Origin: a bacterium
GTDB taxonomy: Bacteria > Hydrothermota > DG-26 > JAUXAN01
Assembly: GCA_030619885.1 (NCBI GenBank)
Contig: JAUXAN010000025.1
Coordinates: 1-36,887, forward strand
Direction of reading: 5' to 3'
Length of the DNA: 36,887 nucleotides
In this document: positions 1 to 36,887 of the stretch, in pieces
Layout of the letters: each line of letters starts with the position of its first letter
How positions within the stretch are numbered: position 1 is the first letter of the stretch
Translations under genes and position numbers: made by a program
The notes under the pieces: model-generated
The model's database searches: none
What the model saw: the letters and a program-made list of their open reading frames with translations, nothing else
Told to the model about the DNA's origin: nothing

Positions 1-2045
1 TTGGGTTTAGAAACCTTGACCCAATAACTGTCTGCCCAGACATCTAAAGAATAGTCTCCATTTCCATCCGTATAGGTAGAGGCATAACTTCCACCACTTA
101 TCGGGACTGCCTCAATAAATGCACTGTCCAAACCACCACCATGAATTGAATCTGTAACATTACCAAGTAAAAGACCTGATTTGACGAGTTGAAAGGTCCG
201 CTCCTTATGTTCCCCTAAGGCAACCGCCACTACAAAGGAGTCGGGCCTTAGATAGTAGAGTATCTTCGATGCCTTCACCACCCAGGTATCAGGGGAGACG
301 GGAATCTCAATAAATCCATTGTTATCGGTGTAACCATCTAACAGTGTTCCATTATTTTGAACAGTGATATAGACATCTTTGATAGGGGTTCCAGTAGCAC
401 TGTCTTCTGCCCAAACTTTTATGCTACTGGTCAACTCGTATAAGGCGATAATGCCGAGGTTGATATTATCGTCTGGATTGAGTGTATCTATAATAGTATC
501 AGATGGCAAATATCCAGGGCTTGTAGCCCATATTTTCCATCCATCCATAGTATCTGAGCAGAGCGCTTTTCTGAAATTTCCATAAGGGTCGGTAACGATT
601 GTTTTCTCCTCACCCCATTTTAAAAAATGGACGGTAGCGTTCTGTCTCATAGGCACGCCGCCATTCGATGAGTCCACAACCTCTCCATAGAAGAAGTTTT
701 TCAACAATCTCATCTTTGCTGTTAGCCATGTAGTGTCATTAGCAGTTATTACCACATTTTCAAAAGTGGTATCCGCATAGTCTTCCTTGAAAAATTCTAC
801 GGAATAAGAATCGGGCAGGCAAGGTATCGATGCGTTTCCATCCCCATCAGTTGAATAAGGTATAGATGTTGTACCACCGTCTTTTACATAATAATGCACC
901 AATGGGAGGTCCTCTCCCATTGAGTTGGTCTCTATCTTGAGTTGACCTATAGATGTAAGATAGAAGAAGTTGCGAATTGAGGATGCGGTATTGTTATCCG
1001 CATCGTCGGATGCTGCTACCCTCCATGTGTACTTTGAGTCTATCAAAAAGCCAGAAGCGGTGAGATCGATAGTGGTATCCGTAGTTATCCCTTCCCATAT
1101 AAGATAACTAATCGAGTCACCCTCCTCTTCTACCGTGAAATAGAGGTAGACCTTGTAATTGGTAGCACCACTCACATCTCTCCACAAAAAACTTACAGTC
1201 GGTCCACTTATAGAGTCGTCTTGTGGAGGTGAGATGAGGAAAGGCGCAGCGAGTGGTGAACCCATATTGGCGAAAAAAGACTTTGGAGCGACCGGCATAA
1301 CCTCTGATGTCGTATTGGGACTGTTCCCATAATTGTTTAAAACGAGCCAGTTATACTCAATACCGTCCATCAATGGTGGTGTGTTGCTATTGTCAAAATA
1401 GCCTGAGAGGTCAGCGACGCCATAATCTATGCCCGTATTGGGTGTTATCGCCTCCCACACTGCTGATATACCCGCTATATGTTTATCACCTAACGAATCC
1501 TCATAAATTCTAAACGGCATATCTGAAACGATTATCATATAATATGGCACATTGGTCACAGGGCTCCACTCAAAGAGCGGAATCAAGGTATCAGGGTCTA
1601 CCGTTCCTTCAGGACGGATCATCGCAGGCGCAATATCCGACTCTACCACCAGCATAAACTCTATGGATACCTGAGCCGATGAATCTACATTTGATATGAT
1701 ACAGTAATATATGCCTGTATCGAACCCTTCTTTCCCAGGACTGAACCTGATACTGTCCATTCCAGTCACAGACAATATATCTGAATAATTTCCACTCACC
1801 CCACCACCGGGATAGATTCCATACTCCATCCTTCCATTTATCCCACCTGGTGTCCATGCGATAGTGCACCATTCAGTGGTATCACCTTTTGTATAGAATT
1901 CAGTAGGAATCTTTGTTAACTGTATACCTACCTCTTTATTTTTAGACAGGTTGAGCAGTCCAACATTGACTCTCGGTTTAGTCAATATACTGGAGTAGGA
2001 TAGAGAAGAGTAGAAGATGAAAAGTAGAAAAGACAATTTTTTCAT
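1..2045 (-). CDS. Large secreted multi-domain protein (FnIII-like plus carboxypeptidase-regulatory-like repeats), 3' end outside window
   Basis: The frame is open from ATG at 2045 to the window edge (681 codons, no stop), so the N-terminus is complete and the C-terminus is missing. Residues 1-19 are a signal peptide (MKK, hydrophobic run, small residues). The next ~330 residues look like Ig/fibronectin-III modules, with phrases such as LFEWSPV, YKVYLYF and YTWRVAASDD. The rest contains at least four carboxypeptidase-regulatory-like modules (DGDGNASIP, DPYGNFRK, TDNNGFIEIPV, TDGNGDYSLDV), a fold common in surface proteins. It starts 12 bp after the stop of the beta-barrel gene with no clear Shine-Dalgarno, so it is probably cotranscribed with it. 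A cell-surface or extracellular structural/adhesive role is inference. Any C-terminal sorting domain would lie outside the window. Confidence 0.85.
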   Translation of the reverse strand, partial: MKKLSFLLFIFYSSLSYSSILTKPRVNVGLLNLSKNKEVGIQLTKIPTEFYTKGDTTEWCTIAWTPGGINGRMEYGIYPGGGVSGNYSDILSVTGMDSIRFSPGKEGFDTGIYYCIISNVDSSAQVSIEFMLVVESDIAPAMIRPEGTVDPDTLIPLFEWSPVTNVPYYMIIVSDMPFRIYEDSLGDKHIAGISAVWEAITPNTGIDYGVADLSGYFDNSNTPPLMDGIEYNWLVLNNYGNSPNTTSEVMPVAPKSFFANMGSPLAAPFLISPPQDDSISGPTVSFLWRDVSGATNYKVYLYFTVEEEGDSISYLIWEGITTDTTIDLTASGFLIDSKYTWRVAASDDADNNTASSIRNFFYLTSIGQLKIETNSMGEDLPLVHYYVKDGGTTSIPYSTDGDGNASIPCLPDSYSVEFFKEDYADTTFENVVITANDTTWLTAKMRLLKNFFYGEVVDSSNGGVPMRQNATVHFLKWGEEKTIVTDPYGNFRKALCSDTMDGWKIWATSPGYLPSDTIIDTLNPDDNINLGIIALYELTSSIKVWAEDSATGTPIKDVYITVQNNGTLLDGYTDNNGFIEIPVSPDTWVVKASKILYYLRPDSFVVAVALGEHKERTFQLVKSGLLLGNVTDSIHGGGLDSAFIEAVPISGGSYASTYTDGNGDYSLDVWADSYWVKVSKP

Positions 2046-2057
2046 ATTCTTTGCTAC

Positions 2058-3491
2058 TTAAAAGAGATAAGTAAGTGTCAACTTCGATACTGGTAGAGCG
2101 AGTCCGATGAGTATAGTATCCACTCTTAATAGACTGGTAATAGAAAATCCTGTTCCAATAGCAAAACTCGGAATGAAAATTCTCACTTCCTCCTCATTTT
2201 TAAATTTACCTGTAATGACACCTCCACCAAGACGAAAATAATGAAAATCCAGCCCCAAATGAAACCCATTTTCAAGGACTGCTTTGGCATCGGAGTCGAC
2301 CCACTCCATCCCCTCAGAATCTTCAACCGATGCCTTATATTCATAAGAGAGTTCCCCAAAATAGCGAGAATATGTGAATGAACCTATAAAAACACCCAAT
2401 TTGAGCGAGGGAGAGATAGAAAGATAACCCGGTATCCTCAATTTCATATAGTCGCTTCTCGTCACCTCTCTTTCAGTTTTCGTTGGATGGGCAGGCTCTA
2501 TATCTTCGTATTCAATATCTTCGAATCTGAAAGCAGGATGGACATATATCAAAAGTTCTAAATTGCCATCCATAGAGATATCGAGGGGATGGGCGAAGAC
2601 GAGGTCGAAACTGATCTTGTTATCCTTTCCAGGAAAGACCAGATGATAACCCGTCCCGAATTTTGCTCCAAATTTTTTACCTGAGAAGTTGGTGAGTAGA
2701 GTTATTTTTAAAGTATCATTCCCTATTCCTGTGTTGAACATCTCTTCGGTTCCACTCTTCGTCATAATCCCATTTATCTCCAGTGCAGAAGAGAGGTCTG
2801 CATCGATACTGTAAAAATCGAATGAGAGACCTAAAACCCAGTGTGGATAGACCTCTTTTCCTATACCGAAGGTAGTGAGGTTAGCATTTACATTACATTT
2901 CAAATTCGTCTCCATCGAGTAATAGAAATTGTAGTCCAGAGGTTCTTCTCCAACTTTGACCTTCCCTTCAAATCCACTGTTTAAAAAATCCACTCCAAAA
3001 TCCAAAAGGCGGGAACTTGAAAATCCTATCCCAAACCCTTTACCTATGGGGAAGGCAAGCCCTACATATTTTATACCGCCTGAGATGTCCAGATCTTCAT
3101 GAATTTTGGGGTAAATCTTTTCCGCATCTGGATCGTCCTCGAGTAGGTCATCAACGCCAGAATTTATCTCTTCTTGCAAATCCAGGCCAAATCTTTTAAG
3201 GTCTATGGGAATACTTACACCCCAGTCGATTGTAAACTCGGCTTTATCTTTCAAAAAACCCAATCCTGCAGGATTCCAATAGGTAGAAGCGGCATTGGAA
3301 TAGAGCGAACTTATAGAATGTCCTATTGTATTAGCACAGGATGTTGGGCCCATAATGAGGTCGGTGGAGAGGCGTATACCAATTTTCACATCTCCACCAT
3401 CGAATTTTTCTATACTACTCTCATCCTCCTGTGCAGAAAGAAAAGTGGTGAGAAAGAGAAGAACTGAAAAAACAAAAATTCTGTTCTTCAC
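2058..3491 (-). CDS. PorV/FadL-like outer-membrane beta-barrel protein
   Basis: The 477-residue protein starts with GTG. It has a signal peptide (KNRIFVFSVLLFLTTFLSAQ, cleaved near residue 20) and the motif SNAASTYWNPAGLG near residues 65-80, typical of the N-terminus of PorV/UPF0164 and FadL-like barrels. Alternating hydrophobic/polar strands rich in Gly and aromatics follow, and the chain ends in a terminal Phe (LTYLF), the usual barrel-insertion signal. It is probably an outer-membrane channel or secretion-associated barrel, and its partner is likely the secreted repeat protein encoded 12 bp downstream. The GTG lies 6 nt after a predicted -10 box, with no Shine-Dalgarno, so the message is probably leaderless. 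The specific substrate is unknown. Confidence 0.85.
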   Translation of the reverse strand: MKNRIFVFSVLLFLTTFLSAQEDESSIEKFDGGDVKIGIRLSTDLIMGPTSCANTIGHSISSLYSNAASTYWNPAGLGFLKDKAEFTIDWGVSIPIDLKRFGLDLQEEINSGVDDLLEDDPDAEKIYPKIHEDLDISGGIKYVGLAFPIGKGFGIGFSSSRLLDFGVDFLNSGFEGKVKVGEEPLDYNFYYSMETNLKCNVNANLTTFGIGKEVYPHWVLGLSFDFYSIDADLSSALEINGIMTKSGTEEMFNTGIGNDTLKITLLTNFSGKKFGAKFGTGYHLVFPGKDNKISFDLVFAHPLDISMDGNLELLIYVHPAFRFEDIEYEDIEPAHPTKTEREVTRSDYMKLRIPGYLSISPSLKLGVFIGSFTYSRYFGELSYEYKASVEDSEGMEWVDSDAKAVLENGFHLGLDFHYFRLGGGVITGKFKNEEEVRIFIPSFAIGTGFSITSLLRVDTILIGLALPVSKLTLTYLF

Positions 3492-3497
3492 AAGGGC

Positions 3498-3525
3498 ATT
3501 CTTGAAAACTTTTAAAAAATGTCAA
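3498..3525 (-). promoter_or_regulatory. Predicted sigma70 promoter of beta-barrel/surface-protein operon (leaderless type)
   Basis: On the minus strand TTGACA (3525-3520), a 16-bp spacer and AAGAAT (3503-3498) precede the GTG at 3491 by 6 nt. The expected start of transcription falls on or next to the start codon. Confidence 0.6.
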
Positions 3526-3595
3526 GACAAAAAGAAACCGCAGAGGGCGAAGAGATCGCAGAGTAAAGCACAGGGGAAAAAAAAGAACAAGTTTC

Positions 3596-3970
3596 TTACT
3601 TTCTCAGACTTTTTCCTAAAAGAATCAGTCCTAAAGCGATGAGGATGAGCGGCCATGATTTCCACACTATCGCAAAGGTGAATGCCCCGAAGTTTACGAA
3701 TATGAATATAACCCCGAATATTATAAGGATTACGCCGCCTATCATTTTGTTTTTATCATCAACCTCTTTCGCCTCAACATCCTGATTCTTAGGGTTTAAT
3801 GGTATGATTATCCATGCGATGATATATGCGAGCACACCAGCCCCACCTGCAAAGATGAACGCAATCCACAAAAGTCTTACCAGTAGTGGGTCTATGTCGA
3901 AATATTCACCAATGCCGCCGCAAACACCTCCTATTATTTTATCCCTTTTTGACCTGTAAATTTTCTTCAT
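3596..3970 (-). CDS. PspC-domain membrane protein with LiaF-like transmembrane region
   Basis: The 124-residue protein begins with the PspC signature (KKIYRSKRDKIIGGVCGGIG, then EYFDIDPLLVRLLW), followed by a transmembrane helix (about 38-62) ending in WIIIPLNP. After a short charged linker come two more helices (about 78-122) like the DUF5668/LiaF transmembrane region. It probably acts at the inner membrane in envelope-stress sensing, as known for PspC relatives. I chose the ATG at 3970 because AGGAGGT lies just upstream; the frame stays open to 3991 but that start has no such signal. It is a single-gene unit. Confidence 0.88.
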   Translation of the reverse strand: MKKIYRSKRDKIIGGVCGGIGEYFDIDPLLVRLLWIAFIFAGGAGVLAYIIAWIIIPLNPKNQDVEAKEVDDKNKMIGGVILIIFGVIFIFVNFGAFTFAIVWKSWPLILIALGLILLGKSLRK

Positions 3971-3991
3971 AAAACCTCCTTTGCATAGCAT

Positions 3992-4321
3992 TCCGCAAAC
4001 AATTTAAGATACTTCCCATACGGGTCTACGACTCAACACCACTTTTTACTACACATATATTTCTCTAAAAGTCAAGGAAAATTTCCTACAGAGACTGTGC
4101 GATGATGTCATTGCGAGGAGCGTAGCAGAGCCTGTCCCTTCGTCAGGCTCAGGGCAGGCTCTGAGCGAAAGCGAAGGAAAGCAATCTTATTGTGGTCGAG
4201 AAATGGGGTCATCGAGAAATGAGAAATTCAGGCTACGGGGTACGAAACACTGACGTAAGAATCACGGGGGTCATGGAATTTCAAGACTGGTACCATATTT
4301 TTAAAAATCGGGTCTATTACA
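3992..4321. other. Intergenic region of 330 bp without a gene
   Basis: No credible coding frame is visible. The region holds the PspC leader with a CCCATACGGG palindrome (4015-4024), a TTGACT-type box on the minus strand near 4073, and a nested GTCATTGCGAG-type repeat at 4107-4188. The remainder shows nothing recognisable. Confidence 0.6.
4107..4188. repeat. GTCATTGCGAG...GCAATCTT dispersed repeat interrupted by a palindrome
   Basis: The outer sequence begins GTCATTGCGAGGAGCGTAGC and ends GCGAAGGAAAGCAATCTT, a phrase seen in intergenic DNA of many bacteria. Inside it an inverted repeat AGAGCCTG (4127-4134) / CAGGCTCT (4155-4162) has an additional CCCT/AGGG pairing. It looks like a hairpin inserted in an older repeat. 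The related outer phrase recurs at 27188-27270. Confidence 0.6.
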
Positions 4322-4738
4322 TTATACAAATTTAGTAAGTAGATTAACAAAAAATAGGCTTTTTACTTTCTTGAACAATCTATTATCAGCAGTTATAAAT
4401 TCAAAATCTAAATTCTGAGCAAGGGATAGATAAATAGCATCATCGTAGGTTGTTATGTCATACTCGTGCGCTAAAGAACTTGCATCCTTGATTAAATCGA
4501 TGGTTGGAACTATAATATTAATCCCAAGTTTTATAAAATTATCAAGGACATTATGAACATCTTGAACAGTGCTACCTTCCATATATCTAATTGCATTTGC
4601 CAATTCCAAAAAGACAAGGTCAGGAACAGCTATATTATATTTGCCATTCTTATAACCATCTCGGATTTTAATTGCTTTATCTGTGCCTTTCTCTGTTCGA
4701 TACCATTTAACAATTACGGATGCATCTAAAACTTTCAT
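4322..4738 (-). CDS. VapC-type PIN-domain ribonuclease toxin
   Basis: This is a 138-residue PIN domain of ordinary length. The acidic metal-binding residues are present: D5 in KVLDASVIVKW, E45 in VFLELANAI, D100 in TYDDAIYLSLA and D118 in FITADNRL. PIN toxins of toxin-antitoxin pairs cleave RNA, often tRNA or rRNA, using Mg2+. Its ATG overlaps the TGA of the upstream small gene (ATGA), the usual toxin-antitoxin coupling. It appears intact. The RNA target cannot be read from the sequence. Confidence 0.88.
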   Translation of the reverse strand: MKVLDASVIVKWYRTEKGTDKAIKIRDGYKNGKYNIAVPDLVFLELANAIRYMEGSTVQDVHNVLDNFIKLGINIIVPTIDLIKDASSLAHEYDITTYDDAIYLSLAQNLDFEFITADNRLFKKVKSLFFVNLLTKFV

Positions 4739-4941
4739 CTGCTATCTCGCCATTTTCTAATAATCTCTGCACCTTCTTTACCTTTCAGTCGTTTACTCAG
4801 CTTATCTCTAATTTCGTTCTGTTCTTTAATAGCAGCAAGCATTTGGACTTTGTCTTCCCATCTGGCACCAATCAGAAGTTTAACCCTTTCTTTAAGAAGG
4901 GCATGAGTATCGTATATTTGCTCACTTTTGACTCTGCTCAT
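4735..4941 (-). CDS. Probable antitoxin partner of the PIN toxin
   Basis: This 68-residue protein is charged and helix-rich (KSEQIYDTHALLKERVKLL, then EDKVQMLAAIKEQNEIRDKL). I do not recognise an AbrB, RHH or Phd fold in it, so the antitoxin role rests on position and size: it precedes the PIN toxin and overlaps it by 4 bp. A Shine-Dalgarno (AAGGGGTG) lies about 8 nt before the ATG. The C-terminal basic segment (GAEIIRKWRDSR) could be the toxin-binding tail, as in other VapB proteins; that is inference. Confidence 0.7.
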   Translation of the reverse strand: MSRVKSEQIYDTHALLKERVKLLIGARWEDKVQMLAAIKEQNEIRDKLSKRLKGKEGAEIIRKWRDSR

Positions 4942-4973
4942 TCCTTTTCACCCCTTCTTGCCTTAAATTTATC

Positions 4974-5003
4974 ATATAAGATAGTAAAATCTTCCAGTGT
5001 CAA
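4974..5003 (-). promoter_or_regulatory. Predicted promoter of the toxin-antitoxin operon (leadered)
   Basis: TTGACA (5003-4998), an 18-bp spacer and TTATAT (4979-4974) on the minus strand. The leader is about 25-30 nt and contains the Shine-Dalgarno of the antitoxin gene, unlike the leaderless promoters elsewhere in the window. Confidence 0.45.
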
Positions 5004-5125
5004 GTAAAATCACAGTTTGTTCCTTCCTGCTTCTGTAGGAAATCGGGGTCAATCTCAAAAATTTAAAATTTTCGTATTTGGTGAATAAAGATTTGTTCTT
5101 TTGGGATTTGGTAGTATTGGAATTT

Positions 5126-5148
5126 CCCAGATTAACACATAATCTGGG
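5126..5148 (-). terminator. Stem-loop directly after mfd
   Basis: A perfect 8-bp stem CCCAGATT/AATCTGGG with a 7-nt loop begins 1 nt after the mfd stop. No U-tract follows on the mfd strand, so it may be an mRNA 3'-end stabiliser rather than a true intrinsic terminator. Confidence 0.4.
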
Positions 5149-5149
5149 T

Positions 5150-8100
5150 TTATCTTATCTGGGTTAAAATCTTTTTTACTCTACCAAGTGACGGTTGACT
5201 GACCGAAACCCTTATCCCAAATCCTTTGTTATGAAAAAATTCTACAGGATGTTTTATCTTTTTTAACAGTTTTTCGATCTTCTTTTCCGACGGTTCTTTT
5301 CCCAGAATGAACTCGATCTGGAGACGATTTTCTTTTAAAGACAGCTTTGAAACCCCAATTTCCATTGCCAATAGTTTTATCTCCACAACCTTTAAAAGGT
5401 CACCTACCTTCTTTGGTAGATGACCGAATCTATCTCTAATTTCCTCTTTCAGTTCTTTGAGCCCCTTCTTATCCAATATCGAGTTCAGTTTTTTGTAGAT
5501 GGCTATCCTGCTCTTTTCATCCTCTATGTAATCCTTGGGTATGTATAGTTCGGTATCGAGGCGGATGATTGGTTCAATCTTTTTTTCGACTTTCTTTCCT
5601 TTCACCCTTTCCACAGCCTCTTTCAGTAATTTGGAGTACAATTCAAATCCAACTGATACGATGTGCCCATGCTGCTTGGACCCCAAGAGATTACCAGAAC
5701 CCCTTATCTCCAGATCTCTCAAAGCGAGATGAAAACCACTACCTAATTCGCTGAATGTCTTTATCGCACGAAGCCTCTTCTTCGCATCCTCTGTTATCCT
5801 TCCGGCTATCGGTATCAAAAAGTAGCAGTAAGCCCTCCTATCTGACCTTCCTACACGCCCCCTCAACTGGTGTAATTGAGCAAGCCCAAATCTATCTGCG
5901 CGGTTGACAAATATCGTATTCACATTTGGCATATCTATTCCCGACTCTATGATAGCAGTGGTGACTAAAATGTCATATTTCCGATCGATGAAGTCGAGTA
6001 TCACACTTTCCAGTTCGGATTCTGATAACTGTCCATGCGCTATACCCACAGACAATTCTGGGAATAGACGGCGCAGATAATCTGCCACCGAATAGATGGA
6101 TTCTACCCTGTTATGTAGAAAGAAAACCTGTCCACTCCTTTCTATTTCTCGTAGAGTTGCAGAGACTATCAACTTCTCGTCCCATTTACAAACTTCTGTC
6201 ACGACAGAGAGTCTATCCTTTGGTGGAGTCTCGATCGCAGTCATATCCCTTATCCCGACCAGCGACATATAAAGGGTTCGTGGAATTGGCGTAGCACTCA
6301 TAGCAAGAACATCCACAAGATTTCTCATATGCTTTATCTTCTCCTTATGACGCACACCGAACCTCTGTTCCTCATCGACTATCAAAAGTCCGAGGTCTTT
6401 AAATGCAACATCGTTGGAAAGAAGACGGTGGGTACCAATGACCACATCCACTTTCCCTTCTTTTAGTCCATCAACTACCTCCTTCTGTTCAAAGCGGGTC
6501 AAAAACCTCGAAAGCATCTTCACAACCAGAGGAAAATCTTTCATCCTCTCTTTAAATGTATTGTAGTGCTGCTGCGCTAAAATAGTCGTTGGAACTAATA
6601 CGGCTACCTGTTTATTGTCATTGGTTGCTTTGAATGCCGTCCTCACAGCAACCTCTGTCTTTCCATACCCCACTTCTCCACACACCAACCTATCCATTGG
6701 AAAATCTGTTTCCATATCCTTTTTTATCTCTTCGATAGCCTTGATCTGGTCTTCAGTCTCTGTATAAGGGAAGGAGGCTTCGAGTTGTTCCTGCCATGAA
6801 CTGTCCGGTGAAAAAGAATATCCTTTAAGAACCCTTCTTTTTGCATATATCTCCAACAGTTCCTCTGTTAGATCCTGCACCGCCTTTTTTGCTTTTCTTT
6901 TTGTCCGTTCCCACTTGCCCGAACCCAATTTTGTGAGTTTCGGTTCAACATCACCAGCACCTATATACCTCTGGACATATTTCATATTCTCTATCGGAAC
7001 CCACAGTTTATCACCATCTGCATACATCAAAAGCAGACATTCTGTATCCCTTCCGTAGAGTGGTATCTTTTTTATCCCATCGAACCTTCCAATCCCATAA
7101 TCTATATGCACACATATATCGTCTTTTTTTAAAGCCATGATGTCATCTATCGGCACACCGACTTTGAATTTCTTCTCTCTCCGTCTTCTGATACGGGCGA
7201 AAAGTTGATGATCAACGAAGAGAGCGACCTTCGTTTCACCAAATATGAACCCTGAATTTAGTGGGCAATCTGAGATAATGAGATTGGGAAATTCTTCTGA
7301 AAACAGATCGTAAAGCCTCTCTTTCTGTTTTTTACTATCGGTTAAAAGAAAAGTTTTGTAGCCAGCCTTATTGTATCTTACGAGGTCTTCCTTGAACAGT
7401 TTGATCTCCCCATTATAATTCGGATGTGGTCTGGTTCTAATCTCAATTCCTTCATTAGAGGTGAGGTGAACTGTTTTAAGTTCTGGCACTGAAATCTCTA
7501 CATCTTCATCTATAAGTAATATAGTATCTTTTGGAAGATACTCCGAGAGATCTGTCAAGTCGGGGTGAATTGAGGCGAGGTTTCTCTCTGCACCATCTGA
7601 TAGAGGGTCTTCTATCCTCTCTTTCACTTCATTATAGATTTCAGGTGTTAAGAAGAGTTCACGATAGGGGAGGAGCAAAATATCGTTTAATTCTCTTTTA
7701 GACCTCTGTGTGACCAACTCGAAATTTCTTAACGATACTATCTCGTCACCAAAAAATTCAATCCTGACAGGGTCTTCATACCCAAAGGGGAAAACATCCA
7801 CGATACTCCCCCTCACCGCAAATTCTCCCACCTCTTCAACCATATATACTTTATCAAACCCCAGGTATACAAGCCTCTCGATGAGATAGTCATGGTCTAT
7901 CTTCTCTTCAATTTTTAACTTTAAAACTATTCTTTTGAACTTGCGAGGCGGAACAACTTTTTGAAGGAAGCCATTTTCAGAAGCAGAAAGGATTTTGAAA
8001 TCTCTGCTTATCAATCTATTGAGTGTCTCCATTCGATAGGAGACGAGTTTCGGTTCTGGAGATGCAGTTGAACTGTCCCATGCAGGAAGGAAGGCGGTAT

Positions 8101-8326
8101 CATAGCCTAAAAGTGTGGAGAAGTCGTCTCTGATTATTTCTGCTTCCTCATCGCTCTTTGAAATATAGACTATGGGTTTTTCCAATCTGGTGTGGATGTA
8201 TGCACCCAAAAAGCATCTGGCTACTGGCACCATGCCGTAAATCTGAACCTGTGAACTCTTAGCTACTTCATTTAATACCTTTTGAAAACTTTTAGAATTT
8301 TCTACTATTCTCAGCAGGGTGGACAT
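5150..8326 (-). CDS. mfd: Transcription-repair coupling factor Mfd
   Basis: This 1058-residue protein is close to the usual Mfd length. Mfd releases RNA polymerase stalled at DNA lesions and recruits UvrA. In order: an N-terminal UvrB-like module; a CarD-like RNA polymerase-interacting domain from about 390 (DDICVHIDYGIGRFDGI); an SF2 translocase with Walker A GEVGYGKTE near 550, DEEQRFG near 652 and SATPIPRT soon after; the second RecA lobe with QLHQLRGRVGRS; and a C-terminal TRCF domain. The ATG at 8326 has no Shine-Dalgarno and lies 6 bp after the stop of a degraded DUF4258 reading frame. The only strong promoter upstream is at 8570-8598, so the mRNA probably carries that remnant. Nothing appears missing. 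Confidence 0.97.
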   Translation of the reverse strand: MSTLLRIVENSKSFQKVLNEVAKSSQVQIYGMVPVARCFLGAYIHTRLEKPIVYISKSDEEAEIIRDDFSTLLGYDTAFLPAWDSSTASPEPKLVSYRMETLNRLISRDFKILSASENGFLQKVVPPRKFKRIVLKLKIEEKIDHDYLIERLVYLGFDKVYMVEEVGEFAVRGSIVDVFPFGYEDPVRIEFFGDEIVSLRNFELVTQRSKRELNDILLLPYRELFLTPEIYNEVKERIEDPLSDGAERNLASIHPDLTDLSEYLPKDTILLIDEDVEISVPELKTVHLTSNEGIEIRTRPHPNYNGEIKLFKEDLVRYNKAGYKTFLLTDSKKQKERLYDLFSEEFPNLIISDCPLNSGFIFGETKVALFVDHQLFARIRRRREKKFKVGVPIDDIMALKKDDICVHIDYGIGRFDGIKKIPLYGRDTECLLLMYADGDKLWVPIENMKYVQRYIGAGDVEPKLTKLGSGKWERTKRKAKKAVQDLTEELLEIYAKRRVLKGYSFSPDSSWQEQLEASFPYTETEDQIKAIEEIKKDMETDFPMDRLVCGEVGYGKTEVAVRTAFKATNDNKQVAVLVPTTILAQQHYNTFKERMKDFPLVVKMLSRFLTRFEQKEVVDGLKEGKVDVVIGTHRLLSNDVAFKDLGLLIVDEEQRFGVRHKEKIKHMRNLVDVLAMSATPIPRTLYMSLVGIRDMTAIETPPKDRLSVVTEVCKWDEKLIVSATLREIERSGQVFFLHNRVESIYSVADYLRRLFPELSVGIAHGQLSESELESVILDFIDRKYDILVTTAIIESGIDMPNVNTIFVNRADRFGLAQLHQLRGRVGRSDRRAYCYFLIPIAGRITEDAKKRLRAIKTFSELGSGFHLALRDLEIRGSGNLLGSKQHGHIVSVGFELYSKLLKEAVERVKGKKVEKKIEPIIRLDTELYIPKDYIEDEKSRIAIYKKLNSILDKKGLKELKEEIRDRFGHLPKKVGDLLKVVEIKLLAMEIGVSKLSLKENRLQIEFILGKEPSEKKIEKLLKKIKHPVEFFHNKGFGIRVSVSQPSLGRVKKILTQIR

Positions 8327-8332
8327 TCAACA

Positions 8333-8532
8333 TTACTGTATAGAGACATCAGAGTAAAAGTCAGACAATGAACCCCTTAAGATTTTGAGCATTATCAATG
8401 GTCTCGAGTATCCCTTTGTTAATTTCTCCGGGTATTCAATGGTTTTTGTTTTTTTTCTTTTGTCACACCAACTTCTGTTAAACGAACAAGTTTCTCCTCA
8501 GCATAAGAAGTGAACCTAATATGTTTATCCAT
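8333..8532 (-). pseudogene. Frameshifted DUF4258-like gene upstream of mfd
   Basis: From ATG at 8532 the frame reads MDKHIRFTSYAEEKLVRLTE, then GVTKEKK, and stops at 8419. In a shifted frame the peptide continues as TIEYPEKLTKGYSRPLI, then MLKILRGSLSDFYSDVS, to a TAA at 8333-8335. The two halves together match the shape of DUF4258 proteins (FTxHAxERL..RGI..E.V...I..PE..). The shift lies in an A-rich run (AAAGAAAAAAAACAAAAA), a likely slippage or deletion site. DUF4258 proteins are often small toxin-like partners of antitoxins. No antitoxin is adjacent here. A sequencing error in the homopolymer is an alternative. Confidence 0.55.
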
Positions 8533-8569
8533 ATTTCATATCTCTAATCTTCGGCTTCTTTATGAATCA

Positions 8570-8598
8570 ATTATACCATATCCAATAGATTTTGTCAA
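8570..8598 (-). promoter_or_regulatory. Consensus sigma70 promoter upstream of the DUF4258 remnant and mfd
   Basis: TTGACA (8598-8593), a 17-bp spacer and TATAAT (8575-8570): a perfect match to the sigma70 consensus. The predicted leader to the remnant's ATG is about 30 nt; mfd starts about 240 nt downstream. Confidence 0.75.
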
Positions 8599-8640
8599 TA
8601 ATATTTTGTCGGCTCTTTTTTATTATCTTTAGCAGGGTGG

Positions 8641-8859
8641 TTATTCAATTAAAATGGTCTTATCTTTTGTTTTCTCACCAGAAGTGATCTTTACGGAAGA
8701 TTTTTTTATCTTGAAGTATTCTGCAACTAACTCGACGAGTTCTCTATTTGCCTTCCCTTTTGTGGGCGGCGATTTAACCTTTACCTTAAATGTATGGGGG
8801 GAAATTTTAACTATTTCACTTTTAGGTGCATTGGGAATCACTCTAACTTTGATCTTCAT
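8641..8859 (-). CDS. UPF0235/DUF167 (YggU) family protein
   Basis: This 72-residue protein has the DUF167 signature: MKIKVRVIPNAPKSEI at the start, KVKSPPTKGKANREL in the middle and SGEKTKDKTILI at the end. The family is small, widespread and of unknown molecular function (an alpha/beta fold). It lies about 240 bp downstream of ndk across a repeat-filled gap, and no clear Shine-Dalgarno precedes its ATG. It is full length for the family. Confidence 0.88.
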   Translation of the reverse strand: MKIKVRVIPNAPKSEIVKISPHTFKVKVKSPPTKGKANRELVELVAEYFKIKKSSVKITSGEKTKDKTILIE

Positions 8860-8869
8860 TTAGAAACAT

Positions 8870-9095
8870 TTTATTAGGACGCAGATTTCCGCTGGTAACT
8901 GCAGATGACTTAAAGACATAATTCACTTATAGTCACTTCGTCCTTCGGTGACGGAGTTCGTCTTTTGATCGTTCTTCATAACCGTAACCGTTAACCGCTT
9001 TACGATACGGGTTTCGTTGCCGTTAAACTTCTAACGACTCCGTATCTATATAAATTTGCGTCTTATTAAATAAAAATCCTGTTAATCCTGTCAAA
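8870..9095. repeat. Inverted pair of GGACGCAGATTT-type repeats filling the ndk-yggU gap
   Basis: The left arm at 8870-8893 reads TTATTAGGACGCAGATTTCC. The right arm at 9046-9095, on the minus strand, reads TTTGACAGGATTAACAGGAT, then TTTTATTTAATAAGACGCA. The right-arm sequence recurs nearly unchanged at 19945-19998 on the plus strand. The DNA between the arms is rich in small palindromes such as GTCAC...GTGAC (8935-8955). No coding frame is visible. Confidence 0.6.
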
Positions 9096-9101
9096 AAATC
9101 A

Positions 9102-9506
9102 CTATCCGTAGGAAAAGAATATGGGGATTTCTCTTGCGGCGGATTCTTTCGAATCAGAGGCGTGAACTACATTTTGCTCAATATTCCCTCCAAGGTCACC
9201 CCTTATAGTTCCTTTTTCTGCAATGGCAGGATTCGTTGTACCCACCACTTCCCTCATTTTCGAAATCGCATCTTCTCTCTCAACGAGTAATGCAACTATC
9301 GGCCCTGATGTTATAAATTTTAACAAGTCATTGTAAAAACTTTTTCCTTGATGAACTTCATAGAGAATTTCGGCGTCCTTCTGTGACAGTTCAATGAACC
9401 TTATGTCCAAAATACCGAATCCGTTCTCTTCAATTTTCTTTATAACTTCACCAATGAGTTTCCTTTTCACACCATCGGGCTTCACAATAAGTAGCGTTCT
9501 TTCCAT
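9102..9506 (-). CDS. ndk: Nucleoside diphosphate kinase
   Basis: This 134-residue enzyme transfers the gamma-phosphate of ATP to NDPs through a phosphohistidine. The N-terminus MERTLLIVKPDGVKR and the active-site segment NVVHASDSKESA (His near residue 115) are textbook. Length is normal. The ATG sits 5 nt after a predicted -10 box and has no Shine-Dalgarno, so it is probably a leaderless message. It stands alone, with repeats on both sides. Confidence 0.96.
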   Translation of the reverse strand: MERTLLIVKPDGVKRKLIGEVIKKIEENGFGILDIRFIELSQKDAEILYEVHQGKSFYNDLLKFITSGPIVALLVEREDAISKMREVVGTTNPAIAEKGTIRGDLGGNIEQNVVHASDSKESAAREIPIFFSYG

Positions 9507-9511
9507 CGAGT

Positions 9512-9541
9512 AATCTTGAAAAAAATTTTAAAAACTGTCAA
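9512..9541 (-). promoter_or_regulatory. Predicted leaderless promoter of ndk
   Basis: TTGACA (9541-9536), an 18-bp spacer and AAGATT (9517-9512), then 5 nt to the ATG. The -10 resembles the AAGAAT of the promoter at 3498-3525. Confidence 0.6.
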
Positions 9542-9666
9542 GAGAGAAAATTAACCACAGGTCGCAGACCCGTATGGGAGAAACGGAGAACACAGAGAAA
9601 AGCACACGGAGGATATTAAAATTAGGACTTCCGAGAACCGTCCCCAAATCTTTTCATCTGTGTAAA

Positions 9667-9695
9667 CCCCGTTAGATGTTTACTATCTAACGGGG
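9667..9695. mobile_element. CCCCGTTAGAT mini-palindrome, copy 1, with TAAA target duplication
   Basis: An 11-bp perfect inverted repeat CCCCGTTAGAT (9667-9677) / ATCTAACGGGG (9685-9695) with loop GTTTACT. It is flanked by TAAA at 9663-9666 and 9696-9699. Removing the palindrome and one TAAA restores ATCTGTGTAAATCTGTGTC, which is the same type of phrase as ATCTGCGTAAATCTGCGTCC, the complement of the repeat at 19976-19998. This suggests insertion into an older repeat with a 4-bp duplication. It also lies about 30 nt past the DegT stop and could serve as a 3'-end hairpin, but no U-tract follows. Confidence 0.65.
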
Positions 9696-9727
9696 TAAAT
9701 CTGTGTCTACTGTCTGAATCACTGAGT

Positions 9728-10861
9728 TTATATTTTTATTGCATGGAGTAAATTATCCACTATATAATCAATTTCTTCTTCTTTCAAATTGTTATGGAAT
9801 GGAAGCGCTATCGTTCTGTCGGAGATATACTCTGCAGTGGGGAAATCCCCTCTCTTGTATCCAAAGTTTTCCATGTAAAATGGCTGGAGGTGAATGGGAT
9901 AAAAATAACTCCTGCATTCTATACCTCTGTCTTTAAGTTTATCTAATATCTCATCCCTTTTTTCTTTTGAAAAATTTGCCTTGAGCCTAACTACATACAC
10001 AAACCACCCCATTTTTACATTTGAACCGATATAAGGGAGCTCTACTTCACCGACTTCTTTTAATTTTCTATTGTATAACTCTGCGACCTTCTCCCTTTTT
10101 TCGAGGATTTCATCAAGCCTCTCTAACTGGACTATACCGAGAGCAGAGTTTATATCTGATATACGATAATTATATCCAAGTCTTTTGTGAGTTGAATCTT
10201 CCCTTCCCTGATTTCTGAGACTTGAACATATTTGAGCCAGTTTCTCATCATCGGTCACAATCATCCCGCCTTCTCCTGTGGTCATTGGTTTATTAGGATA
10301 AAAAGAGAATACCCCACACTTCCCGAATGTCCCTACCTTTCTCCATGATCCTGTGGACCTGTTTTTGTATTCTGCACCTATTGCTTCGCAACCATCTTCT
10401 ATCACATCCAGGTTATATCTGTCCGCAATCTCCATAATCCTGTCCATCTCGCAGGGATGACCAAAGATATGAACAGGTAAGATAGCCTTTATTGTACGAT
10501 TGGTTGATTTGGCGATAAATTTCTCAATTTTGTCTACATCAATGCATAATGTCTTTCTGTTAATGTCAACGAAAGCAGGATTACCACCTTCATAGAGTAT
10601 GCAATTCGATGAGGTGATAAAACTGAACGGAGTAGTTATTACTCCATCCCCTTCTTCTATTTTTAATGCCTTTATGCATAGATGGAGTCCTGCTGTACCG
10701 CTACTTACCGCAACCGCATATTTTGTTCCAATGAATTCGGCGAATTTTGTTTCGAACTCTGCGAGTTTTGGCCCGAGACTCAAATTCGGCGTTCTTAAAA
10801 CTTTAACTATACTTTCAATCTCTTTTTCTGTAATATCAGGAGAAGAGAGGGGAATTTTCAT
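9728..10861 (-). CDS. DegT/DnrJ/EryC1 family PLP-dependent sugar aminotransferase
   Basis: This 377-residue PLP enzyme transfers an amino group to a nucleotide-linked keto-sugar. Visible signatures include SSGTAGLHLCIKAL, PVHIFGHPC, EDGCEAIGAEY and FSFYPNKPMTTGEGG, whose lysine (near 190) is the Schiff-base residue. The C-terminal FYPIHLQPFY is also typical of the family. It is the last gene of the polysaccharide operon, 8 bp after the nucleotide-sugar dehydrogenase, and has no obvious Shine-Dalgarno, suggesting coupled translation. The product is presumably an amino sugar for a surface polysaccharide. The exact sugar cannot be decided. Confidence 0.92.
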   Translation of the reverse strand: MKIPLSSPDITEKEIESIVKVLRTPNLSLGPKLAEFETKFAEFIGTKYAVAVSSGTAGLHLCIKALKIEEGDGVITTPFSFITSSNCILYEGGNPAFVDINRKTLCIDVDKIEKFIAKSTNRTIKAILPVHIFGHPCEMDRIMEIADRYNLDVIEDGCEAIGAEYKNRSTGSWRKVGTFGKCGVFSFYPNKPMTTGEGGMIVTDDEKLAQICSSLRNQGREDSTHKRLGYNYRISDINSALGIVQLERLDEILEKREKVAELYNRKLKEVGEVELPYIGSNVKMGWFVYVVRLKANFSKEKRDEILDKLKDRGIECRSYFYPIHLQPFYMENFGYKRGDFPTAEYISDRTIALPFHNNLKEEEIDYIVDNLLHAIKI

Positions 10862-10869
10862 TAAATGTT

Positions 10870-12186
10870 TTAAGAAAGTGGGTTCCCTAATTTTAGTATT
10901 TTACTGGGGTGTTTAACATCCTTCGTAGCATTTCTTGTATCGAAAATAAATCTCGCATGTTTTGCTATCCACTTATAATCATAACTTGAGTGGGCAGTAG
11001 CTATCAAAACACAGTCTGCACTCTTCAGTCTATTGGCAGTGAGTTCGAGTGATCTGTATGAAACTCCATTCACTGATATTTCAGGCACATAAGGATCGTT
11101 GTAGGTGAGTTTTGCAACCCTATTTTTAAGAAGTTCTATTAGCTTGAGCGCTGGTGAATTTCTGGTATCACTCACATCTTTCTTAAATGCTACCCCTAAA
11201 ATTAAAATTTTCGCCTTCGAAGCACAGAGACCTCTCTCACTTAACCCCTCTATCAAGCTCTCCATCACATGGAATGGCATATTCTCATTCGTCTCTGCAG
11301 CCAGTTCTATAAAATTTGTATGGAAGTCATATTCTTTTGCTTTCCACGAAAGGTAATACGGATCAACTAATATACAGTGTCCCCCTATTCCGGGACCGGG
11401 ATAAAAGGGCATAAATCCGAAGGGCTTGGTCGAGGCAGCATCTATCACTTCCCAGATATCTACATTCCCCATCCTCTCACACAGACAGGCAAGTTCATTT
11501 ACTAAAGCGATATTCACGCTTCTATATATGTTCTCGAGAAGTTTTGTCATTTCGGCAACTCTTGGTGATGATACGGGGACAACTTTGTCAACGATCTTTT
11601 TCAAAAGCGCGGATGCCAATGTAGAACATTTCGGGGTAACACCGCCAACGACTACAGGTGTGTTCTTCGTAGTATATATCTTGTTTCCCGGGTCTATTCG
11701 CTCAGGCGCAAAGGCAAGGAAAAAATCTCTACCTACTTTCAGTCCATTTCTTTCGAGAATAGGAAGGACAATCTTTTCTGTGGTCTCAGGAAAAGTAGTG
11801 CTTCTCAGTATAATTAGTTTTTCCTTTTTCAAATATTTCGATATCTGTTGCGATGAATTTACTATGTAAGATATATCGGGGTCTTTTGATTTCGTGAAGG
11901 GTGTGGGAACACAGATATTTATTACATCGAGTTCTGAGACAACTCCGTAGTCGGTGGTCGCTCTGAAAAGCCCTTTTTTAATAACTTTGACAAGGTCGGA
12001 GGATGGGGCATCATCTATATAACTCGAACCCGAATTCAGATTCTCAACCCTTTTTCTTGCTACATCTACACCGACTACTTCAAAACCAGAGTTTGCAAAC
12101 TCAACTGCAAGGGGAAGTCCAACATATCCCAGCCCAATTACCCCAATCTTTGCTGTTCTTTCTTCTATCTTATCTTTCAGGGGCAT
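10870..12186 (-). CDS. Nucleotide-sugar dehydrogenase (UDP-GlcNAc/ManNAc 6-dehydrogenase type)
   Basis: This 438-residue NAD-dependent enzyme oxidises the C6 hydroxyl of a UDP-sugar to a carboxylate. The Rossmann motif GVIGLGYVGLPLA is at about 15-27, and the catalytic cysteine is in PGPGIGGHCILVDPYY (near 270). The C-terminal domain (LGVAFKKDVSDTRNSP) is present. The GIGGHC form and length fit WbpA/WecC-like enzymes better than UDP-glucose dehydrogenase. An AAGGA Shine-Dalgarno precedes the ATG, and the gene begins 3 bp after the Wzz stop. With the DegT enzyme downstream it could make an amino-uronic acid, as in the WbpA-WbpE pathway; that parallel is inference. Confidence 0.93.
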   Translation of the reverse strand: MPLKDKIEERTAKIGVIGLGYVGLPLAVEFANSGFEVVGVDVARKRVENLNSGSSYIDDAPSSDLVKVIKKGLFRATTDYGVVSELDVINICVPTPFTKSKDPDISYIVNSSQQISKYLKKEKLIILRSTTFPETTEKIVLPILERNGLKVGRDFFLAFAPERIDPGNKIYTTKNTPVVVGGVTPKCSTLASALLKKIVDKVVPVSSPRVAEMTKLLENIYRSVNIALVNELACLCERMGNVDIWEVIDAASTKPFGFMPFYPGPGIGGHCILVDPYYLSWKAKEYDFHTNFIELAAETNENMPFHVMESLIEGLSERGLCASKAKILILGVAFKKDVSDTRNSPALKLIELLKNRVAKLTYNDPYVPEISVNGVSYRSLELTANRLKSADCVLIATAHSSYDYKWIAKHARFIFDTRNATKDVKHPSKILKLGNPLS

Positions 12187-12189
12187 AAT

Positions 12190-13302
12190 CTATTCCTTGA
12201 ATCCCTCCATATATTCTTTTAAGAAACCAAGTACAACCCCTGCGAGAAGGCTTATAAAAAATGAGGATACGACTATTACCATCCTCTTTGGCGAACTCTT
12301 CTTTCTGGGAGGGACCGCGGGGTCGAGCAATTCAACGGTAGGGGTGTCCCTTACTTCTGCAATCCTTGCCAGTTCATACTGTTCTGTGAGTAACTCGAAT
12401 ATATTCTTCTGTAATTCCGCCTCCCTTGCAAGTCTTTCCAGTTCAAGTTCAATCTCTGGAACCTTGCTCAGCGGAACAGAATAACCCGCACCGAAAGAAG
12501 AAGTTTGTGATTTGGAAGAACCGAACTCTATCTTTTTGAGTTGTTCTCTCAATTTGGATAGTTCAGATTCCAAACTGACTACCAGGGGATGTTCTTCAGT
12601 GGAAGACTCTTTCAATGCCCCCAACTCCACTTCTTTGGCTGTAATTTCCGCCTTCAAGGAAGCAGCAGCTTCTATCGCTTTTTGAATCTCTTCTGTTAAT
12701 GCAATTATTTTGTGTTTCTTTTTGAATTTTGCAAGAGATAGCTCAACTGAGTGGAGTTTATCTTCTGTGTCCTTTAGCCTCTTTTCGATAAACATCCTGT
12801 TTTTCTTGGCTCGGGTTATCCTCACTTCTTTGTTGAACCTATCCAACACATCGATGTATGTGTTTGCGATAGATGCTGACAAGTTCGGATCTTTTGTCTC
12901 AACAGATAAGACTATCACACCCTCTGGTCTGACTTCTACCTTTGATATGTCGCCCAGTTCTTCCACCGTCTCTTCTATAGTTTCAAATTCAAATCGAGTT
13001 TTCAATTCACATCTTTCAACGACTTCTTTTCTTATCGAAAAACTTCTCAAAATCGATGCATAAAGGTCTGATGATATGACTCCACTGAATGAACTCGATA
13101 TATTTCCCAGTTTCCTCAATGCTTCGGATGTGAATGGACCCTCTTCTATTGGAGGAAGTAAGGTGGCTGTAGCAGTGTACTTTTTCGGAAGTATGAGTGA
13201 TATAACGACTGATGCTGATGTCACTACTACACACAGAAGTATTATCAGTTTTTTTCTTCTGAGAACTACATCTATATAATCTTTTAGATCTCCCTCTGCC
13301 AT
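12190..13302 (-). CDS. Wzz-type chain-length determinant/polysaccharide co-polymerase
   Basis: This 370-residue protein has the Wzz/GNVR layout. A cytoplasmic N-terminus (DYIDVVLRRKKLIILL) is followed by transmembrane helix 1 (about 16-36) and a long periplasmic coiled-coil part with many Glu/Lys/Leu heptads (about 170-300). The proline-rich TVELLDPAVPPRKKSSPKR leads to transmembrane helix 2 (about 340-360). Such proteins set O-antigen or exopolysaccharide length and contact the outer-membrane export protein, here encoded just upstream with a 3-bp gap. No kinase domain follows, so it is the stand-alone form. Confidence 0.92.
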   Translation of the reverse strand: MAEGDLKDYIDVVLRRKKLIILLCVVVTSASVVISLILPKKYTATATLLPPIEEGPFTSEALRKLGNISSSFSGVISSDLYASILRSFSIRKEVVERCELKTRFEFETIEETVEELGDISKVEVRPEGVIVLSVETKDPNLSASIANTYIDVLDRFNKEVRITRAKKNRMFIEKRLKDTEDKLHSVELSLAKFKKKHKIIALTEEIQKAIEAAASLKAEITAKEVELGALKESSTEEHPLVVSLESELSKLREQLKKIEFGSSKSQTSSFGAGYSVPLSKVPEIELELERLAREAELQKNIFELLTEQYELARIAEVRDTPTVELLDPAVPPRKKSSPKRMVIVVSSFFISLLAGVVLGFLKEYMEGFKE

Positions 13303-13305
13303 AAT

Positions 13306-13932
13306 TTATCTTGCGATTAATAATACAGTAACGACGGCTCCTACAACGACCGCAGGTATTACATACCACTGCCATTGTCTCTTTGCAGGAACTATTATGG
13401 TATCGCCGCCTTCGATACGGGTCTCAGAGTCTGGATTGATTACACGCCCATCCTTCTTTAATATATGAACCTTCGAGAGATCCCCTTTTGATGTAGGCCC
13501 AGCCGCCATCTCTATTATATAATAATTCAATTTTTTATTTAGTACAAAATCGTAAGGACCAGGCCATACAACTTCACCCTTGATATAGACCTTATCCGCA
13601 AATTGAATGATGTTGACACTTACCTCAATATTTATAAGATACTTTTTAAATGCCTCTGCAACCAATCCATTCGCCTCTTTTATTGATAGGTCAACTATTC
13701 TTAATATACTGACGGTTCCAAATGTCTCAGGAGGTGAATCCCATGGTATCTTGATGGGAATTGTGCCCTGTGGTGAGATTACATCGGCGTAGGAAAAATT
13801 TGTCTTTCCTGTAACAACGATCAGAAGGCTATCACCGTATTGTAACACATAATCCTCTATCTGTGCATGGAGCAGACTGGTGCAGAAAAGGATTGTTACA
13901 ATGGAAATTATATACCATATCTTCTTCAACAT
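13306..13932 (-). CDS. Wza-like polysaccharide export protein (Poly_export/SLBB)
   Basis: This 208-residue protein has a signal peptide (MLKKIWYIISIVTILFCTSL) and a Poly_export domain beginning DYVLQYGDSLLIVVTG. A soluble-ligand-binding beta-grasp region follows (VYIKGEVVWPGPYDF to GGDTIIVPAK), with one C-terminal transmembrane helix (about 187-206). It is shorter than E. coli Wza and may lack extra SLBB repeats. I chose ATG 13932, preceded by AGAGAGG and 7 bp after the rfbB stop, over an in-frame ATG at 13965 that would overlap rfbB and place charged residues before the signal peptide. It should form the periplasmic/outer-membrane part of the exporter with Wzz. Confidence 0.88.
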   Translation of the reverse strand: MLKKIWYIISIVTILFCTSLLHAQIEDYVLQYGDSLLIVVTGKTNFSYADVISPQGTIPIKIPWDSPPETFGTVSILRIVDLSIKEANGLVAEAFKKYLINIEVSVNIIQFADKVYIKGEVVWPGPYDFVLNKKLNYYIIEMAAGPTSKGDLSKVHILKKDGRVINPDSETRIEGGDTIIVPAKRQWQWYVIPAVVVGAVVTVLLIAR

Positions 13933-13939
13933 AAAAAGA

Positions 13940-14959
13940 TTACCTCTCTTTATACCATCTTTCATAAAATTCCCTGTATTCTTTCCTGCCTTCTTTTATA
14001 TCGTTCCACCATTTTTTATTCTTCACATACCAATCTATCGTTTTTAAAATGCCTTTGCTGAATTCTGTCTTTGCAGAAAAGTTCAGAATCTCTTTTGCTT
14101 TTTTTGTGTCTGAGATTAACCTCTGAACATGTCCTGGCCTATCCTTTACAAATTTTCTCAAACTCTTCCCTTTGTGCAATCTTTTCAAGACAGTGTCGGT
14201 TATCGTTCGTACATTCACCTCTTTACCGGTTCCGATGTTTATAACCTCTCCTTGTACTTGTTTTACATCTTCTTTCAGTGCACTTAATACAGCCTCACAG
14301 CAGTCTTCCACATATATCCAGTCCCTTGTATTCTTACCATCTCCATAGACAGGAAGAGGTCGGTTTTCCATCGCATTGGTCACAAAGAGCGGGATGAGTT
14401 TCTCAGGATATTGGTTGGGACCATAGTTGTTAAAAGGTCTCAATATAACTATGGGCAATCGATAAGTAAAATAGAAAGAGTAGGCAAGCCGATCTGCTCC
14501 AACCTTTGTCGCTGCGTAAGGACTCTGAGCATTTAGAGGGTGGTCTTCGCTCATTGGAATGGATACTGCAGAACCATATACTTCACTCGTGGAGATGTGA
14601 ATGAATCTCTCAACAGGATATTTTCTTATCGCCTCTAACAGCACCTGCGTGCCTACTACATCCGTTGAGACGAAAGGGTCCGAATTCTGTATAGACCTGT
14701 CTATATGTGTCTCCGCTGCAAAATGGACTACCTGGTCCACAGTTCTCATCAGCCCCTCAACCTTTTCTCTGTCTCTTATGTCGCCCTTAACGAACAAAAA
14801 GTTTGGATTTTCCCACTCCTTCTGTGTAAAATTATCTAAATTACCGCAGTAGGTGAGGAGGTCTAATACAACTACCCTGTAGTCACGTTCTTCTCTCAAA
14901 ATCTTTCTGCAGAAATTGCTTCCTATAAAACCTGCACCGCCAGTTACAAGCAAACGCAT
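13940..14959 (-). CDS. rfbB: dTDP-glucose 4,6-dehydratase family protein
   Basis: This 339-residue extended SDR has the nucleotide-binding motif TGGAGFIGSNF at about 6-16, the active-site YAATK (in SPYAATKVGAD) near 150, FNNYGPNQYPEKLIP, and GDGKNTRDWIYVEDCC. Length and motifs fit RmlB/RfbB, which turns dTDP-glucose into dTDP-4-keto-6-deoxyglucose. It begins 2 bp after the epimerase-like gene, with GAAGG as Shine-Dalgarno, and belongs to the polysaccharide operon. No rmlA or rmlD is in the window, so the final sugar need not be rhamnose. Confidence 0.93.
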   Translation of the reverse strand: MRLLVTGGAGFIGSNFCRKILREERDYRVVVLDLLTYCGNLDNFTQKEWENPNFLFVKGDIRDREKVEGLMRTVDQVVHFAAETHIDRSIQNSDPFVSTDVVGTQVLLEAIRKYPVERFIHISTSEVYGSAVSIPMSEDHPLNAQSPYAATKVGADRLAYSFYFTYRLPIVILRPFNNYGPNQYPEKLIPLFVTNAMENRPLPVYGDGKNTRDWIYVEDCCEAVLSALKEDVKQVQGEVINIGTGKEVNVRTITDTVLKRLHKGKSLRKFVKDRPGHVQRLISDTKKAKEILNFSAKTEFSKGILKTIDWYVKNKKWWNDIKEGRKEYREFYERWYKER

Positions 14960-14961
14960 AA

Positions 14962-15417
14962 TTAACCTTCTTTCAACCTCCAGTCATAAGGTATTTTTTT
15001 ATCGTATGGGTCTACTCTATATTCATCCGGTTTCTTGTAGTTATAGGTATGTGTTGGGCAATTTATGAGGTATGCTGGTTCTGTTCCTATGCCTTTCATG
15101 CCATGCAAAACCAGAGGGGGGATAACGAGCAGGATTCTATTCAAATCCCCCATAAAAAACTCATTCACCTCGCCGAAGGTCTTCGAATCCTTTCTCTGGT
15201 CATAGAGGACCACTTTTGCCATACCTTTGACAACTGTAAAAAAGTCCGTCTGGATTTTGTGATAATGCCATCCTTTGATAACATTAGGATAGACTACTGA
15301 AAGATAGGCCTGTCCAAATTTTGAGAATATCTCATCGTCTGCCCTCAACATCTCCACTAAAAACCCGCGTTCATCAGGTATCAGCCTTAAGTTCTTCACT
15401 TTTACTCCATCTATCAT
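14962..15417 (-). CDS. dTDP-4-dehydrorhamnose 3,5-epimerase-related cupin
   Basis: This 151-residue RmlC-type cupin starts MIDGVKVKNLRLIPDERG and contains IKGWHYHKIQTDFFTVVKG, where the first His corresponds to the RmlC active-site His, and DPYDKKIPYDW near the end. It is shorter than classical RmlC (about 180). It may be a 3,5-epimerase or a related keto-sugar isomerase. The open frame runs further upstream to 15552, but that part overlaps the divergent rpmH and promoter. ATG 15417 lies 7 nt after a -10 box, so I take it as the true, leaderless start. It is the first gene of the polysaccharide operon. Confidence 0.85.
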   Translation of the reverse strand: MIDGVKVKNLRLIPDERGFLVEMLRADDEIFSKFGQAYLSVVYPNVIKGWHYHKIQTDFFTVVKGMAKVVLYDQRKDSKTFGEVNEFFMGDLNRILLVIPPLVLHGMKGIGTEPAYLINCPTHTYNYKKPDEYRVDPYDKKIPYDWRLKEG

Positions 15418-15424
15418 AAAAAAA

Positions 15425-15452
15425 CTTATACAAAATAAAAAAAAGAAGTCAA
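15425..15452 (-). promoter_or_regulatory. Predicted leaderless promoter of the polysaccharide operon
   Basis: TTGACT (15452-15447), a 16-bp T-rich spacer and TATAAG (15430-15425), then seven T residues on the coding strand and the ATG. Its -35 is only 5 bp from the -35 of the divergent rpmH promoter. Confidence 0.6.
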
Positions 15453-15457
15453 TACCC

Positions 15458-15485
15458 TTGACATCTTTTTTTCTATTTGTAAAAT
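15458..15485 (+). promoter_or_regulatory. Predicted leaderless promoter of the rpmH-mnmE cluster
   Basis: TTGACA (15458-15463), a 16-bp spacer and TAAAAT (15480-15485), then 7 nt to the rpmH ATG at 15493, with no Shine-Dalgarno. Confidence 0.65.
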
Positions 15486-15492
15486 ATATATT

Positions 15493-15627
15493 ATGAAAAG
15501 AACCTATCAGCCCCATACACGCAAAAGGAAAAAGACCCATGGGTTCAGACATAGGATGAAAACCCCTGATGGAAGGAGGATTATATCTCGAAGGAGGGCT
15601 AAGGGTAGAAAGAGATTGGTTGTATGA
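15493..15627 (+). CDS. rpmH: Ribosomal protein bL34
   Basis: This 44-residue basic protein reads [20 protein letters not shown] at the start and then [20 protein letters not shown] near the end, an unmistakable bL34. It is a structural protein of the 50S subunit. Its stop overlaps the rnpA start by 4 bp (ATGA), the conserved rpmH-rnpA coupling. The upstream signal is a -10 box only 7 nt from the ATG, so the mRNA is probably leaderless. No dnaA lies on the far side, unlike the classical oriC-linked arrangement. Confidence 0.97.
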
Positions 15628-15983
15628 ATCGCTATAAGCTGAAGAAAAATGAAATCATAAGAAACAGGAAGGATTTTGAGCGAATTTTCAAATCCGGCAT
15701 CCGATACTCAAGTGCGCATCTTACCTTAATTGTTCACCCTTCTTCAATTAAAAAAGCCGCTTTTTTACCTCAGAAAAGGCTTAAAAGCGCAGTCTTAAGA
15801 AATAGAATAAAAAGACTTCTTAGGGAGGTATATCGAAAAAATAAAGAACATCTGAATGAAACAAAAGAGTTAATATTGATAGGCAGAAAAAATGTTTCTA
15901 AACTCGGATTTCTTGAACTTGAAAAAGAAATCTTAACCCTTTTTAGCAAGATAAATGGAGAAACTTCTCATACTCGTAATTAA
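15624..15983 (+). CDS. rnpA: Ribonuclease P protein component
   Basis: This 119-residue basic protein supports the RNase P RNA in cleaving tRNA 5' leaders. It has the family signature [20 protein letters not shown] at about 53-72 and the N-terminal [16 protein letters not shown]. It overlaps rpmH by 4 bp and yidD by 29 bp, the tight order expected of this cluster. Confidence 0.95.
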
Positions 15984-16164
15984 GTTTTATTCTCTTTTCA
16001 TCTCGCCAGTTCTTCCAAGAACTTGCAGGTTCTATCCTACATGTTCTATGTATGCGATAGAAGCGATGAGTAAGTATGGATTTAAAAAGGGAATCTATAT
16101 GAGTATTGTCAGATTGTGTAAATGTCATCCTTTCCATCCTGGAGGGTATGACCCTGTGAGGTGA
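15955..16164 (+). CDS. yidD: Membrane protein insertion efficiency factor YidD
   Basis: This 69-residue protein has an N-terminal amphipathic/hydrophobic segment ([18 protein letters not shown]) and the YidD core [17 protein letters not shown], then [16 protein letters not shown]. YidD assists YidC/Sec in membrane insertion at the inner membrane. It starts inside the 3' end of rnpA and ends 1 bp before yidC. Length and order are normal. Confidence 0.95.
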
Positions 16165-16165
16165 T

Positions 16166-17695
16166 ATGCCAGAAAAGACAAGAACTGTAATAGCATTCGT
16201 TCTTATGTTTTTAATAATTGTCCTGTGGTCCAGTTATATGTCGAAACGTCGCCCACCACCTAAAAAGGCAACCACAGAGATCGCAAAAACGAAGGAAAAA
16301 CTGTCAGAAGTTGTGGAAAAGATCGAACTCGTCCAGAAACCGATTGAAGAGAAAGAAGTCGAGATTGAAACTGCCCTTTACAAAGCGGTTTTTACGAATA
16401 TAGGCGGTGAACTGAAAAGTTTCAAACTCAAAGAGTACGAGGGTAAACGGGGAGAATTCGTAGAACTCATTCCTGATGGAGAAAAAACGCTCAATATTAA
16501 ATTATTGGATGGGATTGACCTGCGAGACTATGCCTTCGAAGTTATATCAGAAGACTCCTATCTCGAGTTTTCTTTGAACCTTTCAGAAGAAGAGCAGATA
16601 GTTAAAAAATTTCATTTCAATGATGAAAACTATTTGATTACCCTCATACTCCAATTTCCAAAACCATATAGATATATTTTGGAATGGGAGAGTGGACTCC
16701 TCTCTACAGAGGTAAACGAGAAGGAAGACCTCCGATACTTCTCTTCTCTATTTTATAAAGGCAATGTAGTTTTGAAAAATGGACTTAAAGACATTCAGAA
16801 AAAGAAGAAAGTGTCCCATTCAGGACCCGGGGAATGGGCAGCGACCCGTACCAAATATTTCATCGCATCAATCATACCAACGAATAACAAGATAGAAAAA
16901 TTAGTAGCGGAAAAGAAAGGAGAAAAACAAATCGTTCTATGCTCTGAATTCAAGCCGAATGGAAAATCAGATACCCTTAACCTATATATAGGACCAATAA
17001 AGTATAATGAATTGATGAGTTTAAATGTAGGATTGGAGGAGATTGTAGATTTTGGATGGAGGTGGATTGCATGGCTTAGTAAAGCAATCTTTAAATTGTT
17101 GAAATATATGAATAGGTTTGTCACAAACTGGGGTGCCATAATAATAATATTTTCAACTGCAATGAAACTTGCGTTCTATCCTTTGACCCGTAAAGGGACA
17201 AAATCGATGAGAGAACTTTCCAAACTGCAACCGAAGATGAACGAAATCAAAGAAAAATACAAGAACGACCCCAAGAGAATGAACAGAGAGGTATTGGGAT
17301 TATACAAATCTCATAAGGTCAATCCCTTGGGTGGTTGTCTGCCGCTTTTGATACAGATGCCATTTTTTATAGCACTCTTTTCGATACTCCGTTCGATGAT
17401 AGAGTTAAGAAAGTCTGTCTTTGTTCTATGGATAAAAGATCTATCCATACCTGACACACTCTTTGCAATTGGAGGGTTTAAAATCCATATCCTTCCACTC
17501 GTGATGAGTATATTGATGATTGTACAGAGCAGGTTGACCACAACAGATCCTAGACAGAAGATGATGAGTTATATAATGCCAATAATGATGTTATTTATTT
17601 TCTGGAACTTTCCATCGGGACTGGTTCTATACTGGCTCACAAATAATGTTTTAACGATTGCAGAGCACTACATCATAGCAAAAATGGAAGACTAA
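16166..17695 (+). CDS. yidC: Membrane protein insertase YidC
   Basis: This 509-residue insertase is of the Gram-negative type. It has an N-terminal transmembrane anchor (about 5-23), a charged linker and a large periplasmic beta-domain (about 60-280). The conserved five-helix insertase core begins near 315 with FVTNWGAIIIIFSTAM and contains KMNEIKEKYKNDPKRMNRE and the loop NPLGGCLPLLIQMPFF. The large periplasmic domain supports a didermic cell. GAGGTGAT precedes the ATG, 1 bp after the yidD stop. Confidence 0.96.
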   Translation: MPEKTRTVIAFVLMFLIIVLWSSYMSKRRPPPKKATTEIAKTKEKLSEVVEKIELVQKPIEEKEVEIETALYKAVFTNIGGELKSFKLKEYEGKRGEFVELIPDGEKTLNIKLLDGIDLRDYAFEVISEDSYLEFSLNLSEEEQIVKKFHFNDENYLITLILQFPKPYRYILEWESGLLSTEVNEKEDLRYFSSLFYKGNVVLKNGLKDIQKKKKVSHSGPGEWAATRTKYFIASIIPTNNKIEKLVAEKKGEKQIVLCSEFKPNGKSDTLNLYIGPIKYNELMSLNVGLEEIVDFGWRWIAWLSKAIFKLLKYMNRFVTNWGAIIIIFSTAMKLAFYPLTRKGTKSMRELSKLQPKMNEIKEKYKNDPKRMNREVLGLYKSHKVNPLGGCLPLLIQMPFFIALFSILRSMIELRKSVFVLWIKDLSIPDTLFAIGGFKIHILPLVMSILMIVQSRLTTTDPRQKMMSYIMPIMMLFIFWNFPSGLVLYWLTNNVLTIAEHYIIAKMED

Positions 17696-17705
17696 AAGGA
17701 GCGAG

Positions 17706-18317
17706 ATGATGAACTACACAGAAGAGGAAGGGAAGACCGTAGAGGAAGCGATAAAAAAATCGCTGGATAAACTTGGCATCTCATTTGATGAAGCGTATAT
17801 AGAAGTGCTCAACGATGGGAAGAACGAACAGAGTGCACGGGTAGGTGTAGGATATAAAAACGCAGATGGTATGATAAGGAATGTTGTCGAAACAGTCCTT
17901 TCAAAGATGGATATAAGGGCAAGCATAGATATCAGGGATGAAGATGGAATTTACATCGTCAATGTTAGAGCAAAGAAATACAATGGACTTTTAATAGGCA
18001 AAGATGGAGGAACACTCCTTGCTTTTCAACATATATTGAGAAGAATTTTGCAGAGAAAACTTCCTGAAGTAAAAATAGATATGGACATTGGTAATTACAG
18101 GGCGAAGAGGTATAATAAGCTGGTCAGACTCTCAAGAGAACTGTCAGGCAAAGTAAAAGAAACCGGAAAAGAGGTGAAATTTGAACCCCTGAGGGCATAC
18201 GAAAGGTGGATAGTTCACACAACTTTGAACGATGACCCTGATGTATTTACATATACCACAGGCAACGGAGAGTTTAGAACCATCGTAGTTGCTCCCAGAA
18301 AGAAAAAGATAGCTTAA
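17706..18317 (+). CDS. jag: Jag/KhpB-type RNA-binding protein (Jag-N, KH, R3H)
   Basis: This 203-residue protein has an N-terminal Jag domain (GKTVEEAIKKSLDKLGISFD), a KH domain with the GxxG-like loop GLLIGKDGGTLLAFQHI (about 95-112), and a C-terminal R3H region (LRAYERWIVHTTLNDDPDV). Jag/KhpB proteins bind RNA and affect cell envelope growth, and are regularly encoded next to yidC. A GGAG Shine-Dalgarno lies before tandem ATGs at 17706 and 17709; either could be used. It sits 10 bp after yidC. Confidence 0.94.
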   Translation: MMNYTEEEGKTVEEAIKKSLDKLGISFDEAYIEVLNDGKNEQSARVGVGYKNADGMIRNVVETVLSKMDIRASIDIRDEDGIYIVNVRAKKYNGLLIGKDGGTLLAFQHILRRILQRKLPEVKIDMDIGNYRAKRYNKLVRLSRELSGKVKETGKEVKFEPLRAYERWIVHTTLNDDPDVFTYTTGNGEFRTIVVAPRKKKIA

Positions 18318-18342
18318 TCCTAAGTAATGCGTAAAGCGACCA

Positions 18343-18543
18343 CGAATTTCACGAATGGACACGATTTATGTTTAAAATCAAAAGAAGGCAACAATATCCC
18401 TTGCAACTTTCCTCACGCAGAGACGCAAAGAACTCGAAGGAAAAAAAGAGTAAGAAATATACATTGCGCCTTGGCGCCTTTGAGAGAGATTTTCTCTGCT
18501 CGTCTTTGTTTTTATTCGTGTTAATTCGTGTCATTCGTGGTTA
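18343..18543. repeat. Inverted ACGAAT-phrase repeats between jag and mnmE
   Basis: ACCACGAATTTCACGAATGG (from 18341) is answered in inverse orientation by TTCGTGTTAATTCGTGTCAT, then TCGTGG, near 18515-18540. In between, CACGCAGAGACGCAAAGAAC and CTTGGCGCC phrases appear. These are dispersed intergenic phrases, with no coding frame. Confidence 0.5.
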
Positions 18544-18560
18544 AAGCATAATCTAAGTTA

Positions 18561-19928
18561 ATGATTTTAAATGATACTATAGCAGCCATTTCTACCCCTG
18601 TAGGATATGGTGGAATATCCATAGTAAGGCTGAGTGGAAAAGATGCAATTTCCATTGCGGATAATATCTTCATAGGGAAAGTTAAACCTTCATCCATTTC
18701 AAATAGGAATATAATCTACGGGAAGATATTCGACCCTGAAGACAACCGAATAATTGATGATGTCTTACTGATTGTAATGAAAGGACCCAGAACCTATACG
18801 GGAGATGATATGGTTGAAATAAACTGTCATGGCGGAGTTCTAATCACAAAGAAGATACTCGAAATTCTATTGAGATATGGTGCCAGGTTAGCTGAGCCGG
18901 GTGAATTTACCAAGAGGGCATTCTTGAGCGGGAGGATAGACCTTGTCCAGGCCGAAGCAGTGATGGAAGTTGTATTTGCAAAGACCGATACAGAGTTGAA
19001 ATTGGCGGTATCACAACTTGAAGGGAATCTCTCTTCTCAAATCACAGAAATAAAGGAGTTGCTCTTACAATTTCTTTCCCTCATTGAAGCATCTGTTGAC
19101 TTTCCAGAGGATGTGGGGGTTGACAGGAAAGAATTTGGTACACATCTACATAAGGTCCTCTCCAGAATAGAACACCTTCTGCGCACTGCAGACGAGGGAA
19201 GGTTACTCAGAGAAGGCGCGAAGGTTTCGATAGTCGGAAGGACCAATGTAGGAAAGTCGAGTATTCTGAATGCACTTTTGAGCGAAGAACGGGCAATCGT
19301 TACTCCAATACCGGGAACGACGAGAGATACCCTTGAGGAGTGGATAAATATCGGTGGAATACCTGCAAAGGTAGTAGATACAGCAGGCTTGAGGAAAGCA
19401 CGAGGATTGATTGAACATAAAGGGATTAAAAGAACCAAAGACTCTATTAAATCGGCGGATATTATTCTGATAGTTATTGACAGTGCAAGACCCATCTCAA
19501 AAGAGGATGGGAAGATAATTGAAAAGGTTAAAAAGAAAAAAGCCATCCTGGTGCTGAATAAGATAGACCTTCCCAGAAAATGCAACTTTTCTTCCTTGAA
19601 AAAATCTTTGGACGGATTACCGATAATAGAAACCTCTGCCATTTGTGGGACTGGCATAGATACTTTGAGGAATGAGATAAAGAACATCCTGACGCATCAT
19701 AGATGGGAGTATGAAACGGTTCTTTTAACTGCGAGGCATGCAGCTATTCTCAAAAGGGCAAAATGGAGTTTAAAAAGAGTGCAAACTTTGCTTAAAGAAA
19801 AAGCACCAGAAGAAATAATGGCTTTTGAAGTTCGTGAAGGTTTAAATGCTTTAGGGGAGGTTTTAGGAGAGTCCACGCCTGATGAGATACTTGACAAAAT
19901 CTTCTCCAAATTCTGTATTGGAAAATAG
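18561..19928 (+). CDS. mnmE: tRNA modification GTPase MnmE (TrmE)
   Basis: This 455-residue protein, with MnmG, installs the (carboxymethyl)aminomethyl group at U34 of certain tRNAs. The N-terminal tetrahydrofolate-binding domain starts ILNDTIAAISTPVGYGGISI. The embedded G domain has GRTNVGKSS (about 226), GTTRD, DTAGLR (about 273) and NKID (about 332). The C-terminus FCIGK has the conserved cysteine. It is complete. No mnmG is adjacent. The ATG has no Shine-Dalgarno and lies 6 nt after TAATCT, but no convincing -35 is visible. Confidence 0.96.
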   Translation: MILNDTIAAISTPVGYGGISIVRLSGKDAISIADNIFIGKVKPSSISNRNIIYGKIFDPEDNRIIDDVLLIVMKGPRTYTGDDMVEINCHGGVLITKKILEILLRYGARLAEPGEFTKRAFLSGRIDLVQAEAVMEVVFAKTDTELKLAVSQLEGNLSSQITEIKELLLQFLSLIEASVDFPEDVGVDRKEFGTHLHKVLSRIEHLLRTADEGRLLREGAKVSIVGRTNVGKSSILNALLSEERAIVTPIPGTTRDTLEEWINIGGIPAKVVDTAGLRKARGLIEHKGIKRTKDSIKSADIILIVIDSARPISKEDGKIIEKVKKKKAILVLNKIDLPRKCNFSSLKKSLDGLPIIETSAICGTGIDTLRNEIKNILTHHRWEYETVLLTARHAAILKRAKWSLKRVQTLLKEKAPEEIMAFEVREGLNALGEVLGESTPDEILDKIFSKFCIGK

Positions 19929-19944
19929 ATAATTCTAAGGATTA

Positions 19945-19998
19945 TTTGACAGGATTAACAGGATTTTTATTTAATAGGACGCAGATTTACGCAGATGA
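19945..19998. repeat. TTTGACAGGATTAACAGGAT...GGACGCAGATTTACGCAGAT dispersed repeat
   Basis: About 50 bp shared with the minus-strand copy at 9046-9095, with partial copies at 8870-8893 and 27149-27171. It lies shortly after the mnmE stop. It is non-coding. Confidence 0.65.
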
Positions 19999-20072
19999 AG
20001 TAGGGAACCCAACTAGAGAATTGGGGTTAAGGAATAGAGAAGGTAAATGACGAAATCCGAATGACGAACAAA

Positions 20073-20104
20073 AAGTTTAAAAGTTTGTGCCTGTCCCCAA
20101 CACC
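20073..20104. repeat. GTTTGTGCCTGTCCCC-type dispersed repeat, copy 1
   Basis: The sequence AAAAGTTTGTGCCTGTCCCC followed by AACACC recurs at 23183-23209 with one substitution (GACACC). Similar phrases are known next to REP-associated transposases in other bacteria; none is in this window. Confidence 0.55.
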
Positions 20105-20131
20105 CAAATATCTTGAGATAAGAAGCAAACT

Positions 20132-21667
20132 GTGTTAGGATTGTCAAAGAATCCAAAGTCTCTTAAGAATATAATTTGGCGGCATAAAGAGAGCTTAGAC
20201 ACAATGCGTAAGGCCGTTCGACAGCATGACTGGCGGAAGATGCTACCGATTATTCATCAAAGAATTCAACAAGTAGAAGGAAATGTGCAACTCGAACGGC
20301 AGACCCCTATACATATGTTGATGCACATTGCCAAGTGGTCTGCTCAATACTACAATAAATTTTACGATAAGGATAATTTTCAAGGATGGAATACACTGGC
20401 AAAAATTTGCAATAAATATCATGATGTATTTAGTGGGGAGGACCCTTTGTTATTTTATTTGCGTCAAGAAGGGTTCGATGTAGTAAATTTTCTTATAATG
20501 TTAGGTAGGCAACAATTTGTCTATCAAAAAGAAATACTATCAACAGAGATAGGTCGTACGATATATCTCTTTACTGAAATGCCTTGCAAGTTTAACATAA
20601 AAACTTCATTTGAAACAGTATCTAACTTAACGCCTGAAGAATTCATAAGTTTATGTCTTATCACGTGGTCTCATGCCAAAGAAAATCCTGTAGACTTTGG
20701 AGTAGTCCCCAAAGGCTCTGCATCTTGGTTATCACTGGAAAAATTTAAAGCTTTCGTTAAACTTATGACCTTTAATGAACAAATATTTAGGGAACATTGC
20801 AAAAAAAACGATCCTAAAAATTCTATGTATGCCCTATATTGGAAATCTCCGTTCGAAGAAAAACCTTTTATACAATATGACAGCAGCATATATATAGCAC
20901 CTTTTCCTGGATTCATATTGAAAAGATGCGCCTACGGTATTTATGACATTTTAAAGTCTCACTACCATAACGATTTTACGGAACTCTTTGGTGGAACCTT
21001 TGAGAATTATGTTAGGGAACTTATTGAGATGATAAAAGGACAATTTATAAATATTTTCAAGGGAGAACCTCTCGTTAAATCACAAAATGCAAAAGCACCG
21101 GATTTTGTTCTAGTAACTCTTAAAGAGATTATACTATTAGAAGTTAAATCTACCGAAATGGATCGTGCAGTAGCAAAAGATGAATTACTTAAACAGAATC
21201 TAAGAGACAATGTCATAAAAGGCATAAATCAATGTATGTCATTTACCAAGATTCTAGGAGATGGATCTATATCACAAATCAAAGACGCAAAAAGTAAGAG
21301 AATAATTTCGTTAATAGTTAGCTTCAAACACATTTTGTTTGCAAACACGCCATTTTATTGGGATCGTGTATTTAAACCAAGTTTAGAAAAGGAAGGCATT
21401 ACGGAGTTCATCGATAATTTTGAATATCAAATACTTGATATTACCGAGTTGGAGTGCTTATTTGGAATAACACTGCATTCGTCTATCAATATTTCTGAAA
21501 TACTTGCTGCCAAGTTAGATTCAGAATATGAGAAGGTCAATGACTTTGAAACATTTCTCCCTCGATATATAGAAGAAAAAAACTTGGTAAAAAAATATCA
21601 CATACCAAAGATGGTAGACAAATTTGAAAAGTTTGTAGAAGATGCCAAAGCCAATATGGCACACTGA
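20132..21667 (+). CDS. Orphan protein with a PD-(D/E)XK nuclease-like core
   Basis: This 511-residue protein matches no family I recognise by name. The N-terminal ~280 residues are mostly helical (WRHKESLDTMRKAVRQHDW at the start). Near 291 comes FENYVRELIEM, and then KAPDFVLVTLKEIILLEVKS with D324, E337 and K339 spaced as in PD-(D/E)XK nucleases; E291 or E296 could be the alpha-helix glutamate of that fold. Predicted role: a DNA- or RNA-cutting enzyme, perhaps defensive. This is inference from the motif and from the accessory setting between repeats. The start is GTG at 20132 with no clear Shine-Dalgarno; a later start is possible. Confidence 0.7.
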   Translation: MLGLSKNPKSLKNIIWRHKESLDTMRKAVRQHDWRKMLPIIHQRIQQVEGNVQLERQTPIHMLMHIAKWSAQYYNKFYDKDNFQGWNTLAKICNKYHDVFSGEDPLLFYLRQEGFDVVNFLIMLGRQQFVYQKEILSTEIGRTIYLFTEMPCKFNIKTSFETVSNLTPEEFISLCLITWSHAKENPVDFGVVPKGSASWLSLEKFKAFVKLMTFNEQIFREHCKKNDPKNSMYALYWKSPFEEKPFIQYDSSIYIAPFPGFILKRCAYGIYDILKSHYHNDFTELFGGTFENYVRELIEMIKGQFINIFKGEPLVKSQNAKAPDFVLVTLKEIILLEVKSTEMDRAVAKDELLKQNLRDNVIKGINQCMSFTKILGDGSISQIKDAKSKRIISLIVSFKHILFANTPFYWDRVFKPSLEKEGITEFIDNFEYQILDITELECLFGITLHSSINISEILAAKLDSEYEKVNDFETFLPRYIEEKNLVKKYHIPKMVDKFEKFVEDAKANMAH

Positions 21668-21710
21668 ATCAATGTCTAAATTGAAGAAGAAGATGTTGAG
21701 AGGAATATCT

Positions 21711-21797
21711 ATGGAATACAAAGTTCTATTCTTGTTTATCGTTTCTATTTTTCTTCTAAACGGTTGTGCAGGAATTCCGGTAGTAAATGAGAGTTAA
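21711..21797 (+). CDS. Tiny lipoprotein or truncated lipoprotein stub
   Basis: A 28-codon frame reads MEYKVLFLFIVSIFLLNGCA, then GIPVVNES and a stop. It holds a full lipoprotein signal peptide with lipobox LNGC (Cys19) but only nine mature residues after the cysteine. AGAGGA lies 6 nt before the ATG, a good Shine-Dalgarno. The frame is also open upstream to an ATG at 21672. It may be a decayed lipoprotein gene whose body was lost, or a genuine micro-lipoprotein of the lysis/entericidin kind. No continuation was found in other frames. Confidence 0.45.
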   Translation: MEYKVLFLFIVSIFLLNGCAGIPVVNES

Positions 21798-21900
21798 AGG
21801 GGGCAGGCGTTCGTTTGTTCGTTTTTCACTTCAGTCATCTGAGTCAAAAATTGTGGTCAAGTCTTGAAATTTATTTTATACTACCTTTTTCTTAGTCATC

Positions 21901-21928
21901 TTGACAGGTTGTAATTTTATGATATATT
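21901..21928 (+). promoter_or_regulatory. Predicted promoter of the DUF5678 gene (leadered)
   Basis: TTGACA (21901-21906), a 16-bp spacer and TATATT (21923-21928). The start of transcription should be about 60 nt before the ATG at 21997, which has a strong Shine-Dalgarno. Confidence 0.55.
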
Positions 21929-21996
21929 AAATAAAAAAACCGAGCTATGGGAAATAATAAATTGAGAGAAACAAAAACTGATAAGGGAGGAGAAAA

Positions 21997-22371
21997 ATGG
22001 AAGCACATGAATTTTTGCTGAAGCATTCACAAAGATGGTCTCTTAAATATCCAGGAAAGCACATAGCTATGGTAAATAATGAAATAGTTGCAATAGGAGA
22101 TTCTGAATTGAAAGTATTTAAAAAGGCGAAAGAAAAGTATCCTAAAAAAGAAGTGTCAATAGCATACATACCCACGGATGAGGAAATGGTGACTCTTTTG
22201 ATACTAACAAGATTAGAATATACTTTGACGAGTATGAAAAAGTCATCGAGTTTTACTCCAAAAGTTAACTATCAAAAGGCGGTCTCAATAGAAAATTTTG
22301 TGATGGGTATCTTTGAAACTGTTTTGGAGAGTATAATATCCAAATTTACACATATTTGGATAATCTATTAA
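21997..22371 (+). CDS. DUF5678-domain protein with unusual C-terminal tail
   Basis: Of 124 residues, the first ~68 match DUF5678: SLKYPGKHIAMVNNEIVAIG, then ELKVFKKAKEKYPKKEVSIA and YIPTDEE. Members of this family usually end about there; their function is unknown. The remaining ~55 residues (ILTRLEYTLTSMKKSSSF to HIWIIY) look unrelated to the family and may be frame read-through after an ancestral frameshift. A GGGAGGAG Shine-Dalgarno lies 5 nt before the ATG. The domain call is fairly sure, the tail is not. Confidence 0.72.
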   Translation: MEAHEFLLKHSQRWSLKYPGKHIAMVNNEIVAIGDSELKVFKKAKEKYPKKEVSIAYIPTDEEMVTLLILTRLEYTLTSMKKSSSFTPKVNYQKAVSIENFVMGIFETVLESIISKFTHIWIIY

Positions 22372-22420
22372 CTAAATTTGCATTTCATAGTTCACTTTTA
22401 ATAAAATTAATAAGCGTCAG

Positions 22421-22651
22421 ATGGATGTGAAATTTTATTCTGGATATAAAGGTGAAGAAAAACCAATCTCTTTTGAATTAGATGGAAAAACTCACAGGGT
22501 AGTCGAGTTAATTGAGACTAAAATTGCTGAGGACTATAGGACTAAAAAAAGATCCAAGGTCTATCTTGTAAAATCTGAAGATGGTAATATTTATGAAATC
22601 AAGTACAAAGAGAATAAAGACTTGTCCATACGGATGTTAAATCAGACCTGA
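22421..22651 (+). CDS. Small conserved protein of unknown function
   Basis: This 76-residue protein starts MDVKFYSGYKGEEKPISFEL and is built of predicted beta-strands (THRVVELIETKIAEDYR, SKVYLVKSEDGNIYEIKY). Small proteins beginning (M)xVxFYSGYKGEExP occur in many bacteria and archaea without a known role. A TAAAAT -10-like box sits upstream with a TTGCAT -35-like box. It could be cotranscribed with the DUF5678 gene 50 bp upstream. I assign no function. Confidence 0.65.
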   Translation: MDVKFYSGYKGEEKPISFELDGKTHRVVELIETKIAEDYRTKKRSKVYLVKSEDGNIYEIKYKENKDLSIRMLNQT

Positions 22652-22961
22652 CACTATTTACCATTATAGAAAATCAGATTACCAGAGTATCAGAATGAGA
22701 TGGTCAGAAATCAGAATATCAGAGTCAGTTTTCAACTTGTGTTTAATAGAACTCTTTTCCGTTAGTCTGGTACTCTGATATCTGGATTCTCCCTGCCTGC
22801 GGCAGGCAGGCACCTAGTATCCTGATAATCTGGTATTCTTTCATTTCTGTTGGATTCCTCAACTCCGCACCATGATTTAGTAGGGGGTTCGTATAATTCG
22901 TAAAATTTGTGGTTTGATTTTCCTTGACCTTTTGAATTTTGAATATTTATTATTAGTTTGA
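22652..22961. repeat. 310-bp gene-free stretch of ATCAGA/TCTGAT phrases and a GC palindrome
   Basis: From 22673 to 22720, words such as ATCAGATTACCAGAGTATCA repeat, and from 22760 to 22838 the same words occur in inverse orientation (TCTGGTACTCTGATATCTGG, CCTGATAATCTGGTATTC). In the middle lies the palindrome CCTGCCTGCGGCAGGCAGG (22792-22810). The last ~40 bp carry a weak promoter (TTGACC 22924-22929, TATTAT 22948-22953) 8 nt before the permease remnant's ATG. No gene is visible. Confidence 0.55.
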
Positions 22962-23171
22962 ATGAAAAAATCTCTTCACCCCTTTCTCTATATCTTGCCT
23001 GCCTTCGCAATAGTGGCTCTGTTTCGTATAATCCCTATTTTCTATGCGATTAGAACGAGTTCCTACGACTGGGGGATAGCGGGTCCAAAGAAATTCTTGT
23101 ATTTTAACAACTACATTACCCTGTTTAAAGACCCTACATTCTGGCAATCTCAGTTTAAAAGTTTGGTTTAA
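22962..23171 (+). pseudogene. Truncated sugar ABC-transporter permease (MalF/UgpA type) N-terminus
   Basis: The 69-codon frame MKKSLHPFLYILPAFAIVAL, then FRIIPIFYAIRTSSYDWGI, and PKKFLYFNNYITLFKDPTFW has the typical N-terminus of MalF/UgpA-like permeases (first transmembrane helix, then the NYxxLFKDPxFW segment). It stops after 69 residues, whereas such permeases have about 290. The coding sequence breaks at about 23153, where three tandem GTTTAAAAGTTTG units and a dispersed repeat begin. No binding protein, second permease or ATPase is near. A relic of a lost transporter operon is the simplest reading. Confidence 0.7.
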
Positions 23172-23209
23172 AAGTTTGAGTTTAAAAGTTTGTGCCTGTC
23201 CCCGACACC
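23153..23209. repeat. Three tandem 13-mers running into a GTGCCTGTCCCC dispersed repeat
   Basis: GTTTAAAAGTTTG occurs at 23153-23165, 23166-23178 and 23180-23192, the last continuing into TGTGCCTGTCCCCGACACC. The latter is the second copy of the repeat at 20073-20104. Confidence 0.7.
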
Positions 23210-23270
23210 TTTAAATATTTTTTTCTCTACGTTCTTTGCGTCTCTGCGGTGATATATTTTTCCTTGACTC

Positions 23271-23299
23271 TTGACAAGGTTTTTAAAAATATGTAAAGT
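23271..23299 (+). promoter_or_regulatory. Predicted leaderless promoter of the GAF-domain gene
   Basis: TTGACA (23271-23276), a 17-bp spacer and TAAAGT (23294-23299), then 6 nt to ATG 23306. Confidence 0.6.
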
Positions 23300-23305
23300 T
23301 TGATG

Positions 23306-23749
23306 ATGAATAGCAGCAAAGTCCTCGCCGAAATCAAAAATTCTGTCAGTGAATCTTTTAATGCAATATCTGAAAAAGTAGTGCAAATTCTATACGATAA
23401 ATTCTCCCATTATGACTGGGTGGGCATATACCTGATACAAGGGAAAGACCTCATTTTAAATGCGTGGAAAGGAAAACAACCAACAGAACACACTAAAATT
23501 CCAGCAGGAAAGGGAATCTGCGGTGCAGCAGCCGTTTCAGGTCAAACAGAGGTGATTTCCGATGTTTCTTCTGATTCAAGATACCTTGCATGCTTTCTAT
23601 CTACAAAATCTGAAATCGTTGTTCCTATAAAGAAAGGTGGCAAAGTTGTGGGTGAGATTGATATAGATTCAGACACATTGGATGCATTCACAGAAGAAGA
23701 TAAAAACTTCTTAGAAAAAGTCGCAGGATTACTTTCAAAATTTTTTTAA
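23306..23749 (+). CDS. GAF-domain protein related to free methionine-R-sulfoxide reductase (fRMsr)
   Basis: This 147-residue single GAF domain has the fRMsr layout: HYDWVGIYLI, then IPAGKGICGAAA (C72), RYLACFLSTKSEIVVP (C96) and VVGEIDIDSDTLDAFTEED. C72 and C96 have the 24-residue spacing of E. coli C94 and C118, the latter being catalytic. The resolving cysteine (E. coli C84, in PACxRIP-type contexts) is replaced: here the segment reads QPTEHTKIP. Activity as a free Met-R-SO reductase is therefore possible but would need another resolving thiol. I take ATG 23306 because it lies 6 nt after the -10 box; TTG 23300 and ATG 23303 are also in frame. Confidence 0.82.
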   Translation: MNSSKVLAEIKNSVSESFNAISEKVVQILYDKFSHYDWVGIYLIQGKDLILNAWKGKQPTEHTKIPAGKGICGAAAVSGQTEVISDVSSDSRYLACFLSTKSEIVVPIKKGGKVVGEIDIDSDTLDAFTEEDKNFLEKVAGLLSKFF

Positions 23750-23848
23750 AAGGAGGTGGAAAAAACAATAATTAGTATTTAGTAGTTAGTGAAAACCAAG
23801 CCAGAATCCAGAATCAAGCATCCAGGATCCAGTAAAAGGGAGGTTAGA

Positions 23849-24523
23849 ATGAAAAAATATCTAATTTTACTCACAGTTATGCTTACTTTTTTTGCAAAAT
23901 CAGAATCTTCACTCATTACCATAGGCGCTCACGGTGGGATGGATATGGTGACGATTGAGTCTTATGAGAAATCTTTCGAACTTGAAAGTCAGGAGATGGT
24001 TACATTTAAACGTGATGAAATTTCTAATCCCATGCTCATAGGTGGAAAGGTCAGTCTCGATTTACTCCCGGTCATTGACCTCGAAGTTGGGGCAGACTTT
24101 GCATGGAAGGAATACCACTGGAGGTATGTGACACCGATTTACTCTGACAATGGAGACGTATCCTTTGCAAGAATAAATGTGAACTTTACTGTGAAGAGAA
24201 CATTCCTCTCTTTCCCACCTGCTGTCAAAGTATTCAGTGTCTACGGCGGATTGGGCGGTGATTTGCAGTTCATAACCCCTGTTCTCTGTGAAGATTTGAT
24301 TTTAGAAAAATTAAAAACCGCGGAGGCAGTGATGGATACAGAGGAGTTGATTAAGAGGGGAACCAAATCTGGGTTTCACATACTGGCTGGTATAAAAATC
24401 AAACCACCGGTTATGCCGGTAGGGGTTGATGTGAATGTCAAATATATACTCTCGAGTAAAGGCGACTATGAGGAACCCGAATCTTTTTCTTCTGTATACG
24501 GCGGGCTCTTCGTTTCATTCTGA
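23849..24523 (+). CDS. Outer-membrane beta-barrel protein of unknown function
   Basis: This 224-residue protein has a signal peptide (MKKYLILLTVMLTFFAKSES), alternating amphipathic strands (VSLDLLPVIDLEVGADFAWK, VGVDVNVKYILSSKGDYEEP) and a C-terminal Phe (YGGLFVSF), all typical of small outer-membrane barrels. I chose ATG 23849, which is preceded by GGGAGG at the right distance. The frame is open to 23789, but that part encodes low-complexity CCAGAATCCAG phrases. No specific family is recognised. Confidence 0.8.
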   Translation: MKKYLILLTVMLTFFAKSESSLITIGAHGGMDMVTIESYEKSFELESQEMVTFKRDEISNPMLIGGKVSLDLLPVIDLEVGADFAWKEYHWRYVTPIYSDNGDVSFARINVNFTVKRTFLSFPPAVKVFSVYGGLGGDLQFITPVLCEDLILEKLKTAEAVMDTEELIKRGTKSGFHILAGIKIKPPVMPVGVDVNVKYILSSKGDYEEPESFSSVYGGLFVSF

Positions 24524-24547
24524 TAGAAAATACTTGTTATTTCACGT

Positions 24548-24592
24548 TGTAGGGAACCCGTCCATACGGATCCTGGATACGGGTTCCCTACA
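24548..24592 (+). terminator. Perfect 14-bp inverted repeat after the barrel gene
   Basis: TGTAGGGAACCCGT (24548-24561) and ACGGGTTCCCTACA (24579-24592) form a perfect stem with a 17-nt loop that contains CCATACGG. GTTTTCTC follows on the plus strand, so it could terminate the barrel transcript 25 nt after its stop. Equally it may be one of the inserted palindromes; its words (GGGAACCC, CCATACGG, CTGGATCC) recur at 36656-36706. Confidence 0.45.
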
Positions 24593-24612
24593 GTTTTCTC
24601 TGTGTTCATCTG

Positions 24613-24630
24613 CCGTACGGCCCGTATGGG
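24613..24630. repeat. Adjacent CCGTACGG and CCCGTATGGG palindromes
   Basis: The two palindromes interrupt what otherwise reads TGTTCATCTG...TGGTTTCTT. CCCGTATGGG also occurs at 9569-9578 (plus) and 4015-4024 (complement). Confidence 0.5.
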
Positions 24631-24645
24631 TGGTTTCTTTTCTTC

Positions 24646-24674
24646 TTGACATATTCCTTTGAAAAAGTTAAAAT
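24646..24674 (+). promoter_or_regulatory. Predicted leaderless promoter of the S55 peptidase-purQ unit
   Basis: TTGACA (24646-24651), a 17-bp spacer and TAAAAT (24669-24674), then AAAAAG and the GTG at 24681. Confidence 0.65.
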
Positions 24675-24680
24675 AAAAAG

Positions 24681-26369
24681 GTGAAAAGAATATTCGTTCT
24701 TACTTTGCTTCTCTCCTCAACTCTGTACCCGGTGGAATTCATGCCTGTGAGCGAGATAAAACCCGGAATGAAAGGAAAGGGAAAAACTGTTTTCATCGGC
24801 ACAGAAGTGAGTGAGTTCGATGTCGAGATATTGGGGGTGATGGAAAATTATTTCCCCAAAAGAGATATAATACTTGCTAAATTGAGTGGTGGACCTCTAA
24901 AGAAGACCGGTGTCATATCTGGCATGAGTGGAAGTCCTGTATATATAAATGGCAAACTCATTGGCGCTATCTCCTACAGATTTGGTTCCTTTCAGAAAGA
25001 ACCGATGGCAGGGATAACACCTATATCTGAAATGTTGGATATTATTGAAGAAGAAGGTACGGAAAAACCGATGAATTATAGGAACAGACCTTTGAAGTTT
25101 ATTGAAACACCCCTTATGATCTCGGGTTTTGAAGAGGAAGTTTTTAATACAATCGCTGCTGACTTTGAGAAGTTTGGTTTCCTTCCTGTGAGTGGCGGGA
25201 GTGTTACAAAAAATGATTCAATTTCTGTGGATTTACAGCCAGGTTCTGCTGTGGGAGTTGGACTCATTACAGGGGATGCGAGTATATTTGCAATCGGCAC
25301 CCTCACTTACATAGAAGGCAAAAAGATGCTCGCATTTGGACACCGCTTTTTACATCAGGGAAAGGTAAACCTTCCCTTAACTACCGTCTACACCCATTCA
25401 GTCATCCCAAGCAGTTACTCCTCCTTTAAGATGAGTTCAGTTATGGATGTGGTGGGCAAGGTCGAAGCAGATAGATTTACAGGCATAAGTGGAGAGTTGG
25501 ATGCACTTCCTGAGTTGATTCCTTTCAGCCTCAAAATAAACGAAAGGGAGTATGACTATAAAGTTGCTAAAAATAAATTTTTAACAAGTTCGTTAATTGG
25601 ATATGCTACGGGTAGTGCCATATATTCCTTATTGAAATTGTATGGTGACTTCACTATCGTCTCTGATTTGACAGTATTCATAAAAGGTGAAAAGAGTTTA
25701 CACCTCAAAAATTTCTTCTCATCCGATGTGGCTCTATTTCAAACGCAAAACAGTATCGTAAGACCAATTTCTCGCCTTTTAAACAATGAATTCAAAGAAG
25801 CAAATATTGAAAAAGTGATATTGAGGCTTTCTGCAACAGAAGAAAAGGCAACCGCATCTATCGAGAATGTGAAATTGAACAAGGATAGATTTAACCCGGG
25901 TGACACCATCAATATAAAATTATTCCTGAAATCCGATCGTAACGAACTCGATGAAAAATCTATATCATGGAAAATACCTGAGGGCATTAAATACGATCAA
26001 CTGAAGATAATAATCAGTTCAGGTGATTCTCTCACTCTATTGGAACAGAAACATTTCCCACATAGGTTTAAACCGAGGAATTTTGAGCACCTTCTTGAGA
26101 TACTTCAGGACCAGGGTGCTAATAATGAAATTGGCATAGAGATTATAGCAAAGGGGGAAGGAATAAGTATAGACGGATATGACCTGCCCTCTTTGCCTCC
26201 TTCTTTCCAGAAGATCCTTAAATCCACCCGCCTTACAGGCAGAATAAATACTACACAGATGTGTTCTATTTTTAGAAAGCGTATTGAGACGGAATACAGT
26301 ATCTCAGGCTCTCATATCCTCGATGTCACAGTCAAACAGAAAAAAAAGTTAAAAAAAGAGTCAAAATGA
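24681..26369 (+). CDS. SpoIVB-type S55 peptidase-domain protein
   Basis: This 562-residue protein has a signal peptide (MKRIFVLTLLLSSTLYPVEF). An S55 domain follows: MPVSEIKPGMKGKGKTVFIG, then the serine motif VISGMSGSPVYINGKLIGAI (GMSGSP at 81-86), and a conserved histidine in MLAFGHRFLHQGK (near 221). In Bacillus, SpoIVB cleaves SpoIVFA in sporulation signalling. Here no sporulation genes are seen and the protein carries a long C-terminal region (about 380-560) of beta-sandwich type ending in a lysine-rich tail, so it is probably an exported regulatory or processing protease. GTG start, no Shine-Dalgarno. It overlaps purQ by 4 bp. Confidence 0.87.
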   Translation: MKRIFVLTLLLSSTLYPVEFMPVSEIKPGMKGKGKTVFIGTEVSEFDVEILGVMENYFPKRDIILAKLSGGPLKKTGVISGMSGSPVYINGKLIGAISYRFGSFQKEPMAGITPISEMLDIIEEEGTEKPMNYRNRPLKFIETPLMISGFEEEVFNTIAADFEKFGFLPVSGGSVTKNDSISVDLQPGSAVGVGLITGDASIFAIGTLTYIEGKKMLAFGHRFLHQGKVNLPLTTVYTHSVIPSSYSSFKMSSVMDVVGKVEADRFTGISGELDALPELIPFSLKINEREYDYKVAKNKFLTSSLIGYATGSAIYSLLKLYGDFTIVSDLTVFIKGEKSLHLKNFFSSDVALFQTQNSIVRPISRLLNNEFKEANIEKVILRLSATEEKATASIENVKLNKDRFNPGDTINIKLFLKSDRNELDEKSISWKIPEGIKYDQLKIIISSGDSLTLLEQKHFPHRFKPRNFEHLLEILQDQGANNEIGIEIIAKGEGISIDGYDLPSLPPSFQKILKSTRLTGRINTTQMCSIFRKRIETEYSISGSHILDVTVKQKKKLKKESK

Positions 26370-27145
26370 GTGAAGTAAGGGTCATAGTTCTTAGAACAGC
26401 AGGTGTGAATTGTGACTATGAGACTGCGCACGCATTTAGAGTTTGTGGTGCAGAGGTTGAATTGGTGCATATAAACGAGTTAAGACGCAAAGAGAAAAAT
26501 TTAAATTTCTATCACATTCTCGCCTTACCGGGTGGATTCACTTACGGCGATGATATTGCAGCAGGAAAAATTTTAGCAAATGAAATAAAATTTACCCTTA
26601 AAAATCAGATAGACGAATTCATAGCATCAGGGAAATTGGCAATTGGTATCTGCAATGGATTTCAGGTACTTGTGAAATCAGGGCTTCTGCCTCGGAAGAA
26701 TGGAGGAGTGACTCTAACAGATAACGATTCAGGCAAATTCGAGGATAGATGGGTATATCTAAAAGAGACCAGTAATGGGAAGTGTTGTTTTACAAAGGGT
26801 ATAGACAGTATCGTATATATGCCAGTCGCCCATGCGGAAGGCAAATTTGTTCCAAAAGATGAACAGACACTGAATAGTTTAGTAGAGAAGAATTTAGTAG
26901 TATTTCGATATGTAGACGAAAATAGTAACCCTTGTGGTTACCCATATAATCCAAACGGTTCGATCTACAACATAGCAGGAATATGCGACCCTAATGGAAG
27001 AATATTTGGATTGATGCCCCACCCTGAACGCCACATAGACCCTACCCAACATCCCCGATGGACAAGGGAAGGGCTAAAGAAAGAAGGCGATGGACTACAG
27101 ATATTCAAAAATGGAGTAGAATTCGTTAGAGAAAATTTACTCTAA
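26366..27145 (+). CDS. purQ: Phosphoribosylformylglycinamidine synthase glutaminase subunit
   Basis: This 259-residue class I glutamine amidotransferase supplies ammonia to PurL in step 4 of purine synthesis. Cys96 in IGICNGFQVL is the nucleophile, and the His and Glu of the triad are in LMPHPERH. PGGFTYGDDIAAGKILANE near 55 is characteristic of PurQ. It is slightly longer than the small PurQ of Gram-positives (about 225) and of a length seen in archaea and some anaerobes. Its ATG overlaps the S55 gene stop (ATGA). No purL or purS is in the window. The tie to the S55 gene seems positional only. Confidence 0.93.
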   Translation: MSEVRVIVLRTAGVNCDYETAHAFRVCGAEVELVHINELRRKEKNLNFYHILALPGGFTYGDDIAAGKILANEIKFTLKNQIDEFIASGKLAIGICNGFQVLVKSGLLPRKNGGVTLTDNDSGKFEDRWVYLKETSNGKCCFTKGIDSIVYMPVAHAEGKFVPKDEQTLNSLVEKNLVVFRYVDENSNPCGYPYNPNGSIYNIAGICDPNGRIFGLMPHPERHIDPTQHPRWTREGLKKEGDGLQIFKNGVEFVRENLL

Positions 27146-27198
27146 TATTTTAGGACGTAGATTTCCGCTGATAGGAAATTTTCTTCCGTCATTGCGAG

Positions 27199-27242
27199 CC
27201 CCGTTAGATGTTTACTGTCTAATAGTATGCTATCTAACGGGA
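27199..27242. mobile_element. CCCCGTTAGAT mini-palindrome, copy 2 (44 bp, compound), with CGAG duplication
   Basis: CCCCGTTAGAT (27199-27209) and ATCTAACGGGA (27232-27242; last base changed) bound a 22-nt interior that starts GTTTACT, like copy 1, and then holds an additional TCTAA segment. CGAG flanks it at 27195-27198 and 27243-27246. Removing the element and one CGAG restores GTCATTGCGAGCCTCCGCC, then GGAGGCGTGACAATCTC, a common intergenic phrase. This shows insertion into an older repeat. Confidence 0.65.
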
Positions 27243-27314
27243 CGAGCCTCCGCCGGAGGCGTGACAATCTCATCCTTGATGAAAAGTCAATAATTTTCGG
27301 GTTCGTGTAACCTG

Positions 27315-27343
27315 CCCCGTTAGATAACAAGCATCTAACGGGG
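27315..27343. mobile_element. CCCCGTTAGAT mini-palindrome, copy 3
   Basis: A perfect 11-bp stem CCCCGTTAGAT (27315-27325) / ATCTAACGGGG (27333-27343) with loop AACAAGC. The loop is the complement of GCTTGTT found in copy 4, so the two lie in opposite orientation. The flanks (CCTG and TGAA) do not form a 4-bp duplication. Confidence 0.55.
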
Positions 27344-27369
27344 TGAATGAAATTCGTGGTTATTTTGCC

Positions 27370-27397
27370 TTGACAAGATTTCTTGAATTCTTACTAT
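27370..27397 (+). promoter_or_regulatory. Predicted leaderless promoter of rnfCDGEA
   Basis: TTGACA (27370-27375), a 16-bp spacer and TACTAT (27392-27397), then 7 nt to GTG 27405. Confidence 0.6.
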
Positions 27398-27404
27398 TCA
27401 CAAA

Positions 27405-28709
27405 GTGTTATATAAAACATTTAAAGGTGGCATCCACCTACAGACGAATAAAGCCACGGATAAAAAAAAGATAAAACCTCTTCCGCTTCCTGAGAGGGTA
27501 GTGATACCTGTAAGTCAACATACAGGTAAACCATCAACCCCTATAGTGAAATTAGGCGATAAGGTGAAGACAGGACAGAAGATTGCCGAAGCGGAGGGTT
27601 TCGTATCAGTGCCACAGCATTCGAGCATATCTGGTGAAGTTAAAGAGATTGCACACTATCCACACCCCGTATTAGGTAGAGATGCCCTTTCAATCGTTAT
27701 AGAAAGCGACGGGAAAGACAAATGGATAAAAAGAAAAAAACATGATTATACAAAACTTGCCAGGTCTGAGATAGTCGAGATTATAAAAAATGGAGGGATA
27801 GTCGGTCTTGGCGGTGCTGCCTTTCCTACACATGTTAAACTCTCACCTCCTAAAGAGAAACCTATAGATACCTTGATACTGAACGGAGCCGAATGTGAAC
27901 CCTACCTTACCGTTGACCACAGGACGATGCTTGAACGGACAGAAGATATAATTAAGGGTGCAAAAATTATTATGAAGGTTTTGGAGTGCGACCGGTGTAT
28001 AATAGCAATAGAGTCAAATAAAAAGGATGCTATAGAAAAATTTAAAAATCTTATAAAAGATGAGCGTATAGAAGTTTTCACATTGAAAGTGAAATATCCA
28101 CAGGGGGAAGAGCGCCAGATTATAAAAGCGTGTTTAAAAAGAGAGGTCCCATCAGGTGGTCTTCCAATGGATGTGGGTGTGGTTGTGCAGAATGTAGGGA
28201 CGGTCTGTGCCATATATGATGCTGTGCATCGAGATATACCTCTACTCGAAAGGTCTTTGACCATCTCCGGCTCAGGCATAAAAGAACCACAGAATGTGAA
28301 GGTACGAATTGGAACTATTTTGAAGAATGTGATAGATAATTGTGGTGGGTATGCTGACGGAGTGGGGAAAATCATTATGGGCGGACCCTTGATGGGAATC
28401 GCACAGTATACCGATGAAGTGCCGATATTAAAAGCTACATCGGGAATAATAGTCCAGACAGAAGATGAGGTTTCAATAGAAGAAGAACAGCCATGTATAA
28501 GGTGTTCAAGATGCGTTGATGTCTGTCCTATGAGACTTTTACCTTGCGAGATAGCAAATTATGCGGAGCATCACAACTTCGACAAGTGTGAGGAGTTGGA
28601 CATTATGGATTGCAAAGAATGCGGCTCTTGTTCTTTTGTCTGTCCTGCAAAAAGAAATATCGCTCACTTGGTTAAGTTTGCAAAGAATGAGATTATGAGT
28701 AAGATGTAA
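27405..28709 (+). CDS. rnfC: Rnf electron transport complex subunit C
   Basis: This 434-residue peripheral subunit carries the NADH/FMN-binding module, with GGIVGLGGAAFPTHVKLSPP near 127-146 and NGAECEPYLTVDHRTM near 160. Two [4Fe-4S] motifs follow: CIRCSRCVDVCP and CKECGSCSFVCP. The Rnf complex couples ferredoxin:NAD+ electron transfer to Na+ or H+ pumping. It is the first gene of rnfCDGEA. The GTG start directly follows a promoter without a Shine-Dalgarno. Confidence 0.96.
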   Translation: MLYKTFKGGIHLQTNKATDKKKIKPLPLPERVVIPVSQHTGKPSTPIVKLGDKVKTGQKIAEAEGFVSVPQHSSISGEVKEIAHYPHPVLGRDALSIVIESDGKDKWIKRKKHDYTKLARSEIVEIIKNGGIVGLGGAAFPTHVKLSPPKEKPIDTLILNGAECEPYLTVDHRTMLERTEDIIKGAKIIMKVLECDRCIIAIESNKKDAIEKFKNLIKDERIEVFTLKVKYPQGEERQIIKACLKREVPSGGLPMDVGVVVQNVGTVCAIYDAVHRDIPLLERSLTISGSGIKEPQNVKVRIGTILKNVIDNCGGYADGVGKIIMGGPLMGIAQYTDEVPILKATSGIIVQTEDEVSIEEEQPCIRCSRCVDVCPMRLLPCEIANYAEHHNFDKCEELDIMDCKECGSCSFVCPAKRNIAHLVKFAKNEIMSKM

Positions 28710-28711
28710 CT

Positions 28712-29776
28712 ATGGAAGAGAAATTAACAGTTTCAATTTCGCCACATATAAGGGAAGATATTTCTATAAGACGTATAATGTACAGTGTGGTAGTGGCGCT
28801 CCTTCCTGCTCTCTTCTTTTCCATTTATATATTCAGAATGAAGGTATTGACGATTGTTCTGCTGAGTATTGGTGCAGCAGTCGGTTCGGAGACATTATGT
28901 CAGTATCTATTCAAGAGAAAGATCACTATAACGGATGGGAGTGCAGTCATAACAGGAATTCTTCTGGCATTCAATTTACCACCAGACTCTCCATTCTGGC
29001 TTCCAATCGTTGGTTCTATCTTTGCAGTGGTCATAGCAAAGCAACTCTTTGGCGGGCTGGGATATAATTTCATAAATCCTGCACTCGCAGGTCGTGCATT
29101 TCTTATGGCGTCATGGCCCAAAATTATGACGCATGCATGGGAAATTCCAACACACGGAACACTCTCTGGTATAGATGCTATCACATCCGCAACGCCGCTC
29201 ACAGTTCTAAAAGAGGCAAAGGGGATCCTTGCAGACCCACTCTCGAGTGCACAATCTATCGCTACCGCAAAGCAGGCACTCTTTCAACTCGGGAGCAAGA
29301 CCTCTCTGTCGAATCTCTTCTTCGGAAGTGTGGGTGGGTGCATAGGAGAGACATCGGCTCTATTTTTACTCATAGGTGCTGTCTTCCTACTCGTGAAGAA
29401 GTATATAGATTGGAAAATCCCACTCTCTTACATAGGGACAGTATTCATTCTAACGCTCTTCATACCTACAGGTATAAATTCTCTATTCCATATTCTATCG
29501 GGCGGATTGGTTCTTGGTGCATTCTTTATGGCTACCGATATGGTCACCTCTCCGGTGACGCCAAAGGGGAGATGGATATTTGGAATTGGTTGCGGTGCAA
29601 TAACAGTCCTCATAAGGCTATGGGGTGGTTATCCTGAAGGCGTATCATACTCAATACTTTTGATGAACTGTGCTACGCCTTTAATTGATATATATACAAA
29701 ACCTAAAAAATTTGGAGTTGTTAAGAAAAAAGCAACCACAGAGGAAAATACAAAAGAAAAAGAGAGGTTGGGTTAA
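28712..29776 (+). CDS. rnfD: Rnf electron transport complex subunit D
   Basis: This 354-residue multi-helix membrane subunit carries covalently bound FMN: the site is DAITSATPLT near 170, with the threonine after SA. GGLGYNFINPALAGRAFLM and TDMVTSPVTPKGRWIFGIG are family hallmarks. RnfD lies in the ion-pumping membrane core. It starts 2 bp after rnfC and is followed 3 bp later by rnfG. Confidence 0.96.
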   Translation: MEEKLTVSISPHIREDISIRRIMYSVVVALLPALFFSIYIFRMKVLTIVLLSIGAAVGSETLCQYLFKRKITITDGSAVITGILLAFNLPPDSPFWLPIVGSIFAVVIAKQLFGGLGYNFINPALAGRAFLMASWPKIMTHAWEIPTHGTLSGIDAITSATPLTVLKEAKGILADPLSSAQSIATAKQALFQLGSKTSLSNLFFGSVGGCIGETSALFLLIGAVFLLVKKYIDWKIPLSYIGTVFILTLFIPTGINSLFHILSGGLVLGAFFMATDMVTSPVTPKGRWIFGIGCGAITVLIRLWGGYPEGVSYSILLMNCATPLIDIYTKPKKFGVVKKKATTEENTKEKERLG

Positions 29777-29779
29777 AAG

Positions 29780-30307
29780 ATGAAGAATGCATTCAAACTT
29801 GCGATTAAACTTTTGATTATATGCGTAATATCTGCTGGCGCACTTGCACTCGTGTACAACAAAACCCAGCCTGTGATAGAGGAGATGAAGCGCAAAAAAC
29901 TGAAGTCGAATCTAAGATCTGTCTTTAAAAATGCTGTGAGATTTGAAACCATTAAGGAGGATACACTCTGGCATGCTTTCGATGAGAGCGACAGTTTAAT
30001 AGGTATAGCATTTAAAGCCTATCCGCGCGGATATGGTGGACCGATTGAAACCTTAGTCGGTGTGAAATTGGACGGAAAGATAACAGGTATAATAATAGCA
30101 TCACCATCAGAAGGGTTGAAAGAGACCCCAGGGCTTGGACTAAAGGTGAGAGAAAAGTGGTTCACAGACCAGTTTGTTGAGAAGAAGAAAGAAGATTTAC
30201 TGCTTAAAAAAGACGGGGGGACACTTGATGCCATCACTGCAGCGACCATATCATCGAGGGCTGTGGTGAGAGGTGTTGCAGATGGTCTTGAAAGGTATTT
30301 GAAATGA
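29780..30307 (+). CDS. rnfG: Rnf electron transport complex subunit G
   Basis: This 175-residue subunit has one N-terminal transmembrane helix (about 8-27) and an extracytoplasmic FMN domain. Residues DAITAATISSRAVV near the C-terminus hold the threonine for covalent FMN attachment (usual pattern SGAT; here TAAT). GYGGPIETLVGVKLDGKITG and ETPGLGLKV are conserved. AAAAG lies before the ATG. It overlaps rnfE by 4 bp (ATGA). Confidence 0.95.
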   Translation: MKNAFKLAIKLLIICVISAGALALVYNKTQPVIEEMKRKKLKSNLRSVFKNAVRFETIKEDTLWHAFDESDSLIGIAFKAYPRGYGGPIETLVGVKLDGKITGIIIASPSEGLKETPGLGLKVREKWFTDQFVEKKKEDLLLKKDGGTLDAITAATISSRAVVRGVADGLERYLK

Positions 30308-30888
30308 AGCACTTTATAAATGGTATAATCAAAGAAAATCCTGTTTTGGTTTTAATGCTCGGTCTATGTCCTGTCCTCGCAGTATCTGGCACGGTAAGGG
30401 ATGCTGCTGGTATGGGTGTGGCGGTCATATTCGTGCTCACTTGCTCAAATATCGTCATATCTCTGATAAAGAATTGGGTCCCCTCGCAATTACGCATCCC
30501 TATATTCATAATAGTGATCTCCACCTTCGTGACGATAAACGATTATACTATGCAGGCGTATTTCCCTGAGCTGTATAAAGTGTTGGGCGTGTTCGTGCCG
30601 CTCATAGTTGTGAACTGTATAATCCTTGCGAGGGCGGAAGCCTTTGCTTCCAGACATTCCGTATCCGCTTCGATTTTAGATGGGCTCGGTATAGGGATAG
30701 GGTTCACACTTGCAGTTGTAGCGATGGGGGCAATAAGGGAAGCCCTCGGAAGCGGCACTATATTAGGTAAAACAATCATTGGAGAGAGTTTCCGTGAAAA
30801 TTCTGTGCTTTTAATGATACTTCCACCAGGTGCATTCTTGGTGATCGCCTTTTTAATGGCAGGAATGAATAAGTGGGTTAAAAAGTAG
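30304..30888 (+). CDS. rnfE: Rnf electron transport complex subunit E
   Basis: This 194-residue protein has six predicted helices. GLCPVLAVSG (near 20) and VVNCIILARAEAFA (near 100) carry the cysteines known in this family to bind a [2Fe-2S] cluster together with RnfA inside the membrane. It is paralogous to RnfA, next in the operon after 3 bp. Confidence 0.95.
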   Translation: MKHFINGIIKENPVLVLMLGLCPVLAVSGTVRDAAGMGVAVIFVLTCSNIVISLIKNWVPSQLRIPIFIIVISTFVTINDYTMQAYFPELYKVLGVFVPLIVVNCIILARAEAFASRHSVSASILDGLGIGIGFTLAVVAMGAIREALGSGTILGKTIIGESFRENSVLLMILPPGAFLVIAFLMAGMNKWVKK

Positions 30889-30891
30889 ATT

Positions 30892-31482
30892 ATGGAACAG
30901 AATCTATTTTTAATTTTTTTAGCGGCATTCATAGTAAATAACATAATACTGATGAGGTTCATCGGGCTATGCCCATTCTTCGGGGTATCGGGAAAACTCG
31001 ACACTGCTTTAGGAATGGGCAGTGCGGTTCTGTTTGTTATGCTACTCTCATCGTGGATATCGTGGGTTATATACCACTTCATCCTTACCCCTTTTGGACT
31101 TGTATTTCTCCGTACAGCAACCTTCATATTGGTAATAGCATCTTTGGTTCAATTCGTTGAGATGTTTCTTCGTAAGAACTTTCCCCATCTCTATACCGCG
31201 CTTGGCATCTACCTGCCTTTAATAACCACAAACTGTGCCATACTTGCTGTCTCTTTCTTGAACATAGACTATGAACATAATATAATCCAGGCTACTATCT
31301 TCTCTGTTGGAACTGCCTTTGGTTTCATCCTTGTTATCCTATTGATGGCTGCCATAAGGGAGAGGATTGAACTCGCTCCGATACCAGTCTCCTTTCGTGG
31401 GAATCCGATAACGTTCATAACCGCAAGTCTAATGGCACTCGCATTTTTAGGATTTATAGGATTTCTCGGACTTGCCATATGA
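30892..31482 (+). CDS. rnfA: Rnf electron transport complex subunit A
   Basis: This 196-residue protein has six predicted helices. It starts MEQNLFLIFLAAFIVNNIIL and has MRFIGLCPFFGVSG and TTNCAILAVSFLN, with the paired cysteines for the intramembrane [2Fe-2S] cluster shared with RnfE. It ends the plus-strand rnf operon. The usual rnfB does not follow; it is at 35596-36600 on the other strand. Confidence 0.95.
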   Translation: MEQNLFLIFLAAFIVNNIILMRFIGLCPFFGVSGKLDTALGMGSAVLFVMLLSSWISWVIYHFILTPFGLVFLRTATFILVIASLVQFVEMFLRKNFPHLYTALGIYLPLITTNCAILAVSFLNIDYEHNIIQATIFSVGTAFGFILVILLMAAIRERIELAPIPVSFRGNPITFITASLMALAFLGFIGFLGLAI

Positions 31483-31488
31483 CCTCTT

Positions 31489-31983
31489 ATGTACTACGAA
31501 GATATATTCTATGAATTTAACAAAGAGAGAATTCGTTATCTTGTCTGCGGAGGTATTGCTCTGAACCTTCATGGAATACCAAGAATGACGGCTGATTTAG
31601 ATTTGATGGTGGATATGGAAGAGAAAAATTTACTCAAGTTACTCAAAATTCTAAAGGGTTTGGGTTATAAACCAAAAGCTCCAGTAAAAATAAATGATTT
31701 TCTCGATATCAACAGAAGAAAATTATGGAAAAAGAAAAAGAATATGGTGATGTTCACTTTATACAATATAAAAAAGCCGTATCAAGAACTGGATATGTTT
31801 ACAGAAAACCCACTCAATTTTGACGAGGCATATAAGAGAAGAAAAGTCATCAGGGCTGCATCTTTGGAGATTCCAACTGTATGTATAGAAGACCTCATTG
31901 AAATGAAAAAACGAGGGAGAAGAAAACAGGATAGAACTGATGTTGAATCTTTGAGAAAACTAAAAAAGATATTGAAGGGATGA
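31489..31983 (+). CDS. Nucleotidyltransferase-fold protein (DUF6036/AbiEii-like)
   Basis: This 164-residue protein has the minimal nucleotidyltransferase motif: LVCGGIALNLHGIPRMTADL, with G21-G22 and the metal-binding D36 and D38 (ADLDLMVD). A third acidic site may be in QELDMFTEN. The C-terminus is basic. Such proteins occur in toxin-antitoxin and abortive-infection systems (AbiEii, MNT) and transfer NMP to RNA or protein targets. It starts 6 bp after rnfA without a clear Shine-Dalgarno and overlaps the next small gene by 4 bp. A two-gene module riding behind the rnf operon is the likely unit. The target is unknown. Confidence 0.8.
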   Translation: MYYEDIFYEFNKERIRYLVCGGIALNLHGIPRMTADLDLMVDMEEKNLLKLLKILKGLGYKPKAPVKINDFLDINRRKLWKKKKNMVMFTLYNIKKPYQELDMFTENPLNFDEAYKRRKVIRAASLEIPTVCIEDLIEMKKRGRRKQDRTDVESLRKLKKILKG

Positions 31984-32165
31984 AAAAGAAAAAAGAATCT
32001 GGTGGTATTTATCATTTTTGTAGTAGCGAAGAAATTTGTAGATACCTCAAACTTTCGCCCAAGTTAAGGCTCGAATGGCTGCAAGAGGCGAATAGGTTCA
32101 TATACAAAATGCAAAGTAGTAAAGTGAGAAAAATCTGGCAGAAATTCAGAAAAGGAGAAATTTAA
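31980..32165 (+). CDS. Small partner protein of the nucleotidyltransferase
   Basis: This 61-residue protein has a central helical part (EEICRYLKLSPKLRLEWLQE, then ANRFIYKMQ) and a basic end (KVRKIWQKFRKGEI). Similar small proteins with LSPxxRLEWLxEANRF commonly sit next to nucleotidyltransferase genes. Its ATG overlaps the preceding TGA (ATGA). It is probably the cognate regulator or antidote; that is inference from the pairing. Confidence 0.68.
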   Translation: MKKKKESGGIYHFCSSEEICRYLKLSPKLRLEWLQEANRFIYKMQSSKVRKIWQKFRKGEI

Positions 32166-32178
32166 AGGAGGGTTCATT

Positions 32179-32832
32179 ATGACTGCTAATGTCATCACAC
32201 TGTCGAGAATAGGACTGGTTTTTGTTGCCATCCTGCTCTTTGGGGCTGGTTTTTACGGACAGTTCCTCGCCTTCCTTCTGACCATCCTCATTATTTACAT
32301 GGACGCTCTGGACGGATACGTGGCCAGAAAACTCCGCATCGCCTCTGATTTCGGAGCGCTCTTAGATATTACCGGGGACCGCATTGTGGAGAACGTGTAC
32401 TGGATCTATTTTGCAGTCGTTGGGATGATCTCCTTCTGGGTACCCATCATCGTGATTGCCCGTGGCTTTTTGACGGACTCACTACGCAGCATTGCCTTTG
32501 CTGATGGAAAAACCGCCTTCGGTGAGCGGACGATGATGCGGTCCGGGTTCACTCGTTTTTTGGTTAGTTCCCGCTTCAGCCGCGGCGTCTACGGTGTGAG
32601 TAAAGCCATCATCTTCTGCTATCTGGGTGGTTTGATCGCCCTGAGAGGGGCAATGGCCCGGTTCTCTTTCATTCTCCCTTCAGACGTGCTGTTTAGTCTC
32701 GATCTCATCGGGCAGGTTATCGTCTACGTGGTGTTGGCTATGTGCCTGATCAGAGGAGTGCCGGTATTGTGGGATGGCCGCTTGTACCTGCTCGAAAAAC
32801 GCTATCCCAAGTTCATCCGCAAAGAGACATAG
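32179..32832 (+). CDS. CDP-alcohol phosphatidyltransferase family protein
   Basis: This 217-residue multi-helix membrane enzyme has the full family motif DGYVARKLRIASDFGALLD, then ITGD (D-G-x2-A-R-x8-G-x3-D-x3-D), which binds the CDP-lipid and metal. It would join a CDP-activated lipid to an alcohol; with the HAD phosphatase downstream, phosphatidylglycerol synthesis (PgsA-like) is the likeliest pathway. Base composition is near half G+C in a sampled 60-bp stretch, against about 40% upstream, and it has many CTG, GCC and CGC codons: a sign of transfer. AAAGGAGGG before the ATG is a strong Shine-Dalgarno. Confidence 0.88.
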   Translation: MTANVITLSRIGLVFVAILLFGAGFYGQFLAFLLTILIIYMDALDGYVARKLRIASDFGALLDITGDRIVENVYWIYFAVVGMISFWVPIIVIARGFLTDSLRSIAFADGKTAFGERTMMRSGFTRFLVSSRFSRGVYGVSKAIIFCYLGGLIALRGAMARFSFILPSDVLFSLDLIGQVIVYVVLAMCLIRGVPVLWDGRLYLLEKRYPKFIRKET

Positions 32833-32838
32833 GACTCT

Positions 32839-33489
32839 ATGAACAAAGCCATTGCTGTTTTTGACATCGACGGGACGGTACTGAGAGACAGTTTAGCCGA
32901 GAGGATCTTTGTCCATTATCTGTTGGCTAAAGGAGAATTGAACATGTTCAACGGAGCCCATTTTGTGAAACACTTCCTGGTGACATTACCTCGTAATTCG
33001 GTAATGGCCAGCAAAGGGAATAAGTTCTATCTAAAGGGGAAGAGCATCCACCGTATCGAGAAGTTGGCTAAGGAGTGCTTTCGGAAGGAGATTGTTTCTA
33101 AGATTTCGGACATTGCCTGCCGGAAGATCGAGGAGCATAGAGCCTGTGGTTTGGAAATTGTCCTCTTGTCTGGAACCCTGGACGTGCTACTTAGATGTTT
33201 TCAGGAATATCTCGAAGCCGACCATACCCACGGCTCAACTTTAAAGGTCTTGGGCGGGCGATATACCGGGGATATTTGTGGAATCTACCCCTACGGCAGG
33301 ACGAAAGCTGAGATTGTACGAACCTATTATGGTCGTAATCCTTACGATCTTTCTGCTTCGTATGCTTACGCCAATCATATCTCCGATTTCGAATTTCTCG
33401 GACTCTTCGGTCATTCCGCTCTTGCCAATCCCACTCCCCGATTGCTTGCGAAGGCGAAAAGGAAGGGCATCGGTGCCGTTTACTTCTGA
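32839..33489 (+). CDS. HAD-IB family phosphatase
   Basis: This 216-residue protein has motif I DIDGT (AVFDIDGTVLRDS), motif II in IVLLSGTLDVLL, a lysine in GRTKAEIV, and motif IV ANHISDFEFLGLFGHSALAN. The form is that of the SerB-like IB subfamily. It begins 6 bp after the CDP-alcohol phosphatidyltransferase and shares its higher G+C, so the two moved together. Dephosphorylation of the phosphatidylglycerophosphate-type product is plausible but not shown; other phosphomonoesters are possible. Confidence 0.85.
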   Translation: MNKAIAVFDIDGTVLRDSLAERIFVHYLLAKGELNMFNGAHFVKHFLVTLPRNSVMASKGNKFYLKGKSIHRIEKLAKECFRKEIVSKISDIACRKIEEHRACGLEIVLLSGTLDVLLRCFQEYLEADHTHGSTLKVLGGRYTGDICGIYPYGRTKAEIVRTYYGRNPYDLSASYAYANHISDFEFLGLFGHSALANPTPRLLAKAKRKGIGAVYF

Positions 33490-33543
33490 ACCACTGCTCG
33501 ATCTGGTTCACATCATGTGAAATCTGAAAGGCTGCCACCCAAT

Positions 33544-34911
33544 TTAAATAAGTAGATGGGAAGCTATTTCGAAGTAGATTACAAGAGATGTTATATCGAC
33601 GATTGTCGTAATCAAAGGTCCTGACATAACAGCAGGGTCGAAACCCAGTTTTTCACATAAAAGCGGCAACACAGAACCTATCGTTGTGGAAACAACCACA
33701 GTAGCGATGGTAGTCAATCCTACCGTCGCCCAGAAGAGAGGTTCTTTCTGAAAGAAAACTGCCCTCATTAGAGAAAGAGCCCCGAGCCCTATTCCAAGAG
33801 TTATGCCGATAGCGAACTCCTTTTTTACTACCTTCCAAATATCCTTCAATTTGACCTCTCCAGTTGCCAATCCCCTCACCACAACTGTTGTAGCCTGTGT
33901 CCCTGCATTTCCACCGACTTCCATGAGAAGCGGAATGAAAACGGAGAGGGCGATAAACTTTGCAAGGACTCCAGAATATAGTTCCATTACGGTCCCGGTT
34001 ACAAACCCAAGCATAATCAAAACAAACAGCCATATCATACGGTGTTTAACAATAGATAAAGGATTCGACGCAAGGTAGTCATCCGGGGGTTTTCCCGCTG
34101 CTCCTAATTTGTACATATCTTCCGTATCTTCTTCTTTTATTACATCCATAAGGTCATCAAAGGTTATGATACCCTTTATTCGCCCAATATAATCTACTAC
34201 AGGCAGGGCAATAAAATCATACCTGGAAATCTCTTTTGCTACCTGTTCCTGATCCATATCTACTGGGACGGTCACAGGATTTCTATGCATAATCTTTTTA
34301 ATGCGTGTTCTCGGGTCTGCAAGAACCAGTTGTTTTAAAGTGACCACACCCGAGAGTCTATCATATTTATCGAGCACATAAATATAATAGACTGTCTCCA
34401 GACTTTTTGCAGTCTTACGCAGGGTCTTCAATGTCTGCCCAACGGTCACCCCATCCCTCACCCATGCAAACTCAGGAGTCATTCTTCCACCAGCACTATC
34501 GCTCTCGTATTTCAGAAGTTCCTCTGTCTCCTTCGCTTCCTTTTTGTCCATAATAGATAGAAATCTGGAAACCATCTCTTCAGGTAATACCTCAAACAGA
34601 TCAACCCTGTCATCTGGTGAAAGTTCATCAAGAATTTCTATACGCGTTGATTTGTCAACTGCATTGAGGAGTGCAATCTGATCTTCAATCTCCATCAATT
34701 CAAAGACATCGGTAGCAAAATCTATATCCCATAAGGAGAAAAGTGTCGCTTTTTCTTTCAAGTCGAGTTTACTCAATGGCTCCGCAATGTCGGCAGGCTC
34801 GAAGTCGACAAATATTTTTTTCAAGTCATTAAATCTGTGCTGAGCCAAAAGTTCCTTGATTTCAGGAACCAATGGTAATAAAGGCGAGTATGCTTTTGTA
34901 TAAATTCTCAT
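33544..34911 (-). CDS. mgtE: Magnesium transporter MgtE
   Basis: This 455-residue protein has the complete MgtE plan. A cytoplasmic N domain (about 30-130: EPADIAEPLSKLDLKEKATL, ELSPDDRVDLFEVLPEE) is followed by two CBS domains (about 135-260: IMHRNPVTVPVDMDQ, GRIKGIITFDDLMDVI). The membrane channel (about 285-455) has the conserved EVGGNAGTQATTVVVRGLA. MgtE channels close when Mg2+ binds the cytoplasmic domains. The ATG overlaps the tatC stop by 4 bp. It is convergent with the HAD gene, 54 bp away. Confidence 0.96.
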   Translation of the reverse strand: MRIYTKAYSPLLPLVPEIKELLAQHRFNDLKKIFVDFEPADIAEPLSKLDLKEKATLFSLWDIDFATDVFELMEIEDQIALLNAVDKSTRIEILDELSPDDRVDLFEVLPEEMVSRFLSIMDKKEAKETEELLKYESDSAGGRMTPEFAWVRDGVTVGQTLKTLRKTAKSLETVYYIYVLDKYDRLSGVVTLKQLVLADPRTRIKKIMHRNPVTVPVDMDQEQVAKEISRYDFIALPVVDYIGRIKGIITFDDLMDVIKEEDTEDMYKLGAAGKPPDDYLASNPLSIVKHRMIWLFVLIMLGFVTGTVMELYSGVLAKFIALSVFIPLLMEVGGNAGTQATTVVVRGLATGEVKLKDIWKVVKKEFAIGITLGIGLGALSLMRAVFFQKEPLFWATVGLTTIATVVVSTTIGSVLPLLCEKLGFDPAVMSGPLITTIVDITSLVIYFEIASHLLI

Positions 34912-35621
34912 TTTTTAGATAAACGAGAGACAAGTATACTTATCTCATATAGTAAAATTAACGGTATCCCCATCAGAATCTGTGTCACAAAATCTACGGT
35001 GGGGGTTAAAACCCCCGCTAATATGAATATTAAAAGTATGGCATGCTTCCGCTTTGCTTTTAAAGTTTCTGTCTCTACTACACCGAGTTTGGTTAAAAAG
35101 AATATCACTACGGGAAGTTCGAAAACTATCCCGAAGGATACCAGAAGCCATAGAATAAAATTTAAATATTTGCTGACGCCTATCAGTGGCACAAGTTCTG
35201 CTCCACCAAAAGAAAGGAGTACCTTCAGACCTATGGGAATTATTATAAAGTAAGAAAAAGATGCACCAACTAAAAATAAAATAGACGAAGATACTACCAA
35301 TGGTGCTGCATATTTTTTCTCTTTAGGGATGAGTGCTGGGATTATAAAACTCCATATATGATAGATTATGACTGGAAGTGATAGAACGAATCCGCATACA
35401 ATACTGACCTTCACTTTCACAAAGAATGCCTCTGTGGGTGTAAAAAAATAGAGTGATTCTATGGGATGAGAAAGAATTTTTATGATCTTTGAGGAAAAGA
35501 CAAAAGAGAAGACTGATAATATTAAAATGGATATGAGGCAGTATATTATTCTCCTTCTCAGCTCCTCAAGGTGTTCTGAGAAGTGTAACTTCCTCTCACG
35601 CTGCTTTTTCCCTGTGTCCAA
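34908..35621 (-). CDS. tatC: Sec-independent translocase TatC
   Basis: This 237-residue protein has six predicted helices. The N-terminal HFSEHLEELRRRII signal-recognition segment and the conserved glutamate in FGIVFELPVVIFFL are present. TatC binds twin-arginine signal peptides. No tatA is in the window. The start is TTG at 35621, inside the last codons of rnfB (26-bp overlap), with AGGAG 6-7 nt before it; no better in-frame start exists. It lies between rnfB and mgtE in one operon. Confidence 0.94.
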   Translation of the reverse strand: MDTGKKQRERKLHFSEHLEELRRRIIYCLISILILSVFSFVFSSKIIKILSHPIESLYFFTPTEAFFVKVKVSIVCGFVLSLPVIIYHIWSFIIPALIPKEKKYAAPLVVSSSILFLVGASFSYFIIIPIGLKVLLSFGGAELVPLIGVSKYLNFILWLLVSFGIVFELPVVIFFLTKLGVVETETLKAKRKHAILLIFILAGVLTPTVDFVTQILMGIPLILLYEISILVSRLSKK

Positions 35622-36600
35622 GCGCTCCTGCTATTGTTATCGCCTTTGGTTCACATACCTCAAAACAGAGTCCGCAGCCTATGCATTTTTCCTTTATTAC
35701 CTTATGCTTTTCTCCCTTGGCGCCTTCAATTGCTTTAAACTGACAGACCTCTTTACATTTTTCACAACCTGTGCATTTAGTTCCGATAAGAGCATAAGGT
35801 CTTGCTTTAATTTTATCAACTATAGATGAAGTAGGGCAACGGTAGACACATATTCCACATGAGGTGCATTTTGAGTAATCAATTTTAGCAATATCATTCT
35901 CCATACAGATAGCATTTACCGGACAGCTCTTCTCACAAACCTTGCACCCAATACACCCTACTTTACAGATTTTTCTCACTACTTTCCCTTTGTCAAGGGA
36001 AGAACATGCAACATACACCTTTTGCGATTTTGGTATCAGTTCCAATATACCTTTTGGACATTCCTTCACGCATTTACCGCATCCTGTGCATTTTTCCTCA
36101 TCTATTACGGGCAGTCCATTATTATCCATACTTATCGCATTGAAAGGACAGACAGCTACACAGGTTGAGTACCCAAGACAACTGTAGACACAACCCTTAT
36201 GCCCTCTATGAACCATATCAGCGGCTTTGCAATCGTAGATTCCATCGTAGACGAATCTATCTATACATTCCTTATTGCCACCTCTGCATTTAACTGCCGC
36301 TATCTTTTGTTCTGTTATTTCCGCCTCTACGCCCAGAATCTCTGCTATCTGTAGAACAACTTCTTCTCCTCCTGGTGCACACAGATTTGTTTCAACCTCT
36401 TCCTTTACCAATTTTTCAGCGTATGCTTCACATCCTGCAAAACCGCAGGCGCCGCAATTCACACCGGGCAAGATTTCCAGTATGTCTTTGATCTTTTTAT
36501 CTACTTTTACTGCAAGTTTTAAGTATGCAACTGAAAGCCCCAGTCCTAAAAGAAAACCTATTCCGCCCAGACTAAAAACTGCAATTAGAAATAATTTCAT
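35596..36600 (-). CDS. rnfB: Rnf electron transport complex subunit B (poly-ferredoxin)
   Basis: This 334-residue protein begins with an N-terminal membrane anchor (MKLFLIAVFSLGGIGFLLGL). The RnfB Fe-S domain comes next (CGACGFAGCEAYAEKL), then six ferredoxin-type [4Fe-4S] motifs, for example CTGCGKCVKECP, CIGCKVCEKSCP, CTSCGICVYRCP and CIGCGLCFEVCE. It accepts electrons from ferredoxin for the Rnf complex. The long form with many clusters is known in anaerobes. The frame is open to 36645, but ATG 36600 lies 6 nt after a -10 box and starts the membrane anchor, so I choose it. It is separated from rnfCDGEA and leads the rnfB-tatC-mgtE operon. Confidence 0.95.
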   Translation of the reverse strand: MKLFLIAVFSLGGIGFLLGLGLSVAYLKLAVKVDKKIKDILEILPGVNCGACGFAGCEAYAEKLVKEEVETNLCAPGGEEVVLQIAEILGVEAEITEQKIAAVKCRGGNKECIDRFVYDGIYDCKAADMVHRGHKGCVYSCLGYSTCVAVCPFNAISMDNNGLPVIDEEKCTGCGKCVKECPKGILELIPKSQKVYVACSSLDKGKVVRKICKVGCIGCKVCEKSCPVNAICMENDIAKIDYSKCTSCGICVYRCPTSSIVDKIKARPYALIGTKCTGCEKCKEVCQFKAIEGAKGEKHKVIKEKCIGCGLCFEVCEPKAITIAGALGHREKAA

Positions 36601-36606
36601 TCCATT

Positions 36607-36635
36607 CAACTTACAAAACATTCTCCCATTGTCAA
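36607..36635 (-). promoter_or_regulatory. Predicted leaderless promoter of rnfB-tatC-mgtE
   Basis: TTGACA (36635-36630), a 17-bp spacer and AAGTTG (36612-36607), then 6 nt to ATG 36600. The -10 is weak, but the spacing matches the other leaderless promoters. Confidence 0.5.
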
Positions 36636-36655
36636 GTGAAAACACGGAGCACTAT

Positions 36656-36706
36656 CCCTGGATCCCCCTACGGGTCGGATGACCGTATGGACGGATAGAC
36701 ACGGAG
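36656..36706. repeat. Palindrome-rich insert with CTATCC/GGATAG ends
   Basis: The ends CTATCC and GGATAG enclose CTGGATCC, CTACGGG and CCGTATGGACGG words also found, inverted, at 24555-24587. The surroundings read AACACGGAG...GACACGGAGATG, a common intergenic phrase, which suggests an insertion into it. Confidence 0.4.
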
Positions 36707-36718
36707 ATGTAAAGTTTA

Positions 36719-36887
36719 TAATTCATTTACAGTCACTCGGTTATGATAATCGGTTACGATGCCCGTTTTTATCTTCTGGTAACGTAGTATGGTTAAGGCT
36801 ACAATGCCCGCCCCGTTAGAAGTGCTTGTTTTCTAACGGGGCCCGTTTCGTCTGATGGCTAAGTAAATCGTCTTTTAACGTATCCGA
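36719..36887. repeat. AATTCATTTACAGTCACT repeat region at the window end
   Basis: The first 20 bases, ATAATTCATTTACAGTCACT, match ATAATTCACTTATAGTCACT at 8912-8931 except for two bases. The rest has words such as GGTTACGATGCCCGTTT and GGCTACAATGCCCG, the second interrupted by mini-palindrome copy 4. No coding frame is seen up to the edge. Confidence 0.45.
36811..36841. mobile_element. CCCCGTTAGAA mini-palindrome, copy 4, with CCCG target duplication
   Basis: CCCCGTTAGAA (36811-36821) and TTCTAACGGGG (36831-36841) form a perfect 11-bp stem with loop GTGCTTGTT. CCCG flanks it at 36807-36810 and 36842-36845. Removing the element and one CCCG restores ACAATGCCCGTTTCGTCTG, which parallels ACGATGCCCGTTTTTATCTTC 50 bp upstream. 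The innermost stem pair differs from copies 1-3 but still pairs (T-A replaced by A-T). Confidence 0.65.

Follow-up and report, generated by a model that had tools for sequence, protein, structure and literature searches.

GapS1 is a bacterial defence nuclease that acts against phages as a single protein, and prophages and other mobile elements are known to carry it. The family, also written GAPS1, was reportedly named by Mahata et al. in 2024 (in Nat Microbiol 9:3268, doi 10.1038/s41564-024-01840-5, as cited in PMC12774648). According to a meeting report, the GAPS1 of K. pneumoniae guards against many phages (PMC12908700), and the Phold paper (PMC12774648) independently gave the Klebsiella prophage gene NC_049448 the name GAPS1-like on structural grounds. 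Among the papers covered by a literature search, none dealt with the mechanism of GapS1.

The gene considered here occupies positions 20132-21667 of the forward strand of the window (by which we mean the whole 36,887-nucleotide stretch of DNA that was analysed). It begins with GTG and encodes 511 amino acids with no internal stops, the frame described in an earlier note on this DNA; it is intact and is present as a single copy in its own genome of 2.46 Mb. The earlier note, made from the bare sequence, took the product for an orphan and a candidate new defence or repair nuclease. Its structural reading was a good one and the kind of protein was right, but the protein is neither orphan nor new: the NCBIfam model NF047931 (antiphage_GapS1) matches it nearly full length, making it a distant member of a family that already has a name, given in 2024, and a profile. 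The match (E 4e-40, 138 bits) runs collinearly from residue 26 to 459 against positions 2-436 of the 455 in the model. Since the curated cut-off for the subfamily is 320 bits and the score of 138 lies far under it, the protein is homologous to GapS1 over its full length yet falls outside the subfamily as curated. Judged by its sequence, then, the gene is an intact, distant cousin of GapS1, outlying in a known defence family, and its membership in a broad GapS1-like family is sound, given the full-length homology and the conserved columns held in common.

BLASTP against one of the cut-off-passing GapS1 proteins, from a Klebsiella prophage, gave E 3e-17 with 24% identity over 369 columns, and PHROG 14259, whose function is not annotated, matches it with E 4.7e-14. 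Pfam gave no match up to E 1, the PADLOC 2023 library gave no significant full-length match, its one hit being HEC-02B (E 0.001) to a 60-residue part of the core, and sequence searches of the PDB returned nothing significant.

Relatives found by tblastn lie on nine plasmids (of Nostoc, Kovacikia, Geminocystis, Streptomyces, Pseudomonas, Pantoea and Stutzerimonas) and in 16 Klebsiella phage records. Three of ten relatives pass the NF047931 cut-off, two Klebsiella prophage proteins and that of Pantoea (393, 429 and 493 bits); the Stutzerimonas protein comes near it with 289 bits, and the relatives from cyanobacteria, Streptomyces, Pseudomonas and a second genome of the same phylum (G074) score 51-128 bits. 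The Klebsiella gene also has relatives in E. coli, which RefSeq annotates as gapS1. Scans of genome and viral contigs with back-translated patterns, made from the window protein with or without the G074 homologue, yielded no relative, short patterns of this sort being ill-suited to a protein so diverged.

The genes around these relatives bear on function. P2-like prophages of E. coli and Klebsiella carry the gene immediately after their integrase; the Stutzerimonas gene comes after a pair of integrase genes and a single small gene. The homologue in G074 is found between HsdR and a SIR2-like protein, at a locus that also encodes HsdM, HsdS and a DUF4411 protein, as well as a regulator identified as ImmA/IrrE-like by eye and from its PADLOC matches. 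This defence island (L014:3154-15332) runs on one strand and holds a complete type I restriction system, in which the DUF4411 and ImmA/IrrE-like pair is embedded, together with the GapS1-like and SIR2-like genes and an HNH-like gene. On the Geminocystis plasmid (L011:4545-8930), the GapS1-like gene is without its N-terminal part and a large ORF upstream resembles a transposase by eye, so that this gene looks as if it had been broken by a transposon.

In the phylum, 147 genomes were searched and the family turned up in two of them, that of the window and G074. The two proteins are 26% identical by BLASTP (E 4e-44) and are sisters in the tree (support 98/94), just outside a clade (100/99) made up of the GapS1 proteins that pass the cut-off; deeper placement is unsure because several branches are long. 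The position outside that clade, together with a score (138 bits) far below the cut-off, means that function may have shifted. Perhaps, in a poorly known bacterial phylum, the window protein and the G074 homologue founded a defence subfamily of their own; its nuclease would be that of GapS1, but a diverged N-terminal half would sense some other signal from the phage, and the protein would act alone or beside type I restriction systems. We offer this tentatively and think it unlikely.

A PD-(D/E)XK nuclease in the C-terminal half is well supported as a prediction. The core would extend over residues 279-436 (20966-21439, + strand) and comprise a helix bearing E291, the strands that hold D324 and E337-V-K339, another helix in which Q367 lies and two more strands. 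D324, E337-V-K339 and the preceding PDF were all present where the earlier note had placed them, with APDF around D324. Its glutamate helix at 291-296 was also there, although the conserved acid proves to be E291, within G287-x3-E291. In an alignment of 12 diverse relatives (15-25% identity), the only invariant columns are R142, P245, G287, D324, K339 and Q367, half of which belong to the proposed active site. Every one of the 12 has E or D at residue 337, E291 is kept in at least 90% of them (it is Q in the G074 homologue), and Q128, P240, F282, E291 and E441 are nearly invariant. The signature of the fold, an aspartate and a (D/E)-x-K in adjacent strands, is accordingly conserved among homologues, and the variable D-E-K residues that the earlier note said would speak against a nuclease were looked for in the 12 relatives and did not appear. 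Positions E291, D324, E337, K339 and Q367 also align with the Klebsiella and Pantoea proteins that pass the GapS1 cut-off, which have D at position 337 in place of the E of the window protein.

The fold itself is favored by profile-profile alignment. A profile of 17 family members was compared by hhalign with those of NERD and YraN, each accompanied by 150 column-shuffled targets as controls. The score against NERD was 32.2 (E 0.0011; best of 150 shuffles, 20.7) and against YraN 21.7 (best of 150 shuffles, 20.9). In both cases E291, D324, E337 and K339 fall on the catalytic residues, none of 150 shuffles being as good, and Q367 is paired with a glutamine in NERD. The weak matches that family members have in Pfam also point chiefly to PD-(D/E)XK families (NERD, Hjc, TPD, DUF234 and DUF4143, of which we take the last three to be such families).

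Structure prediction, the other check that had been proposed, goes part of the way. An AlphaFold model built from eight sequences (the window protein and seven remote viral GapS1 rows) shows the order alpha-beta-beta-beta-alpha-beta in residues 279-436, but confidence is low, with a mean pLDDT of 47, a pTM of 0.41 and core blocks mostly at 50-69; a fold from the single sequence (pLDDT 34) was useless. The best Foldseek matches in the PDB include PD-(D/E)XK enzymes, among them nicking and restriction nucleases (Nt.BspD6I, Mus81, the small subunit of R.BspD6I and EcoO109I), but no match is significant (E at least 0.014), and with a model of pLDDT 47 they serve as weak support.

The N-terminal half (residues 1-278; 20132-20965, +) had been described as long and helical, and it is nearly all helical in the low-confidence model. 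It carries a family motif, QQ-x2-YQ followed by R142-x4-F, in which Q128 and R142 are conserved across the 12 relatives. That this half is conserved as well means that the family shares more than a nuclease domain, and we presume it to be a sensing or regulatory part. In the model, a helical extension (residues 437-511; 21440-21664, +) follows the core and contains the nearly invariant E441.

What might such a nuclease cut? A PD-(D/E)XK core alone does not discriminate DNA from RNA substrates, so the protein could sense phage in the manner of GapS1 and yet cleave RNA, for example tRNA, arresting the infected cell and leaving its DNA undestroyed. However, the profiles and folds that come closest, those of NERD, YraN, Hjc and of restriction and nicking enzymes, belong to DNA nucleases or nuclease-like proteins, and Pfam found no RNA-binding domain in the window protein. 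We regard RNA cleavage as unlikely.

The same fold serves DNA repair and recombination, where the protein might act as a Holliday-junction resolvase or a structure-specific nuclease. A weak match of the core to PHROG 843 (E 0.012), a Pfam Hjc match in one relative (E 0.017) and alignment in the right register to PDB 2eo0 (E 1.2) lean in this direction. The matches to Holliday resolvases, however, are insignificant and confined to the core common to all PD-(D/E)XK families; the window protein, five times as long as the 93-position Hjc model, is itself without a match to Hjc (PF01870) at Pfam E values up to 1, and no Hjc match turned up in its genome. Over its full length the protein matches GapS1 instead, and core repair genes are rarely so patchy as 2 of 147 genomes. 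We therefore reject identity as a Holliday junction resolvase or repair nuclease as highly improbable. Of the two functions between which the earlier note had hesitated, defence is upheld by the GapS1 homology, the conservation of D-E/D-K and the contexts of the relatives, and for repair no positive evidence was found.

The surroundings of the gene differ from the earlier description of them. It is not without core neighbours, as mnmE, at the end of a conserved rnpA-yidC-jag-mnmE block, lies only 204 bases ahead of it. The block recurs in a relative of the same class, where the genes after mnmE are altogether different, and comparison with that relative revealed no empty site. On the 3' side come a DUF5678 protein, a small ORF, fragments and a GAF protein. 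The DUF5678 protein (21997-22371, 124 aa, E 1.6e-14) shares the same AT-rich stretch, 3.1 kb in length, which is flanked by direct repeats of 31 bases (AGTTTAAAAGTTTGTGCCTGTCCCC[AG]ACACC) at 20074-20104, just 5' of the GapS1-like gene, and at 23179-23209 (both +, 97% identical). The repeat is rare, with five copies of its 25-base core in the genome at up to three mismatches, and near 23151 its first half is repeated three times. Two truncated frames, at 22962-23171 and 21712-21798, resemble by eye the starts of a sugar ABC transporter permease and of a lipoprotein, respectively, and look like signs of decay. The description of the region as repeat-rich and decayed is borne out to this extent, by one repeat and some short truncated frames. 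Neither another defence gene nor an integrase was recognised next to the gene within the window.

In composition, the gene stands apart: it is AT-rich, its GC3 is 0.307 (0.381 +/- 0.031 for window genes of at least 300 aa), and its codon use is the most distant among those genes. The deviant GC3 and codon use, taken with the patchy distribution, suggest horizontal acquisition. One might take the gene instead for what decay has left of a defence gene that no longer works, for no other gap in the stretch examined is as AT-rich or as full of repeats and fragments as the one in which it sits, but with 511 stop-free codons and all catalytic and family residues retained we reject this pseudogene reading and give it scarcely any credence.

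Elsewhere in the window, a PIN-domain protein, possibly a toxin, is encoded at 4322-4738 on the minus strand (E 3.2e-14, GC 31%). Directly behind electron-transport (rnf-like) genes lies a nucleotidyltransferase akin to DUF6036 and AbiEii (31489-31983; E 8e-8 and 1e-4; GC 33%), which may belong to a toxin-antitoxin or defence system. Two adjacent genes at 32179-33489, by eye CDP-alcohol phosphotransferase-like and HAD-like, have GC contents of 52% and 47% and GC3 values of 0.65 and 0.55 (long genes of the window average 0.38) and were probably acquired together.

We consider it likely that the gene encodes a horizontally acquired, divergent GapS1-like anti-phage system in which a single protein is both sensor and nuclease. 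According to this proposal, the gene was acquired horizontally and settled where the rnpA-yidC-jag-mnmE block ends. The C-terminal half would be a metal-dependent PD-(D/E)XK nuclease employing E291, D324, E337, K339 and Q367, which the helical N-terminal half would keep inactive until it encounters some product or nucleic acid of a phage. The activated enzyme would then cut nucleic acid, most likely DNA, and so halt the infection, whether or not the cell survives. The defence role is supported by the family and by the context of the relatives; sensing by the N-terminal half, a DNA target and protection from phage in the host organism are what we infer. The comparison carries the family of a recently described one-protein anti-phage system out to distant relatives, namely those of another phylum, of cyanobacteria and of Streptomyces, and it shows that such members escape both Pfam and the PADLOC 2023 library. 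The residues fixed over this whole range (R142, P245, G287, D324, K339 and Q367) would be the first targets for mutation.

How does the protein compare with those already described? With NERD and YraN proteins it shares aligned catalytic residues, but the core is all they have in common, and the window protein matches no Pfam model. Its tree sister, the G074 protein P0009, differs in having its gene inside a type I restriction island and Q in place of E291. The GapS1 proteins of P2-like prophages in Klebsiella and E. coli (e.g., NC_049448) are homologous, and those of Klebsiella pass the cut-off, but their genes adjoin a prophage integrase and the window gene does not. From GapS1 as defined by NF047931, the window protein is set apart by an identity of about 20%, by 138 bits against 320 and by its place outside the GapS1 clade, and neither GMT genes nor a prophage was recognised beside its gene. 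It is nonetheless like GapS1 in its full-length collinear homology, its similar length, its organization as a single-gene unit, its nuclease residues and its conserved N-terminal Q/R motif.
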